The notes under the pieces: generated by a model | The model's input: only the letters and a program-made list of their open reading frames with translations | What the model was told of the DNA's origin: nothing | The model's database searches: none | Translations under genes and position numbers: made by a program | From: an uncultured Prevotellaceae bacterium | Lineage (GTDB): Bacteria > Bacteroidota > Bacteroidia > Bacteroidales > Muribaculaceae | Direction: 5' to 3' | NCBI GenBank assembly: GCA_947169265.1 | Contig: CAMVPC010000018.1 | Coordinates: 1-64,000, forward strand | Length of the DNA stretch: 64,000 bases | Part shown: positions 1 through 64,000 of the stretch, one piece after another | How the letters are laid out: the number at the start of each line of letters is the position of its first letter | Position numbering within the stretch: the stretch's first letter is position 1

Positions 1-202
1 TAAAAAATGACCCATCTTTCGCCTTCAAAAACTTTTTTAAATGAAATTGCCGTGGGATATCGGGAAGAAAAAAGTAAAATTTTGCTATTATTTGAAAAAA
101 TATTACTATTTTTGTAAACTTTAACGGCACCATGCCCTTTTTTGAAGGGCGCCGGCAAGAATTGAACTTATTTAAATATTATCTTAATAACCCTTTACCT
201 TT

Positions 203-2965
203 ATGAAACTAAAATTGTTATTGCTCATGGCGCTCTTTGTGAGCTTCACCATGGCGGCCGAAACAGGCTTGAGGGGTATAGTGATTGACGCTAAGACCTC
301 GCAGCCGGTAGCCGGAGCCACAGTGATGCTCGACCACCAGGGCGTTACCGCGACAACAGGCCCCAATGGCGACTTTCTGCTGACGGGTGCCAATGCCGGT
401 CGCGACAAGCTACTGATTTTCACCTACGGCTACAAGGACATGATCCAGGACGTGGAGCTGTATGACAACGCGATAGGCGATGCCGGCCGCTTGTTGCTCA
501 CGTCGACGATTTCCGAAGCCTCGGTCGAGAGTGCCGAGGAGTCGAAGGAGATGATTCTTTCAGAGGAGCAGCTCGAGGACGAGGAGGGCAACACGCAAAA
601 CGTGGCGGCACTCACGAGCGCGAGCGACGACCCTTTCACCCAGGCGGCGAGCTTTGGCTGGACGGCCTCGCGATTCCGTGAGCGCGGTTATGAGTCGGAG
701 TATAACCAAGGTTTCATCAACGGCTTGAGCTTCAACGATGCCGCGCGTGGCCGCTTCAACTACTCGATTACGGGCGGTTTGAACAACGCGTTCCGCAACC
801 GTTCCACGAGCCACGGCCTGGCGCCTGCCAGCTTCACGCTGGGCGATGTGGGCGGCGCGTCGAACGTGAACACCGAGGCCAAGGACTATGCGCCGGGCTT
901 CAGAGCGTCGGTGGCCTATACCAACTCAAACTATAAGTGGCGCGGCATCGTGCTTTACAGCACGGGCTTGCGCAGCAACGGCTGGGCGATGACGCTGGGC
1001 GCCATTGGCCGCTATGCCGGCGAGGGTATCGTTCCGGGCTCGTTCTACAACAGCTGGGGCTATTTCCTCGCGCTCGAGAAAGTGTTCAACTCGCGGCACC
1101 GCTTGGCGCTCACGACGTTTGGCGCACCGACGAAGCGCGCCAACAACTCGGCGACGTTCGTCGAAGCCTACCAGCTTGCCGGCAACTACCTGTATAACAC
1201 CAACTGGGGCTGGCAAGAGGGCAAGAAGCGCAGCGCGCGCGTGACCGAGACGTTCGACCCGACCGTCATCCTCAACTGGATATGGACGCCCAAGATGGGC
1301 ACCGAGCTCAACACGGCCATCGGTTTCCACAAGAGCTTCTATTCGACGAGCGCCCTTAACTGGTACAATTCGGCCGACCCGCGTCCCGACTACTACCGCT
1401 ACCTTCCCAGCTACTACCGGGCCAGCGACCCCACGGTGGCCGACGAGCTCGAATACCTGTGGCGCACCGACGAGAGCAAGCGCCAAATCAACTGGGACGA
1501 GATTTACCAGGTGAACTACCTCAACAACTATATGAGCGAAAAAACCGGCGTGGAGAAAGGTTCGTCTTACATCCTCGAGAAACGCCACAGCAACCAGTTC
1601 AACTGGCTGTTCAACACCAACCTGAACATGCGCCTGAACAAGATACTCACGCTACAGGGCGGTCTCAACGCCAACTATAGCCGCTCGTCTTACTACAAGA
1701 CGCTGAAAGACCTGCTGGGCGGACGTTACTGGAGCGACGTTGACCAGTATGCCGAGCGCGACTTCCCGGGTGATGCCGAGATGCTGCAAAACGACCTCGA
1801 CAACCCCAACCGCGCCATCTATGTGGGCGACCGCTTCGGTTATGACTACAATATCAACTCGTTTGCCGCCAACTTGTGGGCGCAAAACGTGTTCAACACG
1901 GCTCACTGGGACTTCAACTACGGTGCCAGCGTGAGTTACACGCAGTTCCAGCGCGACGGCCACATGCGCAACGGCCGTGCCCCCGAGAACTCAAAGGGTA
2001 AGGGCGTGAGCCACGACTTCGTCAACTTCTCGCTCAAGGGCGGCTTTATCTATAAGCTCGACGGCCGCAACAACTTCGCCGGCCACCTGTTCTTCGGCAC
2101 GAAGGCCCCGCAATACTACAACGCTTACATCTCGCCTCGCATCAAGGACGACGTGATCGACAACCTCAAGAGCGCCACCATCCTGTCGGGCGACCTGAGC
2201 TATATTTGGAACTATCGCCGTTTCCGCGGCTCGATTACCGGTTTCTGGACCGAGTTCTGGGACATGACCGAGCGCACCTCGTTCTACGACGACCTCAACA
2301 GCACCTTCATCAACTATGCCATGACGGGCGTCAAGAAGGAGCACAAGGGTGTGGAGATAGGCGCCAGCTACAAGCTCACGGCAAACCTCACGGTGAAGGC
2401 CGCGGCCAACTTCGCGCGCTACCAATACAAGAACCGTCCCACGGGCGTGCGCAGCTTTGAGAACGGCTCGCAGGCCGATGTGACGCGCACGGTCTACCTC
2501 AAGAACTACTATGTGGCCGGCACGCCGCAAGAGGCTTACCTGCTGGGCTTCAACTGGCAGGGTCCCAAGAGCTGGTTTGTCGAGGTGAGCGGCACTTACA
2601 CCAACCGCGCTTATATCCAGCTGTCGCCGGTGCGCCACGAAGTGCTCGCCGACCTCTACCAGTTTGCCGACAGCGAGCAAGACCTGCAGGAGAAGATGAA
2701 GGCACTCGGCGACCAGGAGAAACTCAACGAGGCGTTCCTGGTGAACCTGTCGATAGGCAAGTTTATCCGTCTGAGCCGCAAGGTGTCGTTGAACCTGAAC
2801 CTGAACATCAACAACCTGTTCAACAACACGCAGGTGCAAACCGGTGGTTACCAGCAGGGTCGTTTCGACACCAAGGACTACACCAACACCACCACCAAGT
2901 TCCCCAACAAGTACTACTACGCCCAGGGCATCAGGATTTTCTTCAACGCGGGAATCCGCTTCTGA
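203..2965 (+). CDS. TonB-dependent receptor with N-terminal carboxypeptidase-regulatory-like domain
   Basis: 920 aa ORF; signal peptide MKLKLLLLMALFVSFTMA; 'GLRGIVIDAKTSQPVAGATVMLDHQG' CarboxypepD_reg-like start; aromatic-rich beta-barrel pattern to C-terminal 'YYAQGIRIFFNAGIRF'. Confidence 0.88.
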   Translation: MKLKLLLLMALFVSFTMAAETGLRGIVIDAKTSQPVAGATVMLDHQGVTATTGPNGDFLLTGANAGRDKLLIFTYGYKDMIQDVELYDNAIGDAGRLLLTSTISEASVESAEESKEMILSEEQLEDEEGNTQNVAALTSASDDPFTQAASFGWTASRFRERGYESEYNQGFINGLSFNDAARGRFNYSITGGLNNAFRNRSTSHGLAPASFTLGDVGGASNVNTEAKDYAPGFRASVAYTNSNYKWRGIVLYSTGLRSNGWAMTLGAIGRYAGEGIVPGSFYNSWGYFLALEKVFNSRHRLALTTFGAPTKRANNSATFVEAYQLAGNYLYNTNWGWQEGKKRSARVTETFDPTVILNWIWTPKMGTELNTAIGFHKSFYSTSALNWYNSADPRPDYYRYLPSYYRASDPTVADELEYLWRTDESKRQINWDEIYQVNYLNNYMSEKTGVEKGSSYILEKRHSNQFNWLFNTNLNMRLNKILTLQGGLNANYSRSSYYKTLKDLLGGRYWSDVDQYAERDFPGDAEMLQNDLDNPNRAIYVGDRFGYDYNINSFAANLWAQNVFNTAHWDFNYGASVSYTQFQRDGHMRNGRAPENSKGKGVSHDFVNFSLKGGFIYKLDGRNNFAGHLFFGTKAPQYYNAYISPRIKDDVIDNLKSATILSGDLSYIWNYRRFRGSITGFWTEFWDMTERTSFYDDLNSTFINYAMTGVKKEHKGVEIGASYKLTANLTVKAAANFARYQYKNRPTGVRSFENGSQADVTRTVYLKNYYVAGTPQEAYLLGFNWQGPKSWFVEVSGTYTNRAYIQLSPVRHEVLADLYQFADSEQDLQEKMKALGDQEKLNEAFLVNLSIGKFIRLSRKVSLNLNLNINNLFNNTQVQTGGYQQGRFDTKDYTNTTTKFPNKYYYAQGIRIFFNAGIRF

Positions 2966-3038
2966 CGCGCGTGGAAGTAGCGTAAAAATCACCTTATAAA
3001 TATTAAAAACAAGAATAACATATAACAACACCCATATT

Positions 3039-5294
3039 ATGAAACGTTTTTATTTTTACATCAGCGCATTATTGCTAACTTTCTTGGCGGTGGGTTGTAA
3101 CGAGGACTTCGACACGCCCCCCATGGTGGTTCCCGTGGCGCAACACACGCCCAACATGACCATCGCCGAGTTTAAAGAGGCTTACTGGGACGATGCCCGC
3201 AACTTTGGCGTCATTATCGAGGAGGATGTCATTATCCACGGTTGGGTGAGTGCCAACGACGAGAGCGGCAACATCTACAAGCACATGTACATCCAGGATG
3301 AGACCGGCGGCATCGGTCTGTCGATCGACGCTACCAGCCTCTACAACACCTATCGCCTGGGCCAGGAGCTCGTGCTCAACCTCAAGGGCGCCTGCATCGG
3401 CAAGTATAACGGCGAGTATCTCATCGGCAAACAAGAATGGTATGCCGCGCAAAGCGTTTACGAGGCCGGCCGCATGCCCAAAGACGACTTCACCGCCATG
3501 GTCGAGCTTAACGGCCTGCCCAACCCCGACAAGGTGGCTCCCGTGCCCGTCAAGATTAGCGACATCGCCGGCAAGAACGACCGCGAGACGCAACTCAAGT
3601 ATCAGGGCCAGCTCGTGATGTTTGAGAACGTGGAATGGGAAGGCGCCAACGGCGAGCTGCCCTATGCCGAGAGCGGCCAGACGACGACCCGCCAAATCAA
3701 GGACGAGCAGGGTAACCTCTTCGATGTGACCAACAGCGGTTACTCCAACTGGTATTCGGCTCCCATGCCCCTAGGCAAGGGTAACGTGGTGGGTATCGCT
3801 TACCTCACCGGCCAGGACGGCTGGAAACTCTATCTGCGCGACACCAAGGACTGCATCGGCTTTGACGAGGGCACCAAGGGCACGCTGAAAGACCCGTACA
3901 CCGTGAACGAGGCTATCGAGGTGATGAACACCGACGTCAGCGGCTGGGTGACCGGCTACATCGTGGGTGCCGTGGCTCCCGAGGTGACCGAGGTCAAGAG
4001 CGCTAACGACGTGGAATGGACCGCTCCCACCACGCTCGACAACACGCTCGTGATAGGCGAAAGCCCCGAGACGCGCGACCTCGAGCACTGCCTCGTGGTG
4101 GCACTGCCGCAAGGCACGCCTTTCCGCGCGATGGCCAGCACAAAGACCTTCCCCGAGCTGCTTGGTACGCAAATTTGGGTGAAGGGTAAATTCGCCACCT
4201 TCATGGGCGCTAACGGTATCACCGAGAACAGCGGCAGCAAGGACGAGTTCAAGTTGAGCGTGGTCACCGGTGGTGTGCTCGAACTTGAGGAAGGCTTTGA
4301 AAACGGTCTGCCCGGCGACTGGACGCAAGTGCAGGTGAAGGGCGACAAGAAGTGGTATCAAACCACGTTCAGCGATAACGGCTATGCCGCCATGACCGGC
4401 TATAAGGGTACCGCGCCCTTCGAGTCGTGGCTCATCACTCCGGCCCTCGACATCAAGAACGCCGCCAGCAAGAACCTGAAGTTCCGCACCCAGGTGGCGG
4501 GCTACGGCAGCACGACGACCAAGTTCCGCGTGTTTGTCATGACGAGCGACGACCCGACGACGGCTACCACCTACGAGCTCAATCCGGCCATCGCCTCGCC
4601 TTCGGCCACCGCTACCTATAGCGACTGGGTACAGAGCGGCGACCTCGACCTGAGCCAGTGGGCCGACGGCACTTACTTCATCGGCTTCTTGTATGAGGCT
4701 ACGAGCGATGCCAACTATGCCACTTGGTGTGTCGACGATGTGGTCTTCGGTAAGGGCGGTCCCGCTCCGGTGTCAAAGACGCAAGACGACTTCTACACGA
4801 TGAACGGCGGCAATCCTTCGGACAAAGCCACGACTTACGCTAACCACACCTCGGAGCGCGGCTGGGCCGCTGTGAACAGCGCCATCCTGCGTGGCGGCGA
4901 TAGTGACGCCAACCCCGTCTACAAGTTTATCGGTCTACGTGCCGGTAGCCAGGAAGATTGGGCTTATGCCGTTTACATGAACGGTAATCCCGCTTCGATG
5001 GGCTCGCTCACGTCGCCCATGATAGAGAATGGTATCTCCCACCTGTCGTTCAACTACGGCTTCCCCATGAGCGAGACTAATGTGACCTTCACCGTGTCGA
5101 TTATTCAAAATCAGCAAGTGGTGTGGAGCAAAGACCTCACGGCAGCCGAGAAACTGACCTCTTACAGCTTTAGCGAGGACGTGAACGTGAAGGGCAGCTT
5201 CATCATCCGGTTTGTGCCTAACACGCCTGCCGGCGTGAGCGGCAATAAGAACCGCATCGCCGTGTGGAACGTGGTGTGGGAAGAGAACAACTAA
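3039..5294 (+). CDS. DUF5689 / choice-of-anchor-type surface lipoprotein, paired with the upstream TonB receptor
   Basis: 751 aa; lipobox-like 'LLLTFLAVGCNEDFD'; OB-fold-like 'VIIHGWVSANDESGNIYKHMYIQDETGGIGLSI'; jelly-roll-like C-terminal half 'FEESWLITPALDIKNA'-type segment. Confidence 0.75.
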   Translation: MKRFYFYISALLLTFLAVGCNEDFDTPPMVVPVAQHTPNMTIAEFKEAYWDDARNFGVIIEEDVIIHGWVSANDESGNIYKHMYIQDETGGIGLSIDATSLYNTYRLGQELVLNLKGACIGKYNGEYLIGKQEWYAAQSVYEAGRMPKDDFTAMVELNGLPNPDKVAPVPVKISDIAGKNDRETQLKYQGQLVMFENVEWEGANGELPYAESGQTTTRQIKDEQGNLFDVTNSGYSNWYSAPMPLGKGNVVGIAYLTGQDGWKLYLRDTKDCIGFDEGTKGTLKDPYTVNEAIEVMNTDVSGWVTGYIVGAVAPEVTEVKSANDVEWTAPTTLDNTLVIGESPETRDLEHCLVVALPQGTPFRAMASTKTFPELLGTQIWVKGKFATFMGANGITENSGSKDEFKLSVVTGGVLELEEGFENGLPGDWTQVQVKGDKKWYQTTFSDNGYAAMTGYKGTAPFESWLITPALDIKNAASKNLKFRTQVAGYGSTTTKFRVFVMTSDDPTTATTYELNPAIASPSATATYSDWVQSGDLDLSQWADGTYFIGFLYEATSDANYATWCVDDVVFGKGGPAPVSKTQDDFYTMNGGNPSDKATTYANHTSERGWAAVNSAILRGGDSDANPVYKFIGLRAGSQEDWAYAVYMNGNPASMGSLTSPMIENGISHLSFNYGFPMSETNVTFTVSIIQNQQVVWSKDLTAAEKLTSYSFSEDVNVKGSFIIRFVPNTPAGVSGNKNRIAVWNVVWEENN

Positions 5295-5360
5295 TCCCGA
5301 AAAAGTAGTGGGGCTTGCGGCCCGGCCCAAGCCCGCTATATTGTGCTTATATTACTTTTT

Positions 5361-5394
5361 AGGAGAGACCTCGAGAATGAGGCCTCTCCTTTTA
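5361..5394 (+). terminator. hairpin terminator after the TonB receptor/lipoprotein pair
   Basis: aggagagacctc-gagaat-gaggcctctcct (one mismatch) followed by tttt. Confidence 0.6.
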
Positions 5395-5415
5395 AGTTAT
5401 GGGCTTTGAGCTATG

Positions 5416-6642
5416 TTACTTCGTGAAGAGGCAGGCGTCGCCGTAGCTCAAGAAGCGGTAGCCGTTGTCGAGGGCATAGCGGTACACGTCGCGCCAGCGG
5501 TCGCCGCCCAGGAAGGCCGACACGAGCAACAGCAGGGTGCTTTGCGGCTGGTGGAAGTTGGTAATCATCGCGTCGACAAGGCCAAAGCGGAATCCCGGCG
5601 CTATCATCAGCTCGGTGGCGCCCACATAGCGATTGGCGCCGGTGCGGTCGAGGTGGTCGATGATGTGCCGCAAGGCGTCCCGCATGGTGATTGTAGCGGC
5701 GGTGGTGTAAGGCATCCACTGGGTCACGGTGAGTTCCTCGGGGCCGGCCTCGGGGTTGTCGTGCAGTAACACACCTATGTAGTAGAGACTCTCGAGGGTG
5801 CGCACGCTCGTCGTGCCCACAGCCACCACGGGGCGCTCGCCGGCCGCCAGCTCCACGAGCAAGTCGCGCGGCACCTCGATGAACTCGCGGTGCATGGCGT
5901 GGTCGCCTATCACCTCGCTCTTGACGGGCTGGAAAGTGCCGGCGCCCACGTGGAGCGTCAGCTCGCGGCGGGCGATGCCCATGCTGTCGCAACGGGCGAG
6001 CACGTCGTCGGTGAAATGCAGTCCGGCGGTGGGTGCCGCCACGCTGCCGTCGATGTGGGAGTAGACCGTTTGGTAGTCGGTGGCGTCGCTCGGCTCGGTG
6101 CCGCGGTTCAGGTAGGGCGGAATGGGGATTTCGCCCACAGCCTCGAGCAGCGTGGCCCACGTGTAGCCGCCTTGCCACGAGAAAGTGATTTCGAAAGCGT
6201 TGCCGCGCTGTTGCCCGCGCTCGGCGTGCAATGTGACGATGCCTTGCGGCAGCTTCACATCGAGGCTGAGCGGCCCCTGTTTCCAGCGCTTGTTGTTGCC
6301 CACGAGGCACAGCCACGAGCATGTGTCGGTGGTTTGGAACGTGAGCTGGTAGTCGTGTGGCGCGATGGGTTCAAGACAAAATATCTCGATGGTGCCGCCT
6401 GTGGGCTTTGTGAATCGCAGGCGGGCGTTTATCACGCGCGTGTTGTTATACACGAGCATGGCGCCCTGTGGCAACAGCGCGGGCACCTCGTCGAAGCGGT
6501 GTGTAGTGGGCTCGTGACCGTCGTAGCACAGCAGTTTGCACGTTTCGCGTCGCGCCAGCGGGTGCTTGGCGATGCGTTCGTCGGGCAGCGGGTAGTTATA
6601 ATCTTCAATGCACAGTGCGCGCACGCGTTCGAGTGTAGTCAT
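5416..6642 (-). CDS. queA: S-adenosylmethionine:tRNA ribosyltransferase-isomerase
   Basis: 408 aa; 'YNYPLPDERIAKHPLARRETCKLL', 'PTAGLHFTDDVL', 'HVGAGTFQPVKSE', 'MITNFHQPQSTLLLLVSAFLGG'. Confidence 0.95.
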   Translation of the reverse strand: MTTLERVRALCIEDYNYPLPDERIAKHPLARRETCKLLCYDGHEPTTHRFDEVPALLPQGAMLVYNNTRVINARLRFTKPTGGTIEIFCLEPIAPHDYQLTFQTTDTCSWLCLVGNNKRWKQGPLSLDVKLPQGIVTLHAERGQQRGNAFEITFSWQGGYTWATLLEAVGEIPIPPYLNRGTEPSDATDYQTVYSHIDGSVAAPTAGLHFTDDVLARCDSMGIARRELTLHVGAGTFQPVKSEVIGDHAMHREFIEVPRDLLVELAAGERPVVAVGTTSVRTLESLYYIGVLLHDNPEAGPEELTVTQWMPYTTAATITMRDALRHIIDHLDRTGANRYVGATELMIAPGFRFGLVDAMITNFHQPQSTLLLLVSAFLGGDRWRDVYRYALDNGYRFLSYGDACLFTK

Positions 6643-6764
6643 CGTTGTAAATGATTATTTTAGAAAAACGCTGCAAAGGTAGTGAAAATTTCGGTCATTA
6701 TTACGATTAATGCGAGATTTGCCTTGGGGCGAATCTCGCATTAACGTTGCGTAGTAGTGTCGTG

Positions 6765-9700
6765 TTAATTGAGCAGTAGGTTGTAGAGCGCGGTGACATC
6801 GGCGCCGCTCACTACGCCGTCGCCGTTCACGTCGGCGTTGCCGTTCACGGTGGCATTGTCGAGCAGCACGTTGTACAGGGCGGTCACGTCGGCACCGCTC
6901 ACGAGGCCGTCGCCATTCACATCGCCCTGTATTCCGCCGTCGGTCGAACGGATGGTGCCGAAGTTCTTCCAGTAGGTGGCGCTGCGGTAGGCCGATTCTC
7001 GTCCGGCGGGCACATAGAGGGTCTGCCGCTGCTGGAAGGCGGTGTGCCACGGGTTGCTCGTGCCGCATTGCGGCACTGTGGTGGCGAGACAGGTGACCGA
7101 TTGGAGCGTCGGGGTTTGCGTGCTATAATTCACGCCGCTGTTATATTCTTTCTCGGCCATAGCATTAGCGCCCACGAAAGTGGTGTTCTCGGGAAGAATG
7201 TACTGGGTGGCCCCGGTCGCGCAATAGAATGCTTCGTCGTCCAGGCGGAACTCACCGCCGGCGCAGTGGCTCATGTCGACCACGCTACCCACGCCGGCAC
7301 GCGCGAACGCGCCCTTGCCCACACGGGTGATGTTCTTAGCACCCTCCCACGGGAACGGTTGCAGCGAGGCGCAATCGGCAAAAGCGTAATCGGGGATGGC
7401 CTTCATTGTGACGTTGTCCCAGTTGATTTGTATTTCCCGCAGATTGCCGTTGCTGAAGCAGGAATGTCCCAGGTCGGTCACGATGTAGTCGTAGGTTTCA
7501 TAGCTCTTGGTGCCCATGCTCGCCACCGTGATGGTGTTGTTGGGGGCATAGACGAATTTGGCGGTGTGCATCTGGTCGCTGTTGCTGTCGTCGATGTCAC
7601 CGGTGAAGGTCATATAGCCCTTGCCGGGCGAGTAATAGTCGTAGGCGCCTTTCTCGGGACTGTTGTTGAAGTATTGCCAAATCTTGTGTCCGTTGGGCGA
7701 CGTGAAGTTATTGAAGTTATCTTCCTCCCCTGCCGGCACATAGACCTTGCAGCCGCGAGGCACGTTGTAGAAGCAGCCGGTGGTGGCATTGTCGGGAGCG
7801 ACGTCTTTCACGGTCGCCCATCCGTTAATCATAAAGTCGGGCTTGTCAACATTGAGGCTTATCTTGGTCAGTCCCGAGCAGTTACGCACGAAGTTGGCAG
7901 CCACGTAGGCCAGTCCGTTATAGTAACATGAGCTGGGAACGCTCACCGATGTCAGCGACGGGTTGTCGGCAAATGCCAGGTCGCCCACGCCGTTGCAGCC
8001 GTAGGGGATGGCGATACTGGTGATGCGCGTGTTCTGGAAGCTGTGCATGGGAATCGATGAGTAACGTGCCCACCGTGTGGTGCCGAAGTTGACGGTGCGC
8101 AGCCCCGTGCAGTTGCGGAACTGGCTACCCTTGCCCATGAGGGGCTGGTTGATGGTCACGCCGGTGAGGTTGGTGTTGTTCTCAAAGGCATGGGGTCCCA
8201 CATAGGTAAGATGAGTTTCGCCGTTGACGGTGATTTTCTCAGGCAGTGAGAGTGAACCGCTCGCCTGCAAGGTGTAGTCGGTGCCGTTGGGGAGGAGGTT
8301 TGTGCCATAAACGAGGATGGCGACGGGGTAGCCGTTCTCGGTATAGTTGGCTATCAGGTATGGCAGCCCGCCGATGACCACGTCCCAAGCGCCGTAGGTC
8401 ACGTTGTAGTTCTTCCAGTAGTCATAGGAGTAGTAGGCCGCTTTGCTGTCGTCGTCGAGGGTGTTCCATGTCGAGGGCACATAGACGCGCATCGTCGAGG
8501 GCACTCCTTGGAAGGTGTAAGCGTTGACACTGGTGGCGCCGGCATAGGTGGAGATGAGGATTTTCTGCAGGCCGGTGCAGCCGCTGAAGGTGTTGTTGTA
8601 TCCAATGCTTCCCACCGAGCCGGGTATCTTGATGCTCTTGATAGAGGTGGCGTTAAGGAAGACATTGCCACCCGAGGAGCCCAGACTCGTTACGCCGTAG
8701 GGCAGCTCGACGCTGGTGGCGCGGCAGTTGTCGCTGAAGGCGTAAGGAAGAACCGCGGTCATCGTTGATGGGAAGTGGGTCGCTGCGGTGTAGTTGTTGT
8801 AGGCGGGTACCTTGACGAGCTCGGTGAGCGCTTTGTTATACAGCGCGCCGTAGCTGCCGTGGGTGCTGTAGTTGCTGTTGCCGCTTGCTACGGTGAATTT
8901 CTCCAGTTTCTTGCACTTGTCCACGGCGGTGACGGCAAAGGTGGTGAGCGTCGAGGGAATGTTGAGCGTGGTGACGGGCGTGTTGTAGAAGGCTTGCGAG
9001 GCGACATATTGCACGCCCTCGTTGAGTCCTATCGTGGAGAGCGAGGTGCAGCCGTAGAAGGCGCGCTCGTAGATATATTTCGCGTTGATATTGACCGTTT
9101 TGAGCACTGTGCAGCCATAGAAGGCCTCCTTGTTGATGGAGCAGTCGCTTCTATTGATGGTGAGCGAGGTCACGTTATTGTTGTTGTAGAAGGCCTGCTC
9201 GGCGATGTTGTCGCAATAGATGTTTCGGCCCAAAAAATAGTCATAGCCTATGCTGTAGTTGTTGATATTCATTTCTCTCACTTCACTGCCCGTGCTGGCC
9301 ATCGTGCCCACGAGCGCCGCTGTGGGATTGGTGGTGGCATTGCCCGCATTGGTCACCACATAGTATTGATAACCGTTGTTGAAGTCATAAGCCGAACTGG
9401 GTAGCGGGGTTGCCCCCACCGTGAAGTAGTTGGTCATATACGGAACGGATTTGGCCTTGGTGATGGCGGGGTAGGTGGGTAAGTGAATATTACGGGATGA
9501 GGCATAACAATCCTTAAAGGCGTTGCTGTGGATGTTGCCGGCGGTTGGGGTGAGTGTGGCCCAATAGACGTGGAGTGAGTTGCGGCTGGCCTGGTCGCCG
9601 CTTCCCAGCAGGAATGAGTCGCCAAAATACGTTACCGAGCTGGGAATATACACCAAGTTCAGCTTGTGCATGTAGCTCAGCGACAAGGCTTCGAGTGCTT

Positions 9701-10703
9701 TTACGCCATATTCAAGGCGCACCACGCTCACGCTGTCCATCCCGATGAAGGCGCTGCCGGCCACTCGCACCTGATATTTGCTGCCGTTGAGCGTCACGCA
9801 GCCGGGAACCGTGATGGTCGTGGGCGATGTGTTCTTGAAAGCCTGCGTGGGACCCATGAGGCGGGCGTAGGTGACGCCGCTCTCGGTGTAAGTGGAGTAA
9901 AGGAAGTTGCCCACCTTGGTCCAGTTGGGGTTGTCGCGCTCGTCGGTAATGGTGAAAGTGAGGACATTGAGAGCGGCATTCGTCAAGTGGTCGAACGTGT
10001 AGCCCGAAGGCGATGCCACATGTACGTCGGTGCCCGGATACCAAGCCCCGATGCTGTAGGCGTGGGGATAAATGATGTTGCTCGTGGGCTTGAGGGTGAT
10101 GGTGGTTGACTTGGTCACTGAGGTGCCGACGGGATTGATATACACGCGGCTGAAGTTGAGAATGTTGCCGCGCTTGCCCTCCAGGTCGCACACGGCGATT
10201 TTAAAGGTCAGGTAGCTGTTGGTGCTCTCGGCTTTGAGTGCCACGCCCTTCGAGAGGTTGAAGTGGAGATGGCCCGAACCGCTCAAGGTGACGTCTTTGT
10301 TGTCATAGACGCGCACGCCGCAACGCCCGGCGTAGTCCGACACAAGAGACGTGGTGCCGTTGACGGTGAGCTCGGCGTTGTCGTAGAGCGCCACCACGTC
10401 GTCGTAGAGTGTCTTCAGGTAGCATGTGCCGTTGAACACGATTTTGAGCGTGGACGAGGAGCGGTTCTCGCTCACATACACCCCGAGAGCCGGCAGCCCA
10501 AGTGTGCCTGAGGTGAAACTGACGTTGTTCAGGGTGAGCGTGCAGGTACTGGAGTTGTAACTCACCGTGCCGCCACCGGTGCTGAAGCTCGTGTTGTCGC
10601 TGGTGATGCTCGTGCCGTTCACCAGGATGCCATAGGAGGTGGCCGCGCTTGCCGTGAGGCATGCCATCACGGCGGCAATCACAAGAAGTAGTTTTTTTGT
10701 CAT
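6765..10703 (-). CDS. large BspA-type leucine-rich-repeat surface protein with C-terminal tandem dockerin-like repeat
   Basis: about 1312 aa from MTKKLLLVIAAVMACLTASAA; repeated LRR_5 motifs ('IAEQAFYNNNNVTSLTI', 'ERAFYGCTSLSTIGL'); C-terminus 'GDVNGDGLVSGADVTALYNVLLDNATVNGNADVNGDGVVSGADVTALYNLLLN'. Confidence 0.85.
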   Translation of the reverse strand: MTKKLLLVIAAVMACLTASAATSYGILVNGTSITSDNTSFSTGGGTVSYNSSTCTLTLNNVSFTSGTLGLPALGVYVSENRSSSTLKIVFNGTCYLKTLYDDVVALYDNAELTVNGTTSLVSDYAGRCGVRVYDNKDVTLSGSGHLHFNLSKGVALKAESTNSYLTFKIAVCDLEGKRGNILNFSRVYINPVGTSVTKSTTITLKPTSNIIYPHAYSIGAWYPGTDVHVASPSGYTFDHLTNAALNVLTFTITDERDNPNWTKVGNFLYSTYTESGVTYARLMGPTQAFKNTSPTTITVPGCVTLNGSKYQVRVAGSAFIGMDSVSVVRLEYGVKALEALSLSYMHKLNLVYIPSSVTYFGDSFLLGSGDQASRNSLHVYWATLTPTAGNIHSNAFKDCYASSRNIHLPTYPAITKAKSVPYMTNYFTVGATPLPSSAYDFNNGYQYYVVTNAGNATTNPTAALVGTMASTGSEVREMNINNYSIGYDYFLGRNIYCDNIAEQAFYNNNNVTSLTINRSDCSINKEAFYGCTVLKTVNINAKYIYERAFYGCTSLSTIGLNEGVQYVASQAFYNTPVTTLNIPSTLTTFAVTAVDKCKKLEKFTVASGNSNYSTHGSYGALYNKALTELVKVPAYNNYTAATHFPSTMTAVLPYAFSDNCRATSVELPYGVTSLGSSGGNVFLNATSIKSIKIPGSVGSIGYNNTFSGCTGLQKILISTYAGATSVNAYTFQGVPSTMRVYVPSTWNTLDDDSKAAYYSYDYWKNYNVTYGAWDVVIGGLPYLIANYTENGYPVAILVYGTNLLPNGTDYTLQASGSLSLPEKITVNGETHLTYVGPHAFENNTNLTGVTINQPLMGKGSQFRNCTGLRTVNFGTTRWARYSSIPMHSFQNTRITSIAIPYGCNGVGDLAFADNPSLTSVSVPSSCYYNGLAYVAANFVRNCSGLTKISLNVDKPDFMINGWATVKDVAPDNATTGCFYNVPRGCKVYVPAGEEDNFNNFTSPNGHKIWQYFNNSPEKGAYDYYSPGKGYMTFTGDIDDSNSDQMHTAKFVYAPNNTITVASMGTKSYETYDYIVTDLGHSCFSNGNLREIQINWDNVTMKAIPDYAFADCASLQPFPWEGAKNITRVGKGAFARAGVGSVVDMSHCAGGEFRLDDEAFYCATGATQYILPENTTFVGANAMAEKEYNSGVNYSTQTPTLQSVTCLATTVPQCGTSNPWHTAFQQRQTLYVPAGRESAYRSATYWKNFGTIRSTDGGIQGDVNGDGLVSGADVTALYNVLLDNATVNGNADVNGDGVVSGADVTALYNLLLN

Positions 10704-10909
10704 AATCCTAATTTTATTTTGAGTTAATGTTTTCAATCGCGAGAGTGAACGGCGAAAAAAACGCAACGCCCACCATTAAAAAGCAAAATTAATGATAATT
10801 TTCAATTTCTTTAAGCGAAGATTGTGATTTTTTACGCAAAATGCTGTTTTTTGATGAGATTTTCGGCAAATTGATGAAAAATGGGGTGCCGGCCCCACTT
10901 CGCCGCCTC

Positions 10910-11179
10910 TCACCGGCGGCGCTTGAGCCAACTCTTGACGCGGTTGTAGCCCTCCACGCCCAGGATGGTGAGGCCTCCATACTGGCACGTCTTGGCCAGT
11001 CCGAAAAGCACGGCCCATAGCACGCCCTTGGTGGTGGCGCTGAATGGCAACAACATTTGTGCGAACGAGAGGATATAGAACGGTATGCAACACGCCAGCA
11101 CTATCGCGCCGGTCTTGAACGACAGCGACTTGAGCCATCGCTTGACCTTTGTGGCTATATTTTCAAGCCGTTTCTTCAT
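10910..11179 (-). CDS. small membrane protein of unknown function
   Basis: MKKRLENIATKVKRWLKSLSFKTGAIVLACCIPFYILSFAQMLL...; two hydrophobic stretches with basic ends; start reassigned from the longer ORF. Confidence 0.55.
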   Translation of the reverse strand: MKKRLENIATKVKRWLKSLSFKTGAIVLACCIPFYILSFAQMLLPFSATTKGVLWAVLFGLAKTCQYGGLTILGVEGYNRVKSWLKRRR

Positions 11180-11382
11180 ATTCGCCACAAAATTAATCAT
11201 TTTAACGCTCACCCGCAAGCGCGCACTCATTTGTGCCACGTGGCCCGCGGCGCGCGGAACAGGGGCGAATCCGAGTCCGTTAAGTGGAAAAATCAACTTT
11301 TTTCGCGATTTTTTTTATTATGTGGTAAATATCTATTAATTTTGCAGGTCAAAACGAAAATAATCACAGACAGACATAAAAA

Positions 11383-12096
11383 ATGGCTAAAAAGAAGAAT
11401 CAACCGACGCGCACCAAGCTGGAGGATTTCAACGACCAGCTCACCGGTGTAGGACAAAAACTTGAGAAGAACAAAAAACTTGTCTTTGGTATTGGCGGAG
11501 CTTTGCTCGCCGCGGCTTTGATTGTGTGGGGCGTTTTCCACTTCTACATCACCCCGCAGCACGAGAAGGCCGGAGCCCAGAACAACAAGGGCACCATGCT
11601 GGCCATGCTCGAAGGTAACGACACGCTGGCCCTCAAGGAGTTTGAGGCTGTCGCCAAGAACTACAGCAATGCCGAGGGTAATGTGGCCCACCTCTATGCC
11701 GCCACTGTCCTCTACAAGATGGGAACCGAAGATACCGTTGCCGCCAACGCCAAGAAATGCTACGAGCAGGCTCTCGCCCACCTCGAGAAGTACGAACCCG
11801 AAGGCAACCTCGTGGCTCCGGCCTCGCAGAACCTGAAAGCGAGCTGCTATATCAACCTGGGCAAGTATAACGAGGCCCTCGCGGCGCTCGACAACGCCGT
11901 CAAGCTGAGTGGCGACAACCAGGACTACGCTCCGGTGTTCCTGTTCAAGAAAGCCCAGTTGCTCGAGAGCGATAAGCTCAAGAAAATCGACGAGGCCATT
12001 AAGGTGTACGAGGAAATCCAATCGAAGTACCCCTTGGCTGCCGATGGAATGGGCGTCGAGAAATATCTCGAGCGCGCTCGTGCCAAGAAGGGCTAA
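11383..12096 (+). CDS. tetratricopeptide-repeat, single-TM protein (YfgM-like arrangement)
   Basis: 237 aa; one N-terminal TM 'LVFGIGGALLAAALIVWGVFHFYI' followed by TPR-like helices 'INLGKYNEALAALDNAVKLS'. Confidence 0.75.
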   Translation: MAKKKNQPTRTKLEDFNDQLTGVGQKLEKNKKLVFGIGGALLAAALIVWGVFHFYITPQHEKAGAQNNKGTMLAMLEGNDTLALKEFEAVAKNYSNAEGNVAHLYAATVLYKMGTEDTVAANAKKCYEQALAHLEKYEPEGNLVAPASQNLKASCYINLGKYNEALAALDNAVKLSGDNQDYAPVFLFKKAQLLESDKLKKIDEAIKVYEEIQSKYPLAADGMGVEKYLERARAKKG

Positions 12097-12223
12097 AGAA
12101 AGACAGAACTACAGCTTTAAAATACCATGGCCAATGCAGCACGCTGTCGCAATCGATAGGTGATGTGTTGGCCATTTGTTTACTCGTTTATCCGTCAACT
12201 TGTTAACTTTTAAAAAAATCAAT

Positions 12224-12934
12224 ATGAAAACAGTGTATAAACGCATTCTGCTCAAGCTCAGCGGCGAGTCGCTCATGGGCAAGCAAGGTTACGGCATTGA
12301 TCGCCAACGTCTCGACGACTATGCCCGCCAAGTAAAAGAAATCGTTGAGGCCGGTGTGCAGGTGGCTATCGTGATAGGTGGCGGCAACATCTTCCGCGGG
12401 CTCAGTGGCGCGGCACAAGGATTTGACCGTGTCAAGGGCGACCAAATGGGTATGTTGGCCACTGTAATCAACTCATTGGCGCTTTCATCGGCCCTTGAGG
12501 CCATTGGGCAACCCACCGGTGTGTTTACGGCCATCGCCATGGTGCCCATAGGCGAACAGTACACCAAGTGGCGTGCCATCGAGGCTATGGAGCAAGGCCG
12601 TGTCGCTATCTTGTCGTGCGGCACAGGTAGCCCCTTCTTCACCACCGACACCGGCAGTGCCCTGCGCGGCATCGAGATTGAGGCCGACGTGATGCTCAAG
12701 GGGACGCGTGTGGACGGCATCTACACCGCCGACCCCGAGAAAGACCCCACGGCAACGCGCTTCGACCGCATCAGCTACGACGAGATTTATGCGCGCGGCC
12801 TCAAGGTGATGGACATGACGGCCACGGTGATGTGCAAGGAAAACGGCCTTCCCATCCACGTGTTTAACATGGACGTGGTGGGCAACTTGCGCCGTGTCAT
12901 CGAGGGCGAGCCCATAGGCACAGTAGTGTATTGA
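12224..12934 (+). CDS. pyrH: UMP kinase
   Basis: 'YKRILLKLSGESLMGKQGYGID', 'VAIVIGGGNIFRG', 'TGSPFFTTDTGSALRGIEIEADVMLKGTRVDGIYTADPEKDPTATRFDRISYDE'. Confidence 0.97.
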   Translation: MKTVYKRILLKLSGESLMGKQGYGIDRQRLDDYARQVKEIVEAGVQVAIVIGGGNIFRGLSGAAQGFDRVKGDQMGMLATVINSLALSSALEAIGQPTGVFTAIAMVPIGEQYTKWRAIEAMEQGRVAILSCGTGSPFFTTDTGSALRGIEIEADVMLKGTRVDGIYTADPEKDPTATRFDRISYDEIYARGLKVMDMTATVMCKENGLPIHVFNMDVVGNLRRVIEGEPIGTVVY

Positions 12935-12984
12935 GTTTTTATAAGTAGACGAGTACTGCTTGCTTAAACTTAAAATAAATAATT

Positions 12985-13902
12985 ATGCGACAACCTAACG
13001 CGCGCACCATGGTGCGCAATCGTCACGAGAGCATCGCGCGATTCAATATTACCGAAGACAGCACCCTGCTGGCCACGGCAATGACCTTGCTGCGCGACCA
13101 CAAAACCAACAAGGTGAAATCAATGTTGCGGCACAACCAGCTGGCCGTCAACGGCGAGCCTTCGTCGCAATTTGACCGCCCGGTGCGCGCCGGCGACGTG
13201 CTCGAAGTGAATTTCACCCGCTCGTTCGATGTCTTCAGCCATCCCAGCGTGCGCCTGCTCTACAGCGACGACGATATTATGGTGGTGGAGAAACCGGCCG
13301 GCATGCTGGCCACCGGCGACGGACGCGCCAACGTCAAGGAGACCGTGTTCCACATCATGCGTGAGTTTGTGAAGCGACGCAACGACCGCGCCCACGTCTA
13401 TGTGGTCCACCGTCTCGAGCGTGAGGCCTCGGGCGTGATGTTGCTGGCTCGCACCAAGAAAGTGCGCGAGCAATTGGTCACGTCGTGGGGAACGCTCGTG
13501 GGTGAGCGCACTTATGCCGCCGTCGTTGAGGGACTCGTCGATGAGGACAGTGGCCAGGTGAAAGGTTATCTGGCCGAGGACGAGGAAACGCATCTCATCT
13601 ATGCCACCGACGACAAGACGGTGGGCAAGCCTGCCACCACGCCATGGAAGGTGGTGGAACGCGGACGGCGCAACACCTTGCTGGAAATCAGCCTTAAGAA
13701 CGCCTCAAAACACCAAATCCGCGTGCAAATGAGCCACATGGGACACCCCATCAGCGGCGACCGCTCTTACGGCGGCCACGCCTCGCCTTTGCGTCGCCTG
13801 GCCCTGCACTGCCTGCGCCTCACGCTCAACCATCCCACCACGGGCAAGCCCCTCACGTTCACCAGCCCGCTTCCCGAGGGCTTTGAGCGCTTGCTTAAGT
13901 AG
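12985..13902 (+). CDS. RluA-family RNA pseudouridine synthase
   Basis: S4-like N-terminus; 'VVHRLEREASGVMLLARTKKVREQL'; 'KHQIRVQMSHMGHPISGDRSYGG'. Confidence 0.93.
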   Translation: MRQPNARTMVRNRHESIARFNITEDSTLLATAMTLLRDHKTNKVKSMLRHNQLAVNGEPSSQFDRPVRAGDVLEVNFTRSFDVFSHPSVRLLYSDDDIMVVEKPAGMLATGDGRANVKETVFHIMREFVKRRNDRAHVYVVHRLEREASGVMLLARTKKVREQLVTSWGTLVGERTYAAVVEGLVDEDSGQVKGYLAEDEETHLIYATDDKTVGKPATTPWKVVERGRRNTLLEISLKNASKHQIRVQMSHMGHPISGDRSYGGHASPLRRLALHCLRLTLNHPTTGKPLTFTSPLPEGFERLLK

Positions 13903-13963
13903 CCGCGGGCTGCTTTTTCACGGTCACGATTTATTTATTGTCACGATTCACTAACGACGAAAC

Positions 13964-15322
13964 ATGGAATTTCTTGAACAACTGGGTAAGGAAATAATTG
14001 GGGTGAGCGACTTCCTGTGCGGCTACCCCGAGTTTGTGCTGCTCATTGGAGGCGGCTTGTTTTTGTTCTTCTACTCGGGAGCCATCTCGGTGCGCAAGTT
14101 CCCGGCTGCCATGCGGGCGCTGCGCCAGCACAAGAGTGCCGGGGGCGGACACGGCGAAATCAGTTCACTCCAGGCCATGTTCAGCGCCATCGCCGCCACA
14201 GTGGGCATGGGCAATATCGCCGGCGTGGCCATCGGGTTGTGGATAGGCGGTCCGGGCGTCATCTTCTGGATGTGGGTGAGCGCGCTCGTGGGTATGTCGA
14301 CCAAGTTTTTCGAGGGCACCTTGAGCGTGATGTATAAGGATGTGGACCGCGATGGCAAGCCCCAGGGCGGACCCATGTATATCATCACTCAAGGATTGGG
14401 AAAGAAATGGAAACCGCTGGCTGTCGCTTTCGCTGTCTTCGGGCTCGTGGGCACCTTGTGCCTCACGCAGGCTAATCAGCTCGTGGAGAGTGTGGTAACT
14501 GTGTTTAACGTACCGGGAACATTCGGGTGGAAAGCCGCTATGGGAGTGGTGATGGCCGCCATCGTAGCCGCCGTGATTCTGGGTGGTATCAAGCGCATCG
14601 GCAAGATAGCCTCGGGCGTGGTCCCCACCATGGTCGTGCTCTACCTGTTGCTCGTGGTCCTGGTCATGGCGCTCTACTACGATAAGTTGCCCACTGTGTT
14701 CTCCTCTATCGTCACGGGCGCTTTCAACTTTGAGGCCGGTTTTGGCGCTTTTGCCATCGTGGCCCTCACCGGAGCACGGCGTGCCGCCCTCGTCAACGAG
14801 GCCGGCGTGGGTACCGCCTCGATGATGCACGGCGCGAGCCACAACCGCGAACCGGTGCGCGAGGGCCTCATCGCCATGCTCGAACCGCTCATCGACTCGG
14901 GCATCGTGTGCACCCTCACCTCCATCCCCATCATTCTGGCGATGAACGGCGAGTTGGGCGGCCACACCACCGAGGGTGTCAAGGGCTTGGCCATCGCCAT
15001 GGGCTCTTTCAACACGCTACTGCCCCACGTGGGACAGTACCTGCTCATGGTCATCGTGTTCTTCTTCGCCTTCTCCACCATGTTCTCCTATTCCTACTAC
15101 GGACAAAAATGCTCGGCCTACCTTTTCGGTCCCAAGGCCGTGAAGTACTACAACATCTACTACCTGGTGATGATTGTCGTGGCCGCCGTCATCTCGCTCG
15201 ACGTGATGGTCGCCATTATGGACATCGCCTTCCTGCTCATGGCCGTGTGCACCATGACGGCCTTGCTGCTCCTCGCGCCGCGCGTGCGCGCCGCCGCCCG
15301 TGCCCACTTCGCAAAAAAATAG
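13964..15322 (+). CDS. alanine/glycine:cation (sodium) symporter, AGCS family
   Basis: 452 aa multi-TM; 'SSLQAMFSAIAATVGMGNIAGVAIGLWIGGPGVIFWMWVSALVGMSTKFFEGTLSVMYK', 'RAALVNEAGVGTASMMHGAS'. Confidence 0.93.
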   Translation: MEFLEQLGKEIIGVSDFLCGYPEFVLLIGGGLFLFFYSGAISVRKFPAAMRALRQHKSAGGGHGEISSLQAMFSAIAATVGMGNIAGVAIGLWIGGPGVIFWMWVSALVGMSTKFFEGTLSVMYKDVDRDGKPQGGPMYIITQGLGKKWKPLAVAFAVFGLVGTLCLTQANQLVESVVTVFNVPGTFGWKAAMGVVMAAIVAAVILGGIKRIGKIASGVVPTMVVLYLLLVVLVMALYYDKLPTVFSSIVTGAFNFEAGFGAFAIVALTGARRAALVNEAGVGTASMMHGASHNREPVREGLIAMLEPLIDSGIVCTLTSIPIILAMNGELGGHTTEGVKGLAIAMGSFNTLLPHVGQYLLMVIVFFFAFSTMFSYSYYGQKCSAYLFGPKAVKYYNIYYLVMIVVAAVISLDVMVAIMDIAFLLMAVCTMTALLLLAPRVRAAARAHFAKK

Positions 15323-15412
15323 CGGCTCGCCTCCTCAACGATATAATGGGTTGTTTTGCGCCATAGGCAGGCACTGTCCCAAACAGAATCCCCAAACAAA
15401 AGCGCGGTTTTT

Positions 15413-15444
15413 TTTGCTTTTGTGGGAGTCTTGCATTAATTTTG
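15413..15444 (+). promoter_or_regulatory. Bacteroidota sigma-ABfr-type promoter upstream of glgB
   Basis: TTTG (15413-15416), 20 nt spacer, TAATTTTG (15437-15444); an inverted repeat caaaagc...gcttttg (15397-15422) overlaps the -33 box. Confidence 0.65.
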
Positions 15445-15473
15445 CGAAAAAATAATGCTAAAGACTTAACGAC

Positions 15474-17603
15474 ATGGCTACAACAAAGAAGGCGGCGCCC
15501 GGCGGTGCCACGAAGAAAACGGCTGCGAAGAAAGCCGCTGTGAAGAAACCCGCGCGACGCGCTCTTAAGAACAATGTGTTACCGCTCATCAAGGACGACC
15601 CGTGGCTCGAGCCGTTTGCCGACGCCATCAACGGCCGGCACCAGGACTTCCTGCGCAAGGAGGCCGAGTTGACTCAGGGCAAACAGTCGCTCGACGACTT
15701 TGCCAACGCTTACAACTACTACGGGCTGCACCGTCTCGATGACGGACGCTGGGTGTTCCGCGAATGGGCCCCTAACGCCACGGCCATTTACCTCGTGGGG
15801 CAGTTCAACGGCTGGGCGCAAGAGAAGGAATATGCCCTCAACCGCCTCGACAACGGCAACTGGGAGCTCATCCTCGACGAGCACATGATGCACCATGGCG
15901 ACCTCTATAAGCTGATGATGCACTGGGATGGGGGTAGCGGTGAACGCATTCCGGCCTATGCCACGCGTGTGGTGCAGGACGAGGCGACGAAAATATTCTC
16001 GGCACAGGTGTGGGCCCCGGCCGAGCCTTACGCCTTCAAGGTACATGACTTCAAGCCTAACGTGAGCCCGTTGCTCATCTATGAGTGCCACATAGGCATG
16101 GCGCAGAACCGCGAGGGCGTGGGCACCTACGAGGAGTTCCGCACCGCTATCCTGCCGCGCATCGCCGCCGACGGCTATAACGCCATTCAAATCATGGCCA
16201 TTCAGGAGCACCCCTACTACGGGTCGTTTGGCTACCACGTGTCGAGCTTCTATGCCGCCTCGAGCCGCTTCGGCACCCCCGACGAGCTCAAGCACCTCAT
16301 CGACGACGCCCACGCTATGGGCATCGCCGTGATCATGGACATCGTGCACAGCCACGCCGTGAAAAACGAGCTCGAGGGCTTGGGCCGCTTCGACGGCAGC
16401 TACGACCTCTACTTCTACGGCGACAGCAAGCGCGAGCACCCGGCGTGGGACTCGCTGTGCTTCGACTACGGCAAGAACGCCGTGCTCAACTTCCTGCTGA
16501 GCAACTGCAAGTTCTGGCTCAAAGAATACGGGTTCGACGGCTTCCGTTTCGACGGCGTCACCTCCATGCTCTACTATAGCCACGGCCTGGGCGAGAGCTA
16601 TGGTAGCTATGGCGATTACTACAACGGTGGCCAGGACACTAACGCCATCACCTATCTTACACTGGCCAACAAACTCATTCATCAGGTCAACCCACACGCC
16701 ATCACCATCGCCGAGGAAATGAGCGGCATGCCCGGCCTGGCACGCAAGGTCGACGACGGCGGCATCGGTTTCGACTACCGCATGGCTATGGGAATCCCCG
16801 ACTACTGGATCAAGACCATCAAGGAAAAGAAAGACGAGGATTGGAAACCTACCTCCATATTTTGGGAACTCACCAACCGCCGCGCCGACGAGAAAACCAT
16901 CTCTTACGCCGAGAGCCACGACCAGGCCCTCGTGGGCGACAAGACCATCATCTTCCGTCTTATCGACAAGGAAATGTACTGGCACATGATGACCAACGAC
17001 CACAACGGCACCGTGGACCGCGGCATGGCCCTACACAAGATGATTCGCCTCGTGACCGCCGCCACCATCAACGGCGGATACCTCAACTTCATGGGCAATG
17101 AATGGGGGCATCCCGAGTGGATCGACTTCCCGCGCGAAGGCAACGGATGGAGTTATAAGTACGCGCGCCGCCAGTGGGACCTCGTCGACCGCGAAGACCT
17201 CAAGTACCGTTTCCTCAACAACTGGGACAACGACGTGATGCACTTGCTGGGCGACTGCCACAACTTCCAGGCCCTGCCCATCAACAAACTGTGGGACAAA
17301 GACGATGACCAGGTGCTCGCCTTCATGCGCGGAAACCTCGTGTTCGTGTTCAACTTCCATCCCTACAAGTCCTTTGCCGACTATGGTTTCCTGGCCCCGG
17401 TCGGTGAATACCACGGCGTGATGGACAGCGACAACGCCCGCTACGGCGGATATGGCAACATCGACGAGGGAGTGACCCACTTCACCCAGGGCGACCCGGT
17501 CTACGACAGCGCCCACCTGGGGTGGCTCAAGCTCTACCTCCCCGCCCGCTCGGCACTCGTGCTGCGCCTGCAACCCGCGCCGTCCCGCCGTCCCAAGAAA
17601 TAA
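15474..17603 (+). CDS. glgB: 1,4-alpha-glucan branching enzyme with Lys/Ala-rich N-terminal extension
   Basis: 'FREWAPNATAIYLVGQFNGW' CBM48, 'YECHIGMAQ', 'GFDGFRFDGVTSMLYYSHG', 'GNEWGHPEWIDFPREGN'; N-terminus MATTKKAAPGGATKKTAAKKAAVKKPARRALK. Confidence 0.93.
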   Translation: MATTKKAAPGGATKKTAAKKAAVKKPARRALKNNVLPLIKDDPWLEPFADAINGRHQDFLRKEAELTQGKQSLDDFANAYNYYGLHRLDDGRWVFREWAPNATAIYLVGQFNGWAQEKEYALNRLDNGNWELILDEHMMHHGDLYKLMMHWDGGSGERIPAYATRVVQDEATKIFSAQVWAPAEPYAFKVHDFKPNVSPLLIYECHIGMAQNREGVGTYEEFRTAILPRIAADGYNAIQIMAIQEHPYYGSFGYHVSSFYAASSRFGTPDELKHLIDDAHAMGIAVIMDIVHSHAVKNELEGLGRFDGSYDLYFYGDSKREHPAWDSLCFDYGKNAVLNFLLSNCKFWLKEYGFDGFRFDGVTSMLYYSHGLGESYGSYGDYYNGGQDTNAITYLTLANKLIHQVNPHAITIAEEMSGMPGLARKVDDGGIGFDYRMAMGIPDYWIKTIKEKKDEDWKPTSIFWELTNRRADEKTISYAESHDQALVGDKTIIFRLIDKEMYWHMMTNDHNGTVDRGMALHKMIRLVTAATINGGYLNFMGNEWGHPEWIDFPREGNGWSYKYARRQWDLVDREDLKYRFLNNWDNDVMHLLGDCHNFQALPINKLWDKDDDQVLAFMRGNLVFVFNFHPYKSFADYGFLAPVGEYHGVMDSDNARYGGYGNIDEGVTHFTQGDPVYDSAHLGWLKLYLPARSALVLRLQPAPSRRPKK

Positions 17604-17660
17604 CCCCGCGCCCCCCATCGCTTAGGCAATTTTTTTGACATAGAGGCATAGAGAACCTGT

Positions 17661-17726
17661 TTTTTGTTCGCGAGTGAAAAACTTCGCATTTCATTTTGTA
17701 TTGCGCTGAGTTTGCGTTAATGTTGC
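17661..17726 (+). repeat. palindromic promoter-bearing repeat, partial copy A1
   Basis: gaaaaacttcgcatttcattttgtattgcgct core shared with A2; TTTG-N19-TAATGTTG. Confidence 0.6.
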
Positions 17727-17738
17727 CTCTTTGAGGCG

Positions 17739-17820
17739 AAATTAGGCTTCACTTCGGCAATAAAAATGAAAAACTTCGCATTTCATTTTGTATTGCGCTC
17801 AGTTTGCACTAATTTTGCAA
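17739..17820 (+). repeat. palindromic promoter-bearing repeat, copy A2
   Basis: aaattaggcttcacttcggcaat...attgcgctcagtttgcactaattttgcaa; ends inverted (aaattag/ctaattt); TTTG 17787-17790, N19, TAATTTTG 17810-17817. Confidence 0.8.
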
Positions 17821-17936
17821 CTTGAAACCGCACGAGGGCAGGCAGAGCTGTCCTTGGGGCGGTTGAAGGCTTGACGCGAACAAAAGAATCACTAATAATA
17901 ATTCATCCTTAAAAACCCTAAGTATTATTTTGCCCA

Positions 17937-19844
<1,908 letters not shown>

Positions 19845-19867
19845 CCCCCCCCAGCAGCTTATTCATC

Positions 19868-21634
19868 ATGGAAGAAAAATTGATAAAACTTACTATAGAT
19901 AATCACGAGGTGGAAGTGCCCCAGGGTACTACGCTTCTTGAGGCCGGCAAGAGAGTCGGCATCGACATTCCCACTTTGTGCCACATCGACCTCAAGGGCA
20001 CTTGTGTGAAGAACAAACCGGCTTCGTGCCGCCTGTGTGTCGTCGAGGTGGAAGGACGCCGCAACCTGGCTCCCGCCTGTGCCACTAACTGCACGCCCGG
20101 CATGGTGGTCTACACCAACTCGGCGCGCGTGATTCGCGCACGCAAAACGGTGGCCGAGCTCATCCTCTCGGACCACCCCAACGATTGCCTCACCTGCCCC
20201 AAGTGCAGCGACTGCGAGCTGCAACGACTGGTGATGCGCCTTAACATCCGTCACATGCCTTACAACGATGGCGAGAAGAGCCAGCGCAAAAACGAGGTGA
20301 CGGCCGCCATCACCCGCAACATGGAGAAGTGCATCTATTGCCGCCGTTGCGAGAGCGTGTGTAACGAGGTGCAAAGCGTGGGTGTCCTGGGTGCCGTGCG
20401 CCGCGGCTTCAATACGACCATCGCCCCCACGTTCGACCGCATGTTTGTCGACACCGACTGCACCTACTGCGGACAGTGCGTGGCCGTGTGCCCCGTGGGC
20501 GCGCTCACCGAGCGTGACTACACCGACCAGCTCATGGCCGACATCACCGACCCCGACAAGGTCGTCGTGGCCCAGCCCGCTCCCGCCGTGCGTTACGCCC
20601 TGGGCGAGGAATTCGGCATGAACAAGGGTGAAATTGTCACAGGCAAGCTGGCTACCGCCCTGCGCGACCTGGGATTTGACTATGTGTTTGACACCGACTT
20701 TGGCGCCGACCTCACCATCATGGAGGAGGGTGCCGAAATTCTTGACCGTCTCAAGAAATTCCTCGCCGGCGACAAGACAGTGAAACTCCCCATCATGACC
20801 TCGTGCTGCCCCGCCTGGGTGAACTTCTTTGAGCACAACTACCCCGACCTGCTCGACTATCCATCGAGCGCCAAGTCGCCCGCCCAAATGTTTGGCGCTA
20901 TCGCCAAGACTTACTGGGCCGAGAAGATGGGTATCCCGCGCGAAAAACTCGTCGTGGTGTCAATCATGCCCTGCTTGGCCAAGAAATATGAATGTGGACG
21001 CGAGGAATTCAAGGTCAACGGTAATCCCGACGTGGACTACAGCATCTCCACGCGCGAGTTGGCACGACTCATCAAGCGCGCCAACATCAACTTCGCGCAA
21101 CTCCCCGACAGCGACTTCGACAGCCCCCTCGGCGAATCGACCGGCGCCGCCGCCATCTTTGGCGTCACCGGTGGCGTAATGGAGGCCGCGCTGCGCACCG
21201 TCTATGAGGTGTACACCGGCAAGACGTTGCCTCACATCGACTTGAAGGAAGTGCGTGGTTTTGACGGCATCCGTGAGGCCACGATTGACTTGAACGGATT
21301 TGAATTGAAGGTTTGTGTGGCCCACACGCTGAGCAATGCGCGCATCATCATGGACAAGCTGCGCGCCGGCGAGCTCGACTACCACGTGGTCGAGGTGATG
21401 GCATGCCCCGGCGGCTGCATCGGCGGCGCCGGACAGCCCTATCACCATGGCAATTTCGAGGTGCTCAAGGCACGCTGCGAGGCGCTCTATGCCGAGGATA
21501 GCGGCAAGCCGCTACGCAAGAGCCACGAGAACCCCGACATCCAGAAGCTCTACAAGGAATTCCTTGGCGAGCCGCTGAGCGAGAAGTCACATCACTTGCT
21601 GCACACTCATTATTTTGACAAATCAATCAAGTAA
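19868..21634 (+). CDS. [FeFe] hydrogenase catalytic subunit, NuoG-like N-terminus (HydA type)
   Basis: [2Fe-2S] 'CRLCVVEVEG', 'DHPNDCLTCPKCSDCELQ', 2[4Fe-4S] 'CIYCRRCESVC...CTYCGQCVAVC'; H-cluster motifs 'TSCCPAWVNFFE', 'MPCLAKKYE', 'EVMACPGGCIGGAGQPY'. Confidence 0.96.
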   Translation: MEEKLIKLTIDNHEVEVPQGTTLLEAGKRVGIDIPTLCHIDLKGTCVKNKPASCRLCVVEVEGRRNLAPACATNCTPGMVVYTNSARVIRARKTVAELILSDHPNDCLTCPKCSDCELQRLVMRLNIRHMPYNDGEKSQRKNEVTAAITRNMEKCIYCRRCESVCNEVQSVGVLGAVRRGFNTTIAPTFDRMFVDTDCTYCGQCVAVCPVGALTERDYTDQLMADITDPDKVVVAQPAPAVRYALGEEFGMNKGEIVTGKLATALRDLGFDYVFDTDFGADLTIMEEGAEILDRLKKFLAGDKTVKLPIMTSCCPAWVNFFEHNYPDLLDYPSSAKSPAQMFGAIAKTYWAEKMGIPREKLVVVSIMPCLAKKYECGREEFKVNGNPDVDYSISTRELARLIKRANINFAQLPDSDFDSPLGESTGAAAIFGVTGGVMEAALRTVYEVYTGKTLPHIDLKEVRGFDGIREATIDLNGFELKVCVAHTLSNARIIMDKLRAGELDYHVVEVMACPGGCIGGAGQPYHHGNFEVLKARCEALYAEDSGKPLRKSHENPDIQKLYKEFLGEPLSEKSHHLLHTHYFDKSIK

Positions 21635-21658
21635 GAATTTGGCTAAATCCTATATATT

Positions 21659-22141
21659 ATGGCAAAAGAAATGAAACTGGCATGTAATGTCATTGAGCAG
21701 GTGGAGGCCATCTGCGATAAGCACGGCAATCGTCCGGGCGAACTTATCAACATCTTGCACGAGGCCCAGTCGCTCCACGGCTATCTGCCCGAAGAGATGC
21801 AGCGCATTATCGCCCGCAAGCTCAATATACCCGCCTCGAAGGTCTACGGCGTGGTCACGTTCTATTCGTTCTTCTCGATGACCCCCAAGGGCAAGCACCC
21901 CATTTCGGTGTGCCTGGGAACGGCCTGCTACGTGCGCGGCTCCGAGAAACTGCTCGAGGAAATCAAGCGCATCCTCAAGATTGACGTGGGCGAAACGACC
22001 CCCGACGGCAAGTTCTCGCTCGACTGCCTGCGCTGCGTGGGCGCCTGTGGACTGGCTCCCGTGGTGACCATCGGCGAGAAGGTGTACGGCCGCTTGCAGC
22101 CCAAGGACGTCCAGAAGATTCTCGAAGAGGTGGGCGACTGA
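21659..22141 (+). CDS. NuoE-like [2Fe-2S] subunit (HydC type)
   Basis: 'GELINILHEAQSLHGYLPEEMQRIIARKLNIPASKVYGVVTFYSFFSMTPKGKHPISVCLGTACYVRG', 'CLRCVGACGLAPVVTIGEKVYG'. Confidence 0.95.
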   Translation: MAKEMKLACNVIEQVEAICDKHGNRPGELINILHEAQSLHGYLPEEMQRIIARKLNIPASKVYGVVTFYSFFSMTPKGKHPISVCLGTACYVRGSEKLLEEIKRILKIDVGETTPDGKFSLDCLRCVGACGLAPVVTIGEKVYGRLQPKDVQKILEEVGD

Positions 22142-22165
22142 TTCCACCATCTTCCCCCCGCGATA

Positions 22166-22202
22166 AAAAAACGGTCATGCCGCATCGGCATGGCCGTTTT
22201 TT
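22166..22202 (+). terminator. strong hairpin terminator downstream of the nuoE-like gene
   Basis: aaaaaacggtcatgccg-cat-cggcatggccgtttttt, 17 bp stem with one T-G wobble, A/T tails on both sides. Confidence 0.8.
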
Positions 22203-22352
22203 GCGATAAGCCGCGTGCTTCGTGCCCGAAATGTGGAAAAATATTCTTAAATTTGTACTGAAAATCACGGCAAAATGTGTGCCGCCTTGCCGCGAAAGGC
22301 GCTATATTGCTGATTTTCATCTGTTTTTCGCAAACCAATAGAATTGAAGATT

Positions 22353-24149
22353 ATGCCCGAGAATGAAGCTCCCAACACCCTGCAGGCGGCTCCGGCCATC
22401 GAGCAAAACTATGGTCTGAAAGCCCACGACTATGTGCAAGTGCAGTGCTGCTCAGGAAAAAAATGCCGTAAAAACGACGCCGAGCGCATCATCAACCTGT
22501 TTAAAGTGATTTTACATGCCCATGGCATCGACGACATGGTGGACGTGGTGACCTCGGGGTGCTTTGGCTTTTGCGCCAAGGGACCCATTGTGCGCATCCT
22601 CCCCGATAATATCACTTACACCCATGTCAAGCTCCAGGACGTGAACGAGATTGTCGAGAAGCATGTGGTGCGCGGCGAGCTGGTCGACGAATTGAGGTAT
22701 GTCGAGGCGGCGGCTCATCACATCGAGCTGGAATCGCAGCACTGGAGCTCGTTCAAGCGGCCGGTATCGCTCGACTCGATGCTCAACAACTACATCTACG
22801 AGATTGGCGGCAAGCCTTTCTTGAATGTGCTCTCTTACGCCATCGATTCGGCGAAGTGCCGCGGTTGCACGGCCTGCAAGCGCAACTGCCCGGTCAATGC
22901 CATCAGCGGGGTCGTCAAGCAGCCTCACGTGATAAATCCTTACAAATGCACATGTTGCGGCAAGTGCAAGTCGAAGTGCAAGTTTGGCGCCATCGACGGC
23001 CCCATCGGGGTGCTTGACGAGCGCGACTCGGTGAACGATGTGATTGCCGACATTCAAAACACCGACAAGCTCGTCGTGGCGCAAACCGCCCCGGCGGTGC
23101 GTTTCGCGCTGGGGGAGGAGTTCGGGATGCCACCGGGAACCGTGGTCACAGGCAAGATGATAACGGCGTTGCGGCAATTAGGCTTCGACTTTGTGTTCGA
23201 CACCAACTTTGGCGCCGACTTCACCATCATCGAGGAGAGCGCCGAGCTCATCGACCGCCTCAAGCGCCATTTGGCGGGTGACCCCGACGTGAAGTTGCCC
23301 ATGACCACCTCGTGTTGCCCGGCGTGGGTCAATTTCTTCGAGAACGACTATCCCGACCTGCGGCAGTATCCTTCCACGTGCAAGTCGCCCGCGCAGATGT
23401 TCGGCACGCTGGCCAAGTCTTATTGGGCCGATAAAATAGGTATCCCCAGCGAGAATATCTCGGTGATTTCAATCATGCCTTGCGTGGCAAAGAAATATGA
23501 ATGTGCGCGCGACGAATTCATTTACGATGGTCTGCCCGATGTGGACTGCAGCATCACCACGCTCGAGCTGGCCGAGATGATAAGGAACCACGGCATTGAT
23601 TTCGCCAACCTGCCCGACGGGCGTTTTGACGACCCGCTGGGCAACGCCACCGGGGCCGGGACGATTTTCGGCACCACAGGCGGTGTCACCGAGGCCGTGT
23701 TGCGCACTGCCTACGAGCATTTCACCGGTAAACGGCTGCCGCGGCTCGAGTTTACCGAGGTGCGGGGTCTTGACGGCATACGCGAGGCCACGATCGACAT
23801 GGATGGCTTTGAGCTTAAGGTGTGTGTGGTGCACACGCTCAATAACGCGCGCGTGGTAATGGATAAGCTGCGTGCCGGCGAGCTCGATTACCATTTCATC
23901 GAGGTGATGTCGTGCCCGGGAGGGTGCGTTGGCGGCACGGGACAACCTTATCACGAGGGCGACATCGGCGTGATCGAGGCACGTCAGCGCGCCATGTATG
24001 CCACCGATGTCACCAAGATTGTGCGCAAGAGCCACGAAAGCGCGGCGGTGAAAAAAGTGTATGAGGAATACCTCGGCGAGCCGTTAGGGAAAAAAGCGCA
24101 CAAACTCCTCCACACCCACTTCCGCGACAAGTCGATTCTTTCCGATTGA
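22353..24149 (+). CDS. second [FeFe] hydrogenase: Trx-like [2Fe-2S] head + 2[4Fe-4S] + H-cluster domain
   Basis: '[11 protein letters not shown]...[18 protein letters not shown]' head; '[46 protein letters not shown]'; '[18 protein letters not shown]', '[15 protein letters not shown]', '[20 protein letters not shown]'. Confidence 0.94.
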   Translation: [598 protein letters not shown]

Positions 24150-24154
24150 AAAAA

Positions 24155-24180
24155 CGAAGTAACCGATAGCGGTTACTTCG
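24155..24180. terminator. bidirectional hairpin between the second hydrogenase and hydF
   Basis: cgaagtaacc-gatagc-ggttacttcg, perfect 10 bp stem in a 39 bp convergent gap, preceded by aaaaaa. Confidence 0.7.
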
Positions 24181-24188
24181 CTTATAAT

Positions 24189-25376
24189 TTACGGCAGGGC
24201 CACCTTGTCGAGGATGCCTTGCAGATGGGCTATCGCCAGGCCATAGTTGGTGATGGGCACGCCTTGCTCGCGGGCGCGCCTTATGCGCGAGAGCATGAGC
24301 TTGCGGTTGAACATGCACGCGCCGCAGTGGATGATGAGGTCATATCGCGAGAGGTCGGCAGGGTAGTCCTTGCCGGCGTGCACGTGGAACTGCACGGTGT
24401 CGCCGAAGCGCCGCTTGATGAGGCGCGGAATTTTCACGCGTCCTATGTCTTCGCTCATGGGAGCGTGGGTGCAGGCCTCGGCGATGAGCACGCGCGAGTG
24501 AGGTGTGAGCCGGTCGATGGCGCGTGCGCCTTCCACCATCACGTCGATGTGGCCTTTGCTCGCCGCCATGAGCACCGAGAACGAAGTGAGGCGTGTGCCG
24601 GCGGGCGTCAGCTCCTGCACCTGCTTGAACACTTGCGAGTCGGTGATGAGCAGGGTGGGGGACTCGCGCAGCGACGCCAGGCTGCCCTCAAGCGAGGCTG
24701 TGTCGCAGCACATCACGCGGCAGTGCTTGTCGAGCAGGTCGCGAAGCGTCTGCACTTGTGGCAGGATGAGCCGTCCGCGGGGAGCCTGCGGGTCTTGCGG
24801 CATGACGAGCACCACCAGGTCGCCCTCGCCGGCGAGGCTGCCGGTGAGGCTGGCGTGCTCATCGTCGCCGGCGGCGCGCGCCAGGGCGTGGCGCACATCG
24901 TCGAGGCCCGTCGCCGCGGTGGCGCTCACGGCCACCGGTGTCATGCCCAGGGCGCGTGCCGCCCGTTGCGCCTCGTGGTCCACATCATCGAGCCGGTCCA
25001 CCTTGTTGAGCACGAGCACAGTGGGTATCTCCAGATTTCGCAACAACTCGAGCCACGTTTTTTCGAGGTCGAGATTGGCGGTTTGGTCGATGACCATGAG
25101 CGCCATGTCGGCCTGCTCGACGACGTCGCGCGTGCGCGCGTTGCGCAGTTGCCCCACAGGCCCCTCATCGTCGAAGCCCGCCGTGTCGATAAACAGGCAG
25201 GGCCCCAACGGATGCAGTTCCATGGCGCGGTTCACGGGGTCGGTGGTGGTGCCGGCCTGGGACGACACAATGGCGGCGCGCTGCCCGGTGATGGCGTTGA
25301 GCAGCGACGACTTGCCGGCGTTGCGGCGCCCGAAGATGGCGATGTGGCGCCTTATCGATTGCGGTGCGGTGTTCAT
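24189..25376 (-). CDS. hydF: [FeFe] hydrogenase H-cluster maturation GTPase HydF
   Basis: 'HIAIFGRRNAGKSSLLNAITGQ', 'GTTTDPVNRAMELHPLGPCLFIDTAGFDDEG', C-terminal 'EACTHAPMSEDIGRVKIPRLIKRRFG...IIHCGACMFNRK'. Confidence 0.95.
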   Translation of the reverse strand: MNTAPQSIRRHIAIFGRRNAGKSSLLNAITGQRAAIVSSQAGTTTDPVNRAMELHPLGPCLFIDTAGFDDEGPVGQLRNARTRDVVEQADMALMVIDQTANLDLEKTWLELLRNLEIPTVLVLNKVDRLDDVDHEAQRAARALGMTPVAVSATAATGLDDVRHALARAAGDDEHASLTGSLAGEGDLVVLVMPQDPQAPRGRLILPQVQTLRDLLDKHCRVMCCDTASLEGSLASLRESPTLLITDSQVFKQVQELTPAGTRLTSFSVLMAASKGHIDVMVEGARAIDRLTPHSRVLIAEACTHAPMSEDIGRVKIPRLIKRRFGDTVQFHVHAGKDYPADLSRYDLIIHCGACMFNRKLMLSRIRRAREQGVPITNYGLAIAHLQGILDKVALP

Positions 25377-25380
25377 CGCT

Positions 25381-26796
25381 TTAGAAACGGAAGTCGCGCG
25401 CGCCTTTCTCAATGTCGACAACGCGGTGGCGGGCCAGACTGCGGATGCGCTCGTTGGGCAACCGCTCGAGCTCGCGGCGGATGAGCGCCTCGCCTTTCTC
25501 GCGCGTCAACGGGCTGGCGTAGTCTTCGAGATATTCTTTGAGGGTGATGATGGCGTTGGGCGTGCAGCAGTGGCTTATCTTGCCTTGCTTGACGAGACGC
25601 ATGAAGCGGTCGCCGGTGCGCCCCTCGCGGTAGCAGGCCGTGCAGAAGCTGGGCAGGTAGTCGATGTCGAGCAGCCAGGCTATCACCTCGTCGAGGGTGC
25701 GCTGGTCGCTCACGTCGAATTGCGCCGTGTCGTCGTGGCGCTCAACGGTGGTGTAGCCGCCCACACTGGTGCGTGAGCCGCCGCTAATTTGCGAGATACC
25801 CAGGTCGAGGACTTTCTCGCGCACCTTTTGCGACTCACGGGTGGAGATTATCATGCCGGTATAGGGCGCGGCAAGGCGGATGATGGCCACAATCTTGCAG
25901 AAGATGTCGTCGGGCAACACGTCGGGGAACTCGTCGAGCGAGATGTCGTCGGCGGGGCAGATGCGCGGCACGCTTATCGTGTGCGGCCCCACGCCCATGC
26001 GGGCCTCGAGGTGCTCGGCGTGCATGAGCAGGCCCACAAGGTCGTAGCGGTAGGTCGTCAGTCCGTAGAGCACGCCTATGCCCACGTCGTCCACGCCGCC
26101 TTCCATGGCACGGTCCATGGCCTCGGTGTGGTAGGCATAGTCGCTCTTGGGGCCGGTGGGGTGCAGCCGCTCGTAGTTCTCTTTGTTATAGGTCTCCTGG
26201 AACAGGATGTAGGTGCCTATGCCGGCCGCTTTGAGCTTGGCGTAGTTCTCGACGGTGGTAGCGGCGATGTTCACGTTGACGCGCCTGATGGCGCCGTTGC
26301 CCACCTTGGTGTCGTAGATGGTCTTGATCGACTCGAGAATGTACTCGATGGGGTTGAGCACGGGGTGCTCGCCGGCCTCGAGAGCCAACCGCTTGTGGCC
26401 CATCTGCTCCAGGGCAATCACTTCCCGGCGGATTTCGTCTTGGGTGAGTTTCTTGCGGGGGATGGTGTGGTTCTTGCCGTGGTAGGGGCAATACACACAG
26501 CCGTTTATGCAGTAGTTCGATAGGTAAAGTGGGGCGAAGAGCACGATGCGGTTGCCATAGAGCTTTTGCTTCACCTCGCGGGCCAGGTTCTCGAAGCGTT
26601 CCACCAGGTCGGGCTGGTCACACTCGAGCAACACGGCGGCCTCGCGGTGAGTGAGACCCTTGCAGGTGGCTGCCTTGTTGATGATTTCTTCTATTAAAGG
26701 GCGGTTGCCGCGGTTGCGGGCCGCGTAGTCAAGCGTCTCGAGAATTTCGTCGTGGTCGATGAATTCTTCGGCGTGAGCTGATTTTGGGTTATACAT
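25381..26796 (-). CDS. hydG: [FeFe] hydrogenase H-cluster radical SAM maturase HydG
   Basis: 'LFAPLYLSNYCINGCVYCPYHGKNHTIPRKKLTQDEIRREV' radical SAM cysteines; C-terminal 'YLPSFCTACYREGRTGDRFM...GKISHCCTPNAIITLKEYLEDYAS'. Confidence 0.95.
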   Translation of the reverse strand: MYNPKSAHAEEFIDHDEILETLDYAARNRGNRPLIEEIINKAATCKGLTHREAAVLLECDQPDLVERFENLAREVKQKLYGNRIVLFAPLYLSNYCINGCVYCPYHGKNHTIPRKKLTQDEIRREVIALEQMGHKRLALEAGEHPVLNPIEYILESIKTIYDTKVGNGAIRRVNVNIAATTVENYAKLKAAGIGTYILFQETYNKENYERLHPTGPKSDYAYHTEAMDRAMEGGVDDVGIGVLYGLTTYRYDLVGLLMHAEHLEARMGVGPHTISVPRICPADDISLDEFPDVLPDDIFCKIVAIIRLAAPYTGMIISTRESQKVREKVLDLGISQISGGSRTSVGGYTTVERHDDTAQFDVSDQRTLDEVIAWLLDIDYLPSFCTACYREGRTGDRFMRLVKQGKISHCCTPNAIITLKEYLEDYASPLTREKGEALIRRELERLPNERIRSLARHRVVDIEKGARDFRF

Positions 26797-26812
26797 ATTA
26801 AAAAGTTGATGA

Positions 26813-27859
26813 TTATAAGGTTTTAGTTGATTCTCGGTAATCGCCGCGACCCCAGTCGATGTGGTAGCCGATGCCGGCAAGTTGCGCCTCGAGCCGGGCG
26901 AGGCCCTCGGCGGGGTCGGTGGCGCTCTTGCCGTCGTAGAGCGTGTAGAGGCCGCGCTCGCCGGCAGGCGTGAGGTTGGGCATCACTACGTTCGCGCCGG
27001 CGTGGATGCCCATCACACGCCCCTCGGGGTCCAGCGTGTTGAGCGCCGTGGTGCTGGGAATGAGAGCGTGAGGGAACATCAGGCGGAAGATGGAGTAGAG
27101 CCGTGTGGTGACGTCGGCGCTGCCGGCGGGGTACTTTCCCAGCGGTGTTTCGGCTTGCGGGATAAACGGCCCCAGGCCTATCATCTGCGGCTCGAAGCGC
27201 TCGATGAACTTGATGTCGGCCACCAGGTGGGCGACGGTCTGTCCCGGACTGCCCACCATGATACCGGTGCCCGTCTGGAAACCGAGGTCACGCAAGTCGT
27301 TGAGGCACCGTAGCCGGTTGTCGAGCGACATCCCGGACGGGTGCAGCAGGGCGTAATGAGCCGGCGTGACGGTCTCGTGACGCAGCAGGTAACGGTCGGC
27401 GCCCGCACGGCGGAACAGCTCGTAATCCTTTCGCTCCCATTCGCCCAGCGACAGGGTGATGGCGCAATCGCTCCAGCTGGCCCTGATGTCGGCCACCAAT
27501 CCAGCTATCCACGAGGCTTTTTCCCGAGGCAACTCCCCACCTTGCAGCACGAAGGTTCGGAACCCCAGTTCATAGCCGGCCTGACAGCTCTGCATCACTT
27601 GTTCGTGGGTGAGGATATAACGCGGCAAGGCCGTGTTGCTGCGCCTTATGCCGCAATAGTAACAGTCGTTGCGGCACACGTTGGTTAGCTCGATGAGCCC
27701 CCTCACGAAGATACCGTGCCCGAAAACGCTTGTAGCCACGCGCCGCGCCTCGTGGTGCAGGTGGGCCACGAGCTGTGCGTCATCGCTCGTGAGCAACGCT
27801 TCGTAGCCCTCATCACTCAGATGATGGCTGTCGCGCAATGTGTCAACAAGATGTTTCAT
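26813..27859 (-). CDS. hydE: [FeFe] hydrogenase H-cluster radical SAM maturase HydE
   Basis: 'FVRGLIELTNVCRNDCYYCGIRRSNTALPRYILTHEQVM', 'IMVGSPGQTVAHLVADIKF', 'IGLGPFIPQAETPL'. Confidence 0.95.
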   Translation of the reverse strand: MKHLVDTLRDSHHLSDEGYEALLTSDDAQLVAHLHHEARRVATSVFGHGIFVRGLIELTNVCRNDCYYCGIRRSNTALPRYILTHEQVMQSCQAGYELGFRTFVLQGGELPREKASWIAGLVADIRASWSDCAITLSLGEWERKDYELFRRAGADRYLLRHETVTPAHYALLHPSGMSLDNRLRCLNDLRDLGFQTGTGIMVGSPGQTVAHLVADIKFIERFEPQMIGLGPFIPQAETPLGKYPAGSADVTTRLYSIFRLMFPHALIPSTTALNTLDPEGRVMGIHAGANVVMPNLTPAGERGLYTLYDGKSATDPAEGLARLEAQLAGIGYHIDWGRGDYRESTKTL

Positions 27860-28086
27860 ATAATGGCTGTCCACAAAATCTTGCAAAATTACAAAAACCC
27901 CACCACAGCCACAAGCCAATATCAAAAAATGAAAAAATATTTTGCCAAATGAAAATAAAGATTGGTGGTTATATGACCAATCTTGAACGTAACCTATTGC
28001 GAATTCGTTGCGCTTTTAAGGGGTAAGGTTATCCTTTGTCATCTTGTTCAAGACTCATCAGCTCTCAACTTGCGCTTATTATAGAT

Positions 28087-28167
28087 AAATTAGGCGACGT
28101 TTCGGCAATGCAAAACGAAAAAAAACGTTTTTCGTTTTGCATTGCTATCAACTTGCACTAATTTTGC
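28087..28167 (+). repeat. palindromic promoter-bearing repeat, copy B1
   Basis: aaattaggcgacgtttcg...cactaattttgc; perfect 18 bp inverted repeat 28105-28122/28128-28145 in core; TTTG 28136-28139, N19, TAATTTTG 28159-28166. Confidence 0.8.
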
Positions 28168-28180
28168 GTGTAAAATCGCG

Positions 28181-28249
28181 AAATTAGGCGGCACTTCGGC
28201 AAAAACCAAAGTAAACTTTGTTTTTGCGCTCGGTTTGCACTAATTTTGC
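28181..28249 (+). repeat. palindromic promoter-bearing repeat, copy B2
   Basis: aaattaggcggcacttcggcaaaaaccaaagtaaactttgtttttgcgctcggtttgcactaattttgc; TTTG 28217-28220, N20, TAATTTTG 28241-28248. Confidence 0.8.
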
Positions 28250-28302
28250 AGCGCAAAAAGAAGGAAGCGTCCTTTCTTTGTAATAAACACCTTATTGAAA
28301 CA

Positions 28303-29121
28303 ATGGGATATATCGTTAGCGATAGCAAGAAAATTACCACTAAGCGCATTCGCGAGATGAAGCGCACAGGCGAGAAAATTGCCGTGCTCACCAGTTATGA
28401 CTTTACGATAGCAAGCCTGGTAGAGCAAGGTGGCGTGGACATGATTCATGTGGGCGACAGTGCCTCAAATGTAATGCAGGGCAATGCCACGACCGTCCCC
28501 ATCACGATGGAAGATATGATTGTGTACGGCCGCACCGTGGCGCGCGCGTGCCACCGCGCCATGACGTGCATCGATATGCCTTTCGGCACCTATCAGGGCG
28601 ACCCCTACGAGGCGCAACGCAACGCCGTGAGGCTGATACAACAAACCGGCATCGACAGTGTCAAGGTGGAAGGTGGCGAGGAAATCGCGCCGGCTATCGA
28701 ACTGATCATACGCTCGGGAATCCCCGTTTTCGGCCACTTGGGACTCACTCCGCAGAGTGTGTACCAGTTTGGCACTTTCGCCGTGCGCGCGCAGGAAGAG
28801 GCCGAGGCCCAAAAACTGCTCAACGACGCTAAATTGCTCGAGCAGCTGGGATGTTTCGCCATCGTCCTGGAGAAGATTCCCGCCGCGCTGGCCGCGCGCG
28901 TCACCGCGAGCGTGGGCATTCCCACGGTGGGCATCGGCGCCGGCCCCCACTGCGACGGGCAGGTGCTCGTGGTGCAGGACATGCTGGGCATGAACATGGA
29001 TTTCTGTCCCAGGTTCCTTCGCCGCTACAACAACCTGGGCGAGCAAATCATCGATAGCGTGGGCAACTATGTGAACGATGTGAAGGCCGGCCTTTTCCCC
29101 AACGAGAAAGAACAATACTAA
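28303..29121 (+). CDS. panB: 3-methyl-2-oxobutanoate hydroxymethyltransferase
   Basis: 'EKIAVLTSYDFTIASLVEQGGVDMIHVGDSASNVMQG', 'MPFGTYQ', 'FGHLGLTPQSVYQFG', 'IGAGPHCDGQVLVVQDMLGM'. Confidence 0.96.
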   Translation: MGYIVSDSKKITTKRIREMKRTGEKIAVLTSYDFTIASLVEQGGVDMIHVGDSASNVMQGNATTVPITMEDMIVYGRTVARACHRAMTCIDMPFGTYQGDPYEAQRNAVRLIQQTGIDSVKVEGGEEIAPAIELIIRSGIPVFGHLGLTPQSVYQFGTFAVRAQEEAEAQKLLNDAKLLEQLGCFAIVLEKIPAALAARVTASVGIPTVGIGAGPHCDGQVLVVQDMLGMNMDFCPRFLRRYNNLGEQIIDSVGNYVNDVKAGLFPNEKEQY

Positions 29122-29163
29122 ACAAGTAGCGCAATAAGTACTAAAACCTCAATACTTCAACTC

Positions 29164-30729
29164 ATGAGCGAAAACTTCAAAATGGTCGCCAAGACCTTTC
29201 AGGGCCTGGAAGGTGTGCTGAGCGACGAACTCACAGCCCTGGGGGCCGCCGACGTGGAGCAGGGCCGCCGCATGGTGTCGTTCACCGGCGACAAAGCGAT
29301 GCTCTATCGCGCCAACCTGTGCCTGCGCACGGCACTGCGCATCCTCGTGCCGTTCCACACCTTTGAGAGCAACGACGCCGACGACCTCTACGAGCAAGTG
29401 AAACAATATCCGTGGGAAGAGATGCTCACCTCGTCGAGCACCTTCTCGATTGATACTACCGTGTTCAGCGAGCACTTTCGCCACTCGCGGTTCGTCACTT
29501 ATCGCGTGAAGGACGCCATCGTCGACTACTTCAAGGAGCGCGAGGGGCGACGCCCGTCGATACGCCTCAATGCCCCCGACCGCATCTTCAACGTGCACAT
29601 CAGCGGCAACCAGGTCACCATTTCACTCGACAGTTCGGGCGAGCCGCTCTTCAAGCGTGGCTGGCGCGTGGCCCAAACCGAGGCGCCCATCAACGCCGTG
29701 CTCGCCGCCGGCATCATCAAGTTGTCGGGCTGGGACGGGCAGTGCGACTTGATCGACCCGATGTGCGGCTCGGGCACGTTCCTCATCGAGGCTGCCCTCA
29801 TCGCGGCCAATATCAATCCGGGTATCTACCGCGACAGCTTCGCCTTCCAACAGTGGAAAGACTACGACGCCGACTTGTTCAGCGAGCTATATGACGACGA
29901 CAGCGGCGAGCGTGAGTTCACCCACAAGATATATGGCAGCGACATTATGGCCAAGGCTATCGCCATCAGCGAGGCCAACGTCAAGCGCGCCGGTATGGGC
30001 AAGTATATCCAGCTCGAGCGCAAGGCCCTCGAAGACTGGACCGAGGCGCCCGAGAAGGGCATGGTCATCACTAATCCGCCCTATGGCGAGCGTCTTGTGG
30101 TGGGCGACATCGAGAGCCTGTACCAGACGCTGGGCCAAAAAATCAAGCATGTGTTCCGCGGCTACGAGGCATGGGTGATATGCGCCGACGACCGCGAACT
30201 TTACAGTAACATCGGCCTCAAGGCTTCGGTACACTATCCGTTGCTCAACGGCGACATTGAGTGTGAGTTGCGCCAATACAAGAGTTTCGACGGCTCTTAC
30301 AACGAGATGCGTGAGCGTGGCGAAAACATCAAGAACGAGAATTTCCGCGCCAGCGACCGCTTTGAGCGAGGCGACCGCCATCCCCGACGCGAGTTCCACG
30401 ACCGAGACCGCCGCGACGACCGCCGCGACGACCGCCCACGCCGCGACTTTGATCGTGATCGTGATCGTGACCGCCGCGACGACCGCCCACGCCGTGACTA
30501 CGACCATGAGCGTGACCGCCGGCCTTACGCCGAGCGTGGACGCGGAGCCGACGGCGAAGAAGGCAACGCGCGCTGGCACGACCGCCCCATCCACTTCCGC
30601 GAGCCGCGCCTGGGCAAGGACGCCGAGCGCCCCATCTTCCACGGGCGCCGCAAGGGCTGGAAGCGCCGCGACATAGACCTTGACGCTCCCGGCACGCCCG
30701 GCACGTCAGAGCCGCCCACCGACGAATAA
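29164..30729 (+). CDS. THUMP-domain class I SAM-dependent RNA methyltransferase (RlmL/YcbY-like) with Arg/Asp-rich C-terminal tail
   Basis: 'DLIDPMCGSGTFLIEAALIAANINPG', 'GMVITNPPYGERL'; tail 'RGDRHPRREFHDRDRRDDRRDDRPRRDFDRDRDRDRRDDRPRRDYDHERDRR'. Confidence 0.9.
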   Translation: MSENFKMVAKTFQGLEGVLSDELTALGAADVEQGRRMVSFTGDKAMLYRANLCLRTALRILVPFHTFESNDADDLYEQVKQYPWEEMLTSSSTFSIDTTVFSEHFRHSRFVTYRVKDAIVDYFKEREGRRPSIRLNAPDRIFNVHISGNQVTISLDSSGEPLFKRGWRVAQTEAPINAVLAAGIIKLSGWDGQCDLIDPMCGSGTFLIEAALIAANINPGIYRDSFAFQQWKDYDADLFSELYDDDSGEREFTHKIYGSDIMAKAIAISEANVKRAGMGKYIQLERKALEDWTEAPEKGMVITNPPYGERLVVGDIESLYQTLGQKIKHVFRGYEAWVICADDRELYSNIGLKASVHYPLLNGDIECELRQYKSFDGSYNEMRERGENIKNENFRASDRFERGDRHPRREFHDRDRRDDRRDDRPRRDFDRDRDRDRRDDRPRRDYDHERDRRPYAERGRGADGEEGNARWHDRPIHFREPRLGKDAERPIFHGRRKGWKRRDIDLDAPGTPGTSEPPTDE

Positions 30730-30735
30730 CCACCC

Positions 30736-32577
30736 ATGGCAACCACGGCAGCGAAAAAAAAATGGCTCAAACTTTTGCGGGCCACCGCATGGACAACAGG
30801 AGGTTTGGTCCTCTTGCTGTCCATCGCTTTTTTGCTGCTCAACACCTCGCCGGTGCAAAACTGGCTCATGCGACGGGCCACGCAGGCACTGAGCGATAAA
30901 CTGCAAACGCGCGTGAGCGTTGACGACGTGGGCGTGACGTTCCTCACCTGCGACGTGAAGTTGCACGGATTGCGCGTCGACGACCGCCGGCAACAGCCCA
31001 TGTTGCGCGTCGAGCAAGCCGTGGCCGACGTGGACCTGTGGCCCTTGCTGCACAACAAGGTGCACCTGAGCGACATCGAGCTCACCGGCGTCGAGGCCAA
31101 TCTCTACAAGGCCTCGCCCGACACGGCCGCCAACTACCAGTTTGTCATCGACGCTTTCAAGAATCAAGACGACTCCGGCGGCAAGAAAATGGAAGTTACC
31201 CTCGATGATGTGGTGGCCAGTCGCGTGAACATTCGCTATAACGGCAACACCGTTTTGCTTGATCGGCTCGCGGCAAGCCTCGACAGCGACATGATGCCCG
31301 ACGTCGTCGAGATGGACAGCCTGCGCGTGGCATGGACTACTACCGGACGCCAAGGCAACACGGTGGACCACGGGCTGAATGTGGGACGACTGCGCTACGA
31401 TACCCGCGACAGTGTGCCGCTTGTCGGCGTGGAGCGCGCCCATTACACGAGCGACAACCACTTGCCCCGCAAGAACACCGGCAAGCCCCACCGCGGCTTC
31501 TTCGACGTGGGGCACCTCGACCTCACCGCCTCGCTGCAACTGGCCGTCGACCACATGGGGCAAGACACGCTGCGGGCCACGGTGAAGAAATGTGTGGCCA
31601 CCGACGCCGTTACCGGCATCGACATACGCGAGCTGCAATGCGGTCTCGTCGCCAATCGTCACGGGATTGACCTGAGCGATGTCGTTGTCAAGCAGGTGAA
31701 CACCGTGGTGCGTTTGAGCCACGCCCACCTCGCGTTGCCCGACGCTGAGCGCGGCGTGCCGTTCTCTTTCAGTACCTCGACCATCACCGTCACCGCTGTG
31801 CTGCAAGACATCGCGCGGCCTTTCGCGCCCGTGCTCAGCCGCTTCACCCTCCCCGTGCAGATGAGCGTGGTCATGGACGGCACCGCCGAGCGGCTGTCGT
31901 TCCACAACGCCGTGGTGAGGATGGCGGGAAGAAAGTTTGAGGTGAAGGCTTCGGGCACCGTGACAGGCTTTACCCACGGTGAGCGCCACGAACTGCACGT
32001 CCACTTCGACGTACCCTCGATGCGGGCTAAGGAGGGCATGGTGCGGCAAATCATCAAGCAGTTCACCACAAAAATGTTCATGAACAAACAGTTGCAGGCG
32101 TTGGGCGACATTACTTACTCGGGCAGCTTCGATGTGTACTGGAAGCGCGAGCAGTTCCGCGGGCAGCTCAACACGCAGGCGGGCACCCTCGCCTTCGACA
32201 TGGAGATTAACGGCCTGGAGAAGCTCTTGACGGGCAGTGTGAAGGCCACCGACCTCAAGTTGAGCGACATTATCAGCGTGGCCGGCGTGGGAAACGCCTC
32301 GCTGGGTGCCGACTTCAAGTTTGACATCTCGCGCGAGCGCGTGCCTGCCGGCGGCAAGCTTCCCGTGGGCGACGTGACGGCCCACGTCGATGAGGTGTCG
32401 TACCGTTTCGTCAAGATGAAAAACATTGACGTCACCATCCACAGCGATGGCATGACGGCCGATGGCGATCTCGTCGCGCCTCACAAGTTCCTGGACCTCA
32501 GTTGCTCGTTCTCATTCACCGATACCGATGAACTCCACAAACTCAAAATCAAACCCGGCATCCATCTCCACCGTTAG
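30736..32577 (+). CDS. AsmA-family-like membrane-anchored protein
   Basis: 613 aa; N-terminal TM then 'RRATQALSDKLQTRVSVDDVGVTFLTCDVKLHGLRVDD' AsmA/TamB-like opening; C-terminal beta-rich region. Confidence 0.65.
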   Translation: MATTAAKKKWLKLLRATAWTTGGLVLLLSIAFLLLNTSPVQNWLMRRATQALSDKLQTRVSVDDVGVTFLTCDVKLHGLRVDDRRQQPMLRVEQAVADVDLWPLLHNKVHLSDIELTGVEANLYKASPDTAANYQFVIDAFKNQDDSGGKKMEVTLDDVVASRVNIRYNGNTVLLDRLAASLDSDMMPDVVEMDSLRVAWTTTGRQGNTVDHGLNVGRLRYDTRDSVPLVGVERAHYTSDNHLPRKNTGKPHRGFFDVGHLDLTASLQLAVDHMGQDTLRATVKKCVATDAVTGIDIRELQCGLVANRHGIDLSDVVVKQVNTVVRLSHAHLALPDAERGVPFSFSTSTITVTAVLQDIARPFAPVLSRFTLPVQMSVVMDGTAERLSFHNAVVRMAGRKFEVKASGTVTGFTHGERHELHVHFDVPSMRAKEGMVRQIIKQFTTKMFMNKQLQALGDITYSGSFDVYWKREQFRGQLNTQAGTLAFDMEINGLEKLLTGSVKATDLKLSDIISVAGVGNASLGADFKFDISRERVPAGGKLPVGDVTAHVDEVSYRFVKMKNIDVTIHSDGMTADGDLVAPHKFLDLSCSFSFTDTDELHKLKIKPGIHLHR

Positions 32578-34763
32578 CGCGACGAAGGGTCGACGAGTAG
32601 CCGTAGGGCGGCGTCATGCCGCCGGCGCAGCTCGCGGCACAGTCCCAACACGTCGCCGCCGCGCCGGGCGGTAACTGAGTTGTGACCGATGGGCCATGCC
32701 TGCTGGATGGCGTCGATTTTGCGGCGCATGGCATCTTGGTCAAAAGGCTTGCCGCTGTCGAGAGCGCGCTCCATCTGCTTGAGGTAGGCTTCCCATCGTG
32801 GCACGTAGTAGGACGCGAGCAGTCCGCTCCAGTTGCGGCAGGCATAGTCGTTGAGGTCACCACCCCACGTGGTGATGAGTCGCCGCGCGTTCATCTCGTA
32901 GTAGTCTTTCATGGCCGGAGTGTCGCCCAAGTCGCGCGCCTGCTCTATCCATTTGGCGGCGGTGCAATAGGGGTGCTCGGCGTTGAGGCGGTCCATGTCG
33001 TCGAGCAGCATGCGCATCTCGGTGATGAGGGCGCGCATGTGCGCCTTGTCGCGGCTGCCGGCTTGATAGAGGCTGTCGAGCCGGTGCTTGCAGACGCCAA
33101 ACGCGTCGCCCAGCAGCTGACGCCCGGTCCAAATCAGGTCGATGGTCATGGCGTCGGTGGTGACGCTGTCCTGCTCGAGCAGGGTGTCCCACACGGTGAG
33201 CAACGTGGCCGCGTCATATCGCACGGCGCAGTGCCGGTTCTCCTTGCCAAGCATGGGGCGTGAGCAGGGTAGAGGACCGTTGAATGTGGTGGGACGGATA
33301 CACAACACGCTGTCGAAGAGTGCGCGCCACGCCCGTCGCGCCGCGGGCGAGTAGCGGCCGGCATGGCGGTCGGCAAGTTCGTCAACCACTTGTCGCTCGT
33401 TTTTTTTGAAATCCCACGCTTTCTCGAGGATGTATTCGTAGGGGAACTGCTGCACATCGAGGCCCTCGAGCGTGGAACCGATGCCCACCAGGTTGTCGCC
33501 GGCCTGGGCAAGCGCCCGCTCAAGTCGCTCGCCGGCGGCTTTCACGTTGCCCTGGATGTTGCTGTTGCCGCCGAAGTTGCCCAAATAGCACCAAATGAAG
33601 GGCTGGCCGTAGAAACCGTCGAGGTCGCGCCACATTTCCTTGTACTCGCAGTAATAGTCGAGCATCGTCATGCGTCCTTGCGGCACGCCGGTGAGCATGG
33701 CGCGGGCGCGCTCGTCGGTGTAGTCGCGGCGCTGGTAATAGAGAAACCAGCCCATTTGCAGCCATTCGGCTTGCGGGTCGACGGCGGCGAGACTCTCATA
33801 GATGTGCCGCGACACGTCGTGAAGGTATTGCGGCTCGAAGCTGGGCGGGTCCATTTCGTTGAAGGGGTCGATGCCGTAGATGTGGTCGGTGCCGTACATG
33901 CGCGTCTGCTCCTCAAGGAACAAGCGCTGGATGGTGGCATATAGCGGGTCCTCGCTGTGCAGGAAATAGGTGCGGTAAGGCTCGGCGAAGTCGTCCCAGG
34001 CGCTCATCGCCTTGATGTCGGCATCGGGATATAGCTCTTTGAGGCGCCGCGGCACGTGTCCGGCAAAGGCTGGTAGCACGGGACGCATGTTGAGCGCCCG
34101 CTCGCGCTCCAGGATGAGCTGTTGCAGGCGCGCCTGCTTGTCGAGCCATTCCTGCGGCAACGGCCCGCACCAGGCGTCGATGTTGGCCATGCGGTGCCAC
34201 GGCAGGTAGGCCGGGCCGGTGAAGAACTTCCTCACTTCCTGCTCGGTCATTCCCATTTGCCGCCACACGTTGAGCCACACGGCCTCCTGGCCTGTGATAG
34301 CCAGCGGCATGTTCACACCGTTGAGCGCCATCCAGTCGATGAAACGCTCCCAGTCGCACCAGTTCCAAAAGGGCATGGTGTAACCGTAGGTGCAATAGTT
34401 CAGGAAGAAGCGTTGCGGCACGCGCGCCCTTACCGTCTCACGCCGCGGCACGGCGGGTAGCGTGGCGGGCAGCTCGACGGGTACGTCGGCATACCACGAC
34501 ACGGTCACGTGGCAATAGCGGTTGAGGTAGCGGTTGAGCCCCACGGCCATCGACAAGGCGTTGTTGCCGCCAATGAACACGGTGTCGCCGCGGCTTTCGA
34601 GGGTAAACACGTCGGCGCTGTCGCCCTCCACAAGGTGGAATGCCACCTTGTCGGCCAGCCGTGGCGATAGCCGCCCGGCAAGCGCGCGGGCCTGGATCAC
34701 GTCGTGGGCCGCGCCCATCAAGGCTATCATCGCGCCCATCACGATTAAAATACTGCGTCTCAT
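32574..34763 (-). CDS. alpha-N-acetylglucosaminidase (NAGLU-like, GH89)
   Basis: 'YCTYGYTMPFWNWCDWERFIDWMALNGVNMPLAITGQEAVW', 'YGIDPFNEMDPPS', 'FIWCYLGNFGGNSNIQGN'. Confidence 0.92.
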   Translation of the reverse strand: MRRSILIVMGAMIALMGAAHDVIQARALAGRLSPRLADKVAFHLVEGDSADVFTLESRGDTVFIGGNNALSMAVGLNRYLNRYCHVTVSWYADVPVELPATLPAVPRRETVRARVPQRFFLNYCTYGYTMPFWNWCDWERFIDWMALNGVNMPLAITGQEAVWLNVWRQMGMTEQEVRKFFTGPAYLPWHRMANIDAWCGPLPQEWLDKQARLQQLILERERALNMRPVLPAFAGHVPRRLKELYPDADIKAMSAWDDFAEPYRTYFLHSEDPLYATIQRLFLEEQTRMYGTDHIYGIDPFNEMDPPSFEPQYLHDVSRHIYESLAAVDPQAEWLQMGWFLYYQRRDYTDERARAMLTGVPQGRMTMLDYYCEYKEMWRDLDGFYGQPFIWCYLGNFGGNSNIQGNVKAAGERLERALAQAGDNLVGIGSTLEGLDVQQFPYEYILEKAWDFKKNERQVVDELADRHAGRYSPAARRAWRALFDSVLCIRPTTFNGPLPCSRPMLGKENRHCAVRYDAATLLTVWDTLLEQDSVTTDAMTIDLIWTGRQLLGDAFGVCKHRLDSLYQAGSRDKAHMRALITEMRMLLDDMDRLNAEHPYCTAAKWIEQARDLGDTPAMKDYYEMNARRLITTWGGDLNDYACRNWSGLLASYYVPRWEAYLKQMERALDSGKPFDQDAMRRKIDAIQQAWPIGHNSVTARRGGDVLGLCRELRRRHDAALRLLVDPSSR

Positions 34764-34883
34764 CGTTAACTTGTATTGTGGTTTGTTCCTATTCGGCAAA
34801 TATAGCAAAACTTGCTGTGACAAACCCCATTTTCGCCGAAAAAATATGTTCCGCGGCCGATTGGGGTGGACACGTCATCGCGC

Positions 34884-34912
34884 AAAAAAAGCCGACCGCG
34901 TCGCGGCCGGCT
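34884..34912 (-). terminator. hairpin terminator of hsp20
   Basis: agccgaccgc-gtc-gcggccggct with a 7 nt A-tract on + (T-tract on -) at 34884-34890. Confidence 0.65.
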
Positions 34913-34942
34913 CTTGAGCTCATGAGACTTGATGTGTGCGTT

Positions 34943-35392
34943 TTAACTTACGGTGATGATTTTGCGCTCCTTCTTGAGGTCCTCGGCGCTCTTCTTGGGA
35001 AGCGTGACGGTGAGCACGCCGTTCTCCACGCTTGCTACAATCTTGTCGCGGTCGACATCCTCAGGCAACAGTAGCGTTTGGTTGAACTTCGAGTAGAAGA
35101 ACTCGCGACGCAGATAGTGTCCGTCGCTCTTCTTCTCATCCTCATTCTCATTCTCATTCTCGGTCTTCTCAACCTTCTTCTCCATGGCCACCACGAGGTT
35201 CTCGTCCTCGTCGAGGGTGACAGTGAAGTCGTCACGTGTCATGCCCGGGGCGGCAAGTTCCACGGTATATTCGTGGTCCTTTTCGATGACGTTCACCGCG
35301 GGCTTGGTGGTGTTGACGCGCGGCATAAACTCGGTGTTGAACAAGTCGTTAAAGACATCAGGTAACCAGTTTGAATTTCTACGTACTAACAT
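34943..35392 (-). CDS. small heat shock protein, Hsp20/alpha-crystallin family
   Basis: 149 aa; 'PAVNVIEKDHEYTVELAAPGMTRDDFTVTLDEDENLVVAMEKK', 'LPEDVDRDKIVASVENGVLTVTLPKK'. Confidence 0.95.
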   Translation of the reverse strand: MLVRRNSNWLPDVFNDLFNTEFMPRVNTTKPAVNVIEKDHEYTVELAAPGMTRDDFTVTLDEDENLVVAMEKKVEKTENENENEDEKKSDGHYLRREFFYSKFNQTLLLPEDVDRDKIVASVENGVLTVTLPKKSAEDLKKERKIITVS

Positions 35393-35659
35393 TTTTTCAA
35401 TCTCCTATAATTTTAAGTTGTTAATAAATTCTTTTTTTCGGGGCCTCCCGCCGGGCGAGAGGCGCGTTCGCTTTACTAATAAGCATACCACGTGCCATCG
35501 CCAAAAAAGCGTATTCTGTGTGTCAAAATGGCAAATTTACAAGACAAAATGACCGATACACCCATAAAACACACGTCATAATGGCGGCTTTCTCAAAAAA
35601 TAACATTTTTATGCCCGCGAAAATAGGGTCTTACTCAAAAAAACGCTAACTTTGTGGCT

Positions 35660-36859
35660 ATGATGAATAACAGGATATTATCGGTAATTATATGCGTGCT
35701 GGCGGCCCTGGGTGTAGAGGCGCAGCAAAGTTACCAATTCATGCCGCTCATCTACGAGCGGTACGATGCGGGCGATAGCGTGGTGGCACCGATGGCTGGG
35801 ACGTCGGGTCTCAAGACCGATGACGCATGGCTCAACCGGGCGCGGCAGGCGCGGCACGACGCCGCGCGACGTCGCCACGCGATGACGATAGCCAACCCCG
35901 ACTTGGTGGCCTTCAATGCCGACAGCCTGCCTGCGGCGCCCGCGCCTGTGGTGGTGAAGGCCGACCCCAGCACGGCGCTGCTCGCCGTGCAGGAGAAAGC
36001 GGTACCCGCGCCCGATGTCCCCGAGGACCGGCGCGAGACAAAAGTGCACCACTGGCTGCACACGTTCAACCCGTCGTTGCATTTCACCCAATCCTACTTG
36101 AGCGGAAACTGGTACCAGGGCGGCCAAAACAACCTCAATGTACTGGCCGACGTGAACTGGGAGTTCAACCTGAACCAGACGTTGCACCCCAAGTGGCTGT
36201 TCAACAACACGCTGCATTACAAGCTGGGCGTGGCTACGGCCAGCGGCGACTCGCTGCGCAACTACCACTTTAGCGAAGACCTGTTCCAGTTCAATTCACA
36301 GCTGGGCTACAAGGCGGTGGAACACTGGTACTATAGCGCCAACCTGCAGTTTAAGACACAGTTTTTCAAAAACTATAAGACCAACACGCACGACCTCACA
36401 GCGGCGTTTCTATCGCCGGGCGAGCTCACGTTGGGCCTTGGTATGACCTATAACTACAAGGACAAGGACGAAATCAAAGTGCTCACTTTGGCTATCTCGC
36501 CGCTGTCTTACAACCTAAAGATTTGCCGCGACATCGACAACTTGAATCCCACGGCGTTCGGCATCGACGAGGGACGCCACACCAAGCACAGCTTCGGTTC
36601 GAGCCTTGAGGGGAAGTTCACGTGGAAAATCACGCCGCAAATCATCTGGACATCGCGACTCTACGCGTTCACCAATTATCATTATGTGCAAGGTGACTGG
36701 GAGAACACATTTGATTTCTCTATCAACAAGTACTTGAACACCAAGATTTTCACTCACCTGCGTTATGACAAGAGCGCGCCCAGGCACGATTCCTGGCACT
36801 ACTGGCAGTTCAAGGAAATCCTCAGTTTTGGACTCACTTACAGGTTTGCCACTAATTAA
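35660..36859 (+). CDS. DUF3078-type outer-membrane protein
   Basis: 'SYLSGNWYQGGQNNLNVLADVNWEFNLNQTLHPKWLFNNTLHYKLG', beta-barrel pattern, C-terminal 'ILSFGLTYRFATN'. Confidence 0.75.
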   Translation: MMNNRILSVIICVLAALGVEAQQSYQFMPLIYERYDAGDSVVAPMAGTSGLKTDDAWLNRARQARHDAARRRHAMTIANPDLVAFNADSLPAAPAPVVVKADPSTALLAVQEKAVPAPDVPEDRRETKVHHWLHTFNPSLHFTQSYLSGNWYQGGQNNLNVLADVNWEFNLNQTLHPKWLFNNTLHYKLGVATASGDSLRNYHFSEDLFQFNSQLGYKAVEHWYYSANLQFKTQFFKNYKTNTHDLTAAFLSPGELTLGLGMTYNYKDKDEIKVLTLAISPLSYNLKICRDIDNLNPTAFGIDEGRHTKHSFGSSLEGKFTWKITPQIIWTSRLYAFTNYHYVQGDWENTFDFSINKYLNTKIFTHLRYDKSAPRHDSWHYWQFKEILSFGLTYRFATN

Positions 36860-36876
36860 GCGTGAAGAGTGAAGTG

Positions 36877-37467
36877 ATGAGACGGATGATGTTGTTGGCG
36901 ATGATGATTGGCGCGATGGCGATGGCCACGCGCGCCATCGACCTGCCCGGCACTTCGGTGGTGTGCCCCGACATTGACGAGGAAGTCATGCGCTGCCACT
37001 TCGACAGCCTCGATGTGCAGCCACTCGAAGGCCTGTGGTATTACCCCGACGAGGACATGACTATCGCCATCGAGCGCTGGAATGGCACCCGCGGCGTCGA
37101 CTATCGACTCTTGCTTGTGGCCAGCGACGACCTGGAACTGCTGCCCGGCACGGTGATCGGCTATATGGCCGGCAGCGCCGTCGATAGTAAGCTGCGCCTC
37201 TGGCTCTACACCGAGCGCGACCACGTCACGTTGCACAAGCCGCTCGAGTGTGTGGCCACGGCAAGCCATGACTTTACCACGCTCACCTTCGACCCGCCAC
37301 ACTGGAAGGTGAAGGTGCGCGTCAACTTCGCGCGGTTCCTTCCCACGCTGTTTCGCGGAATCTCCATCATCCCCGAGAAACAGGAAGAGCGACTGCCGCA
37401 AGGCTTCAAGAAAATTTACCCGTCAGGTGGCAACGGCCATCCCATGAACCGAAAACGTTATCTATGA
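36877..37467 (+). CDS. uncharacterised exported protein
   Basis: signal-like MRRMMLLAMMIGAMAMATRA; overlaps the next start codon. Confidence 0.6.
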   Translation: MRRMMLLAMMIGAMAMATRAIDLPGTSVVCPDIDEEVMRCHFDSLDVQPLEGLWYYPDEDMTIAIERWNGTRGVDYRLLLVASDDLELLPGTVIGYMAGSAVDSKLRLWLYTERDHVTLHKPLECVATASHDFTTLTFDPPHWKVKVRVNFARFLPTLFRGISIIPEKQEERLPQGFKKIYPSGGNGHPMNRKRYL

Positions 37468-37949
37468 GAAAAATAATGACAATGATGCTGCTCGTGGGGC
37501 TTGTGGCGCTCGCTGCAGGGGCGCGCACGCGAACCACGCAGAGCGGCCTGCGCGACGACGGCACGCCCGTCGAGAATCTGGCCGATGTGGAAGTCGACAG
37601 CACGCTCGCCCTCGACCCGCACGCGGTCACACTTCGTGGCTTTGCCAAGCGGGCCGGCGACAGCAAGGAAACCTTTTTCGTGACCAACAACACCTCGCAT
37701 GCCATCTCACACGTGAGCCTGCTACTGCGATACCGCACACTCGACGACGAGATGTTGCACGAGCGCACAGTCACGGTGAACGTGGGCGCGGGACCCGGCG
37801 AGACGCGCATGGTGAGCGTACCGTCGTTCGACAAGCAACGTCTTTTTTATTATTATAACGGTCCGCGGCCGCGCAAGAGCGCCACACCGTTCAAGGTGGG
37901 GTTCAAACTCTTGGGCTACGACATCCCTGTGGGCCTCATAAACCACTAA
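37464..37949 (+). CDS. uncharacterised exported protein
   Basis: signal peptide MRKIMTMMLLVGLVALAAGA; beta-sandwich-like 'KETFFVTNNTSHAISHVSLLLRYRTLDDEMLHERTVTVN'. Confidence 0.65.
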   Translation: MRKIMTMMLLVGLVALAAGARTRTTQSGLRDDGTPVENLADVEVDSTLALDPHAVTLRGFAKRAGDSKETFFVTNNTSHAISHVSLLLRYRTLDDEMLHERTVTVNVGAGPGETRMVSVPSFDKQRLFYYYNGPRPRKSATPFKVGFKLLGYDIPVGLINH

Positions 37950-37961
37950 AATCAAATCGTT

Positions 37962-38831
37962 ATGGACGCTCCTTTTCTCGAAAAACCCCACGATATAGGG
38001 GAAATCATTTTGTGTGAGACCACCCAGCCGAAGGCCGCCTTCAAGCGCCACAACACGGGCGCGGCAATCGGCTTTGTCATCGGTTTGCTCTTGATAGGAG
38101 CCATGTGCTGGCTCATCCTCAGCGGCGTCGACAACTACACGTGGCCCATCATAGGGCTTGTGGCTGGCGTCGTTATAGCTTTTTGCTCAATCTATTACAA
38201 CATGCCCGGCAGTTTTGCCGGCACCGATATGTTTGTAGGCACCGAAGGCTTCTCCTACTATAAATTCCGCCGCGACCGCGCCAACAAGACCAAGATGGCC
38301 ACCTACTACTATAGGAACATGCTGTATTGCCGCAGCGGCCGCACGAAGACCTACAAGAACGGCTCCTACGAGGGCACTCGCGCCGCCTTCACGTTCTGCT
38401 TTAATGGCCCCGGCGGCATGTATACTTTTGCCAAGGAGTACACCTATCGCGACGAGCGCCACTATCCGCCGCAAAACAGCGGCCCCGATGAGGCTCGCAC
38501 GCGCTGGCTCTACATGGCCGAGCAGCAATGGAACACGTTTATCGTGCCGCGACTCATGCATGAAGTGTTCGACTTGAACCGCGTGGTCAAGTTTAACAAC
38601 AACCGACGCGTGATTGAGGTATGGCGCGATGGCATGCGGGTGGGTGACGCGCAGTACCTGCGCGGTGAGGTGGCCAGCATCTACCCCGACAACGGCGCTC
38701 TTGTGATAGAGCACCGCAACTTCGAGAAGGGCATCTTTATGAACAAGGGCAACCGCGACCGCATCGACCTGTCGAGCCTCGATAACGTGGGTGCCTTCCT
38801 TACCCTGCTCGAAAACATCTTCGGCAAGTAA
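37962..38831 (+). CDS. uncharacterised membrane protein with two TM helices
   Basis: 'TGAAIGFVIGLLLIGAMCWLIL' and 'WPIIGLVAGVVIAFCSIYYN' then soluble domain. Confidence 0.65.
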   Translation: MDAPFLEKPHDIGEIILCETTQPKAAFKRHNTGAAIGFVIGLLLIGAMCWLILSGVDNYTWPIIGLVAGVVIAFCSIYYNMPGSFAGTDMFVGTEGFSYYKFRRDRANKTKMATYYYRNMLYCRSGRTKTYKNGSYEGTRAAFTFCFNGPGGMYTFAKEYTYRDERHYPPQNSGPDEARTRWLYMAEQQWNTFIVPRLMHEVFDLNRVVKFNNNRRVIEVWRDGMRVGDAQYLRGEVASIYPDNGALVIEHRNFEKGIFMNKGNRDRIDLSSLDNVGAFLTLLENIFGK

Positions 38832-38946
38832 CCCACCGGCCCGAAAAGCTGACATATACCCAAAAGAACGGGTCATCTGATTAAACATGAGTTTTTGCGG
38901 GTGACCCGCTTTTTATATCCGTTTTTGGCCCGATTGGGATTGGAGG

Positions 38947-38978
38947 TTTGCTAAATTCCAAATAGTTTTGTAAATTTG
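38947..38978 (+). promoter_or_regulatory. sigma-ABfr-type promoter
   Basis: TTTG (38947-38950), N20, TAAATTTG (38971-38978), upstream of the ORF at 39018. Confidence 0.6.
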
Positions 38979-39017
38979 TAGGTTAAAACCGAATTCACCC
39001 ACTATCGTAGCGCTGAA

Positions 39018-40583
39018 ATGATGGAAAGAAGACGTTTCCCTGCCGGTGTGCAGGACTTTGAGAAAATAAGAGAAGGTGGTTTTGTGTACGTCGACAAAAC
39101 CGAGTATGTCTATCGCTTGGCCAACCACTACGGCGATGCGATATTCTTGAGCCGGCCGCGTCGCTTCGGCAAGTCGCTGCTGTGCTCCACGCTCAAATAC
39201 TATTTCCTGGGCCGCAGGGACCTCTTCGAGGGCCTGGCTATCGATCGGCTCGAGAAAGACTGGACGCGATACCCCGTCTTCCACTTCGACATGTCGCGCT
39301 GCAAAAACGACGATCCCCATTACGTGAAAGTTTCCATCAACTCCATATTGGCCGATTTCGAGAAGAAATATGGTTTGAATAATGAGGAACTCTCGTTTGG
39401 CGGCAGACTTGAGAAGCTCATTATCGCGGCGCACGAGCGCACGGGGCATCGCGCGGTGCTGATTTTCGACGAGTATGACTCGCCGGTGCTCAATGTCATC
39501 GACGAGCCCGAGAAGCTGCAAGTCATCCGCTCGATTTACAACACGTTCTACGGCCCGGTGAAAAACATGGCCGAGCACCTGCGTTTCGTCTTCCTCACGG
39601 GTATCACCAAGTTCTCGCAAATGTCTATTTTCTCGACCATCAACAACCTCTCGAACATCTCGATGAACCGTGATATGGAAGGCTTGTGCGGCATCACGCA
39701 GCGGGAGCTGGAGGACAATTTCCAGCCCGAAATCGCGCTTATGGCACAAGAATATGAGGTCGACTACGACGAGATGCTCGAAATGCTGCGCGAGCGCTAC
39801 GACGGCTACCGTTTCGGCCCCGGAATGACCGAAATCTACAACCCGTTCAGCCTGGTGAACGTGTTCCAATCACTCATGCTCAAGGACTATTGGTTTTCGA
39901 GCGCGACGCCCTCGGCGCTACTCAAAGTGCTCGAAGTGTATAACTTCAGCATTACTGATCTTGAGCAGACCAAAATGTACGACTACGATTTCGACCAGCC
40001 GTTCGACAACATGGAGAGCGCCGTGGCAATCCTTTACCAGAGTGGTTATCTCACCATCAAGGATTACGAGAAACCGACCGGACTTTACACCTTAGGTATC
40101 CCCAACGGCGAAGTGAGCCGCGGGCTCTTCCGCACCCTCATGCCACGTTACCTCAGCCCGAATGTCAACGACAACCGACACCTGGTGAGAGTAGTGCAGC
40201 GCGCCATCCTCGACGACGATATCGACGCCGCGCTCGAGGCCGTGAAGAGCTACATGTCGTCGCTGCCTTACGACTTGAGCAACAAGACGGAACGCGATTT
40301 CGAGACGATACTCAAGATTGTGTTTGACTGCGTGGGCATCGAGACGCTCACCGAGGTGCGTAACGCGCGTGGCCGCTGCGACGTCACGCTCAAGAACCGG
40401 CACACCATCTACGTGCTCGAACTCAAAATCGACGGCGCGGCTACCGTCGACGATGCCCTGGCCCAAATCAACGAGCGCGATTACCTCATCCCCTACTGGA
40501 ACGACCGCCGCCGCAAGGTCAAGGTGGGCGTCGTCGTCGACCCCGAGGCCCGCACCCTAAAAGAGTGGAAAGTGGCCGAATAA
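39018..40583 (+). CDS. AAA-ATPase-like protein with C-terminal PD-(D/E)XK nuclease domain
   Basis: 'FPAGVQDFEKIREGGFVYVDKTEYVYRLA', 'FLSRPRRFGKSLLCSTLKYYFLG', C-terminal 'GRCDVTLKNRHTIYVLELKIDG'. Confidence 0.9.
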   Translation: MMERRRFPAGVQDFEKIREGGFVYVDKTEYVYRLANHYGDAIFLSRPRRFGKSLLCSTLKYYFLGRRDLFEGLAIDRLEKDWTRYPVFHFDMSRCKNDDPHYVKVSINSILADFEKKYGLNNEELSFGGRLEKLIIAAHERTGHRAVLIFDEYDSPVLNVIDEPEKLQVIRSIYNTFYGPVKNMAEHLRFVFLTGITKFSQMSIFSTINNLSNISMNRDMEGLCGITQRELEDNFQPEIALMAQEYEVDYDEMLEMLRERYDGYRFGPGMTEIYNPFSLVNVFQSLMLKDYWFSSATPSALLKVLEVYNFSITDLEQTKMYDYDFDQPFDNMESAVAILYQSGYLTIKDYEKPTGLYTLGIPNGEVSRGLFRTLMPRYLSPNVNDNRHLVRVVQRAILDDDIDAALEAVKSYMSSLPYDLSNKTERDFETILKIVFDCVGIETLTEVRNARGRCDVTLKNRHTIYVLELKIDGAATVDDALAQINERDYLIPYWNDRRRKVKVGVVVDPEARTLKEWKVAE

Positions 40584-40594
40584 TCGAAGATTTT

Positions 40595-41479
40595 ATGAAA
40601 AAACTCAAAGACATATTGTCGCTGCTGCGGCTGCCGCAATGGAGCAAGAACGTGTTCGTGTTCCTACCGCTATTCTTTGGCGGTGTGTTGAACGACATGA
40701 CGTTACTGGGGCACACGGCACTCGCCGCACTCGCCTTCTCGCTGGCCGCCAGCGCCGTGTATTGCCTCAACGACCTTGTGGACCGCAAGCGCGACGCCCT
40801 GCATCCCACCAAGTGCCGGCGCCCGCTGGCCAGCGGTGCCCTTTCTCCGGTGACGGGCGGCGTCTTGTGCGCTGCGTGTGTAGCCGGTGCGATTGTTGTG
40901 GCGACTTGCTGCACATCGTCTCATGTGCTGTGGTGGATTCTTGCCTATATGGTCCTCAACCTGCTCTACAGTCTGCTACTCAAGCGTGTGGTGATTGTCG
41001 ACGTGTTGGTGCTCTCATCGTTCTATGTAATGCGCATCATGACAGGCGGCGAGGCGTGTGGCGTGGAAGTGTCGCAGTGGTTAGTCATCATGACATACTT
41101 GCTGGCGCTGTTTCTCGCGCTGGGGAAGCGTCGCGACGACGCCCTGCTCTATCGCGAGAACAAGACGGCGGTGCGCGCCGTGGCCGAGCACTATGGCGTG
41201 GAATTCCTTAATCTGTCGCTCACAATGGTGGCCACTGTCGCTGTGGTGGCTTATCTCATCTACACGATATCGCCCGAGGTCACCACACGGTTTGCCAATC
41301 GTCACATCTACTGCACGGCGGTCTTTGTCATTGCCGGCATTTTACGTTACATGCAGCTCACGCTCGTGAGCGGCAAGAGTGGCGACCCCATGCGTGTGCT
41401 GTTCCACGACCGTTTCACGCAGGTGTGCGTGTTGTTGTGGGTGGCATCGTTTGTGTGTATCATTTATTTGTTGCGATGA
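40595..41479 (+). CDS. UbiA-family prenyltransferase (polyprenyl-phosphate phosphoribosyltransferase-like)
   Basis: 'LRLPQWSKNVFVFLPLFFGGVLND', 'YCLNDLVDRKRDALHPTKCRRPLASGALS', multi-TM. Confidence 0.85.
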   Translation: MKKLKDILSLLRLPQWSKNVFVFLPLFFGGVLNDMTLLGHTALAALAFSLAASAVYCLNDLVDRKRDALHPTKCRRPLASGALSPVTGGVLCAACVAGAIVVATCCTSSHVLWWILAYMVLNLLYSLLLKRVVIVDVLVLSSFYVMRIMTGGEACGVEVSQWLVIMTYLLALFLALGKRRDDALLYRENKTAVRAVAEHYGVEFLNLSLTMVATVAVVAYLIYTISPEVTTRFANRHIYCTAVFVIAGILRYMQLTLVSGKSGDPMRVLFHDRFTQVCVLLWVASFVCIIYLLR

Positions 41480-42099
41480 GCGTTTCTCCCGACAATAAAC
41501 CTGTTCTGGTAGCCTTCGACTTCGACGGCACCGTTACCACGGCCGACACGTTCAAGGTTTTCTTCAAGTGGGCGATGGGACGCAGGCGCTACTATAGCGC
41601 GCTGTGCCGCCACTTCTTTGTTTTGGCGGGATTTGCCATGGGCCTGGTTGACGGTACCCGCGCCAAGCAAGCCTTGCTTGATAGTTTTGTGAAAGGCGTT
41701 TCGCTCGAAGAGTTCAACGGCCTGGCCGCGCGCTTTGCCCGGGGGCATCGCCACCTGTTGCGCCCGGCGGCCCTCGATGCCATTGCGGCGCACGAAAACG
41801 CCGGCGACATTGTGGTGGTGGTGACAGCGAGCGTCGAGCGGTGGGTCTCGGCTCTGCTCGATGACCGCGTGCCGGTGATAGGGACACGCCTTGAAGTTGA
41901 TGGAAACGGCACACTCACCGGTCGCCTGGACGGCGCCAACTGCCGCGGTGCCGAGAAGGTGACGCGCCTCGAGCGGTGGCTCAAGGCGCATGGTCACGCG
42001 CCGCTCGCCGAGCATCTTCTCGTAGCCTACGGCGACAGCGATGGTGACAACGAGTTGATGGCTGTGGCCCAAGAGTGTCATTTTAAACCTTTTAGATAA
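41476..42099 (+). CDS. HAD-family (IB-like) hydrolase/phosphatase
   Basis: 'LVAFDFDGTVTTADTF', 'VVTASVERWV', 'AYGDSDGDNELM'; ATGA overlap with the upstream gene. Confidence 0.85.
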   Translation: MSVSPDNKPVLVAFDFDGTVTTADTFKVFFKWAMGRRRYYSALCRHFFVLAGFAMGLVDGTRAKQALLDSFVKGVSLEEFNGLAARFARGHRHLLRPAALDAIAAHENAGDIVVVVTASVERWVSALLDDRVPVIGTRLEVDGNGTLTGRLDGANCRGAEKVTRLERWLKAHGHAPLAEHLLVAYGDSDGDNELMAVAQECHFKPFR

Positions 42100-43805
42100 T
42101 GAGCGTGCTCTCGTCACTGAAAAACATGTCGCAACGGCGACCGTGGCTCACCTTCGCTGTGGGTCTCGCCGCGTGTGCCCTGGTGGGAATGGCCGGTGTC
42201 TATTGGGGCTTCGATATAGCCGACTCGGGATTCTACCTCACTTTCTACGACCAATTCTATCAGGCTCCCGGCACGGTGAGCTACAATTTCATGTACTACA
42301 TGAGCGGCGTGCTGGGAGGTGCCTTGCAAGCGGCATTCCCCACGATGGGAATAGCGGGAATGAGGCTGGCCGGACTCGCCTTGTGTCTGCTCGCCGCCAC
42401 AGCGCTTTTCGTGGCATGGCGGCAGGTTGACGCTCGGGCAGGGGCCCTCGAGACCGTTGCCGGCGCGTTGCTGGTGACGCTGGCGTTCCTGCCGCCGCTC
42501 TATACACTCAGCTACGACCTGTTCACGGTGTTTTTCTATAGCGTGGCCATTGCCTTATTGCTTGTGGGCACGCACAAAGGCAATCGCCTGTTGCTGGTGA
42601 TGGGAGGCATGACGCTCACCCTCAACGCGTTTTCGCGCGTGCCCAATGTGCTCTCTGTTTTGCTGCTGGTCGCCGTCGTGGTCGACGCGCGTCGTCGCGG
42701 CATGACGTGGCGCGTGGCTGTGGCACGTTGCGCGTGGGTGCTTGCGGGGGCCGCTCTCATGACCGCGCTCGTGGTGATGGCGATGCGTCGCTCGGGTCAC
42801 TGGCCGCTGATGCTCGCGAATATCGACGACTTGCGGGCCATCGCCGGCGATGACAGCGGCACCACGTCGCACACCACAGGCCAACTGCTGATGACGCAGT
42901 TCCGATTCTACGTCACCCTGCTGTGGTGCGCCCTCAAGCTGGGGGTATGCACCCTGCTGCTCGATTTCGCGCTCGCCTGCCGCCGGCAGCACGCGCTACG
43001 ATGGACTATGGCCATTGTCGCCGTGGCCCTGTGGTGCTTTTTCACCTGGCGTATGCGCCCGTTGCAACCGCTTTGGCTCATGGTGGCCGTAGCCTGCGTG
43101 GCCGTGTTCAGGAAACATCGTGGTCCCATCGCCACACTCGCCCTCATGGGTCTTATCATGCTTGTGGTGATGCCGCTGGGCAGTGATGGCGCTTATAACA
43201 ACGGAGCCGTCATCGCCTGGGGGGCCGCTCCCGTGGCCGGGCTGTGGTGGCTCGCGACCAAGCGCCGCCGCATTTTGTTGGTGGCTTTCCTGGGCGTATG
43301 CTTGTGCCGGCTTGTCACAGGCGGCTCTTATTTTGATGCCGGACCGCTGACAGGAAAAACGGCTACCATCCACACACTGCGCGCCGCCCATGTGCTCACC
43401 ACGCCCGAGCGTGCCGCCATCGTCAACGACCTGCTCGACGGCATCGCCCCCTATGTCCATGAGGGCGACACGCTGCTGGCTTACGGCAGCCTGCCCACCA
43501 TTAACTATCTCACCGGCACGCGGCCCTTCATCGGCTGTTCGTGGCCCGAGCAACTGTCGGCCTCGATGCTCGAGAAAAAACTCACCGACGACTTCAACAG
43601 TTCGCCACTTGTGTTGCGTCAAAAGTTCAACACCCTGGGCAACACCTGGACCGCGCCCAGCGAGAGTTATCTCGCCGACTACGGCCCGCACCAAACCGCC
43701 TATCAGGACAACGCCAAGCTCGACGTTCTCAATCGCTGGATGCTCCTCAAGGGTTACCGCGAGCTATGGAGCGACGACCACTTCACGCTCTACGCCGTTC
43801 CCTGA
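42099..43805 (+). CDS. polytopic membrane protein, GT-C glycosyltransferase-like
   Basis: 568 aa, about ten hydrophobic segments then a C-terminal soluble domain; 'WGFDIADSGFYLTFYDQF'; start overlaps the preceding stop (TAATG). Confidence 0.65.
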   Translation: MSVLSSLKNMSQRRPWLTFAVGLAACALVGMAGVYWGFDIADSGFYLTFYDQFYQAPGTVSYNFMYYMSGVLGGALQAAFPTMGIAGMRLAGLALCLLAATALFVAWRQVDARAGALETVAGALLVTLAFLPPLYTLSYDLFTVFFYSVAIALLLVGTHKGNRLLLVMGGMTLTLNAFSRVPNVLSVLLLVAVVVDARRRGMTWRVAVARCAWVLAGAALMTALVVMAMRRSGHWPLMLANIDDLRAIAGDDSGTTSHTTGQLLMTQFRFYVTLLWCALKLGVCTLLLDFALACRRQHALRWTMAIVAVALWCFFTWRMRPLQPLWLMVAVACVAVFRKHRGPIATLALMGLIMLVVMPLGSDGAYNNGAVIAWGAAPVAGLWWLATKRRRILLVAFLGVCLCRLVTGGSYFDAGPLTGKTATIHTLRAAHVLTTPERAAIVNDLLDGIAPYVHEGDTLLAYGSLPTINYLTGTRPFIGCSWPEQLSASMLEKKLTDDFNSSPLVLRQKFNTLGNTWTAPSESYLADYGPHQTAYQDNAKLDVLNRWMLLKGYRELWSDDHFTLYAVP

Positions 43806-43887
43806 CAATTGACGAGAGAAATGAAGACGCGTCCCACTCGCCGGGGCGCGCCTTCAAATGTAAAGGGGGTATAGAGAGAGAAGATGC

Positions 43888-44247
43888 TTACTCCTTGTCT
43901 TCTTTCTTTTTGTCCTTATCCTTCTTGATGTAGTCGTTGTGAATCTTGATGCCGAAGATGATGATGCTGCACACGGCTGTCACCAGGTTAGTCAAGAAGA
44001 GCCAAGTTCCCGGGCCGGGGAACGAGCCGTCCTTGCCCACCACGCCCAACATCAATCCCTGGCAGATAAAGGCGATGCACCCAACCGCCATCATGATGAA
44101 GCCGGGCATAGAAATGCCGTCGGTGTCGCGCGTGCGTATCGTGTGGATAGCCTGCGGCACATATCCCATGATAAGGCCGACGCTGGCCACAATGCCGCAC
44201 ACTAAAAAGAAGGTTCCTGTGGGAGAGAAAAAACTTTCAAGTAACAT
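43888..44247 (-). CDS. SemiSWEET / PQ-loop family transporter
   Basis: 'FLVCGIVASVGLIMGYVPQAIHTIRTRDTDGISMPGFIMMAVGCIAFICQGLMLG', charged tail KKDKDKKKEDKE. Confidence 0.8.
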   Translation of the reverse strand: MLLESFFSPTGTFFLVCGIVASVGLIMGYVPQAIHTIRTRDTDGISMPGFIMMAVGCIAFICQGLMLGVVGKDGSFPGPGTWLFLTNLVTAVCSIIIFGIKIHNDYIKKDKDKKKEDKE

Positions 44248-44290
44248 AACTGTCAAATTTTAAGGTTATACATTTTATAAACTATTCGGG

Positions 44291-47200
44291 TCAGCGTCCC
44301 ACCTGCTTGAGAAGCGTCTCGACGGCTGTCTTGAGCTGCGTGTCGATGCCGCGCGTCACATCGGCGGGGTCGTTGATGACAAGGATGTCGGGCTCGAGCT
44401 GCGAGTTCTCCAGGTAATTGCCCTGCGCCGTGCGGTAGCCGATGATGGGAATACCGAAGTACATGCTCTCGTCTTGCAGCGTCTCCCACGACACGCTGGT
44501 CATGGTGCCGGGCACGGGCGTACCCACGAGCAGCCCCAGGTTGTCGTGCTTGTAGACCCACGGTGTGCCGTGCGAGTTGCTATAGTTGGCCTCACACTGC
44601 AGCATGATGCTGGGCTTGTTCCAACGTCGGCTGGGCATGTCGCAAGCCGCGCGTCCGCGAATTTCCTGCGTAAGGTATTTTTTGCCGCTGAAGAGAACCT
44701 CAATGTCCTCGTGGAGGCGTCCGCCGCCGTTCCAGCGTGTGTCAATGACAATGCCGTCACACTGGTTGTACTTACCCAACACTTGGCTGTAAGTCTCGCG
44801 GAAACTGGCGTCGTTCATAGCCTTGATGTGGACATATCCCAGTCGTCCGTGGCTCAGGCTGTCGACAACGTGTGCGTTGTGCTTGACCCACCGCGAGTAG
44901 AGCAGGTTATTGAGGGTGCCGCGCGAGACGGGTTTCACCACCTCGTCCCAGCTGTCGCCGCCCTGGCGCATCGACAGGAGCGTTTTCTTGCCCACAGTGC
45001 CGTTGAGGAGCAGCGTGTAGTCGTTCTCGACGCTCACCGGCTGACCGTTGATTTTCTCGATGATGGTGCCGGGCTTGACGCGCGAGGCCGCCTTGTCGAG
45101 AGGGCCTCCGGTGACCACTTCGGCCACTTTGAGCCCGTTGCCGGTATAGTTCCAGTCGAAAATGACGCCCAGCTCGCCGGTGGCCTCGCTGCCGCCGCGT
45201 CCGCTGTAGCCGCTACCGGTGTGGCTCACATTGAGCTCGCCCAGCAGCTCGCTGAGCATGGTCGAGAAGTCGTAGTTATTGTTGATGTGGGGCAGGAAAC
45301 GACGATAGTTGTCGCACATCGCGTCCCACTTGACGCCGTGCATGCCGGTGTCGTAGAATCGCTTGGCCACCTGGCGTTGCACGTGGTTGAACATATATTC
45401 GCGCTCTTGCGCCAAGTCGAGTTTCATCTTTGCCGTGTAGCTGATTTTCTTAAGTTTATCGCTCGAGACGGTAAGCTTTTGCATGGTGCTGCTACCCAAG
45501 ATAAAGAGTTCTTTTCCGTCTTTCGAAGGCTCGATGTTGGCCCATTTGCAGTCGGTTTTGTTGAGCAACTTGGTGCTGTGGTCGCGCAGGTCCATTTTCC
45601 ACAGGTCATATCCTTTCTCGAAAGCCGAGAGATAATAGAGGGCGTCGCCGTCCTTATTGATCATGGCGCTGGCGATGTCGCTCGAGTTGGGCGTGACGCG
45701 CACGATGCGGTCCTCGATGTTGTCGAGCTCAACCACGATATCCTTGGTCTTTTCATCCTTCTTGGCGTCGTCTTTCTTCTTGTCGTCTTTTTTCTTGTCG
45801 TCGGCCTTCTTACTCTCTTTTTCAGCCTCCTTCTCGGCCTCCTTGAGCAGTTCGGCGTCCTCCTTGTTGAGGTAATACTTGTCGCGGGCCTCGCGGTTGA
45901 GGAACACGAGCATGACATCGCTTTGCGAGCCCCACGAGCCGTGGGCGCGCATACCGTAGCGGTTGCTCAAGAAGAGGATGGCGTTGCCGTCCATCACCCA
46001 CTTGGGGCTTTCGCTAAAGTAGGCGCTGTTAGTGATATTGGTGATGTCGCCTCCCTTGGCGCTCACGATGCCGATGTCGGTGTAGGGGTCGCGCTGGTGG
46101 CCGATGAACTCGAGGGTGAACCACTTGCCGTCGGGCGACCAGGCATAGTTAAAGCCTCCGTTGGTCTCATACCAGGTGGAACCGTCGGTAACGGTGCGCG
46201 TGGCTTTGCTCTTGAGGTCGACGACGCGCAGTTTCATGCGGTCTTCGATAAAGGCGAGTTCCTTGCCGTCGGGAGAGAATTGCGGCACGGCGCGCTCGAT
46301 GGTGGTCGACGGAAGTATGATTTCCTCGTCGATGAGCGTGGCGTTAGGGAAGTTGGGGTCTTCCTTGCGGGCGATGGTAGCCTTGACGAGCTGCCAGTTG
46401 CCGTTGCGCTCGCTGGCATAGGCCAGGGTGCGGTTGTCGGGTCCCCAGCACACCTCGGTCTCCTTTTGTGGCGTGCTGGTGATTTGCTTGGTGGTGCCAT
46501 ATTCCACGCTTGTGACAAAGACATCGCCGCGGGCCACGAAGGCCACTTGCTTGCCGTCGGGCGAGACGGTTGCGCTCGTGGCATCGCGCGTCATCGACAG
46601 TTGCTTGATTTGCTCGGCGTCGTCGTGGATGAGGCTGATTTTCAATTTCGTGGCCTTGCCGCCGGGTTGCTGGGTGTAGATTTCACCATTATAGCTGAAG
46701 CACAGAGTGCCTGTCGAGGCGACGCTCAAGAAGCGCACCGGGTGGGTCTTGAACGAGGTCACCTGCGTCACGCTCGCCGGCGTGGCCAGCGGCATGGAGT
46801 AGACGTTGAAAGAGCCGCCGTTGCGCTCGCTCAAGAAATACACCGTCTTGCCGTCGGGCGAGAGGCGCGGCGTGCGGTCCTCGCCGCCGCGCGAGGTGAG
46901 GTTAGTGTGCTTGCCGGTGGACACGTCAAAGCGCCACACGTCGCGCGTGATGCTGCTCGTGTGGTGCTTGCGCCACTTGTTCTCCACGCCCTTTTGGTCG
47001 TGATAGAGGAAGAAACGGCCGTCGGGCGAGAAGGCGATATCCTCGGCCGGCGTAGCCAGCACCTGCGTGGTCCTGCCGCCCGACACCGGCACCTGGTACA
47101 CCTCGGTGAGGCGCGCGCTGGGGAAGGCGACGCTCGAGGCCGGGTCTTGGATGGCGGCGTTGAAATACACGTTCTTGCCGTCGGGAGTGAACGCTGTGGG

Positions 47201-47530
47201 CGTCTCGGCGGCGCTGTTAAACGTGAGGCGGGTTGCTGTGCCGCCGGCGGCCGGCATGATGAACACGTCGTTGTTGCCGTTGCGGTCGCTGGCAAACGCC
47301 AACTGCCGTCCGTCGGGCGACCACACCGGGCAGCTCTCGAAACTCGGCTGCGAGGTGAGGCGAACGGCCATGCCTCCGGCAGTGGCCACCTTGAAGATGT
47401 CGCCCTTGTAGGTAAACACTATCTCTTGCCCGTTGGGCGAAATGCTCACATCGCGCAGCCACAATGGCTCCTGAGCCATGGCTGTTGTCGCGGTGGCGAG
47501 GGTCAAAACCCCCAGGATGAATTTTCTCAT
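44291..47530 (-). CDS. tricorn-protease homologue (beta-propellers, PDZ, S41 peptidase)
   Basis: 1079 aa; WD40/PD40-like 'SPDGKQVAFVARGDVFV' repeats; PDZ 'GGPLDKAASRVKPGTIIEKINGQPV'; S41-like 'GIVIDTRWNGGGRLHEDIEVLFSGKKY'. Confidence 0.92.
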   Translation of the reverse strand: MRKFILGVLTLATATTAMAQEPLWLRDVSISPNGQEIVFTYKGDIFKVATAGGMAVRLTSQPSFESCPVWSPDGRQLAFASDRNGNNDVFIMPAAGGTATRLTFNSAAETPTAFTPDGKNVYFNAAIQDPASSVAFPSARLTEVYQVPVSGGRTTQVLATPAEDIAFSPDGRFFLYHDQKGVENKWRKHHTSSITRDVWRFDVSTGKHTNLTSRGGEDRTPRLSPDGKTVYFLSERNGGSFNVYSMPLATPASVTQVTSFKTHPVRFLSVASTGTLCFSYNGEIYTQQPGGKATKLKISLIHDDAEQIKQLSMTRDATSATVSPDGKQVAFVARGDVFVTSVEYGTTKQITSTPQKETEVCWGPDNRTLAYASERNGNWQLVKATIARKEDPNFPNATLIDEEIILPSTTIERAVPQFSPDGKELAFIEDRMKLRVVDLKSKATRTVTDGSTWYETNGGFNYAWSPDGKWFTLEFIGHQRDPYTDIGIVSAKGGDITNITNSAYFSESPKWVMDGNAILFLSNRYGMRAHGSWGSQSDVMLVFLNREARDKYYLNKEDAELLKEAEKEAEKESKKADDKKKDDKKKDDAKKDEKTKDIVVELDNIEDRIVRVTPNSSDIASAMINKDGDALYYLSAFEKGYDLWKMDLRDHSTKLLNKTDCKWANIEPSKDGKELFILGSSTMQKLTVSSDKLKKISYTAKMKLDLAQEREYMFNHVQRQVAKRFYDTGMHGVKWDAMCDNYRRFLPHINNNYDFSTMLSELLGELNVSHTGSGYSGRGGSEATGELGVIFDWNYTGNGLKVAEVVTGGPLDKAASRVKPGTIIEKINGQPVSVENDYTLLLNGTVGKKTLLSMRQGGDSWDEVVKPVSRGTLNNLLYSRWVKHNAHVVDSLSHGRLGYVHIKAMNDASFRETYSQVLGKYNQCDGIVIDTRWNGGGRLHEDIEVLFSGKKYLTQEIRGRAACDMPSRRWNKPSIMLQCEANYSNSHGTPWVYKHDNLGLLVGTPVPGTMTSVSWETLQDESMYFGIPIIGYRTAQGNYLENSQLEPDILVINDPADVTRGIDTQLKTAVETLLKQVGR

Positions 47531-47672
47531 GTAACGTTAGCTTAATAAAAAGGTTCGTGATTAATTAGGCAAAAGTACTAAAAATAACACAAAACCGCAA
47601 ATTATAAGTGAATAAGATAATAATAAGTGTGGCAAAGTGCGATAAACCATAATTTCGGGGGAAAGTCACGGC

Positions 47673-49328
47673 TTATTTCTGTTTGGCGGGCGACTTGAGG
47701 CGGTCGCCGGCCTCGGCGGCGATGCGCCGAGCCGTCTTGTCGGGGATGCCGGGCTTCTCCAGGATGGGCTTGAAACCGGTCTTGGTGCGCTTGAAGCGGC
47801 CGTTCTCCTCGGCCCGCACCACCATGTCGTTATACTTGACGATGAGGTACTCGGCCAGCCGGTTCCAGTGCGCCACCATCTCATCGCCCTTTTGACAGCC
47901 GTAGTCGGTGAGGAAACGCACGGCCGCCTGCTCGTCAGTCTTGAGCAGTTCGATGGCACGCGCCTCGACATGTGGCTGATGGTCGCGATAGCTCTGGTCG
48001 AGCGAGTCGCGCACGGCCTTGAGACTGGGCATCATCAGGCTGTAGCGCGGATACACCATGTTGGCCACCCAGTTGCACACCCAGTAGGCGTTGTCGCGGC
48101 TGAAGGTCACACAGTCGGCTCCGGGCGTGTTGTAGCAATTGGGCTGGCGCGTGCCGCAGCAATAGATGGGCGTATAGGGACTGGTGTGGCCGTCATCGTT
48201 GGCCCACCACATCAGTCCGCCCACCTGGCGCGGCAGCCACGAGCGCATCTGCGCGATCCACGAGAACGCGCTCTGCTGGGTGGCGATGGGGCGCTCATTG
48301 AAGTACTCCACCCCATCTACCTTATAATAAAGTGGTGTAGGGCGGTAAGGCGAGTCGTACAACCCGGCGCCCGGGTCGTTGGTCATGTCGAGTGGCGTGC
48401 CGTCGTAGTGGTCGCGCAGGCATTCCTGCACATCAGCTACGCTGAGTTTGCGGTTCGGCACAATCCACAGGGGCATCGGCTCGGTGTTGAGGTCCTCACC
48501 CAGAATGAATGGCAGATACCGCTCGCCTAAGCCGTCGCTGTAGCGGCGGTAGATGCTCCACACACGGGCCTCGCAGATGCGGCGGCCACTGAAGTCATCC
48601 TCGGCGTAGGCATCATAGAAGCTGAAGTCCTTGTCCTCGCCGCTGAACCACCCCCGGCTGCGCGCGAAGGTAATGCAGTTCTTGGAGAACATGACGTTCT
48701 TCTTGTCCTTCTGGTCGAAAGTGCGGATGCGGCTCTGGTTGGCGTGGGCGCAGATGGCGTCGTCGGGCACACGCAGGGCCACCCAAGCCACCGTCTTGCT
48801 GCCGGCGCCGCAGCCCACCATCTCCATGATCCAGGCCTCATTGGGGTCGCAGATGCTGAACACCTCACCCGTGCTGCAATAACCGTAGGTCTCGGCCAGT
48901 GTGGTCATCACCCGGATGGCCTCACGGGCCGTCTTGGCGCGTTGCAGAGCCAATTCCATCAGCGAGCCATAGTCGATGATTCCCGTCGAGTCGCGCAGCT
49001 CGGGGCGGCCACCGTAGGTAGTCTCACCGATGGTCACCTGCCACTCGTTGATGTTGCCGATCACGCTGTAGGTCACCGGAGCCTCGGGTATCTCGCCGTG
49101 ATACTCCTTGCTGTCGCGGTCGATGATGCGGCGCATCTCGCCCGGCGCATGCTTGCCGGACGGCAGATAAGTCAGGTTGCGGAACGTGCCGAACGAGTCG
49201 GCGTTATAGGTACACATCACCGAGCCGTCGGCGCTGGCCTTCTTGCCCACCATCAAGCTCGTGCATGCCATGGCAGTCGCTGCCGTCATCACAACCGCCG
49301 CCATCATCACTGCAATTCTTTTCATCAT
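47673..49328 (-). CDS. C69 (U34) family dipeptidase
   Basis: signal peptide ending at 'AMA|CTSLMVGKKASADGSVMCTYNADS' placing the Cys at the mature N-terminus; 'EAWIMEMVGCG'. Confidence 0.92.
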   Translation of the reverse strand: MMKRIAVMMAAVVMTAATAMACTSLMVGKKASADGSVMCTYNADSFGTFRNLTYLPSGKHAPGEMRRIIDRDSKEYHGEIPEAPVTYSVIGNINEWQVTIGETTYGGRPELRDSTGIIDYGSLMELALQRAKTAREAIRVMTTLAETYGYCSTGEVFSICDPNEAWIMEMVGCGAGSKTVAWVALRVPDDAICAHANQSRIRTFDQKDKKNVMFSKNCITFARSRGWFSGEDKDFSFYDAYAEDDFSGRRICEARVWSIYRRYSDGLGERYLPFILGEDLNTEPMPLWIVPNRKLSVADVQECLRDHYDGTPLDMTNDPGAGLYDSPYRPTPLYYKVDGVEYFNERPIATQQSAFSWIAQMRSWLPRQVGGLMWWANDDGHTSPYTPIYCCGTRQPNCYNTPGADCVTFSRDNAYWVCNWVANMVYPRYSLMMPSLKAVRDSLDQSYRDHQPHVEARAIELLKTDEQAAVRFLTDYGCQKGDEMVAHWNRLAEYLIVKYNDMVVRAEENGRFKRTKTGFKPILEKPGIPDKTARRIAAEAGDRLKSPAKQK

Positions 49329-49505
49329 ATTCCTAAACTTAGACGTTAAATAGCGAGCATGCCCGCTGTTCGCTTTCAGTCCACAAAGATAGCAATTTAT
49401 ATTGAAATTTGAAAATAGAGCAAACCATCAAGGACAAAAGCCATCGTGCGAATCGCCGAGCACCCCCACAGGTAGGCGGCATCGCGTTCCTGTCATGGAT
49501 AAAAC

Positions 49506-51878
49506 TTACATTCTTTTACCGATGAGGACCGGGTGGAGAGAGATGCCGCCGCCGTTGCCCTCCACTTCGAGGATAAAGGCGCGCTGGGGCAAGGGTGGCA
49601 CTCGCATGGCGAGCGGGCGCAGCAGGTGACCGTGGGCCGTGATTGCGGCGACAGGGAAGGCTCCGTCGCGCGGGCAGGTGGTGTCGTCAAAGTCGGGCTG
49701 AGCAGCCACCGGCGGCGGCAACCGCGTGGCCAGCAGGCCTAACGTGAGGCGCGCGTCGTGGGCGTGCGCGTTCCACACCACATAATGGGGCGCGTTTCTC
49801 ATGAGTTCGTCGGCGAGGATGGGCCGCGAGCGGTAGGCCACGGTGATCATTGCCGCCGGGTCTTCGTCGTGCAGGTCAAAGACGTTGCCGTCGGGGTCGA
49901 CGGCGAGCGCGCGGGCCTCGTCGCTGAACACCTGTCGCCAGGCGACATCGCGGTGGTAGAAACGCCCCGACGACATTCTCACGGTCACCCGGCCCGCGGT
50001 GTCGACCGCCACGAGTTCGCGTTCCACGCTGTTCCACGCTATCGAGGAAGCGTCGAGCGGCCCGCTCAGCACCTCGACGCGCGCGCCGTGCAACGCGCAC
50101 AGCCGCCGGTGCCTGTCGACGAACCACACGCGGTCGGCGCCTGTCACGGGAGTCACCTCGTCGGCGATGATTTGCTCGGCCACAGGACGCGTGCCGCCAT
50201 AGGCCGTGGTGCCCTGGGCGAGGGCGAGGATGCCGCCTGAGGTGAACAGATAGATGGGATAACGCCCGAAGCCCCCGTTGTAAATCGGCGTCACCGCGGT
50301 GGCCATGGCGAGAATGTCGTGATGAAGTCCTACGCTCTTCGTGGTGAAGACAAACGGATTCAGCACCTCGCTCACAGCCAGCGAGGCGCGCTCGGCCAGC
50401 GAGTCGTCGGCTCCGGATGGCACCGCGAGTGTGCCGGCGACTGTCGCGTGACCCTGCCAGCTGGGTGCCACGGCGATGGCGAGGCCTGCCTCGTGCCACG
50501 GTGTCAAGTGAGCTTGCCAGGAACGAGAGCCGATGTTGACGATGATGTGGGTGGCGCGCACGTCGGGATAGGCGACAAGGGCATTGAGAGCGGTCGGCTC
50601 GCCTGAGATGCTCTCTCGTGTGGTGACATAACGAGTGCCCTGTTCGTCGGTGAGGGTGACGGTCACGACGGCCTCACACGGCTGCCCTGTCATCTGTTCG
50701 CACCACAGCGCCACGCGCCACGGGTTGACGGGACGCCGGCGGCGTGGCGCCAGATGCAAGCGTCCATCGTGCACGAGGGCGGCACAGTCGTGCCGTTCCC
50801 ACGCGAGATGCGCCATGAGTGGCGCCAGCCGCGCGTTGGTGAAGCGTCCTGATGGCGTGCGCATCGGTGTGAAGACGAGGGTGCCGTCGGCGGCTGGCAC
50901 GGCGGTGGCCACCACTGCCCAACCGGCGGCGAGGAGGTCGTCCCACAAGGCGTTGTAGGGACGAGGCCTCAATCCGGCTTCGAGCACCGGCATGTGTGAT
51001 GAAGCGTCGGTGGCGCAACGGTAGTCGAGCGTGGTGGCCACGGGCGAAATCGCCGGCGTGGCGAGCACGTCGACAGCCTTCACGAGCGGGAGCCACGTGG
51101 GCGTGATGGCGTCAAGCGCTGTCGCCTCGATGGCGAAGGCGTCGAGGTCGAGCGTACCCTGCCGGGTGCCGGTGAACTGCGAGTCGGCTGTAGTGAGCGC
51201 CATGCCGGCGCGATAATGGTTGCGCACTGTCGCGCCTCCCAGTGCTACGGGTTGGCTCATCCACAGGTAGCTGTCGTCCCACAGTCGCACGGCGTAACGA
51301 GCCAGCAGCACCCCGCAATGGCGGCCGGCGGCGGTGGCAGCCGCCATTGCGTCGCGCCACGCACCGGTGACAGCCGCCAGTGTCGCGCGTTCGTCTTGTG
51401 TGGATAGGGGCGCCTGCCAGGAGCGGTAAGGCGTGTCGAAGGTGATGGCCGGTACTGTGGCCGTGAACCGCGCGGCAGCTGAGGCGGCGAGGCGCACGCC
51501 GGGCACGGCTTCGGCGGGAATGAGGGGCACATAGCTGTCGCCGCGACGGTGAAGTACCAGGCTCCCGGCTGTGGTGGTGATGACGACAAAGCGTCCCATC
51601 ACACGGGCTTCGCGCACGCGGCCGGCCGCCGTAGCCACCACCTGCCCGTCGATGGCCACCTGCCTGTCGCGCGCCGTGACGAGGTGTGTGCCGTCGATGG
51701 CCAGCAGGCGATGGGAGGCCGCGATGGAACCGGCGGCCGCGGGCATTCCCACGGCGGCAAGACAGTCCTCGCGTTCGCGCAGGTTCACGAGTTTCGAGGC
51801 CTGTCCCGGTAGCGCGGCCTCGGCGTTGTGCAGGGCGGTGAGACCCTGCGGGGTGATGCGTAGTTGCGTGTGTTTCAT
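49506..51878 (-). CDS. large uncharacterised protein (about 790 aa)
   Basis: single long ORF MKHTQLRITPQGLTALHNAEAALPGQASKLVNLRERED...; no signal peptide or domain recognised. Confidence 0.6.
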   Translation of the reverse strand: MKHTQLRITPQGLTALHNAEAALPGQASKLVNLREREDCLAAVGMPAAAGSIAASHRLLAIDGTHLVTARDRQVAIDGQVVATAAGRVREARVMGRFVVITTTAGSLVLHRRGDSYVPLIPAEAVPGVRLAASAAARFTATVPAITFDTPYRSWQAPLSTQDERATLAAVTGAWRDAMAAATAAGRHCGVLLARYAVRLWDDSYLWMSQPVALGGATVRNHYRAGMALTTADSQFTGTRQGTLDLDAFAIEATALDAITPTWLPLVKAVDVLATPAISPVATTLDYRCATDASSHMPVLEAGLRPRPYNALWDDLLAAGWAVVATAVPAADGTLVFTPMRTPSGRFTNARLAPLMAHLAWERHDCAALVHDGRLHLAPRRRRPVNPWRVALWCEQMTGQPCEAVVTVTLTDEQGTRYVTTRESISGEPTALNALVAYPDVRATHIIVNIGSRSWQAHLTPWHEAGLAIAVAPSWQGHATVAGTLAVPSGADDSLAERASLAVSEVLNPFVFTTKSVGLHHDILAMATAVTPIYNGGFGRYPIYLFTSGGILALAQGTTAYGGTRPVAEQIIADEVTPVTGADRVWFVDRHRRLCALHGARVEVLSGPLDASSIAWNSVERELVAVDTAGRVTVRMSSGRFYHRDVAWRQVFSDEARALAVDPDGNVFDLHDEDPAAMITVAYRSRPILADELMRNAPHYVVWNAHAHDARLTLGLLATRLPPPVAAQPDFDDTTCPRDGAFPVAAITAHGHLLRPLAMRVPPLPQRAFILEVEGNGGGISLHPVLIGKRM

Positions 51879-52036
51879 GATGCGTTTTTTTCGTGCAAAA
51901 ATAACGGAGCGCCATTTCTTTGTCTACCCCACCATGTAAATCCCCCAAGACAGTAACACGAAAATAGCCCCACGACAAAAGCGCCCCACGCAAATCATGT
52001 AATCATGTAAAAATCTTTAAAAAACAAGTGGAAATT

Positions 52037-52067
52037 TTTGTGGTTTAGGGAAATTGTAGTAATTTTG
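52037..52067 (+). promoter_or_regulatory. sigma-ABfr-type promoter of rplU-rpmA
   Basis: TTTG (52037-52040), N19, TAATTTTG (52060-52067). Confidence 0.7.
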
Positions 52068-52085
52068 CGCCGATTTTCCAAAAGG

Positions 52086-52138
52086 CTCCAGTAAGAGTCT
52101 GGGGGCGATGTGTGTCGCCATACCGGGCCGCCGTATGG
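52086..52138 (+). ncRNA. candidate structured 5' leader of the rplU-rpmA operon
   Basis: stems ctccag/ctgggg (52086-52091/52099-52104), ggcga/tcgcc (52104-52108/52115-52119), ccatac/gtatgg (52118-52123/52133-52138) between promoter and rplU. Confidence 0.4.
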
Positions 52139-52165
52139 GTTAACTTGTAAACAATTAATGATTTA

Positions 52166-52486
52166 ATGTACGCAATTGTTGACATTCAGGGACAGCAGTT
52201 CAAGGCCGAAGCCGGCAAGAAGCTGTTTGTTCACTATCTCGGTGACGAGAAGAAGGAAGGCGATGCAGTGGAATTTGACAAAGTGCTGCTCGTCGACGCC
52301 GACGGTGCTGTGACAGTGGGAACTCCCACGGTTGAGGGCGCCAAGGTGGTGTGTGAGGTGAAAGAGGCCCTCGTGAAGGGCGAGCACGTGATTGTGTTCA
52401 AGAAGAAGCGCCGCAAGGGCTATCGTCGCTTGAACGGTCACCGCCAGACGTTCACCTTGCTTGAGATTAAAGAAGTTGTTGCTTAA
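52166..52486 (+). CDS. rplU: 50S ribosomal protein L21
   Basis: '[43 protein letters not shown]', '[23 protein letters not shown]'. Confidence 0.97.
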
Positions 52487-52507
52487 CCCTTTAAAAACTG
52501 ACAGATT

Positions 52508-52771
52508 ATGGCACATAAAAAAGGTGTTGGTAGTTCGAAGAACGGCCGCGAGTCGCACAGCAAACGACTCGGTGTGAAGCTCTACGGTGGACAGTTTGCC
52601 AAGGCTGGTAACATCATCCGTCGTCAACGTGGCACGGTCAATCGTCCCGGCGTGAACGTGGGTATGGGTAAAGACCACACGCTCTATGCCCTCGTCGATG
52701 GCACTGTGGAGTTCAAGAAGCGTGCAGGGCACACCTACGTCAACGTGGTGGCCGCCACTGCCGAAGCTTGA
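52508..52771 (+). CDS. rpmA: 50S ribosomal protein L27
   Basis: '[43 protein letters not shown]...[14 protein letters not shown]'. Confidence 0.97.
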
Positions 52772-52826
52772 CGCAAGCGACAAGAAATCATCGCGCCCCG
52801 CAAGTGGCGTGAAGCAAGCAACCGAA

Positions 52827-52860
52827 ACCGGCGCGTCGTCTCAATGAGCGACGCGCCGGT
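52827..52860. terminator. convergent hairpin between rpmA and waaA
   Basis: accggcgcgtcg-tctcaatgag-cgacgcgccggt, perfect 12 bp stem. Confidence 0.65.
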
Positions 52861-52893
52861 GTTATATTCATTCCGGTGGCCGGAGAGGTAGGC

Positions 52894-54126
52894 TCAGTGA
52901 CTGAACAACGCCTGGTAGATGGTGCGGGTGGCGCCCACGTGGCCGGCGATGTGACGTGCCGCGGCCGTGGCGGCGCGGCTTCGCGCGTCGCTGTCGGCGA
53001 GCAGGGTGTCCATGATGGCGGCAAAGCCGCTGCCATCGGCAAAGGTGAACCCGCCGCCGCAAGCGAGCAGTTCGTGAGCCTCCTGGAATTTCTCATGCTT
53101 GGGGCCGAAAAGGACGGGAAGGCCGTGGGCCGCGGCCTCGTTGATGTTGTGGATGCCGCGTCCAAAACCACCGCCCACCAGGGCCACGTCGCCATAGCGG
53201 TAGAGCGACGAGAGCAATCCGAAGCTGTCGATGATGAGGCACCGCGCCGCGGCCGCCTCACCGGCCTGCAGCCGCGAGTAGCGCGCCACGGGTCCGCGCA
53301 GTTGTTGCTCGAGCAAGGCGAGTCGTTGCTCGTCAAACTCGTGCGGCGCGATGATGACCTTGAGGTCGTCGCGCGCGTTGCAGTAGGGGATGGCGATGTC
53401 TTCGTCGGGTTGCCACGAGCTGCCCATGACCAGGGTGTGGCGCGCAGTTGACACAAACTCCTCAATGAGCGGGAAACGGCGTGCGGCGGCATGGATGGCC
53501 GCCACGCGGTCGTAACGCGTGTCGCCGGCCACCACCACGCGCTCGATACCTATCGAGGCGAGCAGGCGCCGCGTGTCATCGTTCTGGACAAACATGGTGT
53601 CGAAGCAGCGCAACATCTTGCGGAATGTGCCGCCCCAGGGCTTGAAGAAAATTTGACTGGGGCGCATGATGCACGACACGATATAGGTGGGAATGCCGGC
53701 CTTGCGTAACGTCTCGAGGTAATTGCCCCAAAACTCGTACTTGACAAAGATGGCCATGCGCGGTTTCACCGTGGCTACAAAACGACGGGCGTTGGCCGCT
53801 GTGTCGATGGGCAGGTAGCACACGGCGTCCACTTGGTCATAGTCCTTGCGCACCTCGTAGCCGCTCGACGAGAAGAAGGTGAGCAAAATGCGGGCCGACG
53901 GTTGCTCGCGCCGCAGCATCTCGATGAGGGGACGCGCCTGCTCAAACTCGCCGAGCGAGGCGGCGTGGAACCAATAATACCCGCCTTGCGGGTCGAGGGT
54001 GGCGTGGAGGTAGTCGAAGGTGTGACGTTGTCCGTCAACCATGCGTCGCGCCTTGACATTGCCGTGGGCGGCAAGTGCCGCACCTGCCTTGAAGACGTTC
54101 ATGGCGATATTGTAGAGGATGTTCAT
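52894..54126 (-). CDS. waaA: 3-deoxy-D-manno-octulosonic acid (Kdo) transferase
   Basis: 'WFHAASLGEFEQARPLIEMLRREQPSARILLTFFSSSGYE', 'LVMGSSWQPDED', 'DVALVGGGFGRGIHNINEAAAHGLPVLFGPKHEKFQEA'. Confidence 0.95.
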   Translation of the reverse strand: MNILYNIAMNVFKAGAALAAHGNVKARRMVDGQRHTFDYLHATLDPQGGYYWFHAASLGEFEQARPLIEMLRREQPSARILLTFFSSSGYEVRKDYDQVDAVCYLPIDTAANARRFVATVKPRMAIFVKYEFWGNYLETLRKAGIPTYIVSCIMRPSQIFFKPWGGTFRKMLRCFDTMFVQNDDTRRLLASIGIERVVVAGDTRYDRVAAIHAAARRFPLIEEFVSTARHTLVMGSSWQPDEDIAIPYCNARDDLKVIIAPHEFDEQRLALLEQQLRGPVARYSRLQAGEAAAARCLIIDSFGLLSSLYRYGDVALVGGGFGRGIHNINEAAAHGLPVLFGPKHEKFQEAHELLACGGGFTFADGSGFAAIMDTLLADSDARSRAATAAARHIAGHVGATRTIYQALFSH

Positions 54127-54135
54127 CGGTGGGGT

Positions 54136-55284
54136 TTAGTAAGGTGATGTGATGTCGAGTGGCACGCCGGTCACGCCACCTGTCCGGCGACGTGTCTTCC
54201 ACTTGCGCGCATCGAGGTTAAAGCGCACACCCACCTGTTGCCAAAACGCCGTGCACGCGCTCGAGGCGTGGAAAGTGAGCTTGGCGTGGAGGCTCACGAT
54301 GTCGTTGGCCACGATGTGCCATGTGAGGTCGGTGCGGCTGTATATTTTGTTGTGATAATGCTGGTCGCCCAGGTAGAGTTGGCTTCCAAATTTGTCGTAG
54401 AGCGGCATCTGACGCTGCCCGGCGTAGAAATTCTCTTCCAGCTCGAACCATAGCCAGTGGGCCGTGGCGCGCGCCACAAAGCCGGCCGGGGTGTGCCACC
54501 GTCCCTCGCTGCGGGCGCGGTCGCAGGCCAGCAACAAGCCTGCCTGCAGCTGGAAGGCAAAGCGGTCGAGAGGCTTCCCGCGGCGGCTGTCGTGGGCCCG
54601 GTGCCAGGGCGAGGCGGGAAGCGTGATTCCAATCATGGGGTTCACTACTACGTTGTCGTTGACGCCCTCGTCGGGTGCCGGTTCCTTGCTCTTGGCCAGG
54701 TGGTTATAGCGGATATAAGTGTTGGTGAAGAACGGTCCTTGCGGCGTGGGTTGCCACACATGATGCAGGGTGAAGTCGAAAGCCTCGCGGCGGTGACTCG
54801 TTTGCATCTGCCGCCAGTCGAGGGTGGCCTCAAGCAAGCCGTGGCGATGACGGTAACTTGCCGTCAAGCCCTTAACGACGTGCCGGCGATATTGCAGCGA
54901 ATCGCTCCACAGGTAGTAAGGCAGACGCTCGCCGCCGGCGTGCGGGTCGCGCTCCATCATGCCCACCCTCACCTGCAGGTCGTTGTCGCCGCGCGTCACG
55001 TGCCAGGTGTAATGCAACAGCGGCACCGCCTGTCCGCGGTCCCAGTGGCCGTCGAAGGGCTGGTACCAGGTGACGCCGGCCATGAGACGGTGTTGCGCGC
55101 TGTCGAGGCTGAGGCCTATCTGTGGCGTGAGGCGCGTGAAGAGGAACGTCTGGTCGGGGGTGCGATCGTCGCCGCCCTCGCGGTTGTTAACGAGGGCGTT
55201 AGCATCGATACTCCACTCCAGCTCTTGGGCATGAAGCTGAAGCAGTGCCGCGGCCACAAGCAATATGACGAAGAGTCTTCTCAA
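54136..55284 (-). CDS. uncharacterised outer-membrane beta-barrel-like protein
   Basis: signal peptide [19 protein letters not shown]; alternating aromatic beta-strand pattern; 4 bp overlap with gltX. Confidence 0.6.
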
Positions 55285-56804
55285 ATCGTGATGGTGGCCA
55301 GTCCGCGCTCGATGCGGGCGATAGTTTCATCCTTGCCCAGTAGCTCGGTGATGTCAAACATGTGAGGTCCCTTGCACTCTCCCACGACGGTGAGGCGGAA
55401 GGCGTTCATCACGTTGCCCATGTGGTATTCGTTGTCTTTAATCCAGCCGAGCACCACCTCTTCGGCGTGGGCGCTCGTCATGTCGTCAAGGCCGCGAAGC
55501 ACTTCGATGAGCTGGCGCATGATGGCGGGCGTGTCCTCTTTCCAGCGCTTTTTCACGTCTTTCTCGCTATACTCGGTGGGCGCCACAAAGAAGAAACGGG
55601 TGTGCTCCCAGGCGTCGCCCACAAAGTTGATGCGGCTCTTGATGAGGCCCACGGCGCGTGTGATATATTCGTCGGTGAATCGCGACGGGTCGACATGCTG
55701 CGCCAGCACCGGCTTGAAGAGGGCCGCCAGCCGGGCGTCGTCAAGGTGCATGAGGTACTCGTGGTTGAACCATTTGCCTTTCTCGAAGTCAAACTTGGCG
55801 CCTTTTTTCGAGCAGTGGTCAAACGAGAAGGCCTCGATAAGCTCGTCCATCGTGAACAGCTCCTTGTCGGTGCCGTCGTTCCAGCCCAGCAGGGCCAGGA
55901 AGTTGATGACGGCCTCGGGCAGATACCCTGCCTCGCGATACCCGCGCGACAAGTCGCCGCTGGCCGGGTCGCGCCAGTCGAGGGGAAACACGGGGAAACC
56001 GAGGCGGTCGCCGTCGCGCTTGCTCAGCTTGCCCTTGCCGTCGGGTTTGAGTAGCAGCGGCAGGTGCACAAATTGCGGCATCGAGTCGGCCCAGCCGAGG
56101 GCTTCGTAGAGCAACACGTGCAGGGGCGCGCTGGGCAGCCATTCCTCGCCGCGAATGACATGGCTCACCTCCATGAGGTGGTCGTCGACGATGTTGGCCA
56201 GATGATAGGTGGGCAGGTTGTCGGCACTCTTGTAGAGTACTTTGTCGTCGAGAATCGACGAATTGATGGTGACGCGGCCGCGAATGAGGTCGTCGACCAC
56301 CACGTCGCGGTCAGGCTCGATGAGGAAGCGCACCACATATTTCTCGCCGGCGGCGATGAGCGCGTCAACTTCTTCTTCGCTCATCGTGAGTGAGTTGCGC
56401 ATCATGCCGCGCGTACCGGCGTCGTACTGGAAATTCTTTATCTCGGCGCGCTTGGCCTCCAGTTCGGCCGGCGTGTCGAAGGCGATATAGGCTTTGCCGT
56501 CGGCCAGCAGTTGGTCCACGTAACGGCGATAGATGTCGCGACGCTCGCTCTGCTTGTAGGGACCATAGGCGCCTCCTTGGGCCACGCCCTCGTCAATGCC
56601 TATTCCCAGCCACGCAAGGGCCTCGTTGATATATTCTTCGGCGCCGGGCACGAAGCGGTTGCTGTCGGTGTCCTCAATGCGCAGTATCATGGCGCCATGG
56701 TGCTGGCGCGCGAAAAGGTAGTTATACAGGGCGGTGCGCACGCCGCCTATGTGCAATGGCCCGGTGGGCGATGGTGCGAAACGCACTCTTACAGGTCTTT
56801 CCAT
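55281..56804 (-). CDS. gltX: glutamyl-tRNA synthetase
   Basis: '[28 protein letters not shown]', '[14 protein letters not shown]', '[17 protein letters not shown]'. Confidence 0.97.
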
Positions 56805-57586
56805 TAGTTATGGGGTAAATGATTAGTGGTTTTGTTGTTATCTTCAAAGTGACGCAGTGCCAGCTCGTGGCCGTCCCAGGTGGCGTAAGTGAACTGTGAA
56901 ATCCATTCGCCCAGCACCGTCATCGTGCGGCCGCCGGCGAACTCGTCGTGGTAAGGGACGTGCAGGTGGCCGTAAACGAAGTGACGCACATCGGGGTGAG
57001 CCGCCGCATATTCCACGCTGAACTCGGCCAGGCGCGCCAGGCAGTCGCGGCTCTCGGCGAGCACCTGCCTGATGGTGCGCGTGGTGCGGTTTTGTTTCGA
57101 CCAACCTGTGGCGATGGGAACCGTCCAACGCGGGTGTATCGACGCGTAGAGCCACTGGCAAACACGGCTGTGGAAACACATGCGCGTGAAACGGTACAGT
57201 GGCGCCTGACGGCCCACGTCGTCGCCGTGCGAGAGCAGGAACCGCGTGCCCAGAATGGACATTTGCGTGGCGCCGCGCAGCACCGTTAGGCCCACTTCGT
57301 CGCGCAGGTAATCGAAGAGCCACACGTCGTGGTTGCCCACGATCCACGTGATTTTCACGCCGTTGTCGGCCAGCTCGGCCAGCTTGCCCAGGAAACGCAC
57401 GTGGCCTCGCGGCACCACATAGCGGTACTCGTACCAGTAGTCGAGAATATCGCCCAGCAGGTACAACTCACCCACGTCATCCTTGATGCTGTCGAGGAAA
57501 CGCACCACACGGCGCTCGGTCTCCCGCTTGTCGTCGAGATACCCGGCGCCCAAGTGTAAATCGGATATAAAATAGGCTTTTTTCAC
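56804..57586 (-). CDS. lpxH: UDP-2,3-diacylglucosamine diphosphatase (LpxH-like metallophosphoesterase)
   Basis: '[31 protein letters not shown]', '[15 protein letters not shown]', '[14 protein letters not shown]', 'YGHLHVP'; probable GTG start at 57586 (TTG alternative at 57598). Confidence 0.9.
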
Positions 57587-57593
57587 TTGCGCC

Positions 57594-57675
57594 TGCAAAG
57601 TTAGTGCAAACCGAACACAATGCCAAATTTATTTGAGCATTGTTGAGGTGCGGCCTAACTTGGGCGACAGCCAAC
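57594..57675 (-). repeat. palindromic promoter-bearing repeat, copy C1
   Basis: tgcaaagttagtgcaaaccgaacacaatgccaaatttatttgagcattgttgaggtgcggcctaacttgggcgacagccaac; reverse strand reads TTTG-N20-TAACTTTG toward lpxH. Confidence 0.8.
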
Positions 57676-57763
57676 GTTAGTGCAAACCGAGAGCAATACA
57701 AAATGAAACACGAAGTTTTTCATTTTTATTGCCGAGGTGAAGCCTAACTTGGGCGAAGCCAAC
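57676..57763 (-). repeat. palindromic promoter-bearing repeat, copy C2
   Basis: directly abuts C1; core matches A2 about 40 kb away (reverse complement aataaaaatgaaaaacttcg..tttcattttgtatt). Confidence 0.75.
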
Positions 57764-57802
57764 GTTAGTGCAAACCGAACACAATGCCGCCCGGGCAATT
57801 TT
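57764..57802 (-). repeat. palindromic repeat, truncated copy C3
   Basis: gttagtgcaaaccgaacacaatgcc then diverges. Confidence 0.6.
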
Positions 57803-57867
57803 TAAGCGAATTTTATATTTTCGGGACGTGGCGGTACTCTGACTGAAGTCACCCTTAGATTTAATAT

Positions 57868-58635
57868 CTATTCATCGTCCAGCAGATGGGAGTAAAGAGT
57901 TGTAATATCAGTTGCATTAAAATAGCCGTCGCCATTCACATCAACCGGGTAAGCCACAGGCTTTCCATCGAGCAAATGACTATAGAGGGCTGTGACGTCG
58001 CCACCGTTGATGAGTTTATCCCCATTCACGTCGTAAGGCGAAAACTCGCCATAGTGAGCGAACCCCGACCCCAATGTGTAGTTGCTGGGGTCGCCGCTGC
58101 CAAGAGGGAGGTAAAGTGTGGCGAAGTTCAGCGTCTCACCAAACATCTTCTCAGGGGTATTATCGCTGGCATTCAGCACCTCGGCCGAACGCACATAAAT
58201 CTCGCTTGGCAGATAGGTGCCCGGAGGGGCTTCCACATCGGGTTCCTTCCCACGAAATGCCATGGGGCCTATCTCCTTAATGCTACCGGGAATGACGATG
58301 GTCTTCACTTTATAAGTATAGGCAAAGGCATAATACCCTATGGTTTCTATGCCCTCCGAAATCACAATATGTATGGCAGACTCTTTTTGGCTAAAAGCTC
58401 TTGGGGAAATCCCTTTCACCCTATAGTTTTTGCCTTGATAGCTGACGGTGTTAGGAATAATCAGCAGGTCTATGGCAGGATAAATATCGCAGTATTCCAC
58501 CATGGCAGTTCCTTCCTCTTCCGAAAGGACCTTATACCAAATCTGCTCCACCTGAAAATAGTCTCCATCGTTCGCACCGTGTGACGACAAAACCACCGCC
58601 ACGGCACATATAATTAAAAAATAAAACCGTCTCAT
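57868..58635 (-). CDS. BspA-type LRR protein with C-terminal dockerin-like pair
   Basis: 'IHIVISEGIETIGYYAFAYTYKVKTIVIPGSIKEIGPMAF'; C-terminus 'DVNGDKLINGGDVTALYSHLLDGKPVAYPVDVNGDGYFNATDITTLYSHLLDDE'. Confidence 0.8.
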   Translation of the reverse strand: MRRFYFLIICAVAVVLSSHGANDGDYFQVEQIWYKVLSEEEGTAMVEYCDIYPAIDLLIIPNTVSYQGKNYRVKGISPRAFSQKESAIHIVISEGIETIGYYAFAYTYKVKTIVIPGSIKEIGPMAFRGKEPDVEAPPGTYLPSEIYVRSAEVLNASDNTPEKMFGETLNFATLYLPLGSGDPSNYTLGSGFAHYGEFSPYDVNGDKLINGGDVTALYSHLLDGKPVAYPVDVNGDGYFNATDITTLYSHLLDDE

Positions 58636-58653
58636 AACTCTACCAATTAATTC

Positions 58654-60162
58654 CTAATTAAGCAAGCGGGTGTAGAGGGCCGTGACATCAGCACCGTTGA
58701 CATAGCCGTCGCCATTCACGTCGCTTACGCCGGCAGCCTCAACGCCGCCCAGCAACTCGTTGTAGAGAGCCGTCACGTCGCTACCGTTCACGTTCCCGTC
58801 GCCGTTCACGTCAGCAAAGTCAATCTCGATAATCTCACCTAATTCATTCCACGGTGATGCGGCATGATAGGCCTTGGAGGTTCCCTTGGGCACAAATAGA
58901 TTTGAATCATATATGTCAAATCCCCAAAAAATCGTTCGGTTGGCAACCGGTGGATTTGTGGCACGACAAAACACGATAGGAATATGTGAACCCCAGTCCT
59001 CAGAATAGGCTTTTCGTGGAGTCGTATGGAGCACAATCCCTGGCTCAAACGCACGCTTGCCTATGAAAAACAAAGAGGCAGGCAATTCGACGCGCTCCAA
59101 CCCTTCACAAAAATGGAATGCATAATCCTCTATACACTCCACCCCTTCGGGCAGAGTCACGCGAGTGAGATTATAGGCATCGCTAAAGGCTTCTCTTCCG
59201 ATGATTTTCACTCCTTGCGGAACCACATAGCGTCCTTTGCGTTCACATGGGAAACGTTCCAAGCGACTACCATCTTTTGTTAATAGAACACCTTCAACCG
59301 ACTTGTAGTAAGAATTATCTTTGTCCACGTCAAAATTCATTAGATTAAAGCCTGAATTCCTAACTCTTCTTACTTCACGTGGTATGTGTATAGTATTAAT
59401 CTTGTGCCTAAAATACACGTTAGAAGCAATAAAAAGGCAGTCTTCGTTTACAGTGAATATACCATTGTTTACTGGAGGTGTTCCCTTGATTTCCCAGAGC
59501 ACGTGATTTCCACAATATAGAGCCCCATTGGGTTGGGCTTCGTACCAAGGCGTATTCACGAAACATGAATGACCAATATCTTCTACAGTTGTCGGAATTT
59601 TGATGTCTGTCAATCTTTCACAACAATAAAAATTTCTATCCCCGATTTCCCTCAAACCTTCAGGCAACATCACCTGTTGAATAGAATCACATTCAGAAAA
59701 AGCATTGGAGGCAATTTCAGTAGTCCCCAAAGGCACCGAAACCACTATGTCCCCTCTCGTGTTAGGGAAAAGTACAAGTCGTTTAAGATCTTTAGAGAAC
59801 AATACTCCATCTAAGGAAGTAAAATATACATTATCATTCGACACATTAACATTCTCAACTCTCGCCATAAAAAAAGCAGTTTCATCAATGAAACTCACGT
59901 TTTTTCCAATATTGAGAGTTCCTTCTATTGTTTTCACGTAAAAAGAATAGTCGCTTATCTCTGTCACTTTATAGGTCACGCCGTCGTATGCCACCTCATC
60001 AGGCACGGTGACGTTAGTTCCCGACTTTGCGTTTACGAGGGCCACACATTCTGAATTCCCGTCAATCAACCTATAGTCCATTCCATCAACTTTAAAGCTA
60101 AGGGCGACGCCATCCGGCACGACACAGGTCATCAAGAACACCAATAATAATATCTTTTTCAT
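58654..60162 (-). CDS. BspA-type LRR protein with C-terminal dockerin-like pair
   Basis: 'IASNAFSECDSIQQVMLPEGLREIGDRNFYCCERLTDIKIP'; C-terminus 'DVNGDGNVNGSDVTALYNELLGGVEAAGVSDVNGDGYVNGADVTALYTRLLN'. Confidence 0.85.
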   Translation of the reverse strand: MKKILLLVFLMTCVVPDGVALSFKVDGMDYRLIDGNSECVALVNAKSGTNVTVPDEVAYDGVTYKVTEISDYSFYVKTIEGTLNIGKNVSFIDETAFFMARVENVNVSNDNVYFTSLDGVLFSKDLKRLVLFPNTRGDIVVSVPLGTTEIASNAFSECDSIQQVMLPEGLREIGDRNFYCCERLTDIKIPTTVEDIGHSCFVNTPWYEAQPNGALYCGNHVLWEIKGTPPVNNGIFTVNEDCLFIASNVYFRHKINTIHIPREVRRVRNSGFNLMNFDVDKDNSYYKSVEGVLLTKDGSRLERFPCERKGRYVVPQGVKIIGREAFSDAYNLTRVTLPEGVECIEDYAFHFCEGLERVELPASLFFIGKRAFEPGIVLHTTPRKAYSEDWGSHIPIVFCRATNPPVANRTIFWGFDIYDSNLFVPKGTSKAYHAASPWNELGEIIEIDFADVNGDGNVNGSDVTALYNELLGGVEAAGVSDVNGDGYVNGADVTALYTRLLN

Positions 60163-60181
60163 AATCGCCTTATTTAGTTAA

Positions 60182-62440
60182 CTATTTTGTTGTGATTTTT
60201 AATGTTGCGCCTTTTTTTACCGAGAACCCATTTTTGATATATACACCATCGGTTGCTTTTATACTCATGTTTCCAGCGTCTATACTAACGGGACCCTCGC
60301 ATTCGGTATTCGTTATATCCTTACCGATATAGACCTTGTTTGCAAATATTCTATAGTCCTCACTGAATACTTCGTTCTGAATATATGCAACTATATATGG
60401 AACATAGCCTGGTTTTGTCACGCACACACAATACGTATCGGGAACATTAGAAAAAGTGGCGGTACAGGCATTTCTTACCACCTTCCAATAGCTACCACCA
60501 TTTATTTCTGATACGCAGATTGAACAACTGTCGATATCGTTCGAAACAATTATTGAATTATCCGTCCATTGTATATCGACATTTGGCATGACTTGTGGTA
60601 CATCTATGTAAATGGGCATTTCTGGGTCGCCAAGCGCATTCAGACCAAATTGAATCCACCTATACGGGTTGTAATCATTACATAAGCCAACCAGGCCAAC
60701 TTTGGCAATGGAATATGCCTCGCCATAACTCTTACTAGGAATAGTGAAAAGATTTTTAAAAAAGTGCGCACTATAAACATTTGAGTAATGCAGTGAATTT
60801 TTGCGGTTTTTTATACCAATTCTGAACCAACCCTCCCTAGAACATCCCAAATAACCTATAATTTGTGAATTAATATTTCGAATAAGCGTTTCCCCTAAAC
60901 TGACTGTGTCGACTGCGTTTGTCATGCAGGCATCGGTAACAATTATTGATGGTGTGCTGCTTGCAACCAATAATGCGTGTTCATTAGTAAAATGTTGGTC
61001 ATTCTCTGCTTTAAACTTGTCTTTTTCTCCATGTGTGTTGATATATATAAAATTATACCCTTTATTTATTTGGGTTAAAATGTTTTGGGCCGAAAAATTA
61101 TAATTCGCACCTCCTTCAAAATCAGTACTGGTGTCATAAAAAATTTTCTTTTCACCATTCCAATATGGCTCGATATAATTAACATATATCAAACTATCGC
61201 CAATATACTGTACGTCACTTTGATTGATGTCATGATAAACATGAGCAAGTTTCATACCACCCATAAGCATATTATTTTTCCACTCTTTGACTTCGGGTAA
61301 GATTTCATATTTCATGAAGCGGTTGACACATGACGACGCTTGCGAGGTATTTAATACCGGCAATCTTGTTACTATCACTTCAGGAAGCATATCAATATGG
61401 TCAAGTTTGTCTCCCACAATGCCATTGCCGTTTGTGTCCCAATTCTTCACATCCAAACAACCATAGAACAAATCACAAGGTGTTGTAGTGGAATCCTGAA
61501 GAAACTTCACAAAACACATTTGGGCGGGTACGATTTCAGTGTCTCCTCCCAGCAAAACGTACTTCAAGCCACTATTGGAACCATTATAGTAATCTTTGAT
61601 GGCGGCCTTTATGCGGAGCTGTTGGGTCGAGCCGCTGTAGATGCTGTCGATTTGCTCGGTGGTGAGTATACCTGCCTTCACGCCTTTTATCGTTTTCCAC
61701 CTCACAAGTGGCTCAAAGGCGGCCTTGAGGCTGTCGCAGGTCACCACCATGTATTCCCATTTGAGGTTGGCAGGTTGTGGACTTGTCGAAGGTTCATACA
61801 GAGAGTCTAACGCCGTGTGATTAAACACCATTTCCTCAACGGCCGCACGCATATTGTGCCCTACGCCGCCTGGGGTGGGGCTACCAATCCCGGGCGCGAG
61901 CTGGGGCTTTGAAAGAACCATATTAATATTGAGGCTTGTGCTCAAATACAGTGTTTGCGTGTCGGCGTTATAGGAGAATGGGGAGATGACGAACGTGACG
62001 AATTTATAGCCGTCCATCGTGTGGGTGCCCGTGTACTCCACTTGCCCGCCGGCGGGATAGGTCGTGCCAGGATAGATTACCGACAGTATCGGGTGGAGCA
62101 TGGCCGGGCTTACGTTTGTTGGTAAAGTGATGGGGTTCGGGGCAAGCATCACATTGCTACTTATAGTGGTTTTGGTGTCAGCACACGAGAAGCTTTGGAA
62201 CGTCTCGTCGGGACCAATCAGTATGCTGGCGCTGACGAGCGGCAGCCTTGGCGCCAACGTGTCGCCGTCGAAGCTGATTTCATGCACATTTGAACCGATG
62301 TATAGCATACTGTCCACAATATTATATTTGAAATCGGTTTCATTGTATTCCAACGAATACTGCCGCGTAATATTTGTCGCGTTAACAGTCTGTTGCAATA
62401 TAGGCGCCAATAGCGTTAAAAGTATTAAATACTTTTTCAT
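60182..62440 (-). CDS. gingipain-like C25-family cysteine peptidase
   Basis: 752 aa; 'YMVVTCDSLKAAFEPLVRWKTIKGVKAGILTTEQI', 'YVLLGGDTEIVPAQ', catalytic-like 'FIYINTHGEKD' and 'SIIVTDACMTNAVD'. Confidence 0.85.
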   Translation of the reverse strand: MKKYLILLTLLAPILQQTVNATNITRQYSLEYNETDFKYNIVDSMLYIGSNVHEISFDGDTLAPRLPLVSASILIGPDETFQSFSCADTKTTISSNVMLAPNPITLPTNVSPAMLHPILSVIYPGTTYPAGGQVEYTGTHTMDGYKFVTFVISPFSYNADTQTLYLSTSLNINMVLSKPQLAPGIGSPTPGGVGHNMRAAVEEMVFNHTALDSLYEPSTSPQPANLKWEYMVVTCDSLKAAFEPLVRWKTIKGVKAGILTTEQIDSIYSGSTQQLRIKAAIKDYYNGSNSGLKYVLLGGDTEIVPAQMCFVKFLQDSTTTPCDLFYGCLDVKNWDTNGNGIVGDKLDHIDMLPEVIVTRLPVLNTSQASSCVNRFMKYEILPEVKEWKNNMLMGGMKLAHVYHDINQSDVQYIGDSLIYVNYIEPYWNGEKKIFYDTSTDFEGGANYNFSAQNILTQINKGYNFIYINTHGEKDKFKAENDQHFTNEHALLVASSTPSIIVTDACMTNAVDTVSLGETLIRNINSQIIGYLGCSREGWFRIGIKNRKNSLHYSNVYSAHFFKNLFTIPSKSYGEAYSIAKVGLVGLCNDYNPYRWIQFGLNALGDPEMPIYIDVPQVMPNVDIQWTDNSIIVSNDIDSCSICVSEINGGSYWKVVRNACTATFSNVPDTYCVCVTKPGYVPYIVAYIQNEVFSEDYRIFANKVYIGKDITNTECEGPVSIDAGNMSIKATDGVYIKNGFSVKKGATLKITTK

Positions 62441-62456
62441 TTCGCGGCCTCCTTTC

Positions 62457-63617
62457 TCACTTGGTGAGAATCATGCGCTTGGTGTCGATTTCCTTGCCGT
62501 CGGCCACGAGGGAGTAGATGTACATGCCGGCGTTGAGGTCGCTGCCGTTGATGGTGACACTGGCCACGCCGCGCTCGGCGACGTTGATGGTGCGCAGCAG
62601 CTGGCCCTGCAGGTCGAAGACGAGGACCTGCGCCGTGAGGACCTCGGCGGGCAAGTCGCAGCGGATGACGGTGGCCGACGTGAAAGGATTGGGCGTGTTC
62701 TGGTACAGACGCGCGCCGGTGGCGAGACCGCCGTTGCCGTTCGGCGCGTTCATCTGCTCGCGCATCCGCTCTATCTGCTCGTCTTTGCTCTTGTTCTCGG
62801 CGCGAAGGGCGTCCACCTCGCCGCCCAACTCGTTGACGGCGTTCACCAGCAGCGGAATCATGCCGATATAATCGACGTACATATAGCCGTCCTTGCCCGT
62901 CTCGACGAGTTCGGGATAAACCTCTTGCACCTCTTGCGCCAGGAAACCGAAGCGTTCGCCGCCCTGTTTTTCCTCTTGGCGCAATTGTTGCCACTCGGCG
63001 CGTTTTTTGGTGATTTTTTCACTCTCGCCGGCGAGCGGCTCGTTGAGCCAGCGCTCGTCGCCGTGGCCGCCCGGGGCGTCGGGCTTGAGGCGGTAGCTCA
63101 CGCCGCGCAGCCTCGCCAGCGACTCGCGCGCGCCGTCGAGCGTTTCCACGTTCTCCTTGAAGCGGCTGTCGCTCGAGATGAACACGCCCGTCGTCTTGAC
63201 GTTGCAGCGGAAATTCATGGCACTGCCCTTGTGGATGTCGTAGTAGAACACGGTATCGGTACCATCCCAGCCACGCGTGTAATAAACGCCGTCGCTGCCG
63301 TGCAGCCACAGCTGGTCGGTGTCAATATATTCCTGCTCCTCTTCATCATATTTCTCCATTTCGCCGAGCATGACGAACTTATACGCTCCGGCGTAAGCGT
63401 CGCCGAACGAAATGCGCGAGCGTGTACCTTGCTGGCCGGGGCCGAACAAGCGCAGCGTGGAAATTGTATCAATCCGGTTGGAAAACGAGCCCATGTGCTC
63501 AATGAGAGAATCGGGATTCTCGCCGATGTCCATGAAGCCGCTACTTTTCACTGCCACCTGCGCCGGCAATGAGATTGTCAGCATTGCCACGGCAATTGAT
63601 AAGATTGCTTTTTTCAT
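62457..63617 (-). CDS. S74 endosialidase-chaperone-type protein with T9SS type-A C-terminal sorting domain
   Basis: 'SSDSRFKENVETLDGARESLARLRGVSYRLK', 'FGFLAQEVQEVYPELV'; C-terminus 'LYQNTPNPFTSATVIRCDLP...VFDLQGQLLRTI...LNAGMYIYSLVADGKEIDTKRMILTK'. Confidence 0.88.
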   Translation of the reverse strand: MKKAILSIAVAMLTISLPAQVAVKSSGFMDIGENPDSLIEHMGSFSNRIDTISTLRLFGPGQQGTRSRISFGDAYAGAYKFVMLGEMEKYDEEEQEYIDTDQLWLHGSDGVYYTRGWDGTDTVFYYDIHKGSAMNFRCNVKTTGVFISSDSRFKENVETLDGARESLARLRGVSYRLKPDAPGGHGDERWLNEPLAGESEKITKKRAEWQQLRQEEKQGGERFGFLAQEVQEVYPELVETGKDGYMYVDYIGMIPLLVNAVNELGGEVDALRAENKSKDEQIERMREQMNAPNGNGGLATGARLYQNTPNPFTSATVIRCDLPAEVLTAQVLVFDLQGQLLRTINVAERGVASVTINGSDLNAGMYIYSLVADGKEIDTKRMILTK

Positions 63618-63677
63618 TTTGGTGGCTTTTAAAGGAATTATTAAAAAATAACGTTTTTTGGTTTTGATACTTTAGAT

Positions 63678-63759
63678 TGCAAAGTTAGTGCAAACCGAAC
63701 ACAATGCCAAATTTATTTGAGCATTGTTGAGGTGCGGCCTAACTTGGGCTACAGCCAAC
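63678..63759 (-). repeat. palindromic promoter-bearing repeat, copy D1
   Basis: 81/82 identical to C1 (single g/t difference in gggc[g/t]acag) about 6.1 kb away, same orientation. Confidence 0.82.
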
Positions 63760-63809
63760 GTTAGTGCAAACCGAACACAATGCCAAATTTATTTGAGCAT
63801 TGCTGGGGT
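63760..63809 (-). repeat. palindromic repeat, truncated copy D2
   Basis: gttagtgcaaaccgaacacaatgccaaatttatttgagcattg directly after D1. Confidence 0.7.
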
Positions 63810-63832
63810 GTGAGGTGTAGCCAGGCAGTTTC

Positions 63833-63937
63833 TGTCGCCCCTAACGGGGCTACTTTGAACGTAATGCTGTGATTACAGGGGTTTCGCGCTGTCGCGCTAC
63901 ACCCCTGCCTACTATCTGCTGTCCCTAGCGGGGCTAC
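63833..63937. repeat. GC-rich intergenic repeat cluster at the window end
   Basis: tgtcgcccctaacggggctac (63833-63853) and tgtccctagcggggctac (63920-63937) flank caggggt-ttcgcgctgtcgcgctac-acccctg (63876-63907). Confidence 0.55.
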
Positions 63938-64000
63938 TGCTTCACTGGGGGCATTCAGGGGAGCGCCTTTCGGGTGGCCTTCACTGCCACGTGGTCACAG

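Follow-up and report, generated by a model that had tools for sequence, protein, structure and literature searches.

Promoter-bearing repeats are already known as a kind. The BrickBuilt MITE of Porphyromonas gingivalis is intergenic, contains tandem repeats and has promoter activity, and its authors liken it to a putative mobile promoter (PMC4596501). The repeat described here is, like BrickBuilt, a strictly intergenic Bacteroidales repeat with tandem repeats and promoters, which are predicted in our units; BrickBuilt differs in being long, in consisting of a leader, 23-nt direct repeats, and a tail, and in having bidirectional promoters tested in E. coli (PMC4596501), whereas each of our 65- to 83-nt hairpins amounts to a single one-directional predicted promoter and the family extends over several families of the order. 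Identity with BrickBuilt was rejected on unit anatomy, which has no 23-nt direct repeats, leader, or tail (PMC4596501). The Correia elements of Neisseria are likewise short, gene-adjacent repeats with strong promoters, but they belong to another phylum, with another sequence and sigma consensus, and the available portion of the source describes for them no arm complementing the −7 box, no placement at that box, and no tandem arrays with broken distal boxes (PMC10969869). REPs and REPINs with RAYT are dispersed imperfect palindromes that are often clustered, as are our units (PMC2817692, PMC3116915, PMC3733652), which differ in that they lack a GTAG/CGTC tag, do not co-occur with RAYT or Y1, and are located on promoters. 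At the ends of IS200/IS605 elements (IS608), the target is recognized by guide pairing beside a hairpin (PMC5934647); the likeness is only an analogy, and no tnpA was found attached to a unit. The invertible promoters of Bacteroidales also combine a promoter with inverted repeats (PMC8748976), but all 32 of our arrays face the gene, with no flipped copy in the assembly, and this candidate was dropped. Rickettsia palindromic elements can lie in frame in open reading frames (ORFs), comparable to promoter-less cores of our family within ORFs, although they differ in sequence and size and are not promoters (PMC10969869). We found no description of the family itself in the literature searched (Muribaculaceae palindromic and Bacteroidales intergenic repeats, with most subscription journals outside the search), and no Rfam family matched any unit at gathering score.

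The window, the whole 64,000-nt stretch of DNA analyzed, comes from a draft assembly of 74 contigs and 2.91 Mb (the host genome), in which BLAST and a covariance model (R1) find about 59 units at 32 sites. Because R1 was built from 30 host units that include those of the window, its matches there (+ strand, 17738-17817, 28086-28166, and 28180-28248; − strand, 57596-57662, 57672-57751, 63680-63746, and 63756-63824) are expected partly by construction. With up to 3 mismatches allowed, GTTTGCACTAATTTTGC gave 10 matches against 0.15 expected, and GCGAAATTAGGCnnCACTTCGGC gave 2 against 0.00. A reading made from the sequence only had placed units at four loci of the window, all of which were confirmed by sequence matches and R1, and the TTTG/TAnnTTTG positions that it quoted (28136/28159, 28217/28241, 17787/17810, and 57624-57627/57596-57603) are correct. 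Its interspersed palindrome stands, while its unit of about 70 to 88 bp gives way to units of 65 to 83 nt arranged in tandem:

17675..17728, + strand: 5′-truncated distal unit; right box TTAATGTTG, broken
17738..17817, + strand: gene-proximal unit; TTTG 17787-17790, N19, TAATTTTG 17810-17817; R1 99 bits
starting near 17937, + strand: next co-oriented gene after the unit at 17738..17817
28086..28166, + strand: distal unit of the panB array; left end GATAAATTAGG; R1 82 bits
28136-28139 and 28159-28166, + strand: promoter boxes TTTG and TAATTTTG of the distal panB unit at 28086..28166
28180..28248, + strand: gene-proximal unit of the panB array; R1 80.5 bits
28217-28220 and 28241-28248, + strand: promoter boxes TTTG and TAATTTTG, N20 apart, of the unit at 28180..28248
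28303..29121, + strand: panB, the downstream gene; orthologues have filled and empty promoters
about 56804-57586, − strand: lpxH-like gene, target of the unit at 57596..57662
57596..57662, − strand: gene-proximal unit; TTTG 57624-57627, N20, TAACTTTG 57596-57603
57672..57751, − strand: distal unit, hairpin class different from that of 57596..57662; box TAACGTTG, broken
57759..57790, − strand: remnant right arm of a third unit; GTTTGCACTAACGTTGG
62457-63617, − strand: ORF targeted by the unit at 63680..63746
63680..63746, − strand: gene-proximal unit of the same class as 57596-57662; TAACTTTG 63680-63687
63756..63824, − strand: distal unit with decayed left arm; box TAACGTTG

Read toward the gene, a unit runs AAATTAGGC-nnC-NNN-TC-RR-CAA, through a variable inner hairpin, to TTG-Y-G-YTC-NNN-TTGC-A-CTAATTTTG. 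The arms covary around a conserved bulged hairpin core, with 80 doubly changed cells in A1 versus 21.8 in shuffles, 51 versus 15.1 for the core alone (promoter-less copies included), and, in alignments fitted to the model, 213 versus 75.5 in other species of the group and 58 versus 13.7 in other families. The unpaired features (a bulged A, a TC/TC internal loop, and a bulged G) are conserved as well. The left (5′) arm complements the local −7 box, and the pairing takes in the two free bases of TAnnTTTG (AATTA/TAATT, AGTTA/TAACT, AGATA/TATCT, AGGTA/TACCT). The inverted ends first noticed belong to a longer, imperfect hairpin that covaries. With regard to the terminal inverted repeats that define a MITE, the arms are inverted but vary from locus to locus in their outer part. 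Integron attC sites have a conserved GTTRRRY/RYYYAAC core in the outer stem; we considered them for the GTTAGGC and bulges of the units and set them aside because the outer stem is too variable (AATTAG, GTTAC, GATAG, GGTAG). We regard the repeat, its structure, and its placement at predicted promoters as established at the level of sequence.

The consensus of the Bacteroides primary sigma factor places TAnnTTTG at −7 and TTTG near −33 (PMC7366714). By this sequence criterion, every gene-proximal unit of the host genome ends in a perfect TAnnTTTG (32/32), and 31 of the 32 have TTTG 19 to 20 nt upstream of it. A co-oriented gene start lies 4 to 119 nt past the proximal unit at all 32 host sites, which bears out the earlier suggestion that the promoter points at the next gene, and no host array is opposed; the target genes, named by eye from translations, include panB, panC, lpxH, eno, glyS, obgE, uvrA, nusB, pheS, hflX, ychF, and an aminotransferase. 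Among 79 loci of other species, which were chosen by the promoter arm and scored with crude ORF calling, arrays clear of ORFs were co-oriented in 42 cases versus 6 opposed, and the unit-gene distance was typically 20 to 40 nt. We infer that the units act as predicted promoters of the adjoining genes, with transcription presumably proceeding from the unit. The earlier statement that every copy aligned over its right half contains TTTG followed by TAnnTTTG or a one-mismatch version needs correcting in that the −7 box is dependably intact in gene-proximal units only. Of the distal tandem units, 3 of 27 keep TAnnTTTG (Fisher p = 1.4e-13 versus proximal) and 25 of 27 have TTTG at N19 or N20. Most distal boxes carry a T-to-G change (TAnnGTTG), even where the two units hardly differ otherwise, so the change is not random decay; it reflects either selection against surplus starts or some feature of the unit-unit junction. 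Some distal boxes are still intact in other families. Intact proximal and broken distal boxes fit retention under a presumed selection for the boxes, in line with the proposal that units were kept where they drive a gene.

We compared the regions upstream of panB at 30 loci (29 congeners) and of eight genes with host arrays in up to 14 congeners each, all comparisons being between species; no unit insertion between strains was seen. Empty orthologous sites have an ordinary promoter in the same place, and at filled sites the units lie exactly at that −7 box. The cleanest case of empty versus filled sites is the gene divergent from panB (G061/G036/G006 versus G032/G068/G079). Here TTATTGCTAATTTTG is followed by the leader in the empty relatives, and the filled ones read TTATTGCTAAATTTC|GATAAATAAGG...TTTGCA|CTAATTTTGGCG, or likewise with two units: the flank is homologous up to TTATTGCTAATTTTG, an insertion of about one unit length follows, and the box copy that was displaced has decayed. 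At aspC, CTAATTTTGCAAAACGAAACTAAT is common to the host and G027, with an exact match of the −7 box and leader start, and units lie upstream in the host only; the left flank is rearranged and aligns poorly between the two. At panC, a single unit stands in G011 where G010, G001, and G066 show an ordinary promoter. The leader common to them picks up again at TTTGCA, and the −7 boxes of filled and empty relatives differ in their two free bases (TAATTTTG versus TATCTTTG), so that re-use of the target and a unit-borne −7 box look alike. Arrays are present at panB, panC, and obgE in the host as well as in G027, the relative nearest to it, with different hairpin classes, and other arrays are found at glyS in G012 and G003. 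The promoter half alone survives at eno in both the host and G027, and at eno, pheS, and hflX this half is kept while the left arm has decayed. Empty orthologues at the panB-divergent gene, panC, and aspC, together with filled and empty promoters that differ between species, support the earlier idea of a dispersed element with a ready-made promoter, and takeover of promoters by inserted units is well supported by these comparisons.

In G003, the glyS promoter is occupied by a tandem hairpin repeat of another kind (GATAAAATTTTCGCGTTCGACAATAGAAGTAAACTTC...), and other repeat families may thus use the same niche.

We think it likely that the units of this dispersed, structured family inserted at the −7 box of promoters that were already there. 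The 5′ arm of each 65- to 83-nt imperfect hairpin complements the −7 box, and the 3′ arm provides TTTG at −33 and runs into TAnnTTTG at −7; the adjoining gene would then be transcribed from the unit. New units would arrive beside the functional −7 box, and older units left upstream would lose theirs and erode. We infer that the units are actively mobile, and an enzyme acting on single-stranded hairpins seems the likeliest mechanism, though at somewhat less than even confidence. The junctions fit both insertion of a unit-borne −7 box beside the existing one and insertion at the box with its duplication; the CTAATTTTG-like sequence on both sides of inserted units may be a duplication or a site carried by the unit. 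The model that fits best has units inserting beside the −7 box, perhaps with help from arm-target pairing. The locus-specific arm may act as a guide, in the manner of IS608 (PMC5934647), or may have been copied from the flank afterward by template switching. We speculate, and hold this version as doubtful, that a minimal hairpin element inserts next to −7 boxes by pairing of its 5′ arm, perhaps while the box is single-stranded in the open complex, with its own −33 and −7 boxes replacing the promoter rather than destroying it and with arm subfamilies targeting −7 variants.

If the units were immobile, promoter architecture would be inherited with the genes and arrays would grow by tandem duplication, homogenized by gene conversion and template switching. 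Hairpins favor template switching, units within one array are often near-identical whereas arrays differ from each other, and six of eight comparable sites are common to the host and G027, all of which suits such a history; relatives with empty orthologous sites and ordinary promoters there, sister species with different hairpin classes at one site, and a patchy distribution across the order nevertheless make it improbable. Strong covariation and conserved bulges would also suit a cis-regulatory structure bound by a regulator as ssDNA or RNA, with the arrays marking a regulon for which the structure is conserved. We give this a similarly low probability, since the start site predicted from its own promoter leaves the unit upstream and so outside that transcript, the genes targeted are housekeeping genes with no relation to each other, eno, pheS, and hflX retain the promoter half without an intact left arm, and promoter-less cores exist. 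Ordinary promoters of the host genome also read TTTGCAnTAAyTTTGC, as would be expected of a chance likeness between ordinary promoters with AT-rich hairpins, but matches far above shuffles and the strong covariation refute this reading almost completely.

Mobilization as a REP family by a RAYT (HUH Y1) transposase was already disfavored and is less probable than either immobile units or a regulatory hairpin. One array stands directly before a gene (L008:1686-2843, contig C32) for a 386-aa RAYT-like protein, which has an HFH (HUH-type) motif and matches NF047646 at E = 1.6e-6, below the curated cut-off, and the geometry of guide, hairpin, and cleavage site would resemble IS200/IS605 ends (cf. 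PMC5934647). Close orthologues of the C32 gene, however, occur in 11 of 60 congeners with a strong unit near only one of these loci, and none of the four other RAYT-like genes of the host genome, which also has three IS200-type genes, has a unit nearby. RAYT matches at E<=1e-10 are absent from the repeat-rich G012, G013, G029, G014, and G001, and Y1_Tnp is absent or scarce in the repeat-rich G012, G013, and G029 and abundant in the repeat-less G004, G016, and G031. RAYT/REP was therefore rejected as a general partner, because RAYT or Y1 content does not track repeat number. No GTAG or CGTC tag was found at the hairpin foot in the unit sequences, no transposase or recombinase was tied to the repeat, and no autonomous partner with the same ends was seen in the loci examined; the label of MITE or REP proposed by the sequence-only reading is accordingly not upheld.

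If insertion at −7 boxes is correct, housekeeping promoters (panB, panC, glyS, obgE, uvrA, nusB, lpxH, and others) would have given way to a dispersed element time and again across several Bacteroidales families, promoter turnover via mobile parts would be directly observable, and a naturally exchanged promoter family from gut bacteria would become available. The −7-matching arm suggests a way, open to testing, in which such an element, though small, might insert harmlessly into essential promoters.

The search of genomes beyond the host, as the sequence-only reading had proposed, gave DNA matches in 30 of the 36 congeners listed and in 32 of 61 genomes overall, the latter counting the host and a single genome from another family. 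Across the order, R1 detects the repeat in 15 of 198 genomes, representing 12 genera; with at most 23 copies scored per genome, the copy counts are lower bounds, and several genomes come close to 23. Copies in other families are tandem units with TATCTTTG or TATATTTG boxes and, in most loci, gene starts nearby, the targets named by eye being truA-, mnmA-, and mutS2-like. The patchy distribution is compatible with repeated loss and with transfer. Related contigs picked up by an exact pattern come mostly from MAGs of rumen and gut Muribaculaceae, Prevotellaceae, or unplaced Bacteroidales, one being Ca. Sodaliphilus. There was no match in plasmids and no exact match in viral contigs; five weak matches lie in unannotated faecal phage records.

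A core-only model (R2) finds further copies on C35, C45, C34, and a few other contigs, in both orientations and often inside ORFs. In 15 promoter-less cores (11 from the host genome and 4 from other species), TAnnTTTG occurs in 0 and TTTG at N19-20 in 5, and the outer stems are again mostly locus-specific palindromes. At C35:14377 a core holds another core within it (versus the paralogue at 13378). Cores are dense on the low-GC contigs L249 (C35), L487 (C45), and L492 (C34); the GC content of core-bearing contigs is 0.45 to 0.48 versus 0.57 for the window, and we give little weight to these contigs, which may be mobile DNA, possibly prophage, or contamination. An integron-like cassette array on C35 was considered and dropped, as phage-like genes, an LRR protein, and Vsr are among its ORFs.

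At window positions 63834-63853 and 63918-63937 (− strand), GTAGCCCCGTTAGGGGCGAC, a GTAG-tagged hairpin resembling classical REPs, adjoins an array; it is a second repeat family unrelated to the promoter units, and its exact core was not found near the RAYT-like genes examined. Just beyond the end of the window, C18:64139-64173 is an isolated left-arm fragment (GCCCAAGTTAGGCCGCACCTCAA) with no right arm. Two near-identical arrays at contig ends (C65:98-304 and C21:62292-62498 of the host genome, G000) are probably an assembly duplicate. Arrays at three different genes (C1:82716, C17:67790, and C27:28126) have the unusual junction CTATGTTGCCG in common, suggesting that units carry their left junction along with them or move as dimers.
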